The position numbers and the translations under genes were made by a program. From positions 1 through 56,809 of the forward strand of contig NZ_RBZW01000076.1 in NCBI RefSeq assembly GCF_006543045.1: a stretch of DNA of 56,809 nucleotides, given 5' to 3'. Each line of letters opens with the position of its first letter. The stretch's first letter is position 1. The notes under the pieces are model-generated. The model was not told the origin of the DNA. It saw nothing but the letters and a program-made list of their open reading frames with translations, and searched no databases. Origin of the DNA: Salinadaptatus halalkaliphilus. GTDB taxonomy: Archaea > Halobacteriota > Halobacteria > Halobacteriales > Natrialbaceae. Positions 1 to 56,809 of the stretch are shown piece after piece.

Positions 1-104
1 GGCGTGTGATCGATAGAGAGCACGCCTCGCTGACTCGCGAGGGGCGAGTGAGCGAGTGTGCGAGCGAACGAGTCGGTTGGGGAGGGTGAGGCCGGGCGGG
101 ACTG

Positions 105-186
105 ATACGGTTTACTGTACGTCATTTCCGTCGCACCCGCGACCCGGGCGGCGGGTGCGCCGGTAAATCGGTACAGTAATCCGTAT
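105..186 (+). repeat. 82-bp palindromic repeat, copy 1
   Basis: The element starts ATACGGTTTACTGTAC and ends GTACAGTAATCCGTAT, with the dyad centred on CCCGGG near 146-151. By hand, 32 of 41 positions pair between the arms, so a transcript would fold into a long hairpin. Two further copies of exactly the same length lie at 30784-30865 and 40218-40299. The flank CTGATACGG is shared with copy 3 (reverse strand) and with a solo end beside cysK. No reading frame or transposase is present, so it resembles a MITE/REP-like element or a structured terminator rather than an insertion sequence. Confidence 0.85.
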
Positions 187-322
187 GAAAGGGGCCGGTG
201 GGCTCGAGGAAGGCGGACGAAGTAAGCACCGCAACGAGCAACGCGAGTGAGGAGCACAACGAGTTCTCCGACTCGAGCACGCCGAGGGCTTTCTGGGTGC
301 CCGAAGTCACAAACTCAGAAAA

Positions 323-345
323 TGTATAATTTGAAATAATATACA
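323..345. promoter_or_regulatory. AT-rich inverted repeat TGTATA-N11-TATACA
   Basis: TGTATA at 323-328 is mirrored by TATACA at 340-345 in an AT-rich patch within GC-rich surroundings. It may be a regulator-binding site or overlapping TATA elements for divergent transcription. It lies about 210 bp upstream of the DUF368 start, so any link to that gene is inference. Confidence 0.3.
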
Positions 346-555
346 AAGCCCGATTATGTTTATTCCCGCCACGCTAGACTCACACCCGGTGTCGAACGGG
401 ACTCGAGGGCAGACCACCGCGGCGGTACGTTCGTATTCGCTGCAACGGGGAGTGGAATTTATATGTGTGCTGGCACACCTGATAGATATGCTTCCAGTGC
501 TGGGCGACGCCAGTATCTATCTCCGTGTGTGTTCGTCGACGGTGATCGGGTGACG

Positions 556-1518
556 ATGCGAGAGACCCTCCACAAGCAGGTTATGGCGAAACGAGAGACG
601 CTTCGAATCTACGGTTACGGGCTCTGTATGGGGAGCGCCGACGCCCTCCCCGGCGTCTCGGGCGGGACCGTCGCGCTCTTGCTCGGCTTTTACGGCCGGC
701 TGATCGCGGCGATCACCGCGCTCACGCCCTATCGCGCGGCCACCGTCTTGCGTGGTTACGATCCTGACAATCGCGAGCACGCACGCGAGGCGCTCCTCGA
801 GATGGATCTGCAGTTTCTGCTCCCGCTCGGCGTCGGCATGGTAACGGCAGTCGCCCTGATCGCGGGCACCGTCTCCGCGCTGGCCGACAGCCACCCCATC
901 GCCGTCTACGGCTTCTTTACGGGACTGATCGGCGCCTCCGCGATCGTTCTCGGTCGAAGTCTCGAGTTCTCGTCGCTCGAGCACGCCCTGGCGGGCGCGG
1001 CCGGAACCGGACTCGCCGTACTCGTCGCCAGCAACGTGATCCAGTTACCCGGCAGCGGCCCGACGCTGATCTTTCTGGCCGGCGCGCTCGCGATCAGCGC
1101 GATGGTTCTGCCCGGAATCTCCGGTGCGCTCATCCTCATCCTGCTCGGCCAGTACGAGTTTCTCGCGGGCGAACTGACGGCCCTCCTCGAGTCGCTGGGC
1201 GGACTCGCCTCGGGCAACGGCTCGCTCGCGGCCGTCCTCGAACCGGGAACGACCGTCACCGTCTTCGTGGTGGGCGGGTTCGTCGGCTTGCTCTCGATCG
1301 CTCGGGTCGTTCGGCGCGCCCTCGAGTGGCGTCGCCAGCTAACGCTGCTCTTTCTCGTCGGGCTAATCGCCGGCTCGATACCCGCGCCGCTGCACAACAT
1401 CGCGGAGGTCCATCCCTGGACCACCGAGATCGCGATATCGACCGGTGCGTGGGCGCTGCTCGGCGCCGTTATGCTGTTCACGCTCGACATCCTCGCCGGC
1501 GGGTTCGACCCCGAATAA
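556..1518 (+). CDS. DUF368 polytopic membrane protein, probable polyprenyl-phosphate translocase family
   Basis: A 320-aa protein of hydrophobic helices. It carries the two family hallmarks: an N-terminal ADALPGVSGGTVALLLG loop and a mid-protein LPGISGALILILLGQYE loop. These look like inverted-repeat half-sites of a transporter. Bacterial DUF368 (PopT) proteins have been linked to recycling of undecaprenyl phosphate; in an archaeon the substrate would presumably be dolichyl-type phosphate, which is inference. I chose the ATG at 556. An in-frame ATG at 583 is an alternative, and the frame is open upstream to 463, but that extension is not hydrophobic or family-like. The gene is monocistronic and converges on purNH. 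Confidence 0.85.
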   Translation: MRETLHKQVMAKRETLRIYGYGLCMGSADALPGVSGGTVALLLGFYGRLIAAITALTPYRAATVLRGYDPDNREHAREALLEMDLQFLLPLGVGMVTAVALIAGTVSALADSHPIAVYGFFTGLIGASAIVLGRSLEFSSLEHALAGAAGTGLAVLVASNVIQLPGSGPTLIFLAGALAISAMVLPGISGALILILLGQYEFLAGELTALLESLGGLASGNGSLAAVLEPGTTVTVFVVGGFVGLLSIARVVRRALEWRRQLTLLFLVGLIAGSIPAPLHNIAEVHPWTTEIAISTGAWALLGAVMLFTLDILAGGFDPE

Positions 1519-1593
1519 CCGGCTCGTCTGTCGTCCGACAGTCACGGTTCCGAACACAGCGGCAGCGGAAAACGGTCGCGTCGCCGGCAGCGA

Positions 1594-3231
1594 TCAATCG
1601 TGTCGGAAACTTCGCTGCCCCGTAAACGCCATCGCGATGCCGTGCTCGTCAGCCGCCTCGATCACGTCGTCGTCGTTGACAGAACCGCCGGGCTGGACGA
1701 CAGCCTCGATACCCGCTTCGGCCGCCTCCTCGATGCCGTCCGGGAACGGGAAGAAGGCGTCCGACGCCATGACCGAACCCTCGGCGTCCTTGCCTTCGGC
1801 GTGTTCGTCGGCCTTCATCGCGGCGAGGCGAACGGCGTCGACGCGAGAGACCTGTCCCATGCCGATCCCGACCGTCTCCGTCCCGTCGGCGAAGAGAATA
1901 CCGTTCGATTTCACGTGTTTGAGCGTCTGCCAAGCGAAGACCATCGACTCGAGTTCCTCGTCCGTGGGCTCTCGCTCGGTGACGACCTCGAGGTCGTCGA
2001 CCGAGATCGACTGCAGGTCGCGTTCCTGGACGAGGCGGCCACCGACGAGCGGTTTCTCGGTGAAGCGTTCGGTTCGCTCGCCCAATTCGCCGACATCGAG
2101 TACGCGAAGATTGTCCTTCTCGAAGAGCACCTCGAGGGCGGCCTCACTGTAGCCGGGCGCGACGACGACCTCCTTGAAGGAGTCGACGATCTGCTCTGCT
2201 GTCTCGGCGTCACACTCGCGATTCAGGGCGACGATCCCGCCGAAGGCGCTCATCGGGTCCGTCGAGAGCGCCTTCTCGTAGGCCTCGGCGAGTGAGTCGG
2301 CGGTGGCACAGCCCGCGGGATTCGTGTGCTTGATGACCGCCGCGGCGGGCTCGTCGAACTCCTTGATCAGGTTCAGGGCGCCGTCGGCGTCGTTGTAGTT
2401 GTTGTACGACAGCGCTTTCGCACCTTCGTTCAACTGCTCGGCGTGGACGACGCTGGCCTCGTCAGTGGTGTAGTCGGCGTAGACCGCGGCGTCCTGATGT
2501 GGATTCTCGCCGTAGCGGAGCGTGTCCGCTCGATCGTCGGAGACGAGCCGTCGACCTGGCAGCCCGTCGTGATCTTCGTCACCGACCGTCGCCACGTCGG
2601 TCTCGACCGTGACCTCGCCTGCCTCGAGGTCGACGTCGACCGCGCCCTCGGCGAACCACTGCACCGCTCGCGGGTACGCGCGGAACTCCCCTTTGTAGAG
2701 GACGCGTTCTTTGAGACTCTCGGCGTCGTCGCCCTCGTAGACCGGAATCGGTTCCTGGGTGACGACCGGGCCGGCGTCGACCTCGGTCTCGACGACCGCG
2801 CCGTCGTCGTCGGTCGCGTCCGTCACGACGTGGACCGTACAGCCCGTCACCGAGACGCCAGCCTCGAGGGCGTCGCCCCAGGCGTCCATGCCGGGAAACG
2901 ACGGGAGCAACGAGGGGTGGACGTTCAGCGTCGTCGGCACCGCCGAGAGGAAGGTATCCGAGAGGATGCGCATGTAGCCGTCGAGACAGACCAACTCGAA
3001 CTCGTAGTCGGCAAGCGCCTCGAGGACGGCTTCCTCGTGTTCCTGACGGTCCATCCCGTCCTCGAGCGGAACGACCTCGGTCGGCATACCACGCTCGGCG
3101 GCGGCCTCGAGCACCGGCGCGTCCTCGCTGGTGGCGAGCACGACCGCGAGTTCGGCCCCGCCTGGCTGTCGATCCGCGATGTTCAACAGGTTGCGCCCTC
3201 GGTTGCCGGCCATCCCGGCGATTCGCGTCAT
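1594..3231 (-). CDS. purNH: Fused PurN-PurH: GAR formyltransferase and AICAR formyltransferase
   Basis: A 545-aa bifunctional purine enzyme. Residues 1 to about 190 are PurN-like, with Asn103 and His105 in NVHPSLLPSFPG, the formyl-transfer site of GAR transformylases. The rest matches the AICAR formyltransferase half of PurH, with LRYGENPHQ, an IKHTNPAGCA catalytic block, DPMSAFGG and a C-terminal VQPGGSVND. The MGS-like IMP cyclohydrolase domain that begins bacterial PurH is absent. Cyclisation therefore needs a separate enzyme; in archaea PurO usually does it. I chose the ATG at 3231 because the 52 codons upstream do not look like protein. The gene is divergent from purB, which acts one step earlier, and a TATATAC box lies near 3283 on the minus strand. 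Confidence 0.93.
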   Translation of the reverse strand: MTRIAGMAGNRGRNLLNIADRQPGGAELAVVLATSEDAPVLEAAAERGMPTEVVPLEDGMDRQEHEEAVLEALADYEFELVCLDGYMRILSDTFLSAVPTTLNVHPSLLPSFPGMDAWGDALEAGVSVTGCTVHVVTDATDDDGAVVETEVDAGPVVTQEPIPVYEGDDAESLKERVLYKGEFRAYPRAVQWFAEGAVDVDLEAGEVTVETDVATVGDEDHDGLPGRRLVSDDRADTLRYGENPHQDAAVYADYTTDEASVVHAEQLNEGAKALSYNNYNDADGALNLIKEFDEPAAAVIKHTNPAGCATADSLAEAYEKALSTDPMSAFGGIVALNRECDAETAEQIVDSFKEVVVAPGYSEAALEVLFEKDNLRVLDVGELGERTERFTEKPLVGGRLVQERDLQSISVDDLEVVTEREPTDEELESMVFAWQTLKHVKSNGILFADGTETVGIGMGQVSRVDAVRLAAMKADEHAEGKDAEGSVMASDAFFPFPDGIEEAAEAGIEAVVQPGGSVNDDDVIEAADEHGIAMAFTGQRSFRHD

Positions 3232-3408
3232 AGACGTATGCCCAGCCGCGAGGACAAAAGCCGTTGCGGTCTCGAGTCCGTATATACCCACGTTCGTGCA
3301 TCGATACTGCGCGAAAGGCGCGTCCAATAAGTCCGATATGCACGCTCGTGGGTCTGGCGGATCGCGGTTTCGATACCCCTTTTGCACTGGAACGGAACGA
3401 GACCGACA

Positions 3409-4797
3409 ATGACCGATACGGATACGCTGTACGCCGTTTCGCCGCTCGATGGCCGGTACAGTTCTCGGACCGCGCCGCTGTCGCCGTACGCGAGCGAGGC
3501 CGCGCTCATGCGCGCTCGCGTTCGCGTCGAGGTCGAGTACCTGATCGCGCTCGCAGACCTCGAGGCGACCCCGCTCGAACTGACGTTAGAAGACCGCAAC
3601 CACCTCCGGGCCCTCTACGAACACTTCGCCGAGGAAGATGCCCGCCTGATCAAAACACTCGAGACGGAGGGCCACGCCGGCTTCGAGGCGACGAATCACG
3701 ATGTCAAAGCGGTGGAGTATTTTGTGCGCCACCGCCTCCCCGACGACAGCGACGCCTCGGCGTGGATCCACTTCGGGCTGACCAGCGAGGACGTCAACAA
3801 CCTCGCCCACCGACTGCTCGTCCACGATGCCGTTTCCGAGGTGCTCCTGCCGGAACTCTACGACGTGCGCAATACCCTCGCCGAGATGGCTCGCGACTAT
3901 CGCGACCTGCCGATGCTCGCCCGGACACACGGCCAACCCGCGACGCCGACCACCTTCGGCAAGGAACTGGCCGTCTACGCCGCGCGGCTGGGTCACGCAA
4001 CGGGTCGCATCCGCACCGCGACCGACGACCTCCGTGGGAAGCTCGGCGGCGCGTCGGGCACCTACGCCGCCCACGTCGCGGCCTACCCCGACGTGGACTG
4101 GCAGACCGTCGCCGAGGAGTTCGTCACCGATCAGCTTGGACTGAAATTCGAACCCCTCACCACCCAGGTCAACCCCTGTGACGACCTCGCGGCCGTCTTC
4201 GATGCCGTCCGCGGGGCCAACGACGTATTGCTCGATATGGACCTTGACATGTGGCTCTACGTCTCCGATCGGTACCTCGGTCAGGAGGCCGTCGAGGGCG
4301 AAACCGGCTCCTCGACGATGCCCCACAAGGTCAACCCGATCGACTTCGAGAACAGCGAAGGGAATCTCTCGAAGGCCAATTCCGATCTCACCTTCCTCGC
4401 CGACTACGTCACCACCTCCCGGCTCCAGCGTGACCTCTCGGATTCGACCGTCAAGCGCAACATCGGCGCGGCCTTCGCCCACTGCCTGATCGGCTACACC
4501 AAAGCCGCCGCCGGCCTCGAGAAGGTCGTCCCTAACGATCACGTCATGCGCGAGGACCTCGAGTCGACGCCCGAAATCATCGGGGAGGCCGTCCAGACGA
4601 TTCTCCGCCGGGAAGGCCAGGCAGACGCCTACGAGCAGGTCAAGGCCCTGACCCGCGGAAAGTCAGTTACGCTCGAGGACTTCCGCGACCTCTTCGACGA
4701 CCTCGAGGTCTCTACAGATGTGCGTGAAGAGCTTCGCGAGTTGACGCCGGTGGGGTACACCGGCGTGGCCGACGAGTTAGTCGACGACCTCGAGTAA
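3409..4797 (+). CDS. purB: Adenylosuccinate lyase
   Basis: A 462-aa member of the fumarase/aspartase superfamily. It cleaves SAICAR to AICAR and adenylosuccinate to AMP, both with release of fumarate. The signature GSSTMPHKVNPIDFEN begins at about residue 300 and contains the flexible catalytic loop serines. An upstream TSEDVNNLAHR segment and an ARTHGQPATPTTFGKE block hold the general acid/base histidine region. I chose the ATG at 3409 (MTDTDTLYAVSPLDGRY), which matches family N-termini; an in-frame ATG at 3382 gives an atypical extension. It is divergent from purNH across 177 bp, so a shared control region is plausible. Confidence 0.95.
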   Translation: MTDTDTLYAVSPLDGRYSSRTAPLSPYASEAALMRARVRVEVEYLIALADLEATPLELTLEDRNHLRALYEHFAEEDARLIKTLETEGHAGFEATNHDVKAVEYFVRHRLPDDSDASAWIHFGLTSEDVNNLAHRLLVHDAVSEVLLPELYDVRNTLAEMARDYRDLPMLARTHGQPATPTTFGKELAVYAARLGHATGRIRTATDDLRGKLGGASGTYAAHVAAYPDVDWQTVAEEFVTDQLGLKFEPLTTQVNPCDDLAAVFDAVRGANDVLLDMDLDMWLYVSDRYLGQEAVEGETGSSTMPHKVNPIDFENSEGNLSKANSDLTFLADYVTTSRLQRDLSDSTVKRNIGAAFAHCLIGYTKAAAGLEKVVPNDHVMREDLESTPEIIGEAVQTILRREGQADAYEQVKALTRGKSVTLEDFRDLFDDLEVSTDVREELRELTPVGYTGVADELVDDLE

Positions 4798-4866
4798 GCG
4801 CGGCGCCAGCAACCTGTCTGCCGACGGTCACCGGTATCATCCTGGCTGGAACGCCGATTCCGTCCG

Positions 4867-5856
4867 TCAGCCGACAGCCGCCCCGAGAAACGTGAAGGGC
4901 TCGGTAGGAGCGAGCTGATCGGATACGTCCCCGGCGAAGACGGTCGATTGGTCCGGGCCGAGCTGGAGTTGCTGGGTATCGGCCCCGGGTGAAAAATCGA
5001 CCTCCTCGAGGTCGACCCAGAAGGCGTTGGGCATCAGGGCCGACTCGAAGTAGTAGATCAGGTCGTCGTGATCCGCGACCGTTCGCCACCGCGTCGAGGA
5101 GATGTGTGGCTCGTTCGGCGTACTGATGCCGTGGGGGACGGAAACGTTTCGGATGACGCTGAAGACGCTTGCCGTTGCCATCCGTCGATCCTCGACTTTC
5201 GGGATCGCATCGACGTAAAAGCGCGCCCTCGTGAATCGATCGGCCGGCCGATTCGTTCCCGGTAACATGACCGTGCCGCCGATATCGTTCCAGTACTCGG
5301 CCAGCGCGAGTTGCTCGTCGAACGTCGGCGAGTTGGTCATCACCTGATAGTCCCGGCTGTGATGGACGACGAGCTCGCCGTCGACGTACTCCATGATCGC
5401 GCTGTCGCCGGTCGCATCCGAGAGGGACAGATGAAGCGCCGCCAGACGGTCTTCGCCGGGGACCGAATCAGTGACGACGACGAACGCCTCGTCCCGGACG
5501 TGTTCGACGGCCTCGGCCACGGTCGCGAAGTTGTCGAGCATATACTGGGCCCACAGCGAGATCGAAATTGCGGGGGTCTCGCCGTCCCAGTCGGGATACT
5601 CGGACTCGGGCAACCACAGCAGGTTGGCTACCAAGCCGGCTTCGTTCATTCCATCGGTCGTGGCGACGTCGTACGCAGTTGCGACCACGCTGCCGTAGTC
5701 GGCCGTCCACGCCATCGATGCCGGTCCGACTTCGCCGCTGCGCTCGAGGCCTCGAGGCAGCGTCCAGACGTTGGTACCGATATCTCGCTTCCAGTCCATG
5801 GATCGGGCCGTAAGCACGCGCTCGCCGGTGCCGAGATAGACCAGTCGCGTACACAT
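4867..5856 (-). CDS. Linear-amide C-N hydrolase, choloylglycine hydrolase family (Ntn hydrolase)
   Basis: A 329-aa protein beginning Met-Cys-Thr-Arg. Removal of Met would expose Cys2 as the N-terminal nucleophile. ARSMDW places the conserved Arg and Asp near residues 17-21, MNEAGLVANLL carries the Asn of the oxyanion region, and TNRPADRFTRARFY carries a conserved late Arg. The family includes bile-salt hydrolases, penicillin V acylases and N-acyl-homoserine lactone acylases; the substrate cannot be told from sequence. The start overlaps the stop of the upstream DUF1269 gene by one base (TGATG), which implies translational coupling. There is no signal peptide, so it is probably cytoplasmic. 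Confidence 0.88.
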   Translation of the reverse strand: MCTRLVYLGTGERVLTARSMDWKRDIGTNVWTLPRGLERSGEVGPASMAWTADYGSVVATAYDVATTDGMNEAGLVANLLWLPESEYPDWDGETPAISISLWAQYMLDNFATVAEAVEHVRDEAFVVVTDSVPGEDRLAALHLSLSDATGDSAIMEYVDGELVVHHSRDYQVMTNSPTFDEQLALAEYWNDIGGTVMLPGTNRPADRFTRARFYVDAIPKVEDRRMATASVFSVIRNVSVPHGISTPNEPHISSTRWRTVADHDDLIYYFESALMPNAFWVDLEEVDFSPGADTQQLQLGPDQSTVFAGDVSDQLAPTEPFTFLGAAVG

Positions 5857-6266
5857 CAGGCTGGGACCTCCTCGGCCGCGAACGTTTCCCGGCGGGTATC
5901 TTCTTTGTCCGGCGAGCGGTTCGTCCGGATCACCTCGGGATCGTACGGTGCAAGGTCCTCGACGACGCGGTCTTGGGAGACCTCGTGAGCCAGCATGAAC
6001 ACCGCGGAGTGACCGGGTTCGATCGTGTCGGCCACCTCGTCGATGAAGTCGTCGTCGATGCCGACGTTGGCAAACTCGCCGGCGAGTGCACCCGAGCCGA
6101 CTAGACTGTTTGCGTGTTTTACTCTGGCGTGGCCACCTTCATCACGGACGACGACCGCTGCGTCGTCGAGCTGTAACAACTCCTGTTTCTGGAGGTCGTA
6201 GAGATCGTCTCGAAGCTCTCCCGCGCCGTCCATCGAATCGAACGCGAGTACGATTAGCTCTTTCAT
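5856..6266 (-). CDS. DUF1269-type protein with the membrane loop deleted
   Basis: A 136-aa protein that begins MKELIVLAFDS and continues with LQKQELLQLDDAAVVVRDE and GIDDDFIDEVADTIEPGHSA, all recognisable DUF1269 segments. Family members normally carry about 40 glycine-rich hydrophobic residues between the strand ending in KH and GIDDDF. Here that segment is cut to about 15 residues (NSLVGSGALAGEFANV), so the protein should be soluble rather than membrane-anchored. I chose the ATG at 6266; a start at 6281 adds only five residues. A TTTAACAG box near 6290-6297 (minus strand) lies about 28 nt upstream, suggesting its own promoter. It is coupled to the downstream amidohydrolase. Confidence 0.75.
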   Translation of the reverse strand: MKELIVLAFDSMDGAGELRDDLYDLQKQELLQLDDAAVVVRDEGGHARVKHANSLVGSGALAGEFANVGIDDDFIDEVADTIEPGHSAVFMLAHEVSQDRVVEDLAPYDPEVIRTNRSPDKEDTRRETFAAEEVPA

Positions 6267-6348
6267 CTGCAGTGGTTGCACACCGATACAGCTGTTAAAT
6301 GTTTCACACGATGAGCGGGAAGACTGTGTTGATGAAGAGTCACCGAGA

Positions 6349-8439
6349 TCAAACGACCACTGCGAACAACAGGACCGCGAGCCCGACCATCACCGTCGCG
6401 TGTTTCGCGCCGGCGCGAACGTCGCCCGTGCTCAACTGTCCGGCTATCAGCCCCGAAAGCACCCCCTGGACGAGCGTCGCGTGATAGAACAGCGTCGTGT
6501 AGGCCGCTCGGTCCGCCTCGGAGACGCCACCGAGTCCCTCGACGGCGGTCGCCTCGGCGGCCTCGCCGGCACCCGACGCCGGAAGGTTCGGCAGGAGATA
6601 CGCCGACAGCACCGCGACGATAAACAGGAACACGAAAAAGGCCACGTAGACGACGACCATGTACTCGACCATCACCTGTGCGCGCTCGCGTTTGAGCCGC
6701 CGATCGGTGGCCGCCTGCTGGCCGGCGATCCGAAGCACCGTCGCGAGATTCCCGCTCGCGTTCATCGCTTCGGTGAGGACCGTGACCGCTCTCGAGACCG
6801 CTCGCGTTCGTACCCGGTGGTCGAACCGACGGAGTGCCGTCTCGAGGTCGGCCCCCCACTGGATGTCGGCCCAGACGCGGTCGAGTTCCGCGCTGAGCGG
6901 CCCCAACTCCGAATCCCGAACGTGATCGATCGCCAGTACGATCGACGTGCCGGCTTCGTTGACGCTCGCGAGACGGTCGAGCAGGTCCGGCACCGCCCCT
7001 TCGATGGCGTCGATGCGGCGACGATGAAGTTCGTAACAGATCGCGAACGTAGCGAGAACGAACAGCGCAGCGAGCGCGATGGTGTCGTCGATGGCAGCCA
7101 CGTCGAACCCCTCGGCGGTTACCGCCGAGGGGAGTTCCCAGAGGACCACCACGAGTGCGATCGGAACGGTCATCGCGAGGACCAGGTTCGGGCGCTCGAG
7201 CAGCGTCTCGAGCGGGTTGCCGAGCTGGTCACGGGTGGCTCGGAGCCGTTTGTAGTACGCGAGGCGGTCGATCGTCTCTCGTGCGTGTTCGGGAAGAGCG
7301 CCCGAAGGGACGCCGCCGTCGGGCTGTGGCCGGTCCCGGCTGTCAGCCAGTCCGGGTGCGACGACGTCGGGTTCGTCGGTCGTGGCCGTTCCGGGAACGA
7401 TCGAGTCGGTGACCATGCTCAGGTAGATGATGAACACCAGATTGCCAAGCGGCAAGATGACGTAGATGAGCGCCTGTAGCGGCTCGAACGTGCCACCGAC
7501 GGCGATGCCGATGACGATGAGAATGGTGATCAGAAAGAGCGGCCCGGCGACCAGCACCGTCACGTAGGCTTCCGCGAGCGTCCCCAACAATCCCAGTACC
7601 TGCTCTTGCTGGGACTCGGCTTCGTCCTGGTAGTCGTGGTACTGGCGCTCGAGGAACGCAGAGAGGCTGTGGCCGCTCTGGAGGACGCTGACGAGGTTCT
7701 CGGTAAACTCGCCAAACTGCGAACTCGGCGAGTGCCGTCCCATTCGCTGGAGGGCGGTGACGACGTCGACGCCGAAGGTGTCCATGTGACGGACCGCGAC
7801 CGAAAACTCCGCGGCGGCTTCGCCGTAGGTCTCTTCCTGACGGGCCACGATGTGGATCACTTCGGGAATCGACATCCCGCTTCGGGAGAGGGCGTAGACG
7901 AACGCGATCGTCGAGGGGAGTGCGGTTTCGATCCGGCTAGCACGGCGGTCGGCGATATAGGCGGGGTACCACCAGCGAAGCCAGTAGATCGCCGTCCCGA
8001 CGATGGCACCGATCGTAAAACAGGCGACCGAAAAGAGGCCGAACAGTTCCCAGGCCGACAGCGCGGGGAGGCCACCGAGGTTCGCCAGGAACGTAAGCGG
8101 GCCGGGAAGCGCCGCCGCCAGCGTCTCGGGATCGATCGCGAGCACGAGCAGGACGGCCCAGATGAGATACAATCCGAGGATCGAACCGACGATCGCGGCC
8201 GTCCCGGCGTACAGCATCGTCTTCGAACCGTACTCGCGGTAGGTTACCGGCAGGTGTGCCGCCCGGAGGGCCTGCTGCCGCTGGGGATGTTCCCGGCGAA
8301 ACTCGTCGATGTAGCCGCCGAAGATCTGAATCGACGCCCGCGTCAGAAGTCGATCGACGCCGGTGTGGACGGCCGCGAGGGCGATCGGCACGGTAAGACA
8401 CGCGGCGACCACCAACGGGACGACGTTCGTCAGCGTCAT
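6349..8439 (-). CDS. PilC/TadC-type membrane platform protein (two T2SSF domains), system 1
   Basis: A 696-aa integral membrane protein with two T2SSF-like halves. Each half has a cytoplasmic helical region (SGMSIPEVIHIVARQEETYG in the first, LASVNEAGTSIVLAIDHV in the second) followed by paired membrane helices. Such proteins form the inner-membrane platform that the PilB/GspE ATPase drives to assemble type IV pilus-like fibres. ATGA overlap with the upstream ATPase shows co-translation. No pilin-like gene is linked to this pair in the window, so its fibre subunit must be encoded elsewhere. No ArlH/FlaH neighbour is present, which argues against an archaellum motor. Confidence 0.88.
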   Translation of the reverse strand: MTLTNVVPLVVAACLTVPIALAAVHTGVDRLLTRASIQIFGGYIDEFRREHPQRQQALRAAHLPVTYREYGSKTMLYAGTAAIVGSILGLYLIWAVLLVLAIDPETLAAALPGPLTFLANLGGLPALSAWELFGLFSVACFTIGAIVGTAIYWLRWWYPAYIADRRASRIETALPSTIAFVYALSRSGMSIPEVIHIVARQEETYGEAAAEFSVAVRHMDTFGVDVVTALQRMGRHSPSSQFGEFTENLVSVLQSGHSLSAFLERQYHDYQDEAESQQEQVLGLLGTLAEAYVTVLVAGPLFLITILIVIGIAVGGTFEPLQALIYVILPLGNLVFIIYLSMVTDSIVPGTATTDEPDVVAPGLADSRDRPQPDGGVPSGALPEHARETIDRLAYYKRLRATRDQLGNPLETLLERPNLVLAMTVPIALVVVLWELPSAVTAEGFDVAAIDDTIALAALFVLATFAICYELHRRRIDAIEGAVPDLLDRLASVNEAGTSIVLAIDHVRDSELGPLSAELDRVWADIQWGADLETALRRFDHRVRTRAVSRAVTVLTEAMNASGNLATVLRIAGQQAATDRRLKRERAQVMVEYMVVVYVAFFVFLFIVAVLSAYLLPNLPASGAGEAAEATAVEGLGGVSEADRAAYTTLFYHATLVQGVLSGLIAGQLSTGDVRAGAKHATVMVGLAVLLFAVVV

Positions 8440-10070
8440 TCGCCGATCGTCTCGAGGACACCGTCCTTGTCCGTGTAGTACTCGTTGACCAGCGCGGTAA
8501 AGCGTCGGTAGTCGGTGATCTCGTTGGCCCGGAGATACTCGAGAAACGCCTGCCGGTTCTCGAGTTCAGTCAGCAGTTCGGTCTGGTCCCAGCCCCGCTC
8601 GTCCCGGATCGCCGTCAGCAGCTGACTGCCCTGGGACTCGAAGCTGTCGGAGTCGCTATCCCAGGTGTAGGCCGTCGAGTAGTCGAGTTCGCCCGTTCGC
8701 TGGTCGATACCTTCGATCTCCGCGAGCACCTTGTTGCGCCGGACACGGCCATCCTCAAGTCGGGTGAGCGTCTGCACCGAGAGGATGTCGAGGCTCTGGA
8801 CCATCGGCCGCGGGACGTTGATGGGTTCGTTCTCCAGGCGATTGATCACCGTCTGGACGGAGTCGGCGTGCATCGTCGAGTAGGTCGTGTGACCGGTGTT
8901 CATCGCCTGGAAGAGCGTGATCGCTTCCTCGCCGCGGACCTCCCCGACGACGATGTACTCGGGACGGTGTCGCAGCGCCGAGCGCAGGAGATCGTACATC
9001 GTGACATCGGTGCCCTCGTGGAGTCGCTCGCGCGTGACCGAGGAGAGCCAGTTGTCGTGATACAACTGGAGTTCGCGGGTGTCCTCGATCGTCAACACCT
9101 TCGACCGTGGCGGGATGAACATCGAGATGGCGTTCATGCTCGTCGTCTTCCCCGAAGCGGTGCCGCCCGCGAAAATGAGACTCTTGTTGTGCTCGATCGC
9201 CAGCCAGAGGTAGGCCATCTGCTCGACGCTGAAGGTGCCGTACTCGAGGAGATCGATCGGCGTGAACGGCTCGTCGGCGTACTTGCGGACGGTAAAGGCA
9301 GAGCCCCGTGGCGTTACTTCTTCGCCGAGTGCCAGTTCGGCCCGGGAGCCGTCGGGCAGGGTCGTCTCGACCATCGGATCGCCGATCGAGATGTGTCGCC
9401 CGGAGTGTTGGGCCAGCCGGACGACGAAGCGATCGAGCTCGTCCTTCCCGAAAGCGACGTTCGTCTCGATGTCGGTGTACTCCTCGTGGTAGACGAAAAT
9501 CGGGAGATCGTAGCCGTCACAGGAGATGTCCTCGACGTGCGGGTCGTGCATGATCGGATCGAGCTGCCCGTATCCCCGGAAGTCCCGATGGATGACGTAA
9601 AATAGCCGGTAGAACGTCTGCATGTCGATCTGGGCACCGTACCGCTCGAGGTACTCCGTGATCGTCTCTCGCAGCAGCGTCTCGACATCGTCGGTCTCGC
9701 CCCCTCGGTAGAGCAACGGATCGCGAATGTCCTCGAACAGCGTCTCGAGGAGTGCCCGTTCGTCGGCCCGGAGCGTCGGTTCGACGACACGGTACTGGTG
9801 GTGATTCTGCTCGGGATCGTAGCCGATCGTCACGAACGCAAACGGCGCGTTAACCCAGTACCGATCGACTTCCTCGAGACCGTCGACTTCGTCGGATTCG
9901 ACCAGTGGACCGTGACCGGCCGGATCGTACGCGACGACGTCGAGTTCGATCCCGCGAACCGCCTCGAGAATACGCCGAGCAGTTCGGTGGACGCGCTCGA
10001 GCGTCGTCGCCGGTGATCGGTCGCTCTCGGTGGCGGCGGTATCCGTCCGTGGGTCGCTGTATTGAGACAT
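8436..10070 (-). CDS. Type II/IV secretion system ATPase (PilB/GspE family), system 1
   Basis: A 544-aa secretion ATPase. Walker A is GGTASGKT at about residues 302-309, followed by an Asp box (VLTIEDTRELQ), Walker B (YIVVGEVRGEE) and a His box (GHTTYSTMHADS). The N-terminal part has the WVNAPFAFVTIGYD block that the larger ATPase at 41901 also carries as YWVNKPYAYVIIF. This one lacks the long acidic N- and C-terminal extensions of that paralogue. I chose the ATG at 10070; the frame also offers a GTG at 10082. It powers subunit extraction from the membrane through the downstream PilC-type platform. Confidence 0.92.
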   Translation of the reverse strand: MSQYSDPRTDTAATESDRSPATTLERVHRTARRILEAVRGIELDVVAYDPAGHGPLVESDEVDGLEEVDRYWVNAPFAFVTIGYDPEQNHHQYRVVEPTLRADERALLETLFEDIRDPLLYRGGETDDVETLLRETITEYLERYGAQIDMQTFYRLFYVIHRDFRGYGQLDPIMHDPHVEDISCDGYDLPIFVYHEEYTDIETNVAFGKDELDRFVVRLAQHSGRHISIGDPMVETTLPDGSRAELALGEEVTPRGSAFTVRKYADEPFTPIDLLEYGTFSVEQMAYLWLAIEHNKSLIFAGGTASGKTTSMNAISMFIPPRSKVLTIEDTRELQLYHDNWLSSVTRERLHEGTDVTMYDLLRSALRHRPEYIVVGEVRGEEAITLFQAMNTGHTTYSTMHADSVQTVINRLENEPINVPRPMVQSLDILSVQTLTRLEDGRVRRNKVLAEIEGIDQRTGELDYSTAYTWDSDSDSFESQGSQLLTAIRDERGWDQTELLTELENRQAFLEYLRANEITDYRRFTALVNEYYTDKDGVLETIGE

Positions 10071-10214
10071 CGTCGTGCCCACACCGGCGGTTGTAGCGAG
10101 ATATCGCGTCGGGGGCGTCTTAAATCGGGTGGCCAGATCGACGGCCGATGGCGTCGATTGGCCTGCCGGGGTGCGTTACGTTCATACGGTGGGAGCGCTT
10201 ACCGCCGGTACGGA

Positions 10215-10691
10215 ATGAGGCGCGAGCACTTTACGTTAGACGTTAGCAATGTCGACTGGGTCGAAACCGATGGCGAACCAAAAAAACCTGCCGTATCGAT
10301 CGAGTTTACTGGCCCAGAGTCGATGCTTCGCGAGCGCCTCACCGGGACCGACGGCGACGTGCTCGCAGCGAGCGAAACTGATGTCGCGCTTCGACTTCAG
10401 GAGCCACTCGGGGACGATGCCGACGGCGTCGTCAGCGTCACGAACCGCATCACTGGCGAGTTCATTCTCGAGCTCAACGAGGCGGCCGACGATGTCTTGC
10501 AGTTCATCGCCGCCGCTCGCGGCTACGGCGAAAGCACGAACGACGACGATGGACGGTACGACGTCTCGATTACGCTCGAGGGCGCGGACGAGCCGTTCGT
10601 CAGCTACGACAAACAAACGTTTCTGGTCTACGACGAGGAAGGGAGTCTCCTCCGCCAGCACAGCCTGATCCCGAGCGGCGTCGAACTCTGA
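10215..10691 (+). CDS. Conserved haloarchaeal protein (DUF5793-like)
   Basis: A 158-aa soluble acidic protein of unknown function, beginning MRREHFTLDVSNVDWVETDG. From memory it resembles a small haloarchaea-restricted family (DUF5793); I hold that assignment at moderate confidence. It alternates short strands with acidic loops, has no cysteines, and has no signal peptide or membrane segment. The C-terminus reads GSLLRQHSLIPSGVEL. The frame is open upstream to 10062, but the ATG at 10215 fits the acidic composition while the upstream part is arginine-rich. It is divergent from the ATPase gene at 10070 and has no operon partner. Confidence 0.7.
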   Translation: MRREHFTLDVSNVDWVETDGEPKKPAVSIEFTGPESMLRERLTGTDGDVLAASETDVALRLQEPLGDDADGVVSVTNRITGEFILELNEAADDVLQFIAAARGYGESTNDDDGRYDVSITLEGADEPFVSYDKQTFLVYDEEGSLLRQHSLIPSGVEL

Positions 10692-10880
10692 GACGGACTG
10701 GTGTCGTTCGATACCGGTGATCGCTCGAGCGAGTCCACCGATCACCGGAAACCGCGACACCAATCCGTACGATAGACTGCGATACCACGAGCCACGAGCC
10801 CGAATACGGCGCCAATACCCGATAGTTCGCTGCTGTTTCCAGCGGCTCGAACTCCCGGGGCGTTGGAACGGACCGGCAAT

Positions 10881-10905
10881 TATAAGTGTTTTAGGCACCC
10901 CTAAA
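10881..10905 (+). promoter_or_regulatory. TATA box and TTTAGG-N4-CCTAAA operator of the ABC ATPase gene
   Basis: TATAAG at 10881-10886 is followed directly by a perfect inverted repeat, TTTAGG at 10890-10895 and CCTAAA at 10900-10905. The repeat sits between the TATA box and the start codon at 10915, where a bound repressor would block initiation. The half-sites resemble the TTAGG/CCTAA words of DtxR/SirR-type metal-dependent repressors, so iron or manganese control is inferred. Confidence 0.6.
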
Positions 10906-10914
10906 GAAAACTGT

Positions 10915-12099
10915 ATGCCAGCGGAAGCCGGCGGGTCGACGATATCGAACGAACGGTTCGGCAGGACGACGACCAAGAAACCCACGGAAGCGTCGGTGAC
11001 CAACGACGACATCGTCCTCGAGCTCGACGGCGTTGGTAAGGCTTACGGCACCGAGACGGTTATCTCCGACCTCTCCGTCTCCGTCCACGACGGCGAGATT
11101 CTGACCCTGCTCGGTCCATCCGGCTGTGGCAAAACGACGACGTTGCGCCTGATCGCCGGCCTCGAGAAGCCCTCGGACGGACAGATTCGCCTGCAAGATG
11201 TCGATGTCGCGGGGAACGGCCAGTTCGTCGCTCCCGAAAATCGCGGGGTCGGCGTCGTCTTCCAGGAGTTCGCACTCTTCCCGCATCTCACAGCCCGCGA
11301 AAACGTCGCGTTCGGCCTCAAAGAGTGGCCCGCCGAAAAGCGTGAGACACGCGTCACGGAACTGCTCGAGTTAGTCGGCCTGGCGAGTCACGGCGAACAT
11401 TATCCCGAAGAACTCTCCGGCGGCCAACAACAGCGTATCGCCCTCGCGCGGTCGCTCGCACCCGAACCCGAGATGCTGTTGCTCGACGAACCGTTCTCGA
11501 ATCTAGATGTCGACCTACGCGTCGAGATGCGCGAGGAGGTTCGCCGAATCATCAAAGAAGCCGGCGTCACGGCTATCTCCGTGACCCACGACCAGGAAGA
11601 GGCGCTATCGATCTCCGATCGGGTCGCCGTGATGAACGAGGGTGATATCGAGCAGATCGATCGCCCCGAGCGCGTCTTTCAGGACCCGAAATCGCGTTTC
11701 GTCGCTGGGTTTCTCGGCCACGCGAGCTTCCTCTCTGGTGCCGTCGAAGGCGACCACGTCGATACGGCGATCGGGCGCGTTCTCAGAGACGACGTCAACG
11801 GACTGGCCCACCACTACGACGGAACCGAGATCGACCTACTCGTCCGTCCCGACGACGTCACCGCCTACCCCGCCAGCACTCCCGAGTCGAACGGGCAGGT
11901 CGTCTACCGACGGTATCTCGGTCCCACCGTTCTCTACCGGGTCGAGCTCGATTCGGGCGAAACCATCGAGTGTATGCACAACCACTCGGATCGGATCGAT
12001 CTCGACGAACGCGTCGCGGTCAGGGTGACCGCCGATCACGACCTCGCCTGGTTCCCCGCAAACCAGCGCGAGACGTCGACTCCCGACTCCGCCGACTGA
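10915..12099 (+). CDS. ABC transporter ATP-binding protein, ferric iron/polyamine (FbpC/PotA) type
   Basis: A 394-aa ATPase subunit. Walker A is GPSGCGKTT, the Q-loop sits in GVVFQEFALFPHL, the signature is LSGGQQQRIALARSL, Walker B is MLLLDEPFSNLD, and the H-loop is SVTHDQEE. The C-terminal 130 residues form a TOBE-like regulatory domain. The order and length fit FbpC/PotA-like importers of ferric iron, polyamine or sugars. I chose the ATG at 10915; a GTG further in would remove about 28 poorly conserved residues. No permease or binding-protein gene flanks it, so it is an orphan subunit. The upstream metal-repressor-like operator favours an iron role. Confidence 0.88.
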   Translation: MPAEAGGSTISNERFGRTTTKKPTEASVTNDDIVLELDGVGKAYGTETVISDLSVSVHDGEILTLLGPSGCGKTTTLRLIAGLEKPSDGQIRLQDVDVAGNGQFVAPENRGVGVVFQEFALFPHLTARENVAFGLKEWPAEKRETRVTELLELVGLASHGEHYPEELSGGQQQRIALARSLAPEPEMLLLDEPFSNLDVDLRVEMREEVRRIIKEAGVTAISVTHDQEEALSISDRVAVMNEGDIEQIDRPERVFQDPKSRFVAGFLGHASFLSGAVEGDHVDTAIGRVLRDDVNGLAHHYDGTEIDLLVRPDDVTAYPASTPESNGQVVYRRYLGPTVLYRVELDSGETIECMHNHSDRIDLDERVAVRVTADHDLAWFPANQRETSTPDSAD

Positions 12100-12304
12100 G
12101 ACGGGTCACTGCAAGTCAGTTCCGGTCCAACCACGACCGTCTGTGAGACGTGCCGTCCGTGGTCGCCGTCACCTTCGGACCCGCCGTCTGCTCGTGTTGG
12201 TAATGGCCAGCAGGAATACGTCCGACGTGCGAACCGCCGATTCGAGGGCATTTGAGAGCGTCCTGCACACAATCCTTAAGCCGAGACCGTGCTTACAGGT
12301 GAGC

Positions 12305-12583
12305 ATGCACAAGGACGAACTTCTCGAGCTCCATGAAGAACTCGTCATCATCATGGAGTACTTTTCAGAGCGCGAGGAGGTCGACGAAACGCTCTTCGAC
12401 CCCTACCGCGAACTCGACGTTGATCCCTCACACGTCCACAAATCGAAAAGCGAACACAAACACGCGGTTTTCGTCCTCGGGAACGCACTGGCAAAGGCAA
12501 TGAGCGAAGACGAGTTCTCGAGTGCCGGCCGAATCGGGAAGCGAATGAAAGAACTCGCCGAAGACGCCGAGTCGAAGATCTGA
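12305..12583 (+). CDS. UPF0058 family protein
   Basis: A 92-aa small helical protein beginning MHKDELLELHEELVIIMEYF, with the family's HVHKSKSEHKHAVFVLGNAL core and a C-terminal charged helix. UPF0058 proteins are archaeal and uncharacterised; a nucleic-acid or regulatory role is often assumed but not shown. A CCTTAAG box at 12274-12280 lies 25-31 nt upstream of the ATG, as expected for a leaderless haloarchaeal transcript, and supports this start over the longer frame. It stands alone between two longer genes on the same strand. Confidence 0.85.
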   Translation: MHKDELLELHEELVIIMEYFSEREEVDETLFDPYRELDVDPSHVHKSKSEHKHAVFVLGNALAKAMSEDEFSSAGRIGKRMKELAEDAESKI

Positions 12584-12707
12584 GTTCGGCGACAGGAGTC
12601 GCTTGGCAGTCGAGGACTGGAATATATCTCGCGGACATCCTTCCTAGAATTCACCACGTTGGATCACTAGGCGAAACGTATTTGTTCCGGTCTTCGCTTG
12701 TTGAACT

Positions 12708-15332
12708 ATGGACCCGCGCACGAAAGAGCGCGTCGAACAATGGGACTCTCGCCCGTTCAGTGACGGTTACGATGGGCTTTCTGATCTCGCTGATACTGGC
12801 TTTTCCGGTGCCCTCTGTGTTACTGACACGTGGCTGTTCATGCTCAACGGCCGCATCGTCGGCATCTTTGGCGGCGACATCGAAGACATCGACGGCGGTT
12901 CCGGCACCGTCTACCAGGCCCCCCACCCGTCGCTCCCGCTGTTGTGTTCGATGGAGGAACGCGGCGGCGAAACGCGGGCGCAATACTACACCAACGACAC
13001 GCCTCTCGAGGAAGTCGACGATACCCTTCAGGACGGCTCGTTTACGGGCTACGTCGAGCTGAGCGAGAACGTCCTGAGTGGCGATTACTACGCCGTCTAC
13101 TACGGCGGCCGACGCATGGCCGCTGCCTACATTGGCAATGCGGAACGCCTGATCACCGGCGAGGAGGCGTTCGATCGAGCGGCCGGCGAGGTCGGCATCT
13201 ACACCGTCATCGACGTCGACATCGAGGTTACTGACGTCCCCTCGAGCGAGAGCCAGAGCGGATCCGGAGCGGCTTCTGGCACCGCCACGACGACCGATAG
13301 TGGAACCGATGCCGGCGTCGGACCGAGCGGTTCGACACCGGACGAGGGGCCAAACCAATCGCCACCCCGTGTCGACGATTCGCTCTCGGGCGTCGGCCCG
13401 ACTGACTCGACCGACGACGGCCTCCACGCCGGGGACACGTCCGAACCCACCGCCGACCCGACGGCGTCCGGGATCGAACCGATCGATATCTCGGGGTCGA
13501 ATCAGTCGTCATCCGAGGCGAAGTCGTCGCCAGACAACTCGATAGAGGGGATCACCGGCGGAGAGTCGCTCCTCGACGAGACCGACGACGAGGGCGTCAC
13601 GACGAGTGACACACTGTCGACCGAACCCCACGACGACGTCGATCACGGTGGCAGTACTGACGACGAGACCAGCACCGACTACGACGCGTCTGGGAGTCCC
13701 GTCGAGGACCCGGACAGTGTCGACAGTCGGTCGACTGGATCGCCGACCGAGTCGGCCACCGACGAGCCCTCGAGCGCCGACGCCGAGACGCCCGACAGCG
13801 CCACGCACGCACAAGAATCGGCCGACAGCTCCGAGGGGCCGGCTGGTCAATCCTCCACGCTCGATCCGGACGAAGTCGAGGCGGCCGCCGCCGAACTCGA
13901 GGAAAGCGAAATCTCCTGGGACGAAAGCGAGGGGATGGTCGAGGCGGATCAGGGAGCGGAGACGGCCGAGGACCGGCGCGTCGGGCAAGGCGATGTCGAA
14001 GAGCCCACGGTCGCTGCGACGGAGACCGAGCAAACAACCGACGACGCGGCGGCGGATCGCTCGAGCGAGGACGAGGCCGAGAGCCAGCAACTCGAGAAGG
14101 AGTTCGACGCCGAAGAACAGTGGCGAGAGACCCGACGCATCCCGTCGATTGATCCGGAGAAAACGGCCGATCCCGACACCTCGCCAGCCGACACCGCCAA
14201 TCCAGACGCCGAACCCGCCTCCGGCGGTGCAATGTATGCCGCGGAGACCGCCGACACCACGACCCCGACGGCCGAGGCGAGTGGCGATGCGGCTCGCCCC
14301 CAGCAGGGCCAATCGACGTCCCGCCAGTCCGATCGCGGATCGAGCAACAATCGTCGGTCGAACTCGTCTCAACGGGAACCATCGCCGTCGACCGACCGAC
14401 TCCAGGCGCGTCTCGAGCGACTCGAAGACCAGCGCGATCAACTGGCCGAAACGGCCGAACAACTCGAGGCCGAACGCGACCAGTTACAGGCCGAAAAACA
14501 GGAACTGGCCGGCCGCGTCCAACAGCTGCAGGCGCGGATCGACGAACTCGAGGCCGACCTCGAACGTGCCCGCTCGGAGGAGGCGTCGGACATCGCCCAG
14601 GCGAGCACGCAGTTGTCGCCACGCGATGCGCTTTCGGGAACGAACCTGTTCGTCCGCTACGATTCGAAGAGCCAGCCGACGCTCAAGACGGCCCACGACG
14701 GCGACGCGGACCGCGAAGAGGTCGCGTCGAATCTCCGTCTCGAACATCACACCGAGTTCGACGAATCCGATGTCGCCGTCGCGGGCCAGGCCTACGAGCC
14801 GTTTCTCACGTCGACGATGTCCCACCGGTTCGTCGACTGGCTCACCGAAGTATTACTCTACGAGATTCGAGACACTGGTCACGCCAACGGACTGGGTGAT
14901 CTCTACGACGCGATTCCCCGGATCGACCGGGCCGAACTCCAGTCGACGGTCTCGCTTGCGGAGGACGATACCGAGGACGTTCCCGACGAGGTGACCTTCG
15001 ATGTTGTCGCCTACGACAAGATGGGGAACCCGCTCGTCCTCGTCACGCTGAACGATTCCCGCGAGCCGGCGACCAAGGAGATGCTCGCTGGCCTCGAGGA
15101 AGCCGCCTCCGCAGTAAAAGCGAACTACCCCGAACTCGCGGCAGCGATCGCGGTCACCTCGAGTTACTTCGAACCCGGCGCGCTCGAGGTGACCGAACAG
15201 GCCACGACGGCGAGTCTCCTGAGCCGGAGCTCGAAGTCGAGTTACGTCAATCTCTCGCGCAAGCAGGGGTATCACCTCTGTCTCGTCGAGTCCCGCTCGG
15301 AGGGATTCCACATGACCGTTCCCGAACTGTAA
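12708..15332 (+). CDS. Large multidomain protein: N-terminal globular domain, acidic linker, coiled coil, nuclease-fold-like C-terminus
   Basis: An 874-aa protein in four parts. Residues 1-180 form a globular domain with strands such as GALCVTDTWLFMLNGRIVG and repeated tyrosines (GDYYAVYYGGRRMAAAYIG). Residues 185-560 are a low-complexity Asp/Glu/Ser/Thr linker. Residues about 563-630 are a clear heptad coiled coil (RLERLEDQRDQLAETAEQLE). Residues 640-874 are a second globular domain. There FDVVAYDKMGNPLVLVTLND followed by a helix resembles the core strand pair of PD-(D/E)XK nuclease folds, but the usual Lys is Asn, so it may be inactive. The architecture suggests a dimeric scaffold or regulator. 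Function is unknown. Confidence 0.75.
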   Translation: MDPRTKERVEQWDSRPFSDGYDGLSDLADTGFSGALCVTDTWLFMLNGRIVGIFGGDIEDIDGGSGTVYQAPHPSLPLLCSMEERGGETRAQYYTNDTPLEEVDDTLQDGSFTGYVELSENVLSGDYYAVYYGGRRMAAAYIGNAERLITGEEAFDRAAGEVGIYTVIDVDIEVTDVPSSESQSGSGAASGTATTTDSGTDAGVGPSGSTPDEGPNQSPPRVDDSLSGVGPTDSTDDGLHAGDTSEPTADPTASGIEPIDISGSNQSSSEAKSSPDNSIEGITGGESLLDETDDEGVTTSDTLSTEPHDDVDHGGSTDDETSTDYDASGSPVEDPDSVDSRSTGSPTESATDEPSSADAETPDSATHAQESADSSEGPAGQSSTLDPDEVEAAAAELEESEISWDESEGMVEADQGAETAEDRRVGQGDVEEPTVAATETEQTTDDAAADRSSEDEAESQQLEKEFDAEEQWRETRRIPSIDPEKTADPDTSPADTANPDAEPASGGAMYAAETADTTTPTAEASGDAARPQQGQSTSRQSDRGSSNNRRSNSSQREPSPSTDRLQARLERLEDQRDQLAETAEQLEAERDQLQAEKQELAGRVQQLQARIDELEADLERARSEEASDIAQASTQLSPRDALSGTNLFVRYDSKSQPTLKTAHDGDADREEVASNLRLEHHTEFDESDVAVAGQAYEPFLTSTMSHRFVDWLTEVLLYEIRDTGHANGLGDLYDAIPRIDRAELQSTVSLAEDDTEDVPDEVTFDVVAYDKMGNPLVLVTLNDSREPATKEMLAGLEEAASAVKANYPELAAAIAVTSSYFEPGALEVTEQATTASLLSRSSKSSYVNLSRKQGYHLCLVESRSEGFHMTVPEL

Positions 15333-15512
15333 CTCCCACATGGACGGCCGTACTGTTCGTTGCTGGATGCTGCAGGCGTCGAACCGACGATTTGTATGCT
15401 GATCGCAACTGGACGGAGACACGACGACAGTGTCGAACGCGAGCGTGACACGGCGTTCGATGCGACTACGAACGCCGTCGACGGGAACGCATCCCGTCAG
15501 CTACAGAGAGAA

Positions 15513-15818
15513 TTAGCCTTCGATTTCGGCGACGTCTTCGATCTTCATACCCTCGAGTTTGTCGACGATGTCGTCGATCTTGCCGTCGAGTTCGTCGACG
15601 AACTCTGCGGTGCGTTCGGTCTTGATCGCACCCTGGCTCGATGGCTCGATGAGGTTTTCTTCCTCGAGAACGCGAAGCGAGTACCGAACCTTGTGATGTG
15701 GGTAGCCGGTCTCGTTCGACATCTTGACGATCCCGATCGGTTCGTTTTCGATGACCATTTTCAGGACCTGCAGATGTCGTTCCAGCATATCAACTTCCTT
15801 CTCAAGTCGGTCTATCAT
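15513..15818 (-). CDS. Small winged-helix transcriptional regulator
   Basis: A 101-aa protein. An N-terminal helix (MIDRLEKEVDMLERHLQVLK) probably dimerises. A winged helix follows, with GIVKMSNETGYPHHKVRYSL as the helix-turn-helix and VLEEENLIEPSSQGA as the wing, then a C-terminal acidic coiled coil. This is a common haloarchaeal single-domain regulator design; the regulon is unknown. A TTTTAAAA stretch at 15845-15852 serves as a TATA box for the minus strand, about 28-35 nt upstream of the ATG. It is divergent from purA, with 234 bp between the starts. Confidence 0.8.
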   Translation of the reverse strand: MIDRLEKEVDMLERHLQVLKMVIENEPIGIVKMSNETGYPHHKVRYSLRVLEEENLIEPSSQGAIKTERTAEFVDELDGKIDDIVDKLEGMKIEDVAEIEG

Positions 15819-16021
15819 GGCATTTGTTAACTTGTCTTTGGGCCTTTTAAAAGTTACTCTCGCACGCTGAGACGACCACTCTCAACGCGGGATTTGTTCT
15901 TGATAGTAGTTAACGCTTCGGATCACGGCGACGTTTCCGACGGCGTCGGCCCGGAAGCGCCGAGCAGGTGTTCATATGTGTGTATATCTGGCGGTGTCGA
16001 CGCCGTCAATACCGTAATCTG

Positions 16022-16027
16022 TTTATC
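16022..16027 (+). promoter_or_regulatory. TATA-like box of purA
   Basis: TTTATC at 16022-16027 lies 26-31 nt upstream of the purA ATG. This is the spacing expected when transcription starts at or next to the start codon (a leaderless mRNA). Confidence 0.5.
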
Positions 16028-16052
16028 GGCCCGGCAAGAATCCGGCGCTGTT

Positions 16053-17432
16053 ATGACCGTCACAATCGTCGGGTCGCAACTCGGCGACGAAGGCAAAGGT
16101 GGCGTCGTCGATCTCTACGGCGAGGCCGCCGACGTCGTCGCCCGCTATCAGGGTGGCGACAACGCTGGACATACCGTCGTCCACGACGGCGAGACGTACA
16201 AACTGTCACTCGTGCCATCGGGCGCCGTCCGAGGGAAGGTCGGCGTCCTCGGCAACGGCTGTGTCGTCAATCCGAGAACGCTGTTCGACGAGATCAACAC
16301 CCTCCAGGACCAGGGACTCGATCCGGACGTCCGGGTCGCAGAGCGTGCACACGTCATCCTCCCGTTCCACCGCGTGCTCGACGGCATCGAGGAGGAGGTC
16401 AAAAGCGAGGACGATCAGGAAGTCGGCACGACCGGCCGCGGTATCGGCCCCACCTACGAGGACAAGGCCGGCCGCCGCGGCGTTCGGATCGGCGATCTGC
16501 TCGAGCCCGAGGTCCTGCGCGAGCAACTCGAGTACGTCGTCCCCCAGAAGCGCGCGCTCGTCGAAGACGTCTATGGCGTCGATATCGACGACCTCGAAGA
16601 TCCCGACGCGTTCGACGTCGACGCACTCTTCGAGGAGTTTCGGGACTTTGGCCGCCGACTCGAGGAAGAAAACATGGCCGTCAACGCCAGCGCATTTCTC
16701 ACGGACGCGATGGCAAACGGCGAAAACGTGATGATCGAGGGCGCACAGGGGACGCTGATCGACATCGACCACGGCAATTATCCGTACGTCACGTCGTCGA
16801 ATCCGACGGCGGGCGGTGCCGCAACTGGAACGGGGCTCAGCCCCGGCGTCATCGGCGACGGCGAGATCATCGGGATCGTCAAAGCCTACCTCACCCGGGT
16901 CGGCAGCGGGCCGCTCCCGACGGAACTCGGCGGCGTCGCCGGCGACACGCCGGGATACGACGACGACAGCGACGGCCCCGACGAGGAGCTCGCGACCTAC
17001 ATCCGTGACGAGGGCGGCGAGTACGGTACGGTCACCGGCCGGCCGCGTCGGGTTGGCTGGCTCGACATGCCAATGTTGCGCCACGCCACGCGCGTCAACG
17101 GCTTCACGGGTCTCGCTATCAACCACATCGACGTGCTGGCCGGTCTCGACAAGGTCCGTGTCGGCCACAGCTACGAACTCGACGGCGACGAACTGCTTAC
17201 GATTCCGTCGACGACCGAACAGTGGCAGCGCTGTGAGGCGTCCCTCCGACCCTTCGACGGCTGGCCCGAGGTCGACTGGGCCGAGGTCGCGAACGAGGGC
17301 TACGACGCGATTCCCGAAAACGCCCGCACCTACCTCGAGTACGTCGCCGACGAACTCGATGTCCCGATCTACGCGGTCGGCGTCGGGCCGGGCCGCGAGG
17401 AGACCGTCGTCGTCGAAGACCCCCACGAGTAA
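16053..17432 (+). CDS. purA: Adenylosuccinate synthetase
   Basis: A 459-aa GTP-dependent enzyme joining IMP and aspartate, the step before PurB in AMP synthesis. The N-terminal P-loop is GSQLGDEGKGGVVDLYG, with the conserved Asp and Lys for IMP and GTP binding, followed by GDNAGHTVVHDG. GTTGRGIGPTYEDKAGRRG is the IMP-binding loop and EGAQGTLIDIDHGNYPYVT the core motif. Length fits the family (430-460 aa). The ATG at 16053 places the P-loop at its usual N-terminal position and suits the upstream TATA box. It is unlinked to purB and purNH at the other end of the first third of the window. Confidence 0.95.
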   Translation: MTVTIVGSQLGDEGKGGVVDLYGEAADVVARYQGGDNAGHTVVHDGETYKLSLVPSGAVRGKVGVLGNGCVVNPRTLFDEINTLQDQGLDPDVRVAERAHVILPFHRVLDGIEEEVKSEDDQEVGTTGRGIGPTYEDKAGRRGVRIGDLLEPEVLREQLEYVVPQKRALVEDVYGVDIDDLEDPDAFDVDALFEEFRDFGRRLEEENMAVNASAFLTDAMANGENVMIEGAQGTLIDIDHGNYPYVTSSNPTAGGAATGTGLSPGVIGDGEIIGIVKAYLTRVGSGPLPTELGGVAGDTPGYDDDSDGPDEELATYIRDEGGEYGTVTGRPRRVGWLDMPMLRHATRVNGFTGLAINHIDVLAGLDKVRVGHSYELDGDELLTIPSTTEQWQRCEASLRPFDGWPEVDWAEVANEGYDAIPENARTYLEYVADELDVPIYAVGVGPGREETVVVEDPHE

Positions 17433-17502
17433 CCCAGCGCTGGCTCGAACCGCTTCGGAGCGTTCCCGAAACCTTTTGCTGATTGCCCTACGCCTACGTA
17501 CC

Positions 17503-17697
17503 ATGAAGGAGTCGTTGCTGGAGATCCTCCGCTGTCCGCTCGACAAACACGAACTGGAACTCGAGGACGCCGAGTACGACGGCGAGGAGATCGTCGAGGG
17601 CACGCTCGTCTGTCCCGAGTGTGGCGAACGGTATCCGATCGAAGACGGGATTCCGAACCTGCTGCCGCCGGACATGCGCGAGGAAGCACCGGCCTGA
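17503..17697 (+). CDS. Trm112-family zinc-ribbon methyltransferase partner
   Basis: A 64-aa protein beginning MKESLLEILRCPLDKHELEL, with a second Cys pair in LVCPECGERYPIEDGIPNLL. Cys11 with the CPEC pair forms a small zinc-binding core followed by the typical GIPNLLP end. Trm112 proteins are obligate activators of several tRNA, rRNA and translation-factor methyltransferases. The archaeal protein serves multiple partners, so the absence of a methyltransferase neighbour is not odd. An AACCTTTTGC box about 28 nt upstream supports the ATG at 17503 rather than the long open frame before it. Confidence 0.85.
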   Translation: MKESLLEILRCPLDKHELELEDAEYDGEEIVEGTLVCPECGERYPIEDGIPNLLPPDMREEAPA

Positions 17698-17712
17698 TCG
17701 GCCAGATCGATC

Positions 17713-18303
17713 GTGCCCGGATCCGAGCTCACCGTCCACGTCAACCGCGACGCGACAGACACCCTCGATCCCGACGTCGAGACACTCGAGACACGCGGGT
17801 CACTCGCCGTCGAGCTCCACGGGCACGAGCGGCCGGCACACGTCCACTGTCGACTCGAGGGCGCCCTCGAGCGAATTGCGACGCTCGAGCAAACGAACTA
17901 CTACATCGAACCCGGTAGCGTCACGGCCGTACCGATCCGGATCGATAACGGACCGATCGACGACCCGATCGAGGGCCGCCTCGAAGTCGTCACCGGATAC
18001 GGCTCCGAATCGGTGTCGATCGATGTCACCGTCACACCCCCGCCACCTTCGGTCGACGTCGACGAGTCGCTGACCGAACCGCGTCGTGACCGGTCGAACC
18101 AGTCCGCAGCACCCGGCGTCCTCGAGGGTATCGACGGTGCGAGCGGCCTCGATCCGGCGACGCTCGCCGTCCTCGTGCTTGGGATACTCGCGGTCGCCGT
18201 GGGGACGGTCTCGGCGGCGACGATCGGCGGCGTCGTCGGCGTCGTCGGTGCCGTCATCGTCGTCGGCGGGGTCGGCGTTGCGCTGTGGATGTTGTTTGCC
18301 TGA
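17713..18303 (+). CDS. Haloarchaeal membrane-anchored protein of unknown function
   Basis: A 196-aa protein starting with GTG at 17713, 15 bp after the Trm112 gene. Residues 1-115 look like a beta-sandwich (ELTVHVNRDATDT, SVSIDVTVTPPPPSVDV) resembling CARDB-type or filament-cap domains. A short linker leads to two hydrophobic helices (LAVLVLGILAVAVGTVSA and GVVGVVGAVIVVGGVGVALW) at the C-terminus, so it is tail-anchored. I do not recognise the family. Close spacing suggests co-transcription with the Trm112 gene. Confidence 0.65.
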   Translation: MPGSELTVHVNRDATDTLDPDVETLETRGSLAVELHGHERPAHVHCRLEGALERIATLEQTNYYIEPGSVTAVPIRIDNGPIDDPIEGRLEVVTGYGSESVSIDVTVTPPPPSVDVDESLTEPRRDRSNQSAAPGVLEGIDGASGLDPATLAVLVLGILAVAVGTVSAATIGGVVGVVGAVIVVGGVGVALWMLFA

Positions 18304-18339
18304 GAACTATCGTGGAGCGACCGAACAACGAGTGGTGTG

Positions 18340-18348
18340 TTTATAATC
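18340..18348 (+). promoter_or_regulatory. TATA box of the methyltransferase gene at 18370
   Basis: TTTATAATC is centred about 26 nt upstream of the ATG at 18370 and is a near-ideal haloarchaeal TATA element for a leaderless transcript. Confidence 0.55.
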
Positions 18349-18369
18349 TGTCGAGTGGACACGCTGCCC

Positions 18370-18864
18370 ATGCGAATACCCAGTGTATACCTGAAAACCG
18401 CCCTGTTCACGGTGGTCGTTCCAGGAACAATCGCTGTCGGGATTCCATCGCTCCTGGCGAGATGGCGACCGCACCCACAACTCCCGATTCGCAGACGGAC
18501 CGGGAACATTGCCGGCGGTCTCTCGCTGGCCGCCGGGGTTGCCCTGTACGCGCAGACGGTGTTTCAATTCGGGAAGGGTGACGGGACGCCCTCCCCGACC
18601 GACGAGCCCGACGAACTCGTCACCGATGGCAGCTACGCTCATTCGCGAAATCCGATGTACGTCGGCGTGCTGTTGATCATCCTCGGACAGGCACTCCGGC
18701 ACCGGTCGGTCTCGATCCTCTGGTGGGGCCTCGGTTGCTGGATCGGGTTTCACAATCGAGTGATCCGATACGAGGAACCCCACCTGGCTGCAACGTACGA
18801 CGACGCCTACGAGCAGTATTGTGAGCAGGTTCCTCGGTGGCTCCCCACGAGTCGTCGTTCGTAA
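18370..18864 (+). CDS. Isoprenylcysteine carboxyl methyltransferase / PEMT-like membrane methyltransferase
   Basis: A 164-aa membrane protein of about four helices. VTDGSYAHSRNPMYVGVLL is the family's cofactor-binding segment, and RYEEPHLAATYDDAYEQYC with VPRWLP is the C-terminal signature. These small enzymes methylate isoprenylcysteines, phospholipid head groups or other membrane substrates; the archaeal substrate is unknown. The ATG at 18370 sits at the right distance from a TATA box, so I prefer it to the longer frame from 18337. Confidence 0.82.
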   Translation: MRIPSVYLKTALFTVVVPGTIAVGIPSLLARWRPHPQLPIRRRTGNIAGGLSLAAGVALYAQTVFQFGKGDGTPSPTDEPDELVTDGSYAHSRNPMYVGVLLIILGQALRHRSVSILWWGLGCWIGFHNRVIRYEEPHLAATYDDAYEQYCEQVPRWLPTSRRS

Positions 18865-18971
18865 CCGATATCGAGCCCGCCACAGAGCACGTGGCGGGCG
18901 TCGGTATCGACGGGCTGGCTCCGTATCGACGTGTCGTTACGTTTTACCCCCACCAGCCCGAATCGAGGGTA

Positions 18972-20462
18972 ATGACTGCCCAAACCGTCCAGCAGGGCGA
19001 CCTCGTCACCGTCATCGGTCTCGAGGTCCACGTCCAGCTGGAGACCGACACGAAGATCTTCTGTGGCTGCTCGACCGAACAGACCGACGAGCCCAACGAG
19101 CACGTCTGTCCCGTCTGTCTCGGCCTGCCCGGCGCACTGCCGGTGCTCAACGAGGGTGCTGTCGAAGCCGCCGTCAAGATCGGCAAGGCGATCGACGCCG
19201 AGATCCCCGAAGAAACCCGCTTTCACCGCAAGAACTACTACTACCCCGACCTCCCGAAGAACTTTCAAATCACGCAGTACGACGAGCCGATCTGTGCCGA
19301 CGGCGAACTCGAGGTGGCCGTCGAGGGCACCCGCCGGACGATCACGATCGAGCGCGCGCATCTCGAAGAGGACCCGGGCAGCCTCCAGCACGTCGGCGGC
19401 GGGATCGACACCGCCGACTACACGCTGGTGAACTACAACCGCGCCGGGACGCCGCTGATGGAGATCGTTACCGCACCGGACTTTCGCAGCCCGAGCGAGG
19501 TGCGGGCGTTCCTCGCCGAACTCGAGGAAGTCCTCGAGTACCTGGGGGTCTTCGACGCCGAGCGCGACGGCAGTCTCCGGATCGACGCCAACCTCTCGAT
19601 CATCCCCGAGGACGAAATCGAAAGCGGTGATATCGACGATATCGGTTCCAGCGCCCTCGAAACGGCCAATCGCACCGAGGTCAAGAACATCTCGAGTCAC
19701 AAGGGTGCACAGAAGGCCCTGGCCTACGAGGAAACCCGCCAGAAGAACGCGATCGAGCGCGGGCGCGCGGTCGAACAGGAGACTCGCCACTGGGACGAGT
19801 CCCGCGGCATCACGGTCTCGATGCGCTCGAAAGAGGAGGAAAAAGACTATCGTTACTTCGAGGAGGCCGATCTGCCGCCGCTGCGGGTCGCCGACTGGAA
19901 AGACGAGATTTCGATACCGGAACTGCCCTCGGCCAGACGCGAGCGATTCCAGGCCGAGTACGGCCTCGACGAGGAATCGGCCTCGAAACTCACCTCGACA
20001 AAACAGGTCGCGGACTTCTACGAAACCGTCGCCGCCGAGTTCGACCCCGACCTCGCGGCGACCTGGGTCGCCGACAACCTGCTGGGCGAACTCAACTACC
20101 GCGATATGGAGATCACCGACCTCGAGGGTCGCTTGAACGAGGTAACCCGCCTCGTCGAACTCGTCGCGACCGACGAAATTACGGCGAAAAATGCCCGTGA
20201 GACGGTCCTGCGCTCGATGCTCGACGACGAACGGACACCCGAGGAGATCGTCGACGCGGAGGGACTGGGCAAGACCGGCGAGGACGAGGTCCAGCAGGCG
20301 GTCGTCGAGGCGATCGACGAGAATCCCGACGCCGTTTCCGACTACGAATCCGGTGACGACGGCGCGATCAACTTCCTCGTCGGCCAAGTGATGCAAAAGA
20401 CCGGCGGCAGCGCCGACCCCGGCGATGTCAACCAGCTACTACGGGCCGAACTCGAGGCGTAG
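18972..20462 (+). CDS. gatB: Asp-tRNA(Asn)/Glu-tRNA(Gln) amidotransferase subunit B
   Basis: A 496-aa GatB. VTVIGLEVHVQL and the zinc/magnesium-binding Cys set (FCGCSTEQ and HVCPVCLGLPGALPVLN) open the kinase domain. NYNRAGTPLMEIVTAPDF and the DYRYFEEADLPP block follow, and a helical plus tail domain binds tRNA. It phosphorylates mischarged Glu or Asp on tRNA before amide transfer by GatA. Haloarchaea use GatCAB for Asn-tRNA, with GatDE for Gln-tRNA, so GatB most likely serves Asn-tRNA; no gatA or gatC is adjacent. A CGTTTTACC box about 28 nt upstream supports the ATG at 18972. Confidence 0.94.
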   Translation: MTAQTVQQGDLVTVIGLEVHVQLETDTKIFCGCSTEQTDEPNEHVCPVCLGLPGALPVLNEGAVEAAVKIGKAIDAEIPEETRFHRKNYYYPDLPKNFQITQYDEPICADGELEVAVEGTRRTITIERAHLEEDPGSLQHVGGGIDTADYTLVNYNRAGTPLMEIVTAPDFRSPSEVRAFLAELEEVLEYLGVFDAERDGSLRIDANLSIIPEDEIESGDIDDIGSSALETANRTEVKNISSHKGAQKALAYEETRQKNAIERGRAVEQETRHWDESRGITVSMRSKEEEKDYRYFEEADLPPLRVADWKDEISIPELPSARRERFQAEYGLDEESASKLTSTKQVADFYETVAAEFDPDLAATWVADNLLGELNYRDMEITDLEGRLNEVTRLVELVATDEITAKNARETVLRSMLDDERTPEEIVDAEGLGKTGEDEVQQAVVEAIDENPDAVSDYESGDDGAINFLVGQVMQKTGGSADPGDVNQLLRAELEA

Positions 20463-20514
20463 TCGGCTTCCGGTACCCAGCGAATTATGAGGGACCACCG
20501 GTTGGCTACTCGAC

Positions 20515-21510
20515 ATGGATCGTATCACGTTGGGCAACGACGAGTTCGAGGGGCAAAACAACGCGTACGTGCTTCTCGACGAGGATCGGGACGACCTCGC
20601 GCTGCTCGACACCGGACTTTCGATGCCATCGATCCGCGAGGATCTTCGAACCGGTCTCGAGCGGCGTGGCTACGGATTTGCAGATGTCGACGAGATCGTG
20701 CTCACCCACCACCACATCGATCATGCGGGCCTGGCCGGTGAGATACAGGCCGAAAGCGACGCGACGGTGTACGTCCACGAGGCCGACGCCCCGCTCGTTG
20801 CGGGGGCCCAGGAGACGATCGACACGGTCGAACGACAGCGTCGCAAGCGCCTCGAGTCGTGGGGCGTCCCGGCCGATGCCATCGACCAACTCGAGACCTT
20901 TTTCGAGAACTCCCAGTACGCCCGCGGCGAGCCCGCCGACGTGACGCCGATCACGGACGGCGACATCCTCGAGGTCGGCGGGTGGCACCTCGAGACGATC
21001 CACACGCCGGGTCACGCCGCCGGTCTCTGTAGTTTCGATGTCCTCGAGCGCCCGGACTCGGCGGCGGTCGACGAAGCGTTCGTCGGCGATACCGTCCTCC
21101 CGACGTACACGCCGAACGTCGGCGGTGCTGACGTCCGCATCGACCGCCCGCTGGCGACGTATCTCGAGTCGCTCGAACGCCTCGTCGACCGCGGGTACGA
21201 TCGGTTCTGGCCGGGCCATCGCGACCCGATCGAGACGCCGCGCGAGCGCGTAAAAACGATCGTCGACCACCACCACGAGCGAACCGATCGAGTGCTCGCC
21301 ATCCTCCGAGAGCACGGTCCCTGTGACCCCTGGACCGTCAGCGAGCACCTCTTTGGTGATCTCTCGGGTGTCCACGTCATGCACGGCCCCGGCGAGGCCT
21401 TCGCCCACCTCGACCAGCTCCATCAGGACGGACGCCTCGAACGCGAAGACGGCGTCTATCACCTGCTGGCGGACGACCGCGACGGGAGGGCGCCATCCTG
21501 CCGTCGGTGA
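20515..21510 (+). CDS. MBL-fold metallohydrolase with C-terminal winged helix (LACTB2/glyoxalase II-like)
   Basis: A 331-aa protein. THHHIDHAG provides the metal-binding HxHxDH set (HHHIDH), TPGHAAGLC and VGDTVLP supply the later His and bridging Asp, and WPGHRDPI the last His. The final 90 residues form a winged helix (VLAILREHGPCDPWTVSEHL) like that in LACTB2-type hydrolases. It probably hydrolyses a thioester or other small ester, though RNA hydrolysis is possible for this subgroup. A GAATTATG box near 20481 precedes the ATG. It is 52 bp after gatB but probably has its own promoter. Confidence 0.85.
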   Translation: MDRITLGNDEFEGQNNAYVLLDEDRDDLALLDTGLSMPSIREDLRTGLERRGYGFADVDEIVLTHHHIDHAGLAGEIQAESDATVYVHEADAPLVAGAQETIDTVERQRRKRLESWGVPADAIDQLETFFENSQYARGEPADVTPITDGDILEVGGWHLETIHTPGHAAGLCSFDVLERPDSAAVDEAFVGDTVLPTYTPNVGGADVRIDRPLATYLESLERLVDRGYDRFWPGHRDPIETPRERVKTIVDHHHERTDRVLAILREHGPCDPWTVSEHLFGDLSGVHVMHGPGEAFAHLDQLHQDGRLEREDGVYHLLADDRDGRAPSCRR

Positions 21511-21533
21511 CGATCAGTAGCGGCGTCCCCGAA

Positions 21534-21896
21534 TCACTCGAGGAGACCGCCCTGATAGTCGGCGACGGCCTCGCGGAAGTCGTCGGGAACCGCGATCGGT
21601 TCTTCGCTCTCGAGGGAGACGGCGACGTGGGTCACCGTCCCCTCGGCGACGAGGGAGCCGTCCGCGCGTTCGATCCGGTGCTCGGAGGTGAAACTCGAGG
21701 TGCCGATCTCGACGAGGCGCAACCGATTACGGAGTTCGTCGTCGAACTCCGCCCCATCGCGGTAGTCGAGCGAGGCGCTGACCGTGTGGATCTGCCAGCC
21801 GTCCGCTTCCATCCGGTCGTACTCGTAGTCAATCTCCCGCAGGAACGCCGAAACGGCCTCGTCCTGATATTCGAGCCGCGAGCAGGTTCGGCCGAG
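21534..21896 (-). pseudogene. 5'-truncated acyl-CoA thioesterase (4HBT hotdog) remnant
   Basis: The minus-strand frame reads LEYQDEAVSAFLREIDYEYD through SASLDYRDGAEFDDELRNRL to the stop at 21534, a clear hotdog thioesterase C-terminal four-fifths. The first roughly 25-30 residues of the family, with the GHVNNAVY active-site helix, are missing. The frame instead runs back into the TAG stop of the metallo-beta-lactamase gene, in the same frame. There is no ATG, GTG or TTG between that stop and Met at 21812, which lies well inside the fold. A deletion joining the two genes is the simplest explanation. A 92-aa product from 21812 would lack the catalytic helix. Confidence 0.7.
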
Positions 21897-22688
21897 CTAC
21901 AGCTCGCGCAACCGCTCGAGATCGCCGCCATCGTGGCCACAGAACACCTGTGCGTCGTGGCGGTGCTCGAGGTCTTTGACGAGTCGAACGCTCTCTACCC
22001 AGTGGCGTTTACTCCAGAGCAACCCGCCGCCCATCGGGTGCTCGTCGGTGTAGTTCGCCCGCGAGTAGGCTAAATCGCCCGCGAGGACGATCGTCCCGAC
22101 GGCCTCGAGGTCGAGTTTGACCCCGAGGAGTCCGGGCGTGTGGCCCGGCAGCCGCAGTAGCTCGAGATCCTCGACGGCCTGCACGCGGTCCCGATGGACG
22201 ACCTCCCACGCGAGGTCGTGATCGAAATCCGCCGGCAGGTAGGCGACATCCCCCTCGTCGGTCTTGGCGCTGTAGTAGGCGTATTTCAGCTCGCGCTCGT
22301 GGACGTAGATCGGGACGTCCGTTCCCGCGAAGGCGGCTAGTCCGCCCGCGTGATCGAGGTGGAGGTGGGTCTGGATCACCGCGTCGATATCCCCGAGGGC
22401 GTAGCCGGCGTCGGCGAGATCGTCCTCGAGCGGCCGGAGACCGGTGTGTTCGAACGCCGCGTAGAGGTCGGCCGGCCAGTGGCCCGAATCGGCGTCGGGA
22501 TGGGAACCCGTATCCCAGAGAATCGTCGCCTCGGGATGCTCGATGACGAGGTTGTAGACGGGACCATCTTTCATCACGGCGTCGGGGTTCGGATCGCTGG
22601 CAGTTCCCTGGACGGCGCCCTCGAGAATGTTGTTCACGTCCGTGGTGATCGTCCCGCGTTCGATCGGCGTGATCGTCGCATCGACCAT
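21897..22688 (-). CDS. MBL-fold hydrolase, N-acyl-homoserine lactonase-like family
   Basis: A 263-aa protein with THLHLDHAGG as the dinuclear metal site, LPGHTPG and LAGDLAY for later ligands, and a C-terminal CGHDGGD. The NNILEG, GPVYNLVI and WDTGSHPDAD N-terminal strands match the AiiA/AhlD-like lactonase group. The real substrate could be a lactone, a thioester or a small ester; a quorum-related role in an archaeon is only inference. Its stop codon is directly followed, in frame, by the truncated thioesterase, which suggests a deletion at its 3' end. The ATG at 22688 is the only good start. Confidence 0.83.
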   Translation of the reverse strand: MVDATITPIERGTITTDVNNILEGAVQGTASDPNPDAVMKDGPVYNLVIEHPEATILWDTGSHPDADSGHWPADLYAAFEHTGLRPLEDDLADAGYALGDIDAVIQTHLHLDHAGGLAAFAGTDVPIYVHERELKYAYYSAKTDEGDVAYLPADFDHDLAWEVVHRDRVQAVEDLELLRLPGHTPGLLGVKLDLEAVGTIVLAGDLAYSRANYTDEHPMGGGLLWSKRHWVESVRLVKDLEHRHDAQVFCGHDGGDLERLREL

Positions 22689-22805
22689 GCGTCGACAAAG
22701 GCCGACAGGCGTTTATACGTGGCCACCGCCGCCGAGGCGGACCGCGACGACCGATACTGCTACTGCCGGCCATACTGCTATCCCCCATCGCGTCGATCGG
22801 ATGAC

Positions 22806-22940
22806 ATGGTCAGCGCGTCGACGGTCGTGATCCTCGCCGGCATCGTCCTGTTGTTCGTCCCGATCCCGCCGATCGCGACGATCGGTGGCATCCTCGTCAT
22901 CCTACTGGGTATCGTGCTCCGGGTGGTATTCGATCTGTGA
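22806..22940 (+). CDS. Small membrane protein (44 aa)
   Basis: A 44-residue protein beginning MVSASTVVILAGIVLLFVPI and ending LLGIVLRVVFDL, almost entirely hydrophobic with a PIPPIA turn between two short helices. It resembles the small transporter-like or stress membrane peptides common in haloarchaea, but I do not recognise the family. It is divergent from the lactonase-like gene by 117 bp. Only the start at 22806 gives a membrane protein without a basic leader; the frame is open further upstream with non-protein-like composition. Confidence 0.55.
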   Translation: MVSASTVVILAGIVLLFVPIPPIATIGGILVILLGIVLRVVFDL

Positions 22941-23047
22941 CCGACCACAGATGAGCCGGGAGACGGACCGCGTCCGCAACCGAGACACGACCCGTGGGTG
23001 GGCGTGTTAGGTCCACGACTTAAGCCGCCGGCACCGAACGCTCAGAC

Positions 23048-24328
23048 ATGACATCGCGACCCCGCGTCGCCGTCGTCGGCGCTGGACTGGCCGGACTCGT
23101 CGCCGCGCGTCACCTCGCGGGTGGTGGCCTCGAGGTCGAGGTCCTTGAGCGGCGGGCGACCGTCGGCGGCCGGGTCCGGACGCTCGAGCGGGACGGCTAT
23201 CGGTTCGATCGTGGCTTTCAGGTTCTCTTTACCGCGTATCCGGCCGTACGGCGTGAACTCGACCTCGAGGCGCTCTCACTGCGTCGGTTCGCGCCGGGAG
23301 CCGTCATCGCGGGACCGAATCGTCGCTCGACGCTTGGCGATCCGCTTGGCGATCCCGCCGCGTTGCCGGCGACGCTGGCGAGCCGAAACGCGACGCTGGG
23401 CGACAAACTTCGCGTGGCACGACTCCAGTTCGAACTGCGTCGCAGGCCCCTCGAGACGGTCTTCGATCGGCCCGACGAGTCGATCGCCGCGTCGCTTCGC
23501 TCGCGGGGGTTCTCCGAGCGGTTTCTATCGACGTTCGTCGCGCCGTTCTACGGCGGCATCACGCTCGATCGGTCGCTGTCGACCTCGAAGCGCGTCTTCG
23601 AGTACACGTTCGGCGCGCTCGCAACGGGCGACATCGCAGTCCCGGCAGCGGGTATGGGTGCGATTCCGGCTCAGCTCGCCGACCACGCTCGAGACGTCGG
23701 GGCGACTCTCGAGACGGGCGCCACCGTCGAGTCGGTCGTCGACGGCGGGGACGACGAGGTCACGATCGAAACGGGCGACGGGAGCGAAACGGTCGACGCG
23801 GTCGTCGTGGCGACGGATCCGCCGACGGCCTCCCGGCTCACCGACGTCGACGCGATCCCGACCGACGGCCGCGGCTGTGTCACCCAGTACTATCGGCTGG
23901 CCGGCGACATCGACCTCGAGACGGGGCGGCGTCTCCTGTTGAACGCCGCCGAATCGGGGCCGAATCACGTCGTCCCACTCAGTCAGGTCGCGCCCGAATA
24001 CGTACCCGGCGACGCGACCGTGCTCAGTGCGACGTACCTCGGAATCCCCGACGCCGACGACGAGACGCTCGCAGAACGGACCCGTCGAACGCTCGCGTCG
24101 TGGTATCCCGAACCCGTCGTCGACGAGTTCGAGTTGCTACACACCGACCGGATTCCGTTCGCACAGTTCGCGCAGCCGCCGGGAATCCACGATCGGCTGC
24201 CCGACGCTCGCGATCCGTCGGGGGCCGTCTATCTGGCCGGGGATTACACGCGCTGGTCGTCGATCCAGGGGGCGATGGCGAGCGGTCGCGACGCGGCCCA
24301 GGCCGTCATCGAGGACTGCTCGGAGTGA
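23048..24328 (+). CDS. FAD-dependent amine-oxidase/protoporphyrinogen-oxidase-like oxidoreductase
   Basis: A 426-aa flavoprotein. Residues 5-35 form the dinucleotide-binding fold (VAVVGAGLAGLVAARHLAGG) and are followed by VLERRATVGGRVRTLERDGY, the GGR motif of the amine oxidase/phytoene desaturase superfamily. The C-terminus has the second FAD-contacting stretch, AVYLAGDYTRWSSIQGAMAS. The superfamily includes phytoene desaturases, protoporphyrinogen oxidases and UDP-galactopyranose mutases; none can be preferred from motifs alone. An ACTTAAGC box at 23018-23025 lies about 27 nt upstream of the ATG, supporting a leaderless start. Confidence 0.85.
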   Translation: MTSRPRVAVVGAGLAGLVAARHLAGGGLEVEVLERRATVGGRVRTLERDGYRFDRGFQVLFTAYPAVRRELDLEALSLRRFAPGAVIAGPNRRSTLGDPLGDPAALPATLASRNATLGDKLRVARLQFELRRRPLETVFDRPDESIAASLRSRGFSERFLSTFVAPFYGGITLDRSLSTSKRVFEYTFGALATGDIAVPAAGMGAIPAQLADHARDVGATLETGATVESVVDGGDDEVTIETGDGSETVDAVVVATDPPTASRLTDVDAIPTDGRGCVTQYYRLAGDIDLETGRRLLLNAAESGPNHVVPLSQVAPEYVPGDATVLSATYLGIPDADDETLAERTRRTLASWYPEPVVDEFELLHTDRIPFAQFAQPPGIHDRLPDARDPSGAVYLAGDYTRWSSIQGAMASGRDAAQAVIEDCSE

Positions 24329-24469
24329 CGGTTCGGGCGGCGTGAGGTAGACGGTCTGACTGTGTCACGTGGCCGACTATCCCGCGAGGGTGCAAAGAGG
24401 ACGGGTCTAGAGACGTAGGGTAGTTCTCCCGGCACTTCTGCGTGGCTATATCGCCATAGAAACTGATAG

Positions 24470-25192
24470 TTACAACCGGTCGCGACACGCGCGCAGCTTC
24501 GGGAACCACAGCGACTCGTCGGTCGATTCGTCGTAGACCACGGGGTGAAACTGACCCGCGTCGACGACCAACGGCGACTGGAAGTCGGGGCCGTACATGC
24601 CGTTGACGGTTGCGCCACGCGCGAGTCGGGTAAATGCCGGCACCACGAGGACGTCGCTCTCGTCGTAGGTGGTCTGGCCGTAGAGGAAACACGGAACCTT
24701 TCGACCGTCGGCCGACAGCGCGGGATGGTCGTGGCCGACGACGTACAGTTCGGCGCCGGCCGTCGGTTTCTCGTGGCCGTGACAGACGACCGTCGTCTCA
24801 TCCGCGAGCCGATATTCGGACTGGCGGTCGGCCTCGAGAACGTCCGCGAGCACCGTGTGCTCGAGCATCGCGTCGTGGTTGCCGGGCGTGACGACGAGCG
24901 TCGCGTCGTTTGCAGCGACGAGATCGGAGAGCATCTCGAGATCGTCCTCGACGCCTCGTGGAACGCGGTCGAACGCGTGTAACAGGTCGCCCGCGACGAC
25001 GACCGTCGCGGGTTCGTGTCGTCGACACAGCGTCTCGAGACGCTCGAGCACGTCGCGACCGCCCTCAAGGGGTGCCTCGACGCTCGAGGCGGTTCCACGA
25101 CCGAAGTGGAGGTCCGCGACGACGAGTGCGTCGGCTGCCGGGACGTAGACGCTTCGGGCGTCGAACGCAACGGGACAGTCAGGGAGGGGCAC
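24470..25192 (-). CDS. Metallophosphoesterase (COG1407-like, PP2A/Mre11 fold)
   Basis: A 240-aa calcineurin-like phosphoesterase. Metal ligands are visible in VVADLHFGRG, VVAGDLLHAFD, VTPGNHDAML, VVCHGHEK and VVGHDHPAL, in the canonical order. Archaeal members of this group often sit beside the DNA helicase Lhr and are annotated as ICC-like phosphoesterases. Here the partner is archaeosortase A, which ends 15 bp upstream on the same strand, so the two probably share a transcript. The substrate is unknown, and there is no signal peptide. Confidence 0.85.
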   Translation of the reverse strand: MPLPDCPVAFDARSVYVPAADALVVADLHFGRGTASSVEAPLEGGRDVLERLETLCRRHEPATVVVAGDLLHAFDRVPRGVEDDLEMLSDLVAANDATLVVTPGNHDAMLEHTVLADVLEADRQSEYRLADETTVVCHGHEKPTAGAELYVVGHDHPALSADGRKVPCFLYGQTTYDESDVLVVPAFTRLARGATVNGMYGPDFQSPLVVDAGQFHPVVYDESTDESLWFPKLRACRDRL

Positions 25193-25207
25193 GGATTCGT
25201 CGGGCGC

Positions 25208-26227
25208 TCACTGGTTCGTCTGCCGGTCGGGTCTGGCCTCGCTCTCGCCGAGGGCCTCGAAGAGGTCGTACTCGGTGCCAGTAAGGACGTAAAGCACCTC
25301 CTCGAGGGGTGCGAGCACCTCGGGGAGGATCTTGACGACGAGGTAGGTGATAGCGACGAGGGCGACCACGGAGAGGGTCTGGGAGATGTAGTTGTGCGCG
25401 ACGAGAAAGGAGACGCGGTCGGGCTGGGCGCCCATATACGTCGTCATCGCGGAGACGAGCCACTCCTGCTGGAACCAGCCATAGGGAGAGGCGAGCGCGA
25501 TGAAGACGTTGCGAGCCAGGTTGAGAAACCAGATGACGCCGACGGCGAGTGCAAGCGCCGAGAGCTTGCGTTTCAGCGGCGCAGCCACCGACGCGATCAG
25601 CCCGCCGAAGATGGCCATGCTCCCGATGCCGGTACAAGCGAGGACGATGTAGGTCGTCCGGCCGGTGACGGTCTCGTCGGGATCGAAGTCGAAGCGGCTC
25701 TGGTAACCGTTTACGCCCTCGTTGATGCCGGGGCTGTAACCAAGCAACTCCATGCCGTAGTGGGCTTGTGCGGCGGTCGTCTCGATGAGCCACTGCCGGA
25801 AGATCGGAATCGTCTCGGCCGGCAAGTAGATGAGTCCCATGATCGCGACGGCTTTCGAAAGCAACAACAGGGACGATCGACCGCCGTAGAGCAGATAACC
25901 GGTGTAAACACACAGCGGCAACGCGGCCAGCGCCAAAATCGTCTGCAGCGGGCTCTGGGCGTCGAGGTAGTAGTACGGCACCATCGTCAGCCAGAAGACG
26001 CCGAAGACGACCCAGGCTCCCGCGGCGAGATACCGCGCCGGTGTCAGGTCTCCGCGCCACTGGAGGACGATCGCGGCGAAAAATCCCGCGATGGCGAGCC
26101 ACGCGAGCGGATCGATCGGCTCCACGCTCGCGAGTGACGCCACGAGAACCGACGCCGTGGGCTCGAGCACGGCGGCCGTAACGGCGCTCGAGGAAGAAGT
26201 CACGGCAACCCCAATGGAGGACAGCAT
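25208..26227 (-). CDS. artA: Archaeosortase A
   Basis: A 339-aa polytopic membrane transpeptidase of the exosortase/archaeosortase class. The catalytic Cys is in LACTGIGSMAIFGG (about Cys198) and a conserved Arg in LNLARNVFIA (about Arg239). The 41-residue spacing equals that I recall for the Haloferax enzyme (C173/R214). A later RVSFLVAHNYISQ segment holds the remaining conserved polar residues. ArtA cleaves PGF-CTERM signals and attaches surface proteins, including the S-layer glycoprotein, to a lipid. I prefer the ATG at 26227; the frame also allows 26290, but the extra residues are not hydrophobic. It is the first gene of an operon with the phosphoesterase. Confidence 0.92.
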   Translation of the reverse strand: MLSSIGVAVTSSSSAVTAAVLEPTASVLVASLASVEPIDPLAWLAIAGFFAAIVLQWRGDLTPARYLAAGAWVVFGVFWLTMVPYYYLDAQSPLQTILALAALPLCVYTGYLLYGGRSSLLLLSKAVAIMGLIYLPAETIPIFRQWLIETTAAQAHYGMELLGYSPGINEGVNGYQSRFDFDPDETVTGRTTYIVLACTGIGSMAIFGGLIASVAAPLKRKLSALALAVGVIWFLNLARNVFIALASPYGWFQQEWLVSAMTTYMGAQPDRVSFLVAHNYISQTLSVVALVAITYLVVKILPEVLAPLEEVLYVLTGTEYDLFEALGESEARPDRQTNQ

Positions 26228-26328
26228 GTACACGGCAAAATCGATGGACGCTCGAGATATCAATCTGACGCTCTGTCCCAAACGCGTCACAGAACCGTTC
26301 CCATGCGATCCGCCGAGAAACGACCGAG

Positions 26329-26712
26329 CTACGGCGCTTCCAACAGCCCGTATCTGATGCGGTAGACGACCGCCCCGAGAATCGACCCGACGCCGAAACT
26401 CGAGACGGCAGGAGCGGTCCGATCACTCTTCGCGTTCGATCCGAGCGCTAGCGAGACGACGGTCGGCAGACCGCGTCCCACCACGCGACGGAGCTTCGAG
26501 CGACGAAGCGACCAGATGTCCCGATCACACAGGACGCGATAGCCGACTGCCCACGCCCCACCGAGTAGCACCCATCGCAGTTCCGCCGTCTCGAGGGAGA
26601 CGGTGGTCACGTCCGAATCGATATCCAGCCACCGGTCGGCACCTACCAGCAGCCACAGCCCGACCGCGTGCACGACCAAATCGGCGATAGCGTAGGCTCT
26701 GTACGGGATCAT
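26329..26712 (-). CDS. Small haloarchaeal membrane protein of unknown function
   Basis: A 127-aa protein beginning MIPYRAYAIADLVVHAVGLW. It has an N-terminal membrane helix, an acidic loop (DIDSDVTTVSLETAE), a second helix (LRWVLLGGAWAVGYRVLC), a basic loop and a weak C-terminal helix. I do not recognise the family. The ATG at 26712 is favoured because the frame upstream is arginine-rich. It lies just upstream of artA on the same strand (101 bp) and could be read through into it. Confidence 0.6.
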   Translation of the reverse strand: MIPYRAYAIADLVVHAVGLWLLVGADRWLDIDSDVTTVSLETAELRWVLLGGAWAVGYRVLCDRDIWSLRRSKLRRVVGRGLPTVVSLALGSNAKSDRTAPAVSSFGVGSILGAVVYRIRYGLLEAP

Positions 26713-26779
26713 GGTGTTCGTATCGTCCAGGTCGAATAAAAATGTGCGTGTAACGACGAGTCCAGCTACGGTAGAACGG

Positions 26780-26796
26780 CCTACAGTAGTCCGTAT
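26780..26796. repeat. Solo end of the palindromic repeat at the cysK stop codon
   Basis: CTACAGTAGTCCGTAT ends at 26796, inside the cysK stop codon (TCA on the plus strand at 26796-26798). It differs from the right end of the full repeats (GTACAGTAATCCGTAT) at two positions. The remainder of the element is missing or strongly shortened; an inner TACGGTAGAACGG begins near 26767. It is probably the remnant of a decayed copy. Confidence 0.5.
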
Positions 26797-27773
26797 CAGT
26801 CGAAGAGCCCCGTCGAGAGGTAGCGCTCGCCGCTGTCCCAGAAGACGGTGACGACCAGCGGACAGTCCTCGACCGTCTCGCCGCCGTCCGGTTCCGGCGC
26901 GGATCGCTCGCCGTCGAACGCGCTCGGAACGGTCGGACACTCCTGGTCGGGATCGGCGATCTCCCGGGCGATTCGCTGGGCGACCAGACTGGTCGCGCCG
27001 CTGGATTGGCCCACGAGCACCCCCTCCTCGCGGGCGAGGCGACGACACTCCGCCTCGGCATCCTCGAGTTCGACCGTCTCGACGCAGTCGATCAGGTCCC
27101 GATCGAGGTTCTCGCTGACGAAACCCGGGCCCATTCCCTGGAAGTCGTCGTCGCCGGCCTCGCCCGTCGAGAGGACGGGGTTTTTCGCTGGTTCGACGGC
27201 GACGATATCGACGTCCGGAAACGCCTCGCGGAGTCGCCGACCGGTTCCCGACAGCGTCCCGCCGGTGCCGACGCCAGCGACGAAGGCGTCGACCTCGCGC
27301 TCGCCCACCTGTTCGACGATCTCTTGGCCGGTCGTCTTGTAGTGAGCCTCGGGGTTCGCCGGGTTGTCGAACTGGCCGAGTTGGATCGCGCCCTCGGCCT
27401 CGAGTTCGTCGGCCCGCTCGCGGGCGGCGGTCATATCGCCGTCGACGAGCTCGAGTTCCGCGCCGTAGGCGGCCATCAGCTGGCGGCGTTCCTCGGATTT
27501 GTCCGACGGCATGACGATCGTTAGATCGTAACCGCGCGCGGCGGCTACGAGCGCGAGTCCGATACCGGTGTTGCCGCTGGTGGGCTCGACGAGCCAGTCA
27601 CCGGGTTCGATCGTCCCATCGCGTTCGGCCGCCCGGATCATCTCCATCGCCGGCCGGTCCTTGGCCGAGCCGCCGGGATTGAACGACTCGATCTTCGCTG
27701 CGACGGTCGCGCCCGCCGGTGACTCGACGGCGACGAGCGGCGAGCCGATGGTATCCAGGATGCTCCCGTTCAT
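26796..27773 (-). CDS. cysK: Cysteine synthase-like PLP enzyme
   Basis: A 325-aa fold-type II PLP enzyme. FNPGGSAKDRPAMEMI supplies the Schiff-base Lys, VEPTSGNTGIGLALVAA the substrate-binding loop, and AGVGTGGTLSGTGRRL the phosphate loop. The family makes cysteine from O-acetylserine and sulfide; cystathionine beta-synthase-like activity is an alternative. A GTATACG box near 27800 on the minus strand sits about 26 nt upstream of the ATG. The stop codon overlaps the end of a decayed palindromic repeat. The C-terminus carries an acidic insertion (EPDGGETVED) after CPTVPS, typical of haloarchaeal versions. Confidence 0.88.
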   Translation of the reverse strand: MNGSILDTIGSPLVAVESPAGATVAAKIESFNPGGSAKDRPAMEMIRAAERDGTIEPGDWLVEPTSGNTGIGLALVAAARGYDLTIVMPSDKSEERRQLMAAYGAELELVDGDMTAARERADELEAEGAIQLGQFDNPANPEAHYKTTGQEIVEQVGEREVDAFVAGVGTGGTLSGTGRRLREAFPDVDIVAVEPAKNPVLSTGEAGDDDFQGMGPGFVSENLDRDLIDCVETVELEDAEAECRRLAREEGVLVGQSSGATSLVAQRIAREIADPDQECPTVPSAFDGERSAPEPDGGETVEDCPLVVTVFWDSGERYLSTGLFD

Positions 27774-28015
27774 TGCCTGGGCCTACCGAGTCGAGACGTA
27801 TACTGTTTGCTGTCCTGCACGGACTCGAGACCGGCCACCGACGCCCTCGAGTCGCCGGCCACAAACGATCACAGACCCCGAACGGTCTCAGAGCCGATGA
27901 AAAATATCATATATTAGTGTCATCAAGACAACGTCATGGTCCCCACCCCTCCATGCAGGCGACCAACGTCGACGAGCGTCCCCAAACCGATACGTCGTAG
28001 TCGACGGTGGGAGCG

Positions 28016-28549
28016 ATGAGCCGAGCGTCGCTCACCCGTCGTGGGCTGCTCGCCGTCGGCGCGACGATCCCGTTTTCGGGCTGTCTGGGCATGTTGACGG
28101 GCATGGCAGGCAACAACGTCCCCTCGAGCGTGCCCGCCGACCTGACCCACGAGAGCCTCGGCGTCGCGACCGACGAAGACAGCATCGACATCGTGACCGA
28201 TGGCGAATTGACACTCGTCTACTTCTTTGCGACCTGGTGTGGCCCCTGCGAGCCCCAACTCGAGACCCTCCACGAGATCCGCGAGGAGTACGATCCCGAA
28301 ACGCTGTCGATGCGAGCGATCTCGCCGGAGGACGACGAGGAACTCGTCGCCGACTACTGGGCGGACAACGACGTCGACTGGCCGGGCGCCATCGATCCGG
28401 AATCCGACCTCCACTCCGAGTTCGGCGTCAGCGTCTATCCGTCGCTCGTCCTGGTCGACCCCGACGGCGATGTCCGCTGGTCGACCAGCGGCACCGCCGA
28501 CTTCGACGAGATCACCGACCAGATCGATAGCGAACTCGAGTCGGCCTGA
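28016..28549 (+). CDS. Thioredoxin-like (TlpA/ResA-type) lipoprotein
   Basis: A 177-aa secreted thiol-disulfide protein. RRGLLAVGATIPFSGC is a Tat-type signal ending in a lipobox, so the Cys becomes the lipidated N-terminus. The thioredoxin active site is FFATWCGPCEPQ, followed by VSVYPSLVLVD with the cis-Pro. TlpA/ResA proteins keep exported cysteines reduced for cytochrome c or copper-site assembly. The next gene, 2 bp downstream, is a CcdA-type membrane carrier that would supply electrons. The ATG at 28016 precedes the twin arginines; a GTG at 28007 is possible. Confidence 0.88.
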   Translation: MSRASLTRRGLLAVGATIPFSGCLGMLTGMAGNNVPSSVPADLTHESLGVATDEDSIDIVTDGELTLVYFFATWCGPCEPQLETLHEIREEYDPETLSMRAISPEDDEELVADYWADNDVDWPGAIDPESDLHSEFGVSVYPSLVLVDPDGDVRWSTSGTADFDEITDQIDSELESA

Positions 28550-28551
28550 CG

Positions 28552-29247
28552 ATGTTGCCGGAGTTGCGACTCGGATTCGCCTTCACCGCGGGCGCAGCCA
28601 CGTTTTTCGCCCCCTGTGCGTATCCAATGTTGCCCGGCTACGTCGCCTACTATCTCGGCGACGACGCCGCATCGTCGCGGTGGGCGACGCTGCTACAGGC
28701 CGGCTCGGTGAGCCTCGTCGCCAGCGCCGGCATGTTCGCGGTCTATCTCGGCATCGCCGGCGTCGCGGTCGCCGTTGGGACGCAATATATGGACCGACTC
28801 GTCCTGCTGGGTGCCGGTGTCGGCGTCGCGCTGATCGGACTCGGGGTCGCGATGGTCGGCGGACTGACCCACGGCCGACTGTTTACGTTGCAACTACCCG
28901 AACGCCGTCGCAGCCATCGCGGCTACTTCGCGTTCGGGGTGGTCTACGCCGTCGCAGCCGCCGGCTGTACCGCACCGTGGTTCGTCGCCGCCATCCTCTC
29001 GAGTCTCGGCAGCGGTCCGACGGCCGCGTTCGCCACGGTGGCTGCCTACGCCAGCGGCATGGCGACGATGCTCGTCGCCGTGACGATGTTGCTGGCCATC
29101 GGTCGCGAGTCGCTGCTTCGTCGGATCGTCCCGGACGGACGGACGCTCGAACGCCTCGGCGGCGGGCTGATCCTCCTCGCCGGCGTGGTGCAGCTGTACC
29201 TGTTTCTGTTCGAGTACGGCGGCCTCGCACAGCTCGGGTTCGCCTGA
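28552..29247 (+). CDS. CcdA/DsbD-type transmembrane thiol electron carrier
   Basis: A 231-aa membrane protein of six predicted helices. Each half contributes one redox Cys in a conserved setting, FFAPCAYPMLPGY and AAAGCTAPWFVAA. These pass reducing equivalents from cytoplasmic thioredoxin across the membrane. With the TlpA-like lipoprotein immediately upstream it forms a minimal exported thiol-reduction pair, as used in cytochrome c maturation. The stop of the upstream gene and the ATG are separated by only 2 bp. Confidence 0.88.
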   Translation: MLPELRLGFAFTAGAATFFAPCAYPMLPGYVAYYLGDDAASSRWATLLQAGSVSLVASAGMFAVYLGIAGVAVAVGTQYMDRLVLLGAGVGVALIGLGVAMVGGLTHGRLFTLQLPERRRSHRGYFAFGVVYAVAAAGCTAPWFVAAILSSLGSGPTAAFATVAAYASGMATMLVAVTMLLAIGRESLLRRIVPDGRTLERLGGGLILLAGVVQLYLFLFEYGGLAQLGFA

Positions 29248-29322
29248 TCCGTTCCACAAACGCGGGGTCGACCGTCCGTGAACCCTGCAGGGCTAAGTGC
29301 CCGCGTCACCGAGACGGACGTA

Positions 29323-30525
29323 ATGAACGGCAACCGCTTCGGTCGCCTCTTTCAGGTGACCACGTTCGGCGAGAGCCACGGGGAGGCGATGGGCTGTACC
29401 GTCTCGGGCTGTCCCGCCGGCCTCGAGCTCACAGCAGACGAAATCCAGCGCGACCTCGATCGACGCCGACCCGGCCAATCGATGATCACCACCAGCCGGG
29501 GCGAACCCGACGCCGTCTCGATCAAGTCCGGCATCCAGGACGGCTACACGACCGGGACGCCGATCGGGATGGTCATCCAGAACAAGGACGCCCGCTCGGA
29601 GAAGTACGAACCGTTCATCACCGCGCCGCGGCCGAGCCACGGCGATTTCACCTACTCCGCGAAGTTCGGCACGCGAAACTGGGGTGGGGGCGGCCGCTCG
29701 TCGGCCCGCGAGACCGCAAACTGGGTCGCGGCGGGTGCCATCGCGAAGAAACTGCTGGCGCTCGAGGGGATCGAACTCAAAGCCCACGTGAACCAGATCG
29801 GTGACGTCGAGGCACCCGAGATCAGTTTCGAGCAGTTGCTCGAGGAAAGCGAGGAGAACGACGTTCGCTGTGCCCATCCCGAAACCGCCGCAGAGATGCA
29901 GGATCTCATCGAGGACTACCAGGAAGAAGGCGACTCGATCGGCGGCAGCATCTACTTCGAGGCCCAAGGGATTCCGCCGGGGCTTGGTGCGCCCCGATTC
30001 GACTCGCTATCCGCTCGGCTCGGCCAGGCGATGATGGCGATTCCGGCGACGACGGCCTTCGAGTTCGGCCTGGGTCGCGAGGCTCGCGAGTGGACCGGCA
30101 AGGATCGCAACGACGACTGGGCGTTCGATGATAGCGAGGCGCACCGCGCCTCGGATGACGAGAGCGGCGACGAGCCGCGAACGTGGGGCAACCCGACGCC
30201 CGTCGAGAACGACCACGGCGGCATTCAGGGTGGCATCTCGAGCGGCGAACCCGTCTACGGCGAGGTGACCTTACACGCGCCGACCTCGATCCCCAAGAGC
30301 CAGCAGACGGCCGACTGGGAAACCGGCGAGCTCAAAGAGGAACAGGTCATCGGCCGCCACGACCCCGTGCTCCCGCCGCGAGGCGTCCCGGTCGTCGAGG
30401 CGATGCTCGCGCTGACACTCGTCGACTTCATGTTGCTGTCGGGGCGGCTCAACCCCGACCGCGTCGACGACCAGCCCGGCGAATACGATACGGATTACCA
30501 CCCGAGCAACCCACGCAACGAGTAG
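29323..30525 (+). CDS. aroC: Chorismate synthase
   Basis: A 400-aa enzyme that converts EPSP to chorismate, the last common step to aromatic amino acids, using reduced FMN. It has TFGESHGEAMGCTVSG at the N-terminus, the DLDRRRPGQS loop, the GRSSARET block and the NDHGGIQGGISSGEPV substrate and flavin loop. A C-terminal DPVLPPRGVPVVEAMLAL is also typical. An acidic segment (SEAHRASDDESGDEP) near residue 275 is a halophilic insertion. I chose the ATG at 29323 because GNRFGRLFQVTTFGESHG starts the family; the frame is open to 29278. Confidence 0.95.
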   Translation: MNGNRFGRLFQVTTFGESHGEAMGCTVSGCPAGLELTADEIQRDLDRRRPGQSMITTSRGEPDAVSIKSGIQDGYTTGTPIGMVIQNKDARSEKYEPFITAPRPSHGDFTYSAKFGTRNWGGGGRSSARETANWVAAGAIAKKLLALEGIELKAHVNQIGDVEAPEISFEQLLEESEENDVRCAHPETAAEMQDLIEDYQEEGDSIGGSIYFEAQGIPPGLGAPRFDSLSARLGQAMMAIPATTAFEFGLGREAREWTGKDRNDDWAFDDSEAHRASDDESGDEPRTWGNPTPVENDHGGIQGGISSGEPVYGEVTLHAPTSIPKSQQTADWETGELKEEQVIGRHDPVLPPRGVPVVEAMLALTLVDFMLLSGRLNPDRVDDQPGEYDTDYHPSNPRNE

Positions 30526-30543
30526 CTCGAGGGGTTTTGTACA

Positions 30544-30765
30544 TTGGTTTGCAGAGATACTATAAGATACAGAACTAATACAACGCTTATCGAGGTCAGT
30601 ATCTCACTCGTGGTCGTCGGCGCACTACTGATCGTCATGTACAGTGACGGTGCGTTCGAGGGCGCTGCAACGAGCACGATCTTGGCCTGGATCGCAGGAC
30701 TCGGGTTCATCGTCTCAGGAGTGGTTTACGTCACTGGAAGGGTGATCGAAAGGGCGATCGAATAA
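30544..30765 (+). CDS. Small two-helix membrane protein
   Basis: Up to 73 aa, with two membrane helices (VSISLVVVGALLIVMY and AWIAGLGFIVSGVVYVTG) and a short acidic loop. The first codon of the frame is TTG at 30544. A better start may be the GTG at 30610, giving 51 aa, because an ACTATAAGA box lies about 50 nt before it; that start would cut the first helix. Family unknown. It sits between aroC and a palindromic repeat, with AT-richer sequence than its neighbours. Confidence 0.4.
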   Translation: MVCRDTIRYRTNTTLIEVSISLVVVGALLIVMYSDGAFEGAATSTILAWIAGLGFIVSGVVYVTGRVIERAIE

Positions 30766-30783
30766 ACCGCGCGTCGACGACTC

Positions 30784-30865
30784 ATACGGATTACTGTAAC
30801 GATTTACCGGCGCAACCGCCGCCCGGGTCGCGGCTGGGCCGGCAATGACGTACAGTAAACCGTAT
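30784..30865 (-). repeat. 82-bp palindromic repeat, copy 2 (chimeric arms)
   Basis: Read on the minus strand it begins ATACGGTTTACTGTACG and ends TACAGTAATCCGTAT. From its start through the CCCGGG centre it matches copy 3 exactly as far as I can align by eye. Beyond the centre its TTGCGCCGGTAAATCG arm follows copy 1 instead. It therefore looks like a recombinant of the two types, and its inner stem pairs less well than theirs. It lies between the small membrane protein and the PHP gene. Confidence 0.85.
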
Positions 30866-30940
30866 CATGGTTCCCACCACAGGACAGTTGCCAGTCCGGA
30901 TCGACACAACACCTAACCCCCTGTCGGTAGTTCGAAGCGT

Positions 30941-31732
30941 ATGCAGGATTTTCACGTCCACTCGAACTACTCCGACGGCAGTTTTCTGCAGCGAATGGTC
31001 AACGCGGCCGAACGCGCCGGCCTCGAGGGGGTCGGCTTCGCCGATCACTGTGCGGTCTCCTCGCGCGACGGCATCAGGAAGATGCGACGGGCCTACGGCT
31101 TCAATCTCGATCTGACCTACGAGCGCCGCCGGCAGGCGATCGACGGCGTTCGCGAGAAATCGTCCATCGAGGTCTACGACGCCGTCGAGATGGACTACGA
31201 TCCGCGTGACGAAACCGAGATCCGCGACTTTCTCGAGAGCGCCGAGTTCGACTACGCCATCGGTAGCGTCCACGGCGTCGACGGCAAGAACGTCCAGGTC
31301 CCCGCGAACTTCACGGCGTTGACCGACGACGAGCGAGACCGCGTCGTCGACGCCTACGTCGACCAACTCGTCTCGCTGATCGAGTCGGAGCTGTTCGACG
31401 TCGCCGCCCACGTCGACCTCCTCACCCGGACGCCGCCGCTCCGGGGCCGATTCGACGAGACCCAGTACCGCCGCGTCGCTCGCGCGTTCGCCGAGTCGCG
31501 GACGATCCCCGAGATCAACGCCGGCCGGGCCGTAACCGACGAGGAAATTCTCCACCCCGCCGAGCCGTTTCTCGAGGTGCTCGTCGAGCACGACGTCGCC
31601 TTTACGCTGGGAACTGATTCACACGCACCGACGGAGATCGGCCCTCGAGCCGATTTTCTGGCGGACGTGATCGATACCAACGATATCGACCCGACCGTGC
31701 CACCGAGTCTCGAGACGATGACGCGCCACTAA
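30941..31732 (+). CDS. PHP-domain phosphoesterase (histidinol-phosphatase type)
   Basis: A 263-aa protein beginning MQDFHVHSNYSDGSF, whose HxH pair is the first metal ligand set. GFADHCAV, EMDYDP, AIGSVHGVDG, AAHVDLLTR and TLGTDSHAP follow, giving the complete PHP trinuclear metal site in order. The group contains HisK-type histidinol phosphatases and other phosphoesterases. Histidinol phosphatase is the leading guess because haloarchaea often use this fold for that step, but no his genes are nearby. A CACCTAACCC stretch about 30 nt upstream may be its promoter. Confidence 0.82.
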   Translation: MQDFHVHSNYSDGSFLQRMVNAAERAGLEGVGFADHCAVSSRDGIRKMRRAYGFNLDLTYERRRQAIDGVREKSSIEVYDAVEMDYDPRDETEIRDFLESAEFDYAIGSVHGVDGKNVQVPANFTALTDDERDRVVDAYVDQLVSLIESELFDVAAHVDLLTRTPPLRGRFDETQYRRVARAFAESRTIPEINAGRAVTDEEILHPAEPFLEVLVEHDVAFTLGTDSHAPTEIGPRADFLADVIDTNDIDPTVPPSLETMTRH

Positions 31733-31760
31733 TCCTGTAAGATAATCGAACAGTACCTGC

Positions 31761-31858
31761 GGACAATTATGGACGATTGTCCACACACGTTCATTAACGT
31801 TCATCAGAAACGGGTTCTAACCGGTCATTCTTCACGAAAGATCCTTGTCAATGTATAG
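31761..31858 (+). promoter_or_regulatory. korA upstream region: inverted repeat, direct repeat and TATA box
   Basis: GGACAAT at 31761-31767 is mirrored by ATTGTCC at 31776-31782. It is followed by two direct copies of ACGTTCAT at 31787-31794 and 31797-31804, one helical turn apart. A TATA-like TGTATAG lies at 31852-31858, 64 bp before the korA ATG. The arrangement looks like operators upstream of a promoter. The Lrp-type regulator gene at 35327 is one candidate binder, which is inference. Confidence 0.45.
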
Positions 31859-31921
31859 CAAAGGCTTTAGGTCACGTAGGGCAAAATCCCGGTACGGTTG
31901 GCCACCGGCCACTGATTTACT

Positions 31922-33826
31922 ATGAGCGACGACGAACTCATCTGGCGAATCGCAGGCGGTTCCGGCGACGGGATCGACTCGACGAGCCAGAACTTCGCAA
32001 AAGCGCTGATGCGCTCGGGGCTCGACGTCTTTACACACCGCCACTATCCATCGCGAATCCGTGGTGGCCACACGTACGTCGAGATCCGAGCCGCAGATCG
32101 GGAGGTACAGTCACGCGGGGACGGTTACAACTTCCTGCTATCGTTGGGCGACTCCTTCGCTCGAAACCCACAGGAAGAGGCCTACTACGGCAACGAGGAG
32201 ATCAAACCCCTCTCGGAAAACCTAGACGAACTCCGCGAAGGCGGGATCATCGTCTACGACGAGGGATTGATCAGCGACGAAGATGTCGAGGCGATCAACC
32301 TCGAGGAGCGTGCCGAGGAGAACGACTGGCACGTCTTCCCGATGGATCTTCGCGGCCTCGCGAAAGAACACGGTCGCGAGGTCATGCGAAACACCGCCGG
32401 CGTCGGCGTCACCGCCGCACTGCTGGACATGGATCTCGAGCACATCGAGGACTTGATGGAAGACGCAATGGGCGATGACATCCTCGAGTCGAACCTCGAG
32501 ATTCTCCACGAGGCCTACGATACCGTCAACGAGGAGTACGACTTCGAACACGAACTGCGTGCGCCGACGGGCGAACACGACAGCGAGCAAGCGCTGCTGT
32601 CGGGATCGAACGCGATCGCCTACGGCGCGATCGATGCCGGTTGTCGGTTCATCGCCGGCTACCCGATGACGCCGTGGACGGATGTCTTTACGATCCTCAG
32701 CCAGAATTTCCCCGACATGGGTGGCGTCTCCGAGCAGGTCGAAGACGAGATCGCTGCCGCTGCACTCGCCGTTGGCGCCAGCCACGCCGGCGTCAAGGCG
32801 ATGTCCGGCTCCTCCGGTGGCGGCTTCGCGCTGATGAGCGAACCGCTCGGTCTCGCGGAGATGACCGAGACGCCGCTCGTGCTCGTCGAGTCGATGCGTG
32901 CCGGTCCCTCGACCGGGATGCCGACCAAGCCCGAGCAGGCCGACCTCGAGTTCGTCCTCTATACGAGCCAGGGCGACTCCCAGCGGGTCGTCTTCGCGCC
33001 GGGAACCATCGAGGAAGCCTACGAGCAAACCCGACTGGCCTTCGAGATCGCCTGGGACTACCAGATTCCGACGATCCTCATCTACGACCAGAAACTCGGG
33101 GGCGAGAACACGAACGTCGATGTCGACTTTTTCGATCGCGAACCCGCACCCGACCTTGGCTCGACGCTGACCGAGGAAGAACTCCGGGAAGCCGCACACG
33201 ACAACTCCGGGAAGTTCAAGCGCTTCGATTACGAGAACGCCGAGGACGGCGTCGCACCGCGGTCGATCCCCGGCCAGAAGGGTGGCCGCTACCTCGCGAC
33301 CGGCAACGAACACAGTCCGGTCGGCCACATCAGCGAAGATCCGGACAACCGCGTCGCCCAGATGGAACGCCGCCTCGAGAAACTCGAGAAGATCCGCGAG
33401 GAATTAGACGAGGAACGCGAGTCCAACCAGACCTACTACGGTCCCGAGGACGCCGAGTACGGCATCGTCACCTGGGGATCCTCCCAGGGTGCCGTCTCGG
33501 AAGCGATCGACCGCCTGAACGAGCAGGGCCACTCTGTCAAGGGGATCGGCGTCTCCGATATGATGCCGTTCGCCGAGCAGGAGGTCAGGGCGTTCTTAGA
33601 GAGCGTCGACGAGGCGATGGTCGTCGAGATGAACGCCACCGCGCAGTTGCGCGGGCTGATCCAGAAGGAACTGGGCCAGTACGGCGAGAAGATGACCAGC
33701 CTGCTGAAGTTCAACGGCAACCCCTTCGAGCCCGCCGAGATCGTCGAGGGCTACGAGGTCAATCTGGCCGACGAGGACCGCCAGCCAGACGCACAGGTAC
33801 GAATCGAACCCGCTGCAGGTGACTGA
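31922..33826 (+). CDS. korA: 2-oxoacid:ferredoxin oxidoreductase, fused gamma-alpha subunit (2-oxoglutarate type)
   Basis: A 634-aa subunit. Residues 1-190 are the gamma domain (RIAGGSGDGIDSTSQNFAKA, YPSRIRGGHTYVEIR). Residues from about 215 are the alpha domain (ALLSGSNAIAYGAIDAGCRF, GYPMTPWTDV, AMSGSSGGGFALMSE). With KorB it oxidatively decarboxylates 2-oxoglutarate, or another 2-oxoacid, to the acyl-CoA and reduces ferredoxin. Haloarchaea use this instead of a 2-oxoglutarate dehydrogenase complex. The 2-oxoglutarate preference is by family resemblance; the pyruvate enzyme (PorAB) is the alternative. korB follows 2 bp downstream. Confidence 0.9.
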   Translation: MSDDELIWRIAGGSGDGIDSTSQNFAKALMRSGLDVFTHRHYPSRIRGGHTYVEIRAADREVQSRGDGYNFLLSLGDSFARNPQEEAYYGNEEIKPLSENLDELREGGIIVYDEGLISDEDVEAINLEERAEENDWHVFPMDLRGLAKEHGREVMRNTAGVGVTAALLDMDLEHIEDLMEDAMGDDILESNLEILHEAYDTVNEEYDFEHELRAPTGEHDSEQALLSGSNAIAYGAIDAGCRFIAGYPMTPWTDVFTILSQNFPDMGGVSEQVEDEIAAAALAVGASHAGVKAMSGSSGGGFALMSEPLGLAEMTETPLVLVESMRAGPSTGMPTKPEQADLEFVLYTSQGDSQRVVFAPGTIEEAYEQTRLAFEIAWDYQIPTILIYDQKLGGENTNVDVDFFDREPAPDLGSTLTEEELREAAHDNSGKFKRFDYENAEDGVAPRSIPGQKGGRYLATGNEHSPVGHISEDPDNRVAQMERRLEKLEKIREELDEERESNQTYYGPEDAEYGIVTWGSSQGAVSEAIDRLNEQGHSVKGIGVSDMMPFAEQEVRAFLESVDEAMVVEMNATAQLRGLIQKELGQYGEKMTSLLKFNGNPFEPAEIVEGYEVNLADEDRQPDAQVRIEPAAGD

Positions 33827-33828
33827 CC

Positions 33829-34764
33829 ATGAGTGCATTCAACGCGATCGGTGAGGAACGAGAGATCGACCGGGACGAGTACACCCCCGGTGTCGAACCG
33901 CAGCCGACCTGGTGTCCAGGCTGTGGCGACTTCGGCGTGCTGAAGTCGCTAAAGCAGGCGCTCCCCGAGGTTGGCAAGACGCCCGAAGAAGTACTGACCG
34001 TCACCGGGATCGGCTGTTCGGGCAAGCTGAACAGCTATCTCGACACGTACGGCTTCCACACCATCCACGGGCGCTCGCTGCCCGTCGCTCGAGCCGCCAA
34101 ACTCGCCAATCCCGAACTCGAGGTCATCGCCGCCGGCGGCGACGGCGACGGCTACGGGATCGGCTGTAACCACTTCATCCACTCGGCCCGGGAGAACCAC
34201 GACATGACCTACATCGTGTTCAACAACGAAATCTTCGGGCTGACGAAGGGCCAGACCTCGCCCACGAGCCCGAAGGGTCACAAGTCCAAGACCCAGCCAT
34301 CGGGGAGCGCGAAGACGCCGCTTCGTCCGCTGTCGCTGTCGCTGAACGCCGGTGCGAGCTACGTCGCCCGCACCGCTGCGGTCAACCCAAACCAGGCCAA
34401 AGAGATCATCAAGGAAGCGATCGAACACGACGGCTTCGCCCACATCGACTTCCTCACCCAGTGTCCGACCTGGAACAAGGACGCACGTCAGTACGTCCCC
34501 TACATCGACGTTCAGGACTCCGACGACTACGACTTCGACGTGAGTGACCGCGCCGAAGCCGCCGAGATGATGCGCGAGACCGAGGACGTCCTCAACGAGG
34601 GCACCGTCCTGACGGGACGGTACTACGTCGAGGAGGATCGCCCGTCCTACGGCCAGGAGAAGAAAGCCGTCGGCGAGTTGCCCGACCAGCCGCTGGCCGA
34701 GCGCTACTTCGACGACGACGCCGAGTGGGAGCGCAGCTACGACCTGCTCGAGCGCCACACCTGA
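33829..34764 (+). CDS. korB: 2-oxoacid:ferredoxin oxidoreductase, beta subunit
   Basis: A 311-aa thiamine-diphosphate subunit. TWCPGCGDFGVLKSLKQAL and GIGCSGKLNSYLDTYGFHTI provide iron-sulfur Cys ligands. AAGGDGDGYGIGCNHFI is the TPP-binding GDG motif and FNNEIFGLTKGQTSPTS its Asn-containing end. FLTQCPTWNKD carries a further conserved Cys. It pairs with KorA in the cytoplasm and contains the reaction centre. A run of six Ts at 34799-34804 after the stop probably ends the korAB transcript. Confidence 0.92.
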   Translation: MSAFNAIGEEREIDRDEYTPGVEPQPTWCPGCGDFGVLKSLKQALPEVGKTPEEVLTVTGIGCSGKLNSYLDTYGFHTIHGRSLPVARAAKLANPELEVIAAGGDGDGYGIGCNHFIHSARENHDMTYIVFNNEIFGLTKGQTSPTSPKGHKSKTQPSGSAKTPLRPLSLSLNAGASYVARTAAVNPNQAKEIIKEAIEHDGFAHIDFLTQCPTWNKDARQYVPYIDVQDSDDYDFDVSDRAEAAEMMRETEDVLNEGTVLTGRYYVEEDRPSYGQEKKAVGELPDQPLAERYFDDDAEWERSYDLLERHT

Positions 34765-34798
34765 GGAGTCGGGAGAGTACGGACGACCCAGCCATCGA

Positions 34799-34804
34799 TT
34801 TTTT
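34799..34804 (+). terminator. T-run terminator of korAB
   Basis: TTTTTT lies 35 bp after the korB stop and just before the convergent gene at 34818. It fits a simple archaeal oligo-T terminator. Confidence 0.4.
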
Positions 34805-34817
34805 CATGACGAACCGA

Positions 34818-35144
34818 TCACTCGCTGGTATCTGTGCCCCAGCCCTGGGCGAATCGCTTCGTCAGTTGGCTCAGGACGAGCAAGGCGACGAGCAGGCCGC
34901 CGAACAACATCGGCTCGTACCCCCAGTAGATCTGATAGAACCCATAACCGATAGTGACCAGTCCCATGAGCACCGCCGTCGAGCCACCCCAGCGGGAGAC
35001 GTAGGCTGGGTCCACGCCGTCGTCGTAGTGGACGTGTAAGTCCGCACGCCCGCCCAGCGAGATGAGCAGCGCCGGCCCGAGGATCGCCAACCCGCAGACG
35101 ATCCAAAAGACCCCCATGAGGAAATTGAAGTCGAACTCGAGCAT
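34818..35144 (-). CDS. Small haloarchaeal membrane protein
   Basis: A 108-aa protein with three helices: FNFLMGVFWIVCGLAILGPA, a middle STAVLMGLVTIGYGFYQIYW and PMLFGGLLVALLVLSQLT. The linking loop is acidic and His-containing (GRADLHVHYDDGVDPAYVSR). I do not recognise the family. I chose the ATG at 35144 (MLEFDFNFLM) because the 21 codons upstream are basic and Arg-rich. It converges with korB and is divergent from the Lrp-type regulator. Confidence 0.6.
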   Translation of the reverse strand: MLEFDFNFLMGVFWIVCGLAILGPALLISLGGRADLHVHYDDGVDPAYVSRWGGSTAVLMGLVTIGYGFYQIYWGYEPMLFGGLLVALLVLSQLTKRFAQGWGTDTSE

Positions 35145-35326
35145 CAGTTGGCGAAAGGGAGGCCGTCTGAATAAGGGCGACGATTGGACCCGCCAAGGCG
35201 TCGTCACGGCCGCGTACGACTGATTAACACGTCATGGCCGCCAACTGGTTACAGCCGATACGTGTCGGATCGGACGTGGTTTTCGGATACAAAAGATATT
35301 TTCCCGTCGGAACAAAACTAGTGGAT

Positions 35327-35755
35327 ATGAGCACTCAGGCGACGGAAGATCGTATCCTCCAGGTCTTAGAGGAGGACGCCCAGGCGTCCTACGCCGAGAT
35401 CGCCGAGCGAGCAGACGTCTCCAAACCGACGGTCCGAAAATATATCCGAAAGCTCGAGGACGAGGGTGTCATCGTCGGCTACTCGGCCGATATCGACCCC
35501 AAGAAGCTCTCGAGCCAGACCATCGCACTGGTCGGCATCGATGTCGCCAGCGAACGCTACGTCGAGGCCACCCAGGCGATCCAGGACATCGACGAGGTCG
35601 AAGCCCTCTACAGCTCGAGCGGCGATCACATGCTGATGGCCGAAGTTCGGGCCGAAGACGGCGACTCGCTGGGCGAAATTATCTCTACCGTATTGCTCGA
35701 GATCGACGGCGTGACGGCGGCCCACCCCTCGTTTCTGCAGGAACGTCTCAAGTAA
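35327..35755 (+). CDS. Lrp/AsnC-family transcriptional regulator
   Basis: A 142-aa regulator. The N-terminal winged helix is ILQVLEEDAQASYAEIAERA with recognition helix VSKPTVRKYIRKLEDEGVI. The C-terminal RAM ligand-binding domain carries IALVGIDVA and YSSSGDHMLMAEVRAED. Such proteins bind amino acids and act as octamers at multiple operator half-sites. It lies 563 bp after korB, and a CAAAAGATAT box about 28 nt upstream of the ATG supports the start. korAB is a possible target because its upstream region holds phased repeats, but that is inference. Confidence 0.9.
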   Translation: MSTQATEDRILQVLEEDAQASYAEIAERADVSKPTVRKYIRKLEDEGVIVGYSADIDPKKLSSQTIALVGIDVASERYVEATQAIQDIDEVEALYSSSGDHMLMAEVRAEDGDSLGEIISTVLLEIDGVTAAHPSFLQERLK

Positions 35756-35841
35756 CCGGCGTCTCTCGTTGCCTGTTCGCTCGCCGAGTTCGCGGCATTC
35801 GTCACACACGATCTTTTCACGGTCGCTCACGTATTCGGCTT

Positions 35842-36321
35842 ATGCCGACCTACGATCGCCAAACGACCGTTCGAGCGCCGCTCGAGGATGTCTGGCAGTT
35901 CCACGCCCACGTCTCCGGTCTCGAGGCACTGACGCCGGGCTGGCTCGGGTTGCGCGTCGAGTCGATTATGGGACCGGACGGTGAGAGCGATCCCGAGGTG
36001 CTCGCGGTCGGATCGGAGGTGGCGCTATCGATCCAGCCCTTCGGCGTCGGGCCGCGCCAGCACTGGACATCGGAGATTCGCGAGCGAAGACGGACGGACG
36101 GGACGGCCTACTTTCGAGACGAGATGGTCCACGGACCGTTCGATCGCTGGGTTCACACCCACTCGTTTTTCGCCGATGGGGACCGAACGATCCTCCGCGA
36201 CCACGTCGAGTACGAACTGCCGTTCGGTGCGCTCGGGCGGCTCGGGACACCGTTTTCGGGACCTGGATTCGAAGCCATGTTCCGCGAGCGTCACAAACGG
36301 ACGCGGGCCTTCCTCGAGTAG
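35842..36321 (+). CDS. SRPBCC-family ligand-binding protein
   Basis: A 159-aa START-like (SRPBCC) fold protein. It begins TTVRAPLEDVWQFHAHVSGL, has mid strands RQHWTSEIRERRRTDGTAYF and RDEMVHGPFDRWVHTHSFF, and ends in a long C-terminal helix (GFEAMFRERHKRTRAFLE) that closes the hydrophobic cavity. The family binds lipids, polyketides or cofactors, and the ligand cannot be guessed. It is a single gene between the Lrp regulator and NosL. Confidence 0.82.
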   Translation: MPTYDRQTTVRAPLEDVWQFHAHVSGLEALTPGWLGLRVESIMGPDGESDPEVLAVGSEVALSIQPFGVGPRQHWTSEIRERRRTDGTAYFRDEMVHGPFDRWVHTHSFFADGDRTILRDHVEYELPFGALGRLGTPFSGPGFEAMFRERHKRTRAFLE

Positions 36322-36406
36322 GTGTCGCCCCGACGGCGAGGCGTCGTTCGTGGCCGTTCGACGTTCGAACCAGGGTTGTTTTAGTCGCTCGACAGCTACT
36401 GCAACT

Positions 36407-37030
36407 ATGACGAATCGCGAGGGCCGGCTCGGACGACGACGACTGCTGGGGCTCCTCGGTGCAGGCGCGACCGTCGGCGCGGCCGGCTGTCTCGACGGGG
36501 ACGGGACCGACGGCGACGGTGATGAACAGCCCGACGACGGCGACGACGATGAACGCGAGGTCATCACGCTCGAACACCCGGGCGACGAACCGATCTTGTT
36601 TACCGACAGCCAGAACTGCCAAGTGTGCAATATGACGCCGACACACTACTCGGACTGGCAGAGCCAACTCGCACACGAAGGCGGGGAGGGCGTCGTCTTC
36701 TGTACACCCGGCTGTCTCGGCGCGTACTACGTCTCGCCGACGGATCACAACGGGCCCGACTCCGACATCGTCGGGGTCTGGACGACGGACTACGAGACGG
36801 GCGACCTGATCGACGCGACCGAAGCCTCGTTCGTGATCGTCACCGACGATACCACCGTCGACGATCCGATGGGCCTGAATCCACGTCCATTCGCCGACCA
36901 CGAGGCGGCCGTCTCCTTCGCCGAGTCCTGGGACCCTGAGGACCTGACCGAGGACGATATCGTCGACCTCGAGGAGATCGACTACGATATCGCTACGATC
37001 TACCGCGGTAATCGAATGCCGGTGGAGTGA
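36407..37030 (+). CDS. NosL-family copper-binding lipoprotein
   Basis: A 207-aa exported protein. GRRRLLGLLGAGATVGAAGC is a Tat signal with lipobox Cys, followed by an acidic spacer (DGDGTDGDGDEQPDDGDDD). The NosL domain has CQVCNM, the Met/Cys copper-binding motif, and later VFCTPGCLGAYYV and RGNRMPVE. NosL delivers copper to nitrous-oxide reductase, but NosL-like proteins occur in haloarchaea without nosZ and may serve other cupredoxins. No nos genes are nearby. A TTTTAG box about 28 nt upstream supports the ATG at 36407. Confidence 0.85.
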   Translation: MTNREGRLGRRRLLGLLGAGATVGAAGCLDGDGTDGDGDEQPDDGDDDEREVITLEHPGDEPILFTDSQNCQVCNMTPTHYSDWQSQLAHEGGEGVVFCTPGCLGAYYVSPTDHNGPDSDIVGVWTTDYETGDLIDATEASFVIVTDDTTVDDPMGLNPRPFADHEAAVSFAESWDPEDLTEDDIVDLEEIDYDIATIYRGNRMPVE

Positions 37031-37118
37031 TGACTTGCCGGTGGAGTGACGACTCGAACGTACACGTCACCGGAAGATACCAGAAATAGTATGTGTTCTC
37101 GAACGAAGGAAGCGTAGC

Positions 37119-38024
37119 GTGAGAGCTGTCGATCTCGAGGTGACGCCGGTCGCCGCGCTCGTGTTCGCCATCTTCGCAGCCAGTACTAGCGCGATTCTCG
37201 TTCGCTGGAGTGTGGCACCGAGTTCGGTCGCTGCGTTCTACCGGGTAGTGTTTACGACGGCGATCGTCGCACCGATCGCCCTGGTTCGCTATCGCGAGGA
37301 ATTTGGCCGGCTATCCTGGCGTGATCTGGGCGTTGCGATCGTCGCCGGAATCGCACTCGCGATTCACTTCGGCGCCTGGTTCGAGAGCCTGAATCACACG
37401 AGCGTCGCCGCGAGCGTCACGCTCGTCCAGAGTCAGCCGATCTTCGTCGCGCTCGGGGCTGCGCTCGTGCTCGGTGAACGGGTCTCGAGGGAGACCGTCG
37501 TCGGCATCGGCATCGCGATCGTCGGCGCCGCCGCGATGTCGCTGGGTGACGCCGGCCAAGCGCCGCTCTCCGACGCCACGATGTACGGAAACGCCCTGGC
37601 ACTCCTGGGCGCGATCACCGTCGCCGGCTACGTGCTTGCCGGCCGGTCGATCCGCCAGCGCGTCTCCCTGTTTCCCTACGTCACCGTCGTCTACACGGCC
37701 TGTGCGCTGACGCTGCTCGTCGTCGTTGGCGTCCAGGGCCACGACTACGTCGCGTATCCCGCTCGCGAGTGGCTGCTCTTTCTCGGCATGGCCATCGGCC
37801 CCGGCGTCTTCGGCCACACCGTCATCAACTGGGTGCTGAAACACCTCGAGTCAGTCGTCGTCAGCGTCGCCTGGCTGGGCGAACCCGTCGGCGCGACGAT
37901 CCTCGCGCTGGTCTTGCTCGCAGAGATCCCCGACGTGATCACCGTCGGCGGCGGACTCGTGGTGCTCGTGGGAATCTACGTCTCGACGATCGAACGTGAA
38001 CGCCGACAGGCCACGACAGACTGA
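37119..38024 (+). CDS. EamA/DMT-superfamily transporter
   Basis: A 301-aa ten-helix transporter with GTG start. It is a duplicated EamA protein: the first half ends in ASVTLVQSQPIFVALGAALV followed by LGERVSRETVVGIGIAIVGA, and the second half repeats SVVVSVAWLGEPVGATILA with an equivalent helix pair. Members export amino acids, nucleosides or other metabolites. It has no operon partner; the substrate is unknown. Confidence 0.85.
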   Translation: MRAVDLEVTPVAALVFAIFAASTSAILVRWSVAPSSVAAFYRVVFTTAIVAPIALVRYREEFGRLSWRDLGVAIVAGIALAIHFGAWFESLNHTSVAASVTLVQSQPIFVALGAALVLGERVSRETVVGIGIAIVGAAAMSLGDAGQAPLSDATMYGNALALLGAITVAGYVLAGRSIRQRVSLFPYVTVVYTACALTLLVVVGVQGHDYVAYPAREWLLFLGMAIGPGVFGHTVINWVLKHLESVVVSVAWLGEPVGATILALVLLAEIPDVITVGGGLVVLVGIYVSTIERERRQATTD

Positions 38025-38084
38025 CCGGTCGAGCGGTCGTGTCCTTCCGGAAGAATTTCACCACGTCCCGTCGTGTGCCCGCTC

Positions 38085-38654
38085 GTGAGCGACGCCGAGT
38101 ACACGCTCGAGGACGAACTCCTGGCTCGAGCGCGAATTCACGCCCGCGAAGTCGTCGATGACCACGGTCTCGAGATCGACCTCTCGAGCGTGGAGTGGGA
38201 CGTCTCGAAGCGAGCGACGCGTCGGGCCGGTGCCTGCCGGTGGGAAAGCGATCGGGAAGTCGCGACTATCGTCCTGACCAGACGAGCCTACGAGCGCTAC
38301 GAGTGGCCCGAGTTCGCCGCCGTCCTCAGACACGAACTGGTCCACGTCTGGCAGTTCCAGCGTTTCGGCGAGGCCGGTCACGGTCCGCAGTTCCGCGAGC
38401 AGGCCGAACTGCTGTCGGCACCGCGTCACTGCCCGACGTTCTCGGAGCCTCGGTACGTCCTCCGGTGTCTCGAGTCAGGCTGTGACTGGCGAGCCCAGCG
38501 CCATCAAGCCTCCGAGCCAGTCAAGACGCCGGAGCAGTACCGCTGTGGCGTCTGCAGTGGCGAATACGAGGTCGAGCACGTCGAGAGCGGCCGTACCTGG
38601 ACGACCGCTGGCGGGTTCGGCGGCGCGAAAGCGGCGCTTGGATCGCAGTGGTAG
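38085..38654 (+). CDS. SprT-like metalloprotease-fold protein
   Basis: A 189-aa protein from the GTG at 38085. AVLRHELVHVWQFQRFGEAGH holds the zinc HExxH motif and a downstream Glu/His region. The C-terminal zinc ribbon uses LRCLESGCDWR and YRCGVCSGEY. SprT/Spartan proteases cut DNA-protein crosslinks in eukaryotes; archaeal members are uncharacterised. A GTG at 38073 would add four residues. It is a single gene, 60 bp after the DMT transporter. Confidence 0.8.
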   Translation: MSDAEYTLEDELLARARIHAREVVDDHGLEIDLSSVEWDVSKRATRRAGACRWESDREVATIVLTRRAYERYEWPEFAAVLRHELVHVWQFQRFGEAGHGPQFREQAELLSAPRHCPTFSEPRYVLRCLESGCDWRAQRHQASEPVKTPEQYRCGVCSGEYEVEHVESGRTWTTAGGFGGAKAALGSQW

Positions 38655-38730
38655 CCGACCAACCAGGGTCACGTTCCGTCGACAGCCACACCGCGGAACA
38701 CTTATTCGGATTACGCCGTCTCTGTCTGCT

Positions 38731-39261
38731 ATGGGAATACTCGATCTGATGCTCGGTCGCGCCGACCAGGGGAAACAGGGGGTCGAGGGCCACTCCTACG
38801 CGCTGCCGAAGGATACCCACGCGTTCGTCTCGCCGGTCGCCGTTCGTCGGGATGAGATCGAGGCGATGCAAACGCTGCTCGAGGCCGAGGCCACCGAGCC
38901 GTACCTCGAAGAGCGGACCGACGAACTTCAGGACGCGTTCGATAGCGTCTTCGAGGATCATGATATCGATGCAACAGCGTTTGCAGAGCGAAAGCAACAC
39001 GTCCGCCGGCGAACCAAACCAGTAATCGAGAACTGGGACGAACAGGTACGAGCGGCAGTCGGCGTCGTCTACGTGACGCCCGACACGTACTCGACGCTTC
39101 GTTCGTTCGTCGAGATTTGTCGACGACGCGACGAAGACGAGGACGATCCGTTCGAACAGCCCGAATCGATCGCTGCTATGACACCGCTGCTCGGTCGACT
39201 CGAGGCCGCAACCGACGACCAGTACCGAGCGGTCGTCCATACGGACCTCCTCCCCGAGTGA
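38731..39261 (+). CDS. Conserved haloarchaeal protein, function unknown
   Basis: A 176-aa soluble acidic protein beginning MGILDLMLGRADQGKQGVEG and rich in Glu and Asp, with helices such as EAMQTLLEAEATEPYLEERT and DELQDAFDSVFEDHDID. It has no cysteine pair beyond one Cys, and no membrane segment or signal peptide. I do not recognise the family. The ATG at 38731 fits an acidic product, whereas the frame before it is basic. Confidence 0.6.
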   Translation: MGILDLMLGRADQGKQGVEGHSYALPKDTHAFVSPVAVRRDEIEAMQTLLEAEATEPYLEERTDELQDAFDSVFEDHDIDATAFAERKQHVRRRTKPVIENWDEQVRAAVGVVYVTPDTYSTLRSFVEICRRRDEDEDDPFEQPESIAAMTPLLGRLEAATDDQYRAVVHTDLLPE

Positions 39262-39689
39262 CCACGGCATCGGCGAGCGAGTCGAGCGTGTCCGGCGTGG
39301 CGAGATGTCGTATCGTAATTCGACATTAAATGGTGGGAACGAAACTACCCCGGCAGTCTCGATCATCGTGTCCAACCGTGGCCTCGAAACCGACAAGCTG
39401 GCACGGAGGAACGGCTCATACCGACTGCTGAAAGTCGTTACCGGCGAAACCGCAGGTGGGTTCACGGTCGCGCCGGTAAGTGATAGCAGCCCGTATCAAT
39501 AGCCCTTTTCGTCGGTACTGTGCGTAGCCGATGAAAGTAACAAACTGTTAGTAACGAGTAGGCATTGCGGGCAGTCTACGACACCGAACCTGACACTGTG
39601 GAATCCATAGCTGAGTAGCGTAACGATGGTGACTGTTGACGGATACCACGGATAACTCCGGACTGGGTGGCAACGCCATCCGTGAGAGC
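39262..39689. other. Intergenic region containing a diverged palindromic repeat
   Basis: No gene is supported. A 79-bp diverged relative of the palindromic repeat lies at 39418-39496. Short AT-rich blocks near 39312-39335 and 39535-39560 may be promoter elements for the downstream Tat-signal gene. Confidence 0.5.
39418..39496 (-). repeat. Diverged 79-bp copy of the palindromic repeat
   Basis: The plus strand starts ATACCGACTGCTGAAAG, continues TTACCGGCGAAACCGC, and ends GCCGGTAAGTGATAGC with terminal CCCGTAT. Aligned with copy 2 on the plus strand, ATAC, the G-A-CTG spacing, TTACCGGCG and AACCGC are kept, as is the closing CCGTAT. The centre is changed and three bases are missing. It is an older family member. 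Confidence 0.6.
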
Positions 39690-40184
39690 ATGACGACACG
39701 AAGAACTATGCTACGTGTAGCCGGGATCGTCGGCATTGGATCAATCGGGGGCGTCGGAACCGCGGCCGCGGGTAAAGACGGCAAGAGCGGACGAACCGAG
39801 AACAAAAAGAACGGACGAGACGGCCGCCGAAAGAAGGATTACCGACGGCGGAAAGCCGAGCCCGAGGAGAAAGCCGAGCCCGAAGGGGACAACAACGACC
39901 ACCGGAAAAAGAAGGGGCGCAAGAAAGACCGTCACAAAAAGAGGGGAGACAAAAAGAAAGGACGCAAAGGCCGCCACAAAAAGACGCAAAAGGAAGACGA
40001 GGACGAACAAGACGACGAGCAGACCCTCGGTGAACGGATCCAACAGCGTGTCGACGAGAGACTCGAGGAAGCCGAAGAACGCCGGGAAGAGGCCTTCGTC
40101 GAAGCTGGACTTCAAACCGAAGACGAGGAGAAAAGAGACGGTCAAAAGAAAAAGAAAGGGAAGAAGAAGTCCTCTCGGCGGTAA
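39690..40184 (+). CDS. Very basic Lys/Arg-rich protein with Tat-like signal
   Basis: A 164-aa protein. The start MTTRRTMLRVAGIVGIGSIG reads as a twin-arginine signal that ends near GTAAAG. The mature part is almost entirely charged: blocks such as RKKKGRKKDRHKKRGDKKKG and a C-terminal KKKKGKKKSSRR surround a Glu-rich helix (RVDERLEEAEERREEAF). A basic product is striking because haloarchaeal proteins are normally very acidic. It might bind acidic surface polymers or DNA outside the cell, or the frame might not be translated. A hydrophobic frame on the opposite strand is its mirror. I prefer the plus frame for its signal peptide. Confidence 0.5.
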   Translation: MTTRRTMLRVAGIVGIGSIGGVGTAAAGKDGKSGRTENKKNGRDGRRKKDYRRRKAEPEEKAEPEGDNNDHRKKKGRKKDRHKKRGDKKKGRKGRHKKTQKEDEDEQDDEQTLGERIQQRVDERLEEAEERREEAFVEAGLQTEDEEKRDGQKKKKGKKKSSRR

Positions 40185-40201
40185 CCCGTCCCCGATTCCG
40201 A

Positions 40202-40206
40202 TTTTT
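40202..40206 (+). terminator. T-run after the basic protein gene
   Basis: TTTTT lies 18 bp after the stop at 40184 and shortly before the palindromic repeat. Either or both could end transcription between the convergent genes. Confidence 0.3.
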
Positions 40207-40217
40207 CTCTCGGTATC

Positions 40218-40299
40218 ATACGGTTTACTGTACGTCATTGCCGGCCCAGCCGCGACCCGGGCGGCGGCTGGGCCGGTACATCGGTACAGTAATCCGTAT
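40218..40299 (+). repeat. 82-bp palindromic repeat, copy 3
   Basis: The element begins ATACGGTTTACTGTACG and ends GTACAGTAATCCGTAT, exactly 82 bp like copies 1 and 2. Both inner arms read CCGGCCCAGCCGC, so the hairpin is well paired here, whereas copy 1 has CGCACCCGC on both arms. Its last base is the first base of the acyl-CoA dehydrogenase stop codon (TCA, 40299-40301). It separates two convergent genes. Confidence 0.85.
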
Positions 40300-41543
40300 C
40301 AGTGACCGCCCGATTCCGCACCGGTGTTCGGGTTCCCGAACCGCGTTAGGGCCTCGAGTTCCTCCTCGGCGACGTCCTCGAAGGCAGCTCGCGCGATAAC
40401 ACGGCGGTGGACCTCGTCGGCGCCGTCGACGATCCGGAACTGGCGGACCGACTCGTAGAAGTCCGAGATCGGAAGGTCCTTGCCGATGCCGTTCGCGCCA
40501 CAACACTGTACCGCAAGATCGATCGCGTCCTGGGTCGCGTTCGCGGTGAATACCTTACACATCGAGACGGGAACTCGCGCTTGATCGCCGGCGGCGATGC
40601 GATCTGCAGCGTCTCGGATCGCCGTCCGAGCGACGTGCAGTTTGGTTTCGGCGTCGGCGATCCGGTGACGAAGCGACTGCTTGTCCGACAGCGTTGAATC
40701 GAATCCACGGCGTTCGCTCGTGTATGCTTTCGCGATCTCGAGCGAACGCTGTGCCATCCCCGAGTAGCGCATGCAGTGGGTGAGTCGGGCCGGTCCGAGT
40801 CGTTCCTGGGCGTGGGTAAATCCCCCGTTCAACTCGCCGAGCAGGTGCTCCTCGGGGACGCGAACGTTCTCGTAGCGGATTTCGGCGTGAGACGCGCCGC
40901 GGTTACCGCCACCCATATGCGGTACGTCACGCACGACGGTGACGCCGTCGGCGTCGGCCGGCACGAGAAAGAGCGAACACCCTTCGTAGGGATGGGCGTC
41001 CTGATCGGTCCGAGCGAGGACGATCAGGATATCCGCCTCGAGGCCCTGGGTGGTCCACCACTTGTGGCCGTCGATGACCCACTCGTCGCCGTCCCGTTCA
41101 GCGGTCGTCTGGATCATTTTCGGGTCCGAGCCGGCACCCTGCATCGGCTCGGTCATCGAGAATCCGGATTTGATCTCGCCAGCGACGAGTGGCTCCAGGT
41201 AGGTCTCCTTTTGGAGTTCATCACCGGCGAGTTCCAACAGGTGCATGTTCCCCTCGTCGGGAGCGTCGACACGCATCGCAACCTGGCCCAGGAGACTGCG
41301 ACCTGCCTCTTCGAACGCTGGCAGGGCGTCCCGGAAATCGAGGCCCATCCCGCCGTATTCCTCGGGAATCTGGGGTGCGTATACGTCGTACTCGCGGGCC
41401 GCCTCCCGAAGATCGGCGACCGTCCCGCTCGAGACGGCCATACCGCCCGCCCGCTCGCGCTCGAGGGGCAAGACGACCTCTTCCATCAAATCGTGAGCGC
41501 GGCTCGCAACCGCCCGTGCTTGTTCTGAGTCGGCATATCGCAT
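40299..41543 (-). CDS. Acyl-CoA dehydrogenase
   Basis: A 414-aa FAD enzyme of fatty-acid or branched-chain acyl-CoA oxidation. FSMTEPMQGAGSDPKMIQTT and GHKWWTTQGLEADILIVLAR are the FAD/substrate loops. ERLGPARLTHCMRYSGMAQR and the CCGANGIGKDLPISDFYESV stretch belong to the C-terminal helical domain. The residue at the usual catalytic Glu position cannot be read confidently by eye. The ATG at 41543 is chosen because the upstream residues are not family-like. A TTTATATCC-type AT-rich block about 65-80 nt upstream may be its promoter. It ends at a palindromic repeat. Confidence 0.88.
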   Translation of the reverse strand: MRYADSEQARAVASRAHDLMEEVVLPLERERAGGMAVSSGTVADLREAAREYDVYAPQIPEEYGGMGLDFRDALPAFEEAGRSLLGQVAMRVDAPDEGNMHLLELAGDELQKETYLEPLVAGEIKSGFSMTEPMQGAGSDPKMIQTTAERDGDEWVIDGHKWWTTQGLEADILIVLARTDQDAHPYEGCSLFLVPADADGVTVVRDVPHMGGGNRGASHAEIRYENVRVPEEHLLGELNGGFTHAQERLGPARLTHCMRYSGMAQRSLEIAKAYTSERRGFDSTLSDKQSLRHRIADAETKLHVARTAIRDAADRIAAGDQARVPVSMCKVFTANATQDAIDLAVQCCGANGIGKDLPISDFYESVRQFRIVDGADEVHRRVIARAAFEDVAEEELEALTRFGNPNTGAESGGH

Positions 41544-41900
41544 ACGAACGCTACAAACGTTGGCGACGTAAGCACAGTTGGGAACTCCCACCAGAGTGGA
41601 ACATGGTAAATATATTTATATCCGATTCCTGACGATATAAAACACCGCCGTATGCTGGGCACGGACGATGGGCTAGTAACAACGACACTCGTGAAACCAT
41701 CTAAATTCCATATAAGTATTCTATATTTGATGTTAGAGAAGGAGGAAATAAATATATTTCTAATAGATATGACCATTCAGAATGCTCTCGGTCCATCCAG
41801 GTGTGCTGGCTAAAATCGGCCATCTGCGAATCGCACCGGATTATCAGAGTTGGTAATCGGCACCTGAATTTTTTGAGGGGTGACTGTTTGGTTGAATCCA
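41544..41900. other. AT-rich divergent promoter region (acyl-CoA dehydrogenase / pil operon)
   Basis: Between the divergent starts, 41590-41790 contains several TATA-like words (TAAATATATTTATAT near 41606-41620, ATATAAG and TATATTT near 41713-41730, AAATATAT near 41750). By count, 41701-41760 is only about 23% G+C, far below its surroundings. I see no gene. The composition suggests promoters, nucleoid-protein binding or foreign DNA. The untranslated leader of the pil operon could exceed 100 nt. Confidence 0.55.
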
Positions 41901-44900
41901 ATGGCTATTGACGAGGCCGACCAGTCGGATGCCGGGGATTTTTCCGAGGGCACGGCAGCCGACGCAGCGTCGGAGGGCGATCATGACCCCCACGGCGGGA
42001 CGGACTCGAAGCCGTCCGTCAGCGTGGGTGAATATACGTGGGCAGATTTTATGGACGAATACGGACACGGCGAGGAGGTATCCGACCTATATGCTTCGAT
42101 ACCGGAACCCTCCGACCAGCTCGGACTCGACACCGACGAAGGCGAGGCCCCGAGAGTACCACGTGGCGACGACTGGCAGGGCGTAAATTTCGACCCTACC
42201 TCCTATCTCGGATTTCATCCTGACGACCTCGAGACGACCCTCGTGCCCGCCGCCGGTTCCGCCGCGAAGACACTCGAGGACCGATTTCTCGAGTACGCCG
42301 ATCCGGCGACGACGCCGGTAGTCAAAGACGTTTGGACGTGGGAACACTACAAGTGGGAGTACTACTACGACGAGGACGGCTCCCGACCGCGAGATAGCAA
42401 CGGCGAGGTCGTCCCCCACGACGGGGAAGACGCACTCGGATTCGATCCAGACACCATCGAAAACCAGCTGTCTGCTGCCGACGACGTGGCGATGGCACTG
42501 GACGAGGTCGTCGAGGACCGGACCGTCACCATTCAGGACGACTTCGACGAAGACGCGTTCTTTGCCAACGCCGACGGGACGACGACCGTCGCCAACCGCT
42601 ACGATCTCGAGAAAGCCGTTCCCGACGCGAAGAAAGTGCACTTCCGGGAGGTCGAGCGTTACTGGGTGAACAAACCCTACGCCTACGTCATCATTTTCCA
42701 TTCGGAGAAAGAAAACGAGAAGAAGTACTACGTCGTCGAACCGTATCTCAACGAGATCGAAACGGAGCTCAAGGAGTTTCTCTCCGGCAAACTTCGAACG
42801 GCGATCAAGTACTCCGAGGAGGGGATCAAACGGAAAGCCAAAGAGGACGGACGCCGATCGGTCATCGAAGACGAAACCAGGCGCCTGTTAAAACGGTATG
42901 ATCTCTTCGAGACGGTATCGGGAACGTCCAGCGGAGGGCTACTCGAATCGTTCAGATCGATCCTCGGCGCCGCCACCAGTGACGATGACGACGACGAGCC
43001 GGCCGATCTACAAGGAATCGAGGCCCGTCCCGAACCGATCATTCTGGCAGAAGACTCCGATACGTTGAACGAGTATCAGGTCGAGAAGCTGCTCTACCTG
43101 CTCAAACGGAACTTCATCGGCTACGAACGGATCGACGGCATCAAACACGACATCAACGTCGAGGACATCTCCTGTGACGGCTACAATTCGCCGGTTTTCG
43201 TCTATCACTCCGAGTACGAACAGATCATCTCGAACATCTACCACGGGAAGGACGAACTCGACGACTTCGTGGTCAAACTCGCACAACGATCCGGGAAGGG
43301 GATCAGCAAACGGCTCCCACAAGTCGACGCGACCCTGCCCGACGGCTCGCGTGCGCAGTTAACCCTCGGCAAGGAAGTTTCCGACCACGGGACGAACTAT
43401 ACGATCCGGCAGTTCAAGGACGTCCCGTTTACCCCGATCGATCTCATCAATTGGAACACGTTCAGCCTGGAGGAGATGGCCTTTCTCTGGCTCTGTATCG
43501 AGAACCACAAGAGCCTGATCTTCGCCGGCGGTACCGCGTCCGGGAAGACAACCTCGCTGAATGCCGTCTCGCTGTTTATCCCGAGCAACGCCAAGATCGT
43601 CTCCATCGAGGACACTCGCGAGGTCGAACTCCCCCAGCGCAACTGGATCGCAAGCGTCACTCGACCATCGTTCTCCGACGACGAACAGGGCGATGTCGAC
43701 GAGTTCGACCTACTCGAGGCCGCGCTCCGACAGCGCCCCGACTACATCGTGATGGGTGAGATCCGCGGTGAAGAAGGTCGAACCCTGTTCCAGGTCATGT
43801 CGACCGGCCACACCACCTACACCACGTTCCACGCCGACTCCGTCGACGAGGTTCTCAAGCGATTCACCACCGATCCGATCAACGTCTCGAAGACGATGTT
43901 CACCGCGCTGGATCTCGTCTCCATCCAGACCCAGACGCGAGTTCAGGGCTCGAAGGTCCGCCGAAACAAGTCCTTGACCGAGATCAACCACTACGAGGCC
44001 GAACACGACGAGATCAACGTCCAGGACGTCTATCAGTGGCAAGCCGAAACCGACGAGTTCCTCAAAATGGGGGACTCGAACACCTTAGAAGAGATCCGAT
44101 TCGACCGCGGATGGAACCGCGACAAACTCGAGGAAGAGCTCTTCAAGCGGGAAGTCATTCTCGCGTATCTCATCAAAAACGGACTCAACACCTACGCCGA
44201 AGTCGCCGCGACGGCCCAGGCCTTCATCAACGATCCCGAGACGATCCTCACGCTCATCGCCAACGGCCAACTCGAGGCGAGTCTCGAGGACCTCAGAGAG
44301 ATGGAAAGCGTCCTCATCGATGTCGATCCCGAAAAGGAAGCACTCGTTCCACGTCCCGATGCGACGACGGAAACGTACAATCTCTCGATGGACATCCTCG
44401 AACGAGCCGAAGAATCGCTATTCGACGAGTATCGCGGGAAGGTTCCAAGTGGTCTCGGGAGCGCACTCGGTGCCGTCGACGCCGACGACACCGTCGAAGT
44501 TGGTTCGGAAGACGGATCGGTGGATTTCGATGGGACGTTCGACGACGACGGCTGGGAGTTCGACGAAACGAGCACGTTCGGTGCCGACGGCGAGTCGACT
44601 GGCGACGAACCTGCCTGGCTCACCGACGACGAGCCGGCTGACTCGACCCCGGTGCCCGCCGACGCATCCACACAGGCAAGCGAGACGCAACCAGCCGCGG
44701 AAGTGACGACAGACGCGACGACGGCCGGTGAATCGACCAGCGGGGATCCACCCGAAGACGAGCCGATCGATGGACTGTTCGACGATATGGGCGACACCCT
44801 CGAGACGCTCGACGGCTCACGGCCTGTCGATACGTCGGGGTCGACATCTACGGACGGCGATTCGATGTTCCCGGACGGCAAACTCGAGACGGTGTTCGAT

Positions 44901-45176
44901 CCGGACGGTGACGACGAGTCAGCTCTCGAGGAACCCGCCACCACTGACGGTCACGATGGCGAATCAGGATCGAACCCGACGCCACCAGTGGACGACCAGT
45001 CCGACCACGATGACGAGTCGATCTTCGGTGAGAGTACTGGTGGCCCATTTAGCGACGACTCGATCGACCTGAGCGAGGAGGGATCGCTGTTCGAGGGCCG
45101 CGAGACCAGAGACGACGACTCGATTTTCGGTGGTGAGGACGAGCGTGGCGAGGACACCGAGGGTCAGGAGCAATGA
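41901..45176 (+). CDS. Large PilB-type secretion ATPase, system 2, with N-terminal duplication and acidic tail
   Basis: A 1091-aa ATPase, about twice the size of the paralogue at 8436. Walker A is GGTASGKT at 543-550, with IVSIEDTREVELP, YIVMGEIRGEEGR and a His box GHTTYTTFHADS. The N-terminal 210 residues hold two related blocks (YTWADFMDEYG with LGFHPDDLETTL, and WTWEHYKWEYYY with LGFDPDTIENQL). The YWVNKPYAYVIIF block lies near 255. Residues after about 855 form a 237-residue acidic tail with recurring short F motifs such as DDESIFGE and DDDSIFGG. It should power the pilus machine built by the downstream PilC-type and pilin-like proteins. I prefer the ATG at 41901; a GTG at 41880 adds seven residues. 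Confidence 0.93.
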   Translation: MAIDEADQSDAGDFSEGTAADAASEGDHDPHGGTDSKPSVSVGEYTWADFMDEYGHGEEVSDLYASIPEPSDQLGLDTDEGEAPRVPRGDDWQGVNFDPTSYLGFHPDDLETTLVPAAGSAAKTLEDRFLEYADPATTPVVKDVWTWEHYKWEYYYDEDGSRPRDSNGEVVPHDGEDALGFDPDTIENQLSAADDVAMALDEVVEDRTVTIQDDFDEDAFFANADGTTTVANRYDLEKAVPDAKKVHFREVERYWVNKPYAYVIIFHSEKENEKKYYVVEPYLNEIETELKEFLSGKLRTAIKYSEEGIKRKAKEDGRRSVIEDETRRLLKRYDLFETVSGTSSGGLLESFRSILGAATSDDDDDEPADLQGIEARPEPIILAEDSDTLNEYQVEKLLYLLKRNFIGYERIDGIKHDINVEDISCDGYNSPVFVYHSEYEQIISNIYHGKDELDDFVVKLAQRSGKGISKRLPQVDATLPDGSRAQLTLGKEVSDHGTNYTIRQFKDVPFTPIDLINWNTFSLEEMAFLWLCIENHKSLIFAGGTASGKTTSLNAVSLFIPSNAKIVSIEDTREVELPQRNWIASVTRPSFSDDEQGDVDEFDLLEAALRQRPDYIVMGEIRGEEGRTLFQVMSTGHTTYTTFHADSVDEVLKRFTTDPINVSKTMFTALDLVSIQTQTRVQGSKVRRNKSLTEINHYEAEHDEINVQDVYQWQAETDEFLKMGDSNTLEEIRFDRGWNRDKLEEELFKREVILAYLIKNGLNTYAEVAATAQAFINDPETILTLIANGQLEASLEDLREMESVLIDVDPEKEALVPRPDATTETYNLSMDILERAEESLFDEYRGKVPSGLGSALGAVDADDTVEVGSEDGSVDFDGTFDDDGWEFDETSTFGADGESTGDEPAWLTDDEPADSTPVPADASTQASETQPAAEVTTDATTAGESTSGDPPEDEPIDGLFDDMGDTLETLDGSRPVDTSGSTSTDGDSMFPDGKLETVFDPDGDDESALEEPATTDGHDGESGSNPTPPVDDQSDHDDESIFGESTGGPFSDDSIDLSEEGSLFEGRETRDDDSIFGGEDERGEDTEGQEQ

Positions 45177-47245
45177 GTCTACAGACAGACGATCGACCGG
45201 CTGCAAGCGGCGTCTCGGCTGGCTCCGACACGCTCGGCGAGCTCTTTTACCCGCTGTACAGTCACCTGTTTAGCGACGATAGCGAGTTCGTCGCCGACGT
45301 CGAAATCAAACTCGCACAGGCACGAATGACCGATACCGTCGAACTCTACCTCTCTCGAGCGATCGGTATCGGGTTCATCAGCGGACTCGCACTGTGGCTG
45401 CTTGGGCTGTTGCTCGGCTACGGCCTGTTCGGGACCGGCATCGTCCGGATCAACCATATCATCGGCATTCCGGTCGGCAGCGATGCAGTGCTCGAGTTCA
45501 TCGAGACCGTCCGCGTTCCCGCCGTCATCGTCGGTATCGGTCTCGTCTTCGGCTCGATCGGGTTCGCGCTCGGGTTCGGTTCGCTGGTCGCTATTCCATA
45601 CTCACGTGCCTCGGCTCGCAAACGCGAGATCAACATGCTCCTGACCGACTCCGTTTCGTTCATGTACGCGCTGTCGGTCGGCGGGCTGAACCAACTCGAG
45701 ATCATCGAGGCAATGTCCGAGGCCGACGATACCTACGGCGAGGTCGCCATGGAGTTTCAAAGTATCGTCAAAGAAACCGAATACTTCGATGTCGACTACC
45801 GGACGGCGATCCGCAAGCAGGCGATCGAGACGCCCAGTGACGAACTGTCGCAGTTTCTGACCGACATGCTCTCGATCATCAACAGCGGCGGTGACATGGA
45901 GAGCTTCCTCGAGGACAAAAAAGAACTCCACATGCGGACCGCAAAACAGGAGCAGGAACTCACCCTCGAGACGCTCGAGTTGTTCGGCGAGATGTACATG
46001 ACGCTGTCGCTGTTCCCGCTGTTGTTGATCATCATCATGGTCGTCATGCAGATGATCCCGGATGCGACCGTCTCCAACGAGATGCTGTATATGACCGTCT
46101 ACGCGCTGATTCCGCTGATGGGGATTGGCTTTCTCGTCCTCGTCTCGACGGTCAAACACGACGAGCCCGGCGACGGCTATCTGACGATGGACGACAGCGA
46201 TCATCGTGTCCAGCGCGAACGGGGAGAGAGCGGGCTGCTCGATCTCGGGCTCGTCGAACAGTTCACCGGCGAACACAGCGTCTTCGATCGCATCAAGAGT
46301 CGCGAGGGGACCCACGAGACGGTCAACGTCCTGAAACAGCCACACATCTTCTTCCGGGACAACCCGCTGTTTACCCTCGCACTGACCGTGCCCATCTCGC
46401 TGGTCGTCGTCGTGATGGCGATGGTTTCGGGCTCCGCACCGCTGTCGTGGGACGACATGATCGCAAACCCGATCTGGGGCACGGTCATCTACGTCTACGT
46501 TCCGCTGTATATCATCGCGATTCCGCTCTCGATCTTTCGCGAGTGGAACGTGCGACACCGAAACGCCGTCGTCAGCCAACTCTCCGAAGACCTGCGCAAA
46601 CTCTCGAGTGCCAACGATACCGGCCTCACGCTGCTGGAGTCGCTGCAGGCCGTCGCGGATACGACGAGTGGCAAACTCGCCCGCGAGTTCGAGTTGATGC
46701 ACACCAAGGTCAACTACGGGACGAGTCTGAAAGAGGCGCTCATCGAGTTCAACAACAAGTATCACATCCCACGACTCGCCCGCTCGACGCGGCTGATCAC
46801 CGAAGCTCAGGAAGCCTCGAACCAGATTTCGGACGTGTTACGCACGGCCGCCCGGGCCAGCGAGAATCACGACGATATCGAACGCGAACGCAAATCCCGC
46901 ACCCGCATGCAGGTCGTGATCATCATCATGACGTTCATGACCGTGCTGGCGGTGATCGCCATCCTCCAGACGCAGTTCATCGAGACGATGGTTGGCCTCG
47001 AGACCGGCGGCGGCGAAGACATCGACACCGGCGGCGCTGGCGGCGGCCAGATGGCGGACGCGGACATGACCGAAAATATCGATGTCCCGATGCTGTCGGT
47101 GTTGTTCTTCCACGCGATCACGATCCAGGGGATCATCTCGGGGCTCATCTGTGGCTACATGCGAGATGCGGACATCCTGAGTGGCCTGAAGTACGTGATC
47201 GTGCTGTCGACGATTGCACTGGTCGGCTGGACGCTGGTCGCCTAA
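45173..47245 (+). CDS. PilC-type membrane platform protein, system 2
   Basis: A 690-aa membrane protein with two T2SSF-like domains. Cytoplasmic helices SLSFMYALSVGG-type regions alternate with helix pairs such as LSLFPLLLIIIMVVMQMI and VVIIIMTFMTVLAVIAIL. It assembles the inner-membrane platform for fibre formation and overlaps the ATPase stop by ATGA. A charged, glycine-rich loop (GGGEDIDTGGAGGGQMADAD) precedes the last helix pair. It is most similar in layout to the protein at 6349 but is part of a complete operon. Confidence 0.92.
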   Translation: MSLQTDDRPAASGVSAGSDTLGELFYPLYSHLFSDDSEFVADVEIKLAQARMTDTVELYLSRAIGIGFISGLALWLLGLLLGYGLFGTGIVRINHIIGIPVGSDAVLEFIETVRVPAVIVGIGLVFGSIGFALGFGSLVAIPYSRASARKREINMLLTDSVSFMYALSVGGLNQLEIIEAMSEADDTYGEVAMEFQSIVKETEYFDVDYRTAIRKQAIETPSDELSQFLTDMLSIINSGGDMESFLEDKKELHMRTAKQEQELTLETLELFGEMYMTLSLFPLLLIIIMVVMQMIPDATVSNEMLYMTVYALIPLMGIGFLVLVSTVKHDEPGDGYLTMDDSDHRVQRERGESGLLDLGLVEQFTGEHSVFDRIKSREGTHETVNVLKQPHIFFRDNPLFTLALTVPISLVVVVMAMVSGSAPLSWDDMIANPIWGTVIYVYVPLYIIAIPLSIFREWNVRHRNAVVSQLSEDLRKLSSANDTGLTLLESLQAVADTTSGKLAREFELMHTKVNYGTSLKEALIEFNNKYHIPRLARSTRLITEAQEASNQISDVLRTAARASENHDDIERERKSRTRMQVVIIIMTFMTVLAVIAILQTQFIETMVGLETGGGEDIDTGGAGGGQMADADMTENIDVPMLSVLFFHAITIQGIISGLICGYMRDADILSGLKYVIVLSTIALVGWTLVA

Positions 47246-47246
47246 C

Positions 47247-47798
47247 ATGACCCAGGGAACACAACGAACGGTTTCGATCGGGTTCGACCCCCGCGCCCAG
47301 ACGAATCAGGACTTCGTCATCGGTATCGGCGTGTTCATCATCGCGGTCGCGTTCGTCTTCACGACGATCCCGGACATCGTCGGCGTCTACTCGGGCACCA
47401 GCGACAGCGGCGATGTCGCACAGGTCGATCGCGTCGCCGGAACGGTCCTCGAGAACGAATCGCTCGAGACGGGGACGCCCAACCAGATCGACGGTGAAGG
47501 ATTCAACCAGACGTTCGTCCAGGAGGGCCTCGACAACAGCTCGCTCGGGTTACGCGCCGACGACGGCTACCGCTTCGACCAGATCAACGTTACGATCGAA
47601 CCGCTCGAGCGCGAGGGTGGCCAGCCACGACCGCTGAATTTGAGCGGCGACGGGGATCCGCTCGCAGCAGGCGATAGATATGACGACCAGTCTGCGGTAA
47701 CGGCGACCCGAATCGTGACGGTGACCGACGTCGACGACGACGAATACCCCGATGTCGACTCGGAACACCCCGTGAGACTCGTCGTGAGGATGTGGTAA
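47247..47798 (+). CDS. Pilin-like single-helix protein 1 of the pil operon
   Basis: A 183-aa protein with one N-terminal helix (DFVIGIGVFIIAVAFVFTTI) behind a short positively charged start, and an acidic exported domain with N-glycosylation-type NQT and NSS sequons. It ends in VRLVVRMW. It begins 1 bp after the PilC-type gene stop. The domain is a haloarchaeal family found in pil operons (DUF7287 from memory). It is probably a minor subunit or assembly factor. Confidence 0.75.
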   Translation: MTQGTQRTVSIGFDPRAQTNQDFVIGIGVFIIAVAFVFTTIPDIVGVYSGTSDSGDVAQVDRVAGTVLENESLETGTPNQIDGEGFNQTFVQEGLDNSSLGLRADDGYRFDQINVTIEPLEREGGQPRPLNLSGDGDPLAAGDRYDDQSAVTATRIVTVTDVDDDEYPDVDSEHPVRLVVRMW

Positions 47799-47799
47799 C

Positions 47800-48384
47800 A
47801 TGTGGGGGACAGATCGGTTCGGCCGGGACGAAACTGACCGCGGACAGGCCTACTCCCTCGAGGGCTTCGCCGCCGCTGCGGTCGTCCTCTTTGCCCTGCT
47901 GTTTGCGATGCAGTCGGTGGTGATCACGCCGGGGACGGGCGGGGCAGTCGATCGAACCTCGCAGGCCCAGATCCAACAGGAGACTCAGGATGCGCTTGTG
48001 GTTGCAGCGCATTCGAACGAGTCGGATCGCGGTAATCTCTCCGTCCTTGTGCACGACTGGGCCGACGGTGATATCGAGGAGTCGATGGATATCGACGATT
48101 TCGAGGACGAGTACACGTTGGGCTACATACTCGAGACCCACGTTGCAGCACCGTCCTATCCCAACGGCTACGAGGTGGAGTTTACCTATCTCAATTCCTC
48201 GGCTGACGGAGACGTAACCACCTCAGACCAAAACCGATCTATCGGCTCGAATATCACGGACCAGAGTGCAGTAACAGCGAGTTATACGATCCCACTATTC
48301 GATGAGACAGAACACGTTCCCGAATACGACGGTAGTAGCGAATCGATTCACAACATTGTGGAGGTGCGCGTAACAGTATGGTAA
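47800..48384 (+). CDS. Pilin-like single-helix protein 2 of the pil operon
   Basis: A 194-aa protein with an N-terminal region RGQAYSLEGFAAAAVVLFAL containing a hydrophobic helix, and an acidic outer domain with NSS, NRS and NIT sequons. It ends in VEVRVTVW, close to the end of the previous protein. It follows the upstream gene by 1 bp and overlaps the next by 7 bp. Family from memory is DUF7288. Its last third is less GC-rich than the first, an early sign of the AT-rich change in the next gene. Confidence 0.75.
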   Translation: MWGTDRFGRDETDRGQAYSLEGFAAAAVVLFALLFAMQSVVITPGTGGAVDRTSQAQIQQETQDALVVAAHSNESDRGNLSVLVHDWADGDIEESMDIDDFEDEYTLGYILETHVAAPSYPNGYEVEFTYLNSSADGDVTTSDQNRSIGSNITDQSAVTASYTIPLFDETEHVPEYDGSSESIHNIVEVRVTVW

Positions 48385-49304
48385 CCGAGAGTACTCGCGA
48401 TCGAGCGCAGGTGATCCTCATCGGTGCGATCGTTATCGCGTTCGTGATCCTCGGCGTCGTCGTCGTGTTGAACGGGTTGGTTCATACGGAGGAAGTGTCC
48501 TCGAGTTCGACAAGTCAAAGTACCACCGATTTAGCTGTCATAGAGTATGAACTTGAACAGGGTATTGCAGGATTAGGAAATGAGACTGTTAATTTGGGCG
48601 AAAATGATGATTTAGCATCTGCAATTGAAGATGCAGATGACGAACAGGATATGAGAGATATCTTTGACTTTGATGAGCCGGAGGACTGGAAAGACAGTGA
48701 GATTATCAAAGATGATTTTTCTAACGACTTTAAAAAAAGTAAGTCTTCTAGTAGAGGAGTAGTTACGAATATCACTGCTGTAGATACGTCCGTAACGATG
48801 GAGGGCGGGTCAAATATTAATGTTCCCGCAAATGAAGATAGAAACGTAATTGATTCAGATGACGAATTTCTTGGAAGAGTATTTGAATTCAAGATCGATT
48901 TTACAGGGAACCAGGAGTTGGATCTCAATATTGAAAATGGAAATGGTGAAACAGTAACCGTAGAGGTTGATGGTAACAACGATGAAATACGGATCAGCAA
49001 CGGTGATAATTGCAATAATGTCGACTTACATCAAGCCGAAATTGATTTTGTATCTGGTGAACTTAATAATGTAGAAGAGTCATGCGATCTTGATGTTATA
49101 GACATTGATTCGTCATACAATGAGATACACATGGATAACAGGGGATCAAGTATAGATGTTGATTTTATTGGAATCGCCGGTTCTAATGACCTAAGTAGCG
49201 ATTTCGAAATTCCGTGGATCTTGGAGATCATATATTCATACGATACCGAGAATATAGAATCGAACAGGTCTGTGGAAATTGATATGTACAGTGAGTTATT
49301 ATGA
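48378..49304 (+). CDS. Pilin-like protein 3 with an AT-rich acidic body
   Basis: A 308-aa protein. The first 40 residues (DRAQVILIGAIVIAFVILGV) are GC-rich and encode a normal helix. From about 48510 to 49300 the DNA falls to roughly 35% G+C by hand count of single lines (48601-48660, 49081-49140) and uses AAT, GAT and ATT heavily. The encoded body is rich in Asp, Asn, Glu and Ile, with many N-glycosylation-type sequons. The neighbours on both sides return to GC-rich. It is a probable minor pilin or surface subunit with a transferred or rapidly changing exposed domain. Confidence 0.8.
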   Translation: MVTESTRDRAQVILIGAIVIAFVILGVVVVLNGLVHTEEVSSSSTSQSTTDLAVIEYELEQGIAGLGNETVNLGENDDLASAIEDADDEQDMRDIFDFDEPEDWKDSEIIKDDFSNDFKKSKSSSRGVVTNITAVDTSVTMEGGSNINVPANEDRNVIDSDDEFLGRVFEFKIDFTGNQELDLNIENGNGETVTVEVDGNNDEIRISNGDNCNNVDLHQAEIDFVSGELNNVEESCDLDVIDIDSSYNEIHMDNRGSSIDVDFIGIAGSNDLSSDFEIPWILEIIYSYDTENIESNRSVEIDMYSELL

Positions 49305-49765
49305 ATGATCGTGCCCTCTCCACTGCGGTCACCCACGTCCTCACGATGGGCATCACCACCATCCTCATCGCGATGTTGCTCATGAGCACCGGGGCGATGC
49401 TCGAGGGCTATAGCGATCGAAGCGCCGACCGGGCGCTCGAGACGGTCGGCGAGCGCGTCGCCGGCGAGATCGAGCGGACGGATCAGCTGGGTGGCGACGA
49501 CGGTAACGCAACCGTCACCACAGAACATCCGCGGACGGTTGCGGGATCGGCGTATACGATCGAACCGCTCGAGACCGACGAGTGCGGGGAGAATACGTTC
49601 CTCGAGCAGGGCCAAAACTGTCTCCGGTTGAGTGCAACTGGGGCCAACGCCGAGAGCTACGTCCCCGTCGCGAACCGGACGGCGATGAACACCAGTAGTT
49701 CGGCGACGGGCGGGACGATCGTAATCGAACACGACGGCGAGGCGGAGGAGATTACACTCAGATGA
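49301..49765 (+). CDS. Pilin-like protein 4 (DUF7266-type)
   Basis: A 154-aa protein starting MNDRALSTAVTHVLTMGITT, an N-terminal helix with a pilin-like RALSTAV start. The outer domain has an NRT and an NTS sequon and acidic strands (GGTIVIEHDGEAEEITLR). It overlaps its neighbours by ATGA at both ends, so it is translationally coupled. It probably inserts in the membrane as a subunit of the pil system. Confidence 0.75.
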   Translation: MNDRALSTAVTHVLTMGITTILIAMLLMSTGAMLEGYSDRSADRALETVGERVAGEIERTDQLGGDDGNATVTTEHPRTVAGSAYTIEPLETDECGENTFLEQGQNCLRLSATGANAESYVPVANRTAMNTSSSATGGTIVIEHDGEAEEITLR

Positions 49766-50550
49766 GAGCCAACAGCCCCATCCCCGACACGGGGACGATG
49801 GACGAGCGGGGCGTTAGCGAGGTGCTGAGTTTCGTCCTGGTCTTTGGCATCATCCTCTCGTCGGTCGTCGTCGTCGGTATGGTCGGCTTCGATTCGATTC
49901 AGAGCTATCAGCAACTCGAGCAACAGGGCAACGCCGAGCGAGCGATGAACGCCTTCGCGGACAACGCGAACGACATCGTCCGATACGACGGGGTCAATCG
50001 CCGCGCGGGTGACCTGACGCTCCGGGAAGGAGTGGTCGATCCGGGTGCGAGTGGCTCAGAGATGAACGTCTCCGTACACGACGGCGGCGACGAACTGTGG
50101 AACTCGTCGGGGACGTACGGCGACGATATCGGCGCGTTCACCTACGAGTCCGAGTCGGGGACGATCGCCTACGAAGGTGGTGCCGTCTTCCGGGAAGCCA
50201 CCGATGGCACCAGCGTCATGCGGACTGATCCGATGGTCACCTGCCGCGACGACGACATCGCGATGCTTTCGCTCGTCGTAATCAACGAGAGCGAGCAGTC
50301 GATTCAGGCGACCGACACCGTCGCGTTCGACATTCGAGAGAACGAAACCAAGAGCACGCGAACCGTATTCGACGATGCGGATACCCTCACGGTGTCGCTA
50401 AACGGGGACGACGGACACGAATCGGGGTGGGAGATGTACTTCGAGCACAACGGGTGGGACGAATCGTCCAACGAGTGGTCCTGTGAATCAGTCGAGCGCG
50501 TCTCTGTCGACATCGTCGAAGTCGATATCAGCTATCCTGAAATCGGCTGA
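49762..50550 (+). CDS. Pilin-like protein 5 (DUF7289-type)
   Basis: A 262-aa protein. DERGVSEVLSFVLVFGIILS resembles the class III signal and helix of archaeal pilins (RGVSPVIG type). The exposed domain has sequons NVS, NSS and NES and contains CRDDD and WSCESVE cysteines that could form a disulfide. It ends the operon, 3 bp before the convergent nuclease-fold-like gene. It is a candidate tip or minor subunit; the family (DUF7289) is from memory. Confidence 0.75.
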   Translation: MRANSPIPDTGTMDERGVSEVLSFVLVFGIILSSVVVVGMVGFDSIQSYQQLEQQGNAERAMNAFADNANDIVRYDGVNRRAGDLTLREGVVDPGASGSEMNVSVHDGGDELWNSSGTYGDDIGAFTYESESGTIAYEGGAVFREATDGTSVMRTDPMVTCRDDDIAMLSLVVINESEQSIQATDTVAFDIRENETKSTRTVFDDADTLTVSLNGDDGHESGWEMYFEHNGWDESSNEWSCESVERVSVDIVEVDISYPEIG

Positions 50551-50553
50551 TCC

Positions 50554-51849
50554 TCAATCGGTGTCCTCCCAATCGCCGGTGAGCATCGCTCGCAACCCGG
50601 CTCGAGACGCGAGCGCCTGCACTCGTCGCCGATGTGTGTCGAGGTCACCGCCGGCCTCGAGGTAGAGTCCGTTCGAGAGTCCTCGCGGATCGTCCATCGA
50701 CGAGCCATCGTCACGTGTTGGCTCGTCGTTCAGGATGGTCCGATCACCGTCCTCGGGTCGCCAGGGAACCCTGATTCCGGAGAGGCCACGCTCGAAGAGA
50801 TACTCCGCAGTCTGGACGAGTGCCCCGTCCGAACTCGAGTGACCGATCGCGCCGATCGAGCCGCGCTCGTTGAAAAAGCGGACGACGTACTCGCTGTTGC
50901 CCGTCTCAGTCGCTGTGGTCGCCGATGGCTCGACCTGATCGTCAGCCAAGCTGTCGTCGCCAGCCGCCGAATCGGCGCCGGGAGACGATGTGGTCGCATC
51001 CGCATCGGGAACGTGGGTCGTCGGGTTGGCGTCGGAACCACTCGAGGCTGTGCTCTCGGCCGAGGGGCTGCCCTCGTCGTCGGCCGAATCGTCGGGCGCC
51101 CCATTCGATCGGTAGCTCGAGCCAGCCGGCGACGAATCGGCGGGTTCGATCGCCGTCGTGTACTCGTCAGTCGTCCCGTCGGTAAACTCGAGGGCGACAT
51201 CGGCGGGTTCGGGGTGGTCGCCCTCGCCCCGGACGAACGAGACGATCAGTTTGTCGAGGAACCGTTCCGTCGCCGACTCGAATTCGCTGTCGTAGGGCTC
51301 GCTCTCGTCGGCGTGGTCCTGGAGCGTCGAGCGGATCGACTCGACGAGCGAGTTACGCTCGGTCGCGAGCTGTCGAGCGACGAACGCGCGGTCGTGATAC
51401 TCGAGATGAGAGTCGAGCGAGCGGCGGGTGAAGTGGTCGATCGAACGCTCGTGGTCGGTGAGTGTGGTGTGGTGACATCCCAACCGATCGATGTCCATCG
51501 TTCCAGCGAGAAAGAGGAAATGCCGTCCGTTCGTGTAGATTGCTCTGTCGACGCCGGTCCAGGCCATCGCCTCGAGCAGGGCGGCCGCTCGAGATTCGGC
51601 AAGCGAGTCCTCGAGGGGTTCGACGGCGACGAAGAGAGCCGGGACCGAGTCGATCGAGAGGACGTACTCGAGGTGCGTGTCGTCGACGGCGACATTCGTC
51701 CGACAGGCGTTCGTATAGACGTTCCATCCGAGGGCGTCGAGAAACGGGTCGACGAAGTGCGCGCGCGTTTCGCAGGCGGTCGTCGGCGGGGCCGTCTCGA
51801 GGAGGCGTCGAGTCCGGCTGACGTACGGGCCGAGGTCGGGACCGGTCAT
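50554..51849 (-). CDS. HsdR-N/nuclease-fold-like protein with acidic linker
   Basis: A 431-aa protein. Residues 1-165 (FVDPFLDALGWNVYTNACRT, HLEYVLSIDSVPALFVAVEP, AIYTNGRHFLFLAG) match the N-terminal restriction-endonuclease-like fold of type I HsdR subunits, with an E-x-V core. The middle 110 residues are low-complexity Ser/Asp/Ala. The C-terminal domain (EYVVRFFNERGSIGAIG, GLYLEAGGDLDTHRRRVQAL) is of unknown fold. There is no helicase domain and no modification or specificity gene, so this is not a restriction system by itself. It lies between the pil operon (convergent) and cheR. Confidence 0.65.
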   Translation of the reverse strand: MTGPDLGPYVSRTRRLLETAPPTTACETRAHFVDPFLDALGWNVYTNACRTNVAVDDTHLEYVLSIDSVPALFVAVEPLEDSLAESRAAALLEAMAWTGVDRAIYTNGRHFLFLAGTMDIDRLGCHHTTLTDHERSIDHFTRRSLDSHLEYHDRAFVARQLATERNSLVESIRSTLQDHADESEPYDSEFESATERFLDKLIVSFVRGEGDHPEPADVALEFTDGTTDEYTTAIEPADSSPAGSSYRSNGAPDDSADDEGSPSAESTASSGSDANPTTHVPDADATTSSPGADSAAGDDSLADDQVEPSATTATETGNSEYVVRFFNERGSIGAIGHSSSDGALVQTAEYLFERGLSGIRVPWRPEDGDRTILNDEPTRDDGSSMDDPRGLSNGLYLEAGGDLDTHRRRVQALASRAGLRAMLTGDWEDTD

Positions 51850-51915
51850 CTATCGGTAGTATTCGGGCGATGTTCATGTAACGGTCGGTGAATCATCACC
51901 ACGCGAAAGACCGTC

Positions 51916-52716
51916 TCACTCGCGGCAATAAATGCGAAGCCGCGCGTCTTCGACAGCGAAGGCCGATTGTAGGTTCGGTGGGATCGTTTCGGCCTTGCCA
52001 ATGACGAGGATACCACCCGGTCGAAGCGACTGCGCGATGACCTCGAGCATGGACGCTTTGTAATCGTTGTCGATGTAGATGAAGAGGTTTCGACAGACAA
52101 CCAGATCGAATCCGGATTTTGGCTCGCCGTTGATCAGGTCGTGGCGTTCGAACGAGACGGGACGTTTCACGCGGTCGGTAACGTGGTATGCCCGGTCGTC
52201 GACATCGATGTACTGGTCGTGGTCGTCGAGAAAGTCGAGTTGATCGCCGATATCGACGGTTCGGGATTCCTCGTAGACGCCGCGTCGTGCGGTCTCGAGT
52301 GCGGGTCGGCTGATGTCGGTGCCCAGAACCTCGACGGTATCGGCCTCGAGTCGCCGGTCGTCGTGGACGAGCATCGACAGCGAGTAGGCTTCCCGCCCGT
52401 CTGCACACGCTGCAGACCAGATGCGTATCTCGTCGGTTTCGTCCTCGAGGTGACGAAGTACCTCCCGGATGCCGGCCCAGACATCCGGATTGCGAAAGAA
52501 TTCGGTGACGTTGATGCTCATCGACTCGAGCAGCGCCGTCTGTTCGTCGGCGTTCCGCCGCAGCAACCTCGCGTAGTCGGCGTACCCGTCGCGTTGGGTT
52601 CGGCGGATGCGCGAGGAAATGCGACGATCGAGATAACTATCATTGTAGTGACTCGTCGCAAAGCCGAGTTCGTCTTCGACGAAGGTGAGTATGTCTTCGA
52701 ATGCGCCGTCGGTCAC
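51916..52716 (-). CDS. cheR: Chemotaxis protein methyltransferase CheR
   Basis: A 266-aa SAM-dependent methyltransferase that adds methyl groups to receptor glutamates. INVTEFFRNPD, IRIWSAACADGREAYSLSML (the SAM-binding GxG variant), VLGTDIS and FDLVVCRNLFIYI are the expected motifs. It ends with IGKAETIPPN and a YCRE tail. The start overlaps the cheD stop by ATGA, so it is the last gene of the che operon. Confidence 0.92.
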   Translation of the reverse strand: MTDGAFEDILTFVEDELGFATSHYNDSYLDRRISSRIRRTQRDGYADYARLLRRNADEQTALLESMSINVTEFFRNPDVWAGIREVLRHLEDETDEIRIWSAACADGREAYSLSMLVHDDRRLEADTVEVLGTDISRPALETARRGVYEESRTVDIGDQLDFLDDHDQYIDVDDRAYHVTDRVKRPVSFERHDLINGEPKSGFDLVVCRNLFIYIDNDYKASMLEVIAQSLRPGGILVIGKAETIPPNLQSAFAVEDARLRIYCRE

Positions 52717-53231
52717 AGTCGGTTCACTCCGTGGTCGGCCTCGTCGGCAGCCTTGACCACGAGTTCACCCGTCCCAGGCGTAAACGTCACGGTTCGACCG
52801 TGTTCGCCACCGATGTCTTCGGCGACGATCGGCACGCCGAGTTTCTCGAGTTCGTCTCTGGCCGCGACGACGTTTCGGTGGCCGACGCCGTCGCCGAAGC
52901 TTTCGAACTCGAACATGTCGCTGCCGCCTGCGAGTTTCGCTTCGACGCTCGTGTAACTCGCGCCGCGTTCGACCATTCGCCGTAGCAGTGCCCGGATCGC
53001 CGTGTCAGCGTATTTTCCGGGTTTGCGGTCGCTGTTTGCCATTGCATCACCGTCCGGTAACATCGCGTGGGCGAGACCGCCAATTTCGGTCTCCGGATCG
53101 TACAACGCGATAGCGAGACACGAGCCAAGCCCGTGAGAGGTGAGTGTATCGCCACCATCGCTGACGGCCAGTTCGGAGATACCGACCTTGACCGGCGACG
53201 GTGCGCCCGGTTCGCTGCCGTAGGTCTTCAT
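52713..53231 (-). CDS. cheD: Receptor glutamine deamidase CheD
   Basis: A 172-aa deamidase. SHGLGSCLAIALYD holds the catalytic Cys, GGLAHAMLP the catalytic His, and KLAGGSDMF a conserved loop. It deamidates receptor glutamines and forms a complex with CheC. ATGA overlaps couple it to the double-CheC gene before it and to cheR after it. The acidic loops fit a halophile. Confidence 0.92.
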   Translation of the reverse strand: MKTYGSEPGAPSPVKVGISELAVSDGGDTLTSHGLGSCLAIALYDPETEIGGLAHAMLPDGDAMANSDRKPGKYADTAIRALLRRMVERGASYTSVEAKLAGGSDMFEFESFGDGVGHRNVVAARDELEKLGVPIVAEDIGGEHGRTVTFTPGTGELVVKAADEADHGVNRL

Positions 53232-54487
53232 GATTGGTCGATTTCTTGGAATTCCGCAGTCGTCGGCGCGTCCTCGATTCGATCGGTGTCGAGATCGTTC
53301 AACGCGCGCTCGAGGTCGGATTCGTCGGGGATCGCATACACTTCACAGTCGAATGCCTGGCCGTCGGCGACGACGACCGTGTCGAAGACGAAGGCATACT
53401 CCTGGTGTTCGCCGAGTTGGATGATAACGGGATCGACGGCTGCCGTCCCCATATCGTGGATGAATTCGGGGGTCGAGTGATCGATCGTCGTATCCAGAAC
53501 GTTCGCCCAGCCATCGAGAAAGCCACTGGCCATGATGTTGCCCAGTTCGGTGATCGCGCTGCGGCCCATCTCGTCGAACTCGTCGGAGTCGACCGACATC
53601 GGTACCATCGCGTCGACGATCTCGTGGGCCGAGTCCTCGTCGAACAAAAACAGCAGGTAGCCACTCGGGATGCCGTCGAATTCGAACGCGACGCCAACCA
53701 GTTTTTCGTCCGGTACCTGCTCGGAAATCGCCTCGAGCGAGACGAAGTTCAGCCGCCGGATGTCGACGCTCGTCTCGATACCGGTCAGCGTCGTCGCGGC
53801 TTTGGCCATCTCCTCGGCACCGCGTTCGGCCATACGGTCGAAACCGTCGAGTTTGTCGTACTCGATACCGTCGCTGGTCCGGAGACGGTCTAACAACGTC
53901 GCCATCGAATCCCGCGTCGGAAACAGGAAATGATCGAACTCGATTTCGGCGTCGAGCGTCTCGATCCGGCTCTGAAAGAGCAACGCAAGATCGTCGTCTG
54001 TCGGGGCGTCATCAACATCGTCGACGAACGGACCCGCCGAATCACCCTCGACGAACTCCGGCGTCGACATATCGATGACCGACTCCAAGACGTCCGCCCA
54101 GCCGTCGATGAACCCGCTGTTCATCACCTGTCCGACCTCCGTGACGGCGCTTTTGGACATCTGGTTGAACTCGCTCTCGTCGGCATCGATATCGCCCTCG
54201 AGATGCGATTCCGCGAGTAATGCGTCGACGATTTGCCGGGCATCGCCGCGGTCGAAGACGACAATCGAGTGGCCCTCGATTGCACCGCTCAGACCGACCC
54301 GAACACCGACGTTATCCGACGAATCCGCCAAATCCCGACGTATCTCTCGGCCGCGCATGAAGTTCAACTTCGTGACACCGACTCGCGTCTCGACGTCGGT
54401 CATGTGGGTGAGTCGGCCTGCGGCGAGTCCGGTCCCTTCTCGAGCCATTCGGTAGAACGTCCCGAGCGTATTGACATCGAGTTTCAT
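53228..54487 (-). CDS. cheC: Tandem-domain CheC
   Basis: A 419-aa protein made of two CheC domains. The first has SAVTEVGQVMNSGFIDGWAD, in which the E-x2-N phosphatase pair reads E-x2-Q. The second has SAITELGNIMASGFLDGWAN with the normal E-x2-N. The first site is therefore probably weakened, and the second should dephosphorylate CheY-P. The linker between the domains is acidic. Overlap with both neighbours by ATGA implies one coupled message. Bacterial CheC is about 200 aa, so this is a fused duplicate. Confidence 0.92.
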   Translation of the reverse strand: MKLDVNTLGTFYRMAREGTGLAAGRLTHMTDVETRVGVTKLNFMRGREIRRDLADSSDNVGVRVGLSGAIEGHSIVVFDRGDARQIVDALLAESHLEGDIDADESEFNQMSKSAVTEVGQVMNSGFIDGWADVLESVIDMSTPEFVEGDSAGPFVDDVDDAPTDDDLALLFQSRIETLDAEIEFDHFLFPTRDSMATLLDRLRTSDGIEYDKLDGFDRMAERGAEEMAKAATTLTGIETSVDIRRLNFVSLEAISEQVPDEKLVGVAFEFDGIPSGYLLFLFDEDSAHEIVDAMVPMSVDSDEFDEMGRSAITELGNIMASGFLDGWANVLDTTIDHSTPEFIHDMGTAAVDPVIIQLGEHQEYAFVFDTVVVADGQAFDCEVYAIPDESDLERALNDLDTDRIEDAPTTAEFQEIDQS

Positions 54488-55089
54488 GTCGTCTGTATGT
54501 CGATATCGTTGACCATTTCGACGAACTCTGCCAAGTCCGGAAACGCGTATATTTCGGCCTCGATCTGATAGCTCGGCACCGTCAGATCCGAGTCGAAAAA
54601 CAGGGCCAGATCGTCGTCGCCGAGGTTTGCCGTTCGGGTGACGACCTCCTCACCCGGTGCGTAGACGAGTTGCGGTGCCGCGACATCGATCACCATCCCG
54701 AGGACATCCGCCCAACCGTCGATGAAGCCACTGGCCATCATGTTGCCCATCTCCTCGACGGCGCTACGGGCCATCTTGCCGGAGACATCGGACATGTCGT
54801 CGACGACATCGTTTAACATGATCGCCGTGATCTTCTTGGCACTCGCTTCGGGGAACAACACGAGGATGTGGCCGTGTGGCGGATCGAGCAACCGGACGCG
54901 GACACCGACGCGCTTGCCGGGTTCCAGTTGGGAGCCGATATCGTCGACATCGATGAAGTTCGTCTTCGTGACCTCCATCTGGGCGTCTTCACCGGTCAGT
55001 TTCCCCATGTTATCGGCAACGCCGTTCGTGCCAACTTTCGCCATCTCGTTTATGAAGCTCAGCTTCCGGATATCGACCATCAACGTCAT
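54484..55089 (-). CDS. cheC: Single-domain CheC
   Basis: A 201-aa protein with one CheC domain. SAVEEMGNMMASGFIDGWAD has the intact E-x2-N catalytic pair. It is 28 nt after cheA. Together with the two-domain protein the operon encodes three CheC domains, of which two appear fully active. The start could be the ATG at 55089 or the one at 55080, which differ by three residues. Confidence 0.9.
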   Translation of the reverse strand: MTLMVDIRKLSFINEMAKVGTNGVADNMGKLTGEDAQMEVTKTNFIDVDDIGSQLEPGKRVGVRVRLLDPPHGHILVLFPEASAKKITAIMLNDVVDDMSDVSGKMARSAVEEMGNMMASGFIDGWADVLGMVIDVAAPQLVYAPGEEVVTRTANLGDDDLALFFDSDLTVPSYQIEAEIYAFPDLAEFVEMVNDIDIQTT

Positions 55090-55117
55090 CGCTGCCTCCG
55101 TTGGTGTTGGTGTTTGA

Positions 55118-56809
55118 TCATAGTGTTGTCACATCTAGAATGGTTACGACCTCGCCTCTACCACGAACCGTTGCACCACTGATACCGGGAATATCGCGCA
55201 TGAATCCTTCGAACGGTTTGACGACGACCTCCTGCTGGCCACGGACGGAGTCACACTCGAGCGCAACCGGACGAACGTCGTCGCGAATCCGTACGAGCAT
55301 TCCGTTCTCGGCGTCGCTCGATGGTGTCTCGAGTTCGTCGGCCAGCGAAAGGACCGAATAGCGTTCGTCGCCGACGGCCAACACGGATTCGCCATCGACG
55401 GTCTCGGCTGCCTCGACCGGTTCGACGTCGTGAACAGCAGTCGTCGGGATGCCGAACTCCTCGCCGCCACACTCGACGAACAACACGTCGTCGATCGCGA
55501 GCGAGACCGGCAGCGTCATCGTGACCGTCGTTCCCGATCCAGGCTCACTGTCGACCGAAATCGTGCCGTCGAGTTCCGTTACCGTCCGTTCGACGACATC
55601 CATTCCCACCCCGCGACCGCTCACGTCGGTCACTTCCTCGGCTGTCGAGAGGCCGGGATGGAAGACGAGTTCGAACGCCTCGTCGTCCGACAGCGACCGC
55701 GCTTCGTCTTCGGTGATGACACCGGCGTCGACGGCTTCGGCGGTAAGCTGATCCGGGTCGAGACCGCGGCCATCATCGGAGACCGTGATCGTCACCTGAT
55801 CGCGTGTGCGGGTCGCTCGCACCTCGATCTGTCCTTCGCGTGGCTTGGTGGCAGCGTCGCGCTCTTCGGGTGGCTCGATGCCATGATCGACGGCGTTTCG
55901 AACCAGGTGAACCAGCGGATCCCGGAGCCGATCGAGGATCGTTCGATCGATTTCGACATCGGAACCACGGATATCGATGGCAACCTCTTTGTCCTGTTCA
56001 CGGGCGACATCTCGAACGACGCGTGGCAGCCGGTTCGTCACCGTTTCGACCGGGACGAGCCGAACGTCCATCACCGTTCCCTGGAGATCGGTCAACAGAT
56101 CCTCGAGATCGTCGAGCTCCGTATCGATCGCGTCCAGATCGAGATCGTTGTCGACGGCGTGACGAAGCCGGACGCGGCTCGTTACCAGTCCTTCGACCAA
56201 GTTGAGCAAGTCGTCGATCTGTTCGACATCGACACGGACCGACTGGCTCTCGTTCTCGATCGTCTCTTCGTCGTCGCGGTCGATCGAATCGGGAACAGTA
56301 AGCTCGGGAATCTCGAGATCAGGCTCCTCGACGACTGTGACGAGTTGCTCGTCCGCAGCCGTCGATTCCTCGTCTTCAGAGCCTGTCTCGGCCGTATCGA
56401 ACCATTCCTCGTCCTCCAACGACGTCTCGTCGAGGGCATCGGTACCGAAGGTTTCTTCGAAGGAGTCCCCGGAGTCGTCCTCGAGATCGAGCAGTTCGAC
56501 TGGATCGTCTTCGACCGCCTCGGACGAAGGCGGCGCGTCCGTCCCCTCGAACTCGGTTTCGGTCGCCCCCCTACTCGAGCCCGCTGGCGCCGACGCCGTC
56601 CCGTCCGATTCGGTCGAGTCGCTCGAGTCCCCGAGTTCCTCCGGATCTGACTCTTTCGTGGCGTCGTCTCGAACGGTCCAGTCGTCGACACCACCAGCCT
56701 CGGACGTATCGAACGAGTCGGCAGTCTCCTCGAACGAATCATCGAAGTCGGTCTCGGACGTATCGAACGAGCCGGCAGTCTCCTCGAACGAGTCATCGAA
56801 GTCGGTCTC
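55118..56809 (-). CDS. cheA: Chemotaxis histidine kinase CheA (N-terminus beyond window)
   Basis: The visible 563 codons run from the window edge to the stop at 55118. From the edge come an acidic linker with two 18-residue repeats, further acidic sequence, then the P3 dimerisation helices (LLNLVEGLVTSRVRLRHAV). P4 follows with an N-box HLVRNAVDHGIE, G1 DDGRGLD and G2 GRGVGMD, then P5, a CheW-like coupling domain (AIDDVLFVECGGEEFGIPTT). The phospho-His P1 domain lies outside the window. The gene is the first of the che operon seen here and is followed by cheC. The apparent Met in the frame near 56419 is a TTG inside the linker, not a start. Confidence 0.93.
   Translation of the reverse strand, partial: ETDFDDSFEETAGSFDTSETDFDDSFEETADSFDTSEAGGVDDWTVRDDATKESDPEELGDSSDSTESDGTASAPAGSSRGATETEFEGTDAPPSSEAVEDDPVELLDLEDDSGDSFEETFGTDALDETSLEDEEWFDTAETGSEDEESTAADEQLVTVVEEPDLEIPELTVPDSIDRDDEETIENESQSVRVDVEQIDDLLNLVEGLVTSRVRLRHAVDNDLDLDAIDTELDDLEDLLTDLQGTVMDVRLVPVETVTNRLPRVVRDVAREQDKEVAIDIRGSDVEIDRTILDRLRDPLVHLVRNAVDHGIEPPEERDAATKPREGQIEVRATRTRDQVTITVSDDGRGLDPDQLTAEAVDAGVITEDEARSLSDDEAFELVFHPGLSTAEEVTDVSGRGVGMDVVERTVTELDGTISVDSEPGSGTTVTMTLPVSLAIDDVLFVECGGEEFGIPTTAVHDVEPVEAAETVDGESVLAVGDERYSVLSLADELETPSSDAENGMLVRIRDDVRPVALECDSVRGQQEVVVKPFEGFMRDIPGISGATVRGRGEVVTILDVTTL
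56701..56809 (-). repeat. 54-bp tandem repeat in cheA (18-residue units)
   Basis: Two units, 56701-56754 and 56755-56808, are identical except for a few bases and encode TDFDDSFEETADSFDTSE-like peptides, acidic with regularly placed Phe. The array reaches the window edge, so more units may follow. In-frame length preserves the CheA linker. Confidence 0.85.

Follow-up and report, generated by a model that had tools for sequence, protein, structure and literature searches.

Short palindromes of the haloarchaeon Salinadaptatus halalkaliphilus are probably MITE-like elements that duplicate a TNA target and frequently adjoin stop codons

The palindromic repeats dispersed through the genome of Salinadaptatus halalkaliphilus are very probably copies of a nonautonomous, MITE-like transposable element, about 80 bp long, that begins with TACGG, ends with CCGTA, and duplicates a TNA triplet upon insertion. 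The element spreads to new sites, including sites within other repeats, and persists across haloarchaeal families. An earlier note on contig NZ_RBZW01000076.1 (positions 1 to 56,809, forward strand; this whole stretch of 56,809 nucleotides is referred to here as the window) had suggested that the palindromes are a MITE, a REP-like element, or a hairpin terminator. Taken together, these suggestions are partly borne out: the first is strongly supported by the behavior of the element, namely, its terminal inverted repeats (TIRs), TNA target duplication, and empty orthologous and paralogous sites, while the second applies only loosely and the third did not withstand analysis.

The palindromes and their genome-wide family

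Three copies are present in the window as previously described, at positions 105 to 186, 30784 to 30865, and 40218 to 40299, each 82 bp long with ATACGG...CCGTAT termini and a CCCGGG center. They are indeed palindromes, but calling their arms of about 41 bp near-perfect was generous, as 32, 30, and 32 of the 41 pairs match, respectively. An inverted-repeat search listed two of the three, with an arm complementarity of 78%. This imperfection is itself conserved and includes an internal asymmetric stretch, which reads GTCATT in one arm and CGATTT in the other.

The genome to which the window belongs comprises 4,521,535 bp in 77 contigs, and a search of all of it for the terminal pattern with up to two mismatches gave 263 forward and 264 reverse matches, 527 in all, compared with 2 for the reversed control. 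The earlier note had tied the family to the existence of further copies that keep the palindrome, and the family survived this check. Direct reading covered about 40% of the genome, including a sample of about 1.61 Mb (1,614,365 bp) made up of contigs C28, C41, C22, C29, and C71 together with 60 kb of C9. A profile search of this sample returned 133 nonoverlapping copies at an E value of ≤1e-3, 94 of them at 1e-10, and the best E value obtained with the same profile on the shuffled sample was only 3.5. Matches that did not have both ends (24 of the 133) were left out of the duplication analysis, leaving 109 full copies; the 49 end pairs found by terminal-repeat pairing include nested pairs with a common end. 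Twenty-one of the full copies have an identical counterpart in the sample, and 55 have one of at least 95% identity, which marks recent activity.

Target duplication and empty sites

In 97 of the 109 full copies, the bases that immediately flank the palindrome on the left and on the right are identical (CC in 47, GG in 47, AA in 2, and TT in 1); they are complementary in only 3. Since the outer bases are identical rather than complementary, they reflect a target duplication rather than a longer palindrome, and the element itself therefore runs from TACGG to CCGTA, 80 bp, between two TNA copies, its true boundary lying one base further in than that of the 82-bp palindrome. A check for target-site duplications, which the earlier note had proposed, was thus positive: a TNA triplet is duplicated, and its middle base is equal in the 97 copies just mentioned. 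The duplication is exact in 84 of the 109 copies, whose flanks yield a palindromic target of about CGWC-TSA-GWCG, and the remaining 25, whose flanking triplets do not match exactly as TNA, are read as decayed.

By this boundary, the 80-bp core of copy 1 spans positions 106 to 185 (+ strand), and the triplet TGA can be read from the sequence on both sides, at 103 to 105 and 186 to 188; the interval 105 to 186 had taken in one base of each duplication. The core of copy 2 (30785 to 30864, − strand) has the orientation opposite to that of copies 1 and 3, is flanked by TCA at 30782 to 30784 and 30865 to 30867, and lies between a chorismate synthase gene (29278 to 30525) and a PHP-domain gene (30941 to 31732). 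The core of copy 3 (40219 to 40298, + strand) is preceded by TCA at 40216 to 40218 and followed by TCA at 40299 to 40301, which on the − strand is the TGA stop codon of an acyl-CoA dehydrogenase gene (40299 to 41591, − strand).

A fourth full copy, which is diverged and was absent from the earlier list of palindromes, was found as a profile match at 39418 to 39496 (E value, 2.6e-9), its core spanning 39419 to 39495 (+ strand) between TCA triplets at 39416 to 39418 and 39496 to 39498. The window also contains remnants: a single terminal repeat at 26782 to 26796 (− strand) abuts the TGA stop of a gene for a pyridoxal phosphate (PLP)-dependent enzyme (26796 to 27773, − strand), and half an element at 12100 to 12138 (+ strand; E value, 0.011) begins immediately behind an ABC-transporter ATPase gene whose TGA stop codon ends at 12099 (+ strand). 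A possible but doubtful remnant of a related subfamily (10692 to 10769, + strand), with an E value of 2.7 that is not significant alone, directly follows a DUF5793 gene whose TGA stop codon ends at 10691 (+ strand). More single-ended remnants occur elsewhere in the genome.

Three independent kinds of empty site agree with insertion accompanied by TNA duplication. At an orthologous site in one other genus of the family, genomes G057 and G060 have a single TCA (...TCA-GTCGCGY...), and genome G056 has two, separated by 80 bp, with the right-hand one continuing as TCA-GTCGCGC...; the sequence of G059 at this site is unrelated, and that of G055 is too diverged to be read. The Natrinema orthologues of the acyl-CoA dehydrogenase gene at copy 3 end in TGA and have no element in the 260 nt shown at all eight loci, and in Natronorubrum halalkaliphilum, a divergent, oppositely oriented copy is found at the stop of the orthologue. 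Finally, at C28:100581-100771, a related palindrome (subfamily 1b, ATACGGATTGTTGTAGCG...) lies inside a 109-bp repeat whose uninterrupted paralogues have a single TCA, and a copy of the 82-bp family interrupts the same 109-bp repeat at C22:136,445-136,637.

It is of note that at one orthologous site, the element is present in opposite orientations in the congeneric genomes G056 and G058 (L309 and L310; start near L309:2038). The two sequences match over 82 bp on the minus strand at 94%, and few copies were found in each genome. Two separate insertions at one stop codon could explain this but are unlikely; the other reading is an in-place inversion of a shared insertion, for which a single case is not proof.

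Association with stop codons

Genes were called with a purpose-made codon-usage script and not with a published caller. By these calls, none of the 109 copies lies inside a gene; 62 are located in gaps between tandem genes, 32 in convergent gaps, 13 in divergent gaps, and 2 at contig edges. In 46 of the 109, the position of the duplicated triplet coincides exactly with the stop of the neighboring gene, which is TGA in 43 cases and TAA in 3. Because both of these codons fit TNA, a gene that receives the element in its stop codon retains an intact stop on its own side of the insertion. Public annotation also has the gene ending in the duplicated triplet at four loci, namely, an archease gene (CP031304), a gene for an FAD-dependent oxidoreductase in Natrialba magadii (NC_013923), a gene for a PHP-domain protein in Halomontanus (NZ_CP119799), and a gene for a GH2 protein in Halomicrobium mukohataei (NC_013201).

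TNA triplets at stops make up 10.8% of the available noncoding-or-stop sites. With a target matrix built from non-stop insertions only, 20.9% of the insertions are expected at stops, compared with 42% observed (binomial P value, 7e-7), so that the observed share is about twice the sequence-based expectation, and the excess is smaller than the raw comparison suggests. What remains of it may be due to the survival of harmless insertions: those in stop codons, like other intergenic ones, would do little harm and accumulate, and those in coding sequence would be purged. Insertion into a TNA stop codon, with a duplication that leaves a stop, is a simple and near-harmless route for a mobile element in a compact genome. 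In the annotation of haloarchaeal genomes, gene ends and small hypothetical open reading frames near copies need care.

The position at gene ends is also what an RNA hairpin would predict, be it an archaeal transcription terminator, as the earlier note had suggested, or a stabilizer of mRNA 3' ends placed after stop codons. Besides the 46 copies that start at a stop codon, this reading has in its favor the preference for convergent over divergent gaps (odds ratio, 4.4, even though divergent gaps have more bases) and the very stable folding of the element (z scores of −4.1 to −7.7 for RNA folds of five sequences). However, the orientation of the element as read from the abutting gene is random, at 22 versus 24. 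Stem-pairing counts, made with the 95 of the 109 copies that are 81 or 82 bp long, indicate that pairing in the stems is preserved, since at least two Watson-Crick types occur at each of 12 positions. They contain no RNA-specific signal, however: G-U and A-C combinations in stems occur 21 versus 17 times in the mRNA orientation (37 copies) and 36 versus 36 times in tandem gaps (54 copies). TTTT is found within the next 20 nt at none of the 46 stop-abutting copies, compared with 3.7% of all stops, which served as the control; a terminator scan at copy 3 gave no terminator-like site; and the window had no Rfam match above the gathering score. The terminator and other RNA readings were rejected on these grounds, and a target duplication would, moreover, be unexpected for a terminator; we regard an RNA hairpin as highly improbable. 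The palindrome would rather be kept at the DNA level, by end synapsis, fold-back, or intrastrand correction.

Conserved layout and possible host function

The layout of the element is conserved: outer 15-bp terminal repeats, which are conserved in both arms, are followed by CGATTTACCGG on one side and CCGGAAATGACT on the other and then by a variable fold-back core, and the conserved subterminal motifs are asymmetric, with CGATTTACCGG at one end and CCGGAAATGAC at the other. Such conserved asymmetric motifs, together with a near-constant length over an order, could also reflect a selected host function. The palindromes might, for instance, be chromosomal sites maintained by the host for binding or topology that spread anciently, the duplication being a by-product of their origin. 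In line with this, the layout is conserved over the order, and the copy density is 82 per Mb on the large contigs of about 63% GC, compared with 3 copies in 223,851 bp from small contigs, most of them of lower GC (twenty stretches; three of these contigs read as N). Furthermore, copies were absent from phage records and, for one exact pattern, from viral contigs. However, genomes differ in their number of ends, which ranges from 0 to more than 100 overall and from 0 to 76 in a single genus; orthologous sites are empty, and copies invade other repeats. A host-maintained site thus seems very unlikely, and we return below to the MITE-like element and how it may be moved.

Mobilization

Three-base-pair target duplications of the TNA or TWA type are made by insertion sequences of the IS5 family of the IS1031 type and by eukaryotic PIF/Harbinger elements. 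The palindromes share the TNA-type duplication with these elements but differ from them in that PF13586 gave only four matches across 125 genomes, all of them weak and lacking these ends, and PF13359 gave no match in the same genomes. For the MITE-like element, the most likely mechanism is that a DDE-type transposase supplied in trans binds the terminal and subterminal sequences and cuts the target with a 3-nt stagger, after which gap repair would produce the TNA duplication.

The earlier observation that no transposase is linked to the palindromes held wherever we looked, i.e., at DDE loci, in the sampled and small contigs, and in the 125 genomes. None of the nine DDE_Tnp_1 (PF01609) loci has these ends, no long end pair with an equal TNA duplication encloses a convincing autonomous element in the 1.61-Mb sample, and the small contigs contain no autonomous element with these ends. 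Two other sources of a parent element were followed up and dismissed: genomes of other genera with low copy numbers yielded typical copies about 80 bp long, a single variant of 139 bp, or decayed copies, and four one-ended matches on named plasmids that were read proved to be about 80 bp again.

Two separate repeat families in the genome also have a TNA duplication. One, of 109 bp with ATACTGTYGGACAGAA ends, is found, for example, at C28:257926-258034, C41:101972-102080, and C41:225168-225276 (L081, L094, and L100), and its ends occur 37 times in the forward and 37 times in the reverse orientation at up to one mismatch. The other, of 102 bp with ATAGGGATTATCGTA ends, is found at C41:153428-153529, C22:299462-299563, and C71:236215-236316. 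No parent element is in view for either family; a 2.3-kb end pair of the 109-bp family, considered as a candidate, turned out to be two decayed ends with no transposase.

It is conceivable, if rather unlikely, that the element is no satellite of an insertion sequence but one part of a system that extends over the archaeal order and resembles bacterial REPIN-RAYT in outline. In such a system, a domesticated chromosomal host transposase that is not flanked by these ends would move fold-back elements into TNA sites and stop codons, and the elements could also be inverted in place, as in the case of G056 and G058. The defined target duplication makes the mobilizer of such short repeats a tractable question.

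Comparison with known elements

The suggestion that the palindromes are REP-like holds in so far as they are palindromic, intergenic, and present in high copy number and abut stops, but they are not of the REP/RAYT kind. A REP- or REPIN-type repeat would be mobilized by a Y1 (HUH) REP-associated transposase, and the genome does encode three Y1 transposases, one of them with a copy of the element about 0.9 kb away. However, one nearby copy over three Y1 loci of 3.3 kb is as the copy density predicts (about 0.8), so that there is no systematic Y1 link. Furthermore, Y1 enzymes are not known to duplicate their targets, and the element makes a 3-bp target duplication. We therefore rejected this explanation, which appears extremely improbable.

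As described in one report (PMC3733652), GTAG/CGTC REPs are 20 to 40 bp long, carry GTAG/CGTC tags, are associated with Y1 transposases, and have termini that frequently provide an adjoining gene with its stop codon. The palindromes are similar to these RAYT-associated repeats in being palindromic, extragenic, and associated with stop codons, but differ from them, as described there, in their length of 80 bp, TNA duplication, and absence of Y1 linkage. According to a review of prokaryotic MITEs (PMC10969869), these are likewise short, noncoding, multicopy elements with TIRs and a target duplication, and the palindromes conform to this, being 80 bp, noncoding, and dispersed, with some copies recent. 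In contrast to the MITEs of that description, nearly the whole length of the element folds back, there is a strong excess at stop codons, and no autonomous partner with the same ends was found in the loci, contigs, and genomes searched.

The family has no description in the literature searched and constitutes a widespread unannotated haloarchaeal repeat, the nearest known relatives in kind being the short (or small) mobile repeats (SMRs) of Haloquadratum walsbyi. According to the report on these repeats (PMC3119063), SMR-A and SMR-B carry conspicuous inverted repeats at their ends and lack a transposase; a genome can contain up to 54 copies, and their mobilizer is termed "enigmatic." They are said not to duplicate their target, and SMR-A is said to target the palindromes of IS605-type elements. 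Compared by description only, both groups are haloarchaeal, about 80 to 110 bp long, and without a transposase and have TIRs, and the related 102-bp and 109-bp families also fall within the SMR size range of 80 to 110 bp. Unlike SMRs, as so described, the palindromes have a TNA duplication, and their sites are intergenic or at stop codons.

Spread among haloarchaea

Related haloarchaea, in which the earlier note had proposed a search, also carry the family. TIR ends with up to one mismatch were found in 85 of 125 Natrialbaceae genomes, representing 20 of 29 genera of this family, and a longer end pattern with up to three mismatches was found in 117 of 392 genomes across the order, representing 35 of 96 genera; the control gave 0 in all genomes in both searches. 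By manual count, about 50 of the 117 genomes are outside the family. Twenty loci from order-wide genomes were read, and most are elements of 63 to 82 bp, many with TNA duplications, while two (L287 and L303) have no convincing right end. Examples on named plasmids come from Natrinema, Natrialba, Natronorubrum, Halomontanus, Halomicrobium, Haloarcula, Halococcus, and Halostella. Klebsiella and Burkholderia entries in a sequence search were 18-base chance matches (E value, 6) and were ignored. Variants of 139 to 140 bp are present at C28:436414-436552, C41:55552-55690, C41:165427-165565, and C41:314585-314724 and also at L254; they carry an insert of 57 to 58 bp (GGTGAGTCGAAC...GAGTCAACC), which is found in another genus too.

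Follow-up and report, generated by a model that had tools for sequence, protein, structure and literature searches.

What has made most of a single gene AT-rich inside a GC-rich pilin operon of Salinadaptatus halalkaliphilus, and what does this tell about the encoded protein? The question is raised by a contig of 56,809 nucleotides (NZ_RBZW01000076.1), the whole of which was analyzed and is called the window here. Positions 48498-49304, from codon 41 to the stop codon of the gene, have 37% G+C, compared with 62% for the window, and the gene region (48378-49304) is the sole spot in the 56.8 kb where a 750-base segment falls below 45% GC. The gene and its neighbors, with the matches on which their names are based, are as follows.

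41880..45176, plus strand: PilB3-type assembly ATPase (T2SSE); Pfam T2SSE, 1e-31; PilB3_C, 2e-7 (31.5 bits, above the cut-off of 27); PilB3_N, 2e-5 (25.0 bits, below the cut-off of 27)
45173..47245, plus strand: PilC3-type membrane platform protein (T2SSF); Pfam T2SSF, 2e-27 (95.9 bits)
47247..47798, plus strand: minor pilin-like, DUF7287; Pfam PF23958, 7e-38
47800..48384, plus strand: minor pilin-like, DUF7288; Pfam PF23959, 2e-33; its C-terminal half is variable in sister pairs (identity profile) and mildly AT-rich in the window (GC3s)
48378..49304, plus strand: predicted hypervariable minor prepilin, DUF7261 type; open reading frame, N-terminal DUF7261 match, prepilin motif in orthologs
48378..48497, plus strand: its conserved signal peptide and N-terminal helix, codons 1-40, GC about 0.57
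48498..49304, plus strand: its variable AT-rich head, codons 41-308 plus stop
48822..49214, plus strand: inserted beta-sandwich module of the head, residues 149-279; a gap in 52 short orthologs, with AF2 beta strands over 141-266 and a block pLDDT of about 65-90
49301..49765, plus strand: minor pilin-like, DUF7266, the downstream conserved edge; Pfam PF23928, 3e-21; divergence tracts stop in its first 14-25 codons (three Natrialba pairs)
49762..50550, plus strand: minor pilin-like, DUF7289; Pfam PF23960, 5e-50

All seven genes of the operon (PilB3, PilC3, DUF7287, DUF7288, DUF7261, DUF7266 and DUF7289) are present in this order, with a PilB3-like ATPase and a T2SSF protein adjacent to the minor pilins as in a PilB3-PilC3 pilus operon. 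The DUF7261-type gene is a single open reading frame of 308 amino acids. It shares 7 nt with DUF7288 at its upstream end and 4 nt with DUF7266 at its downstream end.

Several features were observed around these genes. A short AT-rich stretch at 41500-41949 (GC 0.44-0.45), between an upstream minus-strand gene and pilB3, is probably the operon promoter region. Past PilB3_C, the ATPase continues for about 300 more residues into a long C-terminal extension that is acidic and of low complexity (44253-45176). Near the downstream end of the operon, the minus strand carries the chemotaxis genes cheR, cheD, two cheC-like genes and cheA (51916-56809), and one gene without a Pfam match (50554-51849) lies between these and the pilins.

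The first 30 codons of the DUF7261-type gene have a GC of 0.59 and a GC3 of 0.77, while the remainder runs at GC 0.26-0.44 up to the stop codon, with the drop beginning around codons 31-40. For the whole gene, GC is 0.40 and GC3 is 0.39, compared with 0.57-0.63 and 0.67-0.82, respectively, in the six other genes of the operon. The codon adaptation index (CAI) of codons 41-308 is 0.31, compared with 0.69 +/- 0.036 in equal-length windows of the neighboring genes (z = -10.5), and it is back to 0.67 in DUF7266. The initial annotation had described an AT-rich body in a pilin-like gene with a GC-rich helix start and a composition that recovers at the next gene. The GC, GC3 and CAI profiles bear out the AT-rich body and the recovery, which falls in the first codons of DUF7266. 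The GC-rich start is also seen, with the refinement that it gives way at codons 31-40 and that the C-terminal half of DUF7288 is already mildly AT-rich (GC 0.51, GC3s 0.60).

The description as pilin-like also held, as the gene starts with a prepilin signal peptide (DRAQVILIGAIVIAFVILG...). The class III prepilin motif R[AG]Q[VILM] of archaeal type IV prepilins was found in 101 of 101 orthologs and reads RAQV in the window. All of them fit the general archaeal pattern, in which [KRDE][GA] precedes a FlaFind-type pair of residues and an N-terminal hydrophobic stretch. The window protein matched Pfam DUF7261 (PF23922) in its N-terminal part only, with 26.2 bits against a gathering cut-off of 27 bits, and its provisional name, DUF7261-type, is given from position and N-terminal homology only. 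The same model was matched at E<=1e-3 by 34 of 35 orthologs, with the Natrialba hulunbeirensis protein (L037) at 26.5 bits. We predict that its product is a minor type IV prepilin of an adhesion-type pilus built by PilB3 and PilC3, and that it would be cleaved by prepilin peptidase and assembled into the filament.

The AF2 model of the window protein has a helix at residues 7-40 and strands from residue 127 onward (mean pLDDT 68), and the model of the N. hulunbeirensis ortholog has the same layout (mean pLDDT 82). Both models thus show the long N-terminal helix and the beta-rich head of archaeal type IV prepilins. When lengths were counted from the R of the prepilin motif, the orthologs fell into three classes of about 140, 275 and 450 residues. 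Since residues 149-279 of the window protein are missing from the 52 orthologs of the short class, the long class carries an inserted beta-sandwich module; more than half of the orthologous genes are without this module of about 130 residues, which the window gene carries. A reference tree of 99 full-length PilC proteins, one from each of 99 species, requires a minimum of 15 changes between length classes. In structure comparisons, the module of the window model (141-266) matched galectin and concanavalin-like sandwiches, among them galectins, GH32 C-domains and 7oa8 (S. sanguinis PilC), with Z scores of 5-8, such as common arrangements also give. The more confident ortholog model gave a best Z of 5.1, with no galectin- or concanavalin-like family among its matches. 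A lectin role of the module, which the window model suggests and the better ortholog model does not reproduce, is therefore only a lead. A sequence search against solved structures gave no match.

The longest orthologs, of about 450 amino acids, were observed in Natrinema pallidum, N. gari and N. altunense (L056:9724-11100, L057:9715-11088 and L058:9721-11070, respectively). They have an added C-terminal repeat region with GDVxxDGxVxI-like repeats that resembles polymer-forming beta-helix repeats, and L056 and L058 differ mainly in this added part. In another genome (G035), the DUF7261 ortholog (L182) is cut to 60 amino acids by a stop or frameshift, and the rest of the operon is intact.

The pilin operon was found in 118 of the 125 Natrialbaceae genomes searched, sampled at one genome per species; 101 operons were analyzed, and the DUF7261 gene was present in every one. 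Across the family, the DUF7261 head is the fastest-changing part of the operon. Among 63 close species pairs (PilC at least 93% identical), the head was the least conserved part in 53, and its median identity was 53%, compared with 94% for the first 48 codons of the same gene, 97% for PilC, 83% for the next gene (DUF7266) and 80-85% for the other four pilins. The initial annotation had proposed a hypervariable exposed domain in a fixed operon. For the gene family, this proposal is strongly supported by these pairs and by the sharp edges, saturated synonymous sites and tree conflict described below: when the locus is compared across relatives, in the close pairs and within Natrialba, the bodies differ or are swapped and the flanks are kept.

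A different pattern was observed between the operons L134 and L151 on one side and L164 and L175 on the other (genomes G131, G127, G130 and G054). Their PilC proteins are 95-97% identical and all five minor pilins are 51-65% identical, pointing to a possible replacement of the whole minor-pilin block.

We think it likely that the gene encodes a minor prepilin with a fixed anchor and a hypervariable, species-swapped exposed head, in which AT drift is a by-product. The signal peptide and N-terminal helix are fixed and would anchor the subunit in the filament or a tip complex, and the exposed head, often with the inserted beta-sandwich module, is hypervariable. At least in Natrialba, recombination enters through conserved DNA on both sides of the head, namely the N-helix codons and the first codons of the pilin gene that follows. 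The pilus would use the head for adhesion or recognition, with diversifying selection coming perhaps from viruses or from glycans of partners and surfaces, and divergent heads would drift toward an AT-rich mutational equilibrium.

The last of these steps was approached through the composition of the whole operon. Over all 101 orthologs, the GC of the head was lower than that of PilC by a mean of 0.05 (5.2 points; SD 0.047), and it was the lower of the two in 86. In alignments of six genes from 95 operons, all of one operon type only, third-position synonymous GC relative to the PilC of each species fell with column entropy (rho -0.80, 172 ten-column bins), and the correlation was -0.66 when PilC and DUF7261 were left out. 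A mutation-accumulation study of Halobacterium placed the mutational equilibrium at about 20% GC, compared with 66% for the genome (PMC9997560). With such a low equilibrium, sequence that is freed from the force keeping conserved DNA GC-rich should drift to AT. Since synonymous GC falls as variability rises across the operon, low GC is not by itself a foreign signature, and the earlier reading of low GC as a sign of transfer finds no support here. We infer that the AT bias is a by-product, a drift to the AT-rich mutational equilibrium in sequence too divergent to stay GC-rich, with the window as the strongest case. The force that holds conserved DNA GC-rich may be a recombination-linked repair bias or codon selection, and the link between GC and variability could reflect codon selection at conserved sites.

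Alternatively, the window head could be a recent import from an unsampled low-GC donor, either a low-GC haloarchaeon or a mobile element, and its composition would then be a foreign signature. The window head is the most extreme of the 101 orthologs (GC 0.22 below PilC), its CAI deviates by the z score given above, and head swapping does happen in the family. However, its closest relatives are the heads encoded at this locus in Natrarchaeobius and Natrialba swarupiae, at 28-32% identity (31-32% for the nearest) and with a GC of 0.51-0.58. A search of 392 genomes of the order gave no relative in any other family, plasmids, phages and viral contigs gave none either, and none of these sets yielded a low-GC donor. 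Furthermore, every pilin of the operon follows the same gradient, with AT-richness climbing steadily as variability increases. We consider this import unlikely, and a foreign mobile origin was rejected, as the searches of plasmids, phages and viral contigs gave no relative of the head. A transferred body had been proposed as one of two options; transfer is shown between Natrialba species, as described below, but not for the window head, which has a distant homolog at the same locus elsewhere.

The window head may instead have simply followed its lineage together with Natrarchaeobius and become AT-rich by relaxed constraint, without functional meaning. The window DUF7287, DUF7288 and DUF7289 group with Natrarchaeobius (support 99, 100 and 99, respectively), where the best matches of the head are also found. 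Against such drift, the gene keeps an uninterrupted reading frame, its signal peptide and its fold, and heads diversify beyond the rest of the operon across the family; we regard it as somewhat less probable than the import.

The trees of the other operon genes were in conflict. The window PilC groups with those of four other genomes (G016, G041, G058 and G021; support 99), and its placement with Natrarchaeobius was rejected by the AU test (p=0.009). Conversely, the PilC grouping was rejected by DUF7287, DUF7288 and DUF7289 (p 0.006, 0.031 and 0.0002, respectively); DUF7266 leans likewise to Natrarchaeobius, with a p of 0.11 for the PilC grouping. By these conflicting phylogenies, the window operon is a mosaic at the boundary between PilC and the pilins (47245-47247), in which either PilC or the pilin block would have moved. 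A horizontal origin of the whole minor-pilin block of the window was not sustained, as rpoB leans to Natrarchaeobius, the same side as the pilins, with weak support (54/77).

Since the window genus is represented by one genome, the evidence for exchange between species comes from Natrialba, in which whole heads have been swapped by recombination. Between Natrialba hulunbeirensis (L117) and Natrialba SSL1 (L122), successive 60-base blocks are 100, 100, 100, 100 and 90% identical; identity then drops to 36-60% until shortly before the gene ends, and rises again to 93-98%. In this pair, dS is 0.24 for PilC, 0.03 for the N-helix and saturated for the head. Values of dS above 1 depend on heads that align poorly, whereas the tract test was restricted to identical residues and the AU test to protein. 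The tract test, which searches for the stretch with the most elevated synonymous difference and was run with 60 permutations, placed a tract from codon 57 of DUF7261 to codon 25 of DUF7266, with a synonymous difference of 0.69 inside and 0.18 outside (0 of 60 permutations). A second pair (L104/L126) had a tract from codon 60 of DUF7261 to codon 14 of DUF7266, and N. taiwanensis and N. aegyptia had one from codon 89 of DUF7288 to codon 19 of DUF7266. The control pair N. aegyptia and N. asiatica (L109/L116), which shares a head, had no head tract in the same scan. Among seven Natrialba species, the PilC tree joined L117 and L122 (95/95), while in the head tree L117 has L126 as its partner and L122 has L104 (support 95 for both pairs). 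Forcing the heads into the PilC topology was rejected (AU p=0.0001). The saturated synonymous sites, the tract edges and the rejected topology together demonstrate that heads were exchanged between Natrialba species by recombination.

These data also bear on the idea that there is no exchange and that positive or relaxed selection alone makes heads evolve rapidly where they stand. In two pairs (L127/L140 and L120/L127), the heads differ by 32-37% in protein at a dS of only 0.24-0.39, indicating that in-place diversification occurs too, and head similarity is highest within genera. In Natrialba, however, saturated synonymous sites are flanked by near-identical DNA and the topology is rejected, and selection on the protein does not raise synonymous divergence. 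In-place evolution is thus refuted as the sole cause in Natrialba and remains a contributor elsewhere; as a general account without exchange we find it doubtful, more so than lineage drift in the window. Programmed surface variation within one genome, by silent cassettes or an invertible or diversity-generating element, would fit the sharp edges at the conserved N-helix, as in cassette systems, but is highly improbable: the window genome has no second head copy at E<=1, and when two other heads were searched in 125 genomes, each genome gave a single location, which coincided with the pilin operon wherever that had been mapped. A second copy and silent cassettes were rejected on these grounds, and for the surface-variation mechanism suggested initially, no on-off or cassette switching inside one genome was found.

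A wider form of the fixed-anchor, swapped-head explanation is put forward tentatively, as possible rather than likely. Haloarchaea may share a multi-species pool of interchangeable tip-pilin heads, exchanged by homologous recombination via conserved flanks under diversifying selection; the heads would escape the recombination-linked forces that keep GC high and drift to AT, so that local AT-richness would mark fast-swapped surface domains.

Several known systems resemble the one proposed here. Among archaea, the nearest precedent for a surface domain that recombines between species is VARTIG of Thermococcales, whose authors looked for analogues in other archaea and found none closely resembling it (Makarova et al. 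2021, PMC8416519). As in VARTIG, an archaeal surface protein has a hypervariable distal domain, which in Natrialba recombines between species and not within a genome. In contrast, VARTIG modules are large Ig-domain proteins in variable, shuffled loci, whereas the protein described here is a minor pilin of 308 amino acids, its type IV pilus operon is fixed, and the recombination edges are resolved. The minor pilins PilB and PilC of Streptococcus sanguinis (PMC8179133, PMC9934059) likewise combine a short conserved pilin part with an extra module; in S. sanguinis the modules are adhesive and the minor pilins form a tip complex (PMC9934059). Unlike in those pilins, the module here is inserted inside the head before the last strands, and no sequence relation to solved structures was found. 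In UpsA of Sulfolobales, also an archaeal type IV pilin, a poorly conserved region determines which S-layer glycans are recognized, in a species-specific way (van Wolferen et al. 2020, PMC7064770), but UpsA is a proposed major, UV-induced crenarchaeal pilin, whereas DUF7261 belongs to a euryarchaeal PilB3 operon and has a putative function. By analogy with these systems, the subunit is probably located at the tip, with the head as a recognition or adhesion surface.

The PilB3-PilC3 pilus of Haloferax volcanii is built with an ATPase and a platform protein of the type seen in the window (PilB3_C profile), and its pilB/pilC mutants have adhesion defects (PMC6491452). Variability of the DUF7261-subunit head was not found described in the literature searched. 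No paper naming DUF7261 was retrieved, nor was a system of hypervariable haloarchaeal pilins found described in those parts of the literature that were accessible to the search.

The analysis identifies which subunit varies most in a haloarchaeal pilus that is very common. The exposed head of this subunit is exchanged between species, at least in Natrialba, and a surface that recognizes, or is recognized by, viruses, partners or surfaces would be expected to behave in this way. The relation between GC and variability warns that AT-rich patches in haloarchaeal genomes are not to be taken as foreign DNA. One small gene would provide a direct experimental handle on how haloarchaea recognize cells or get recognized.
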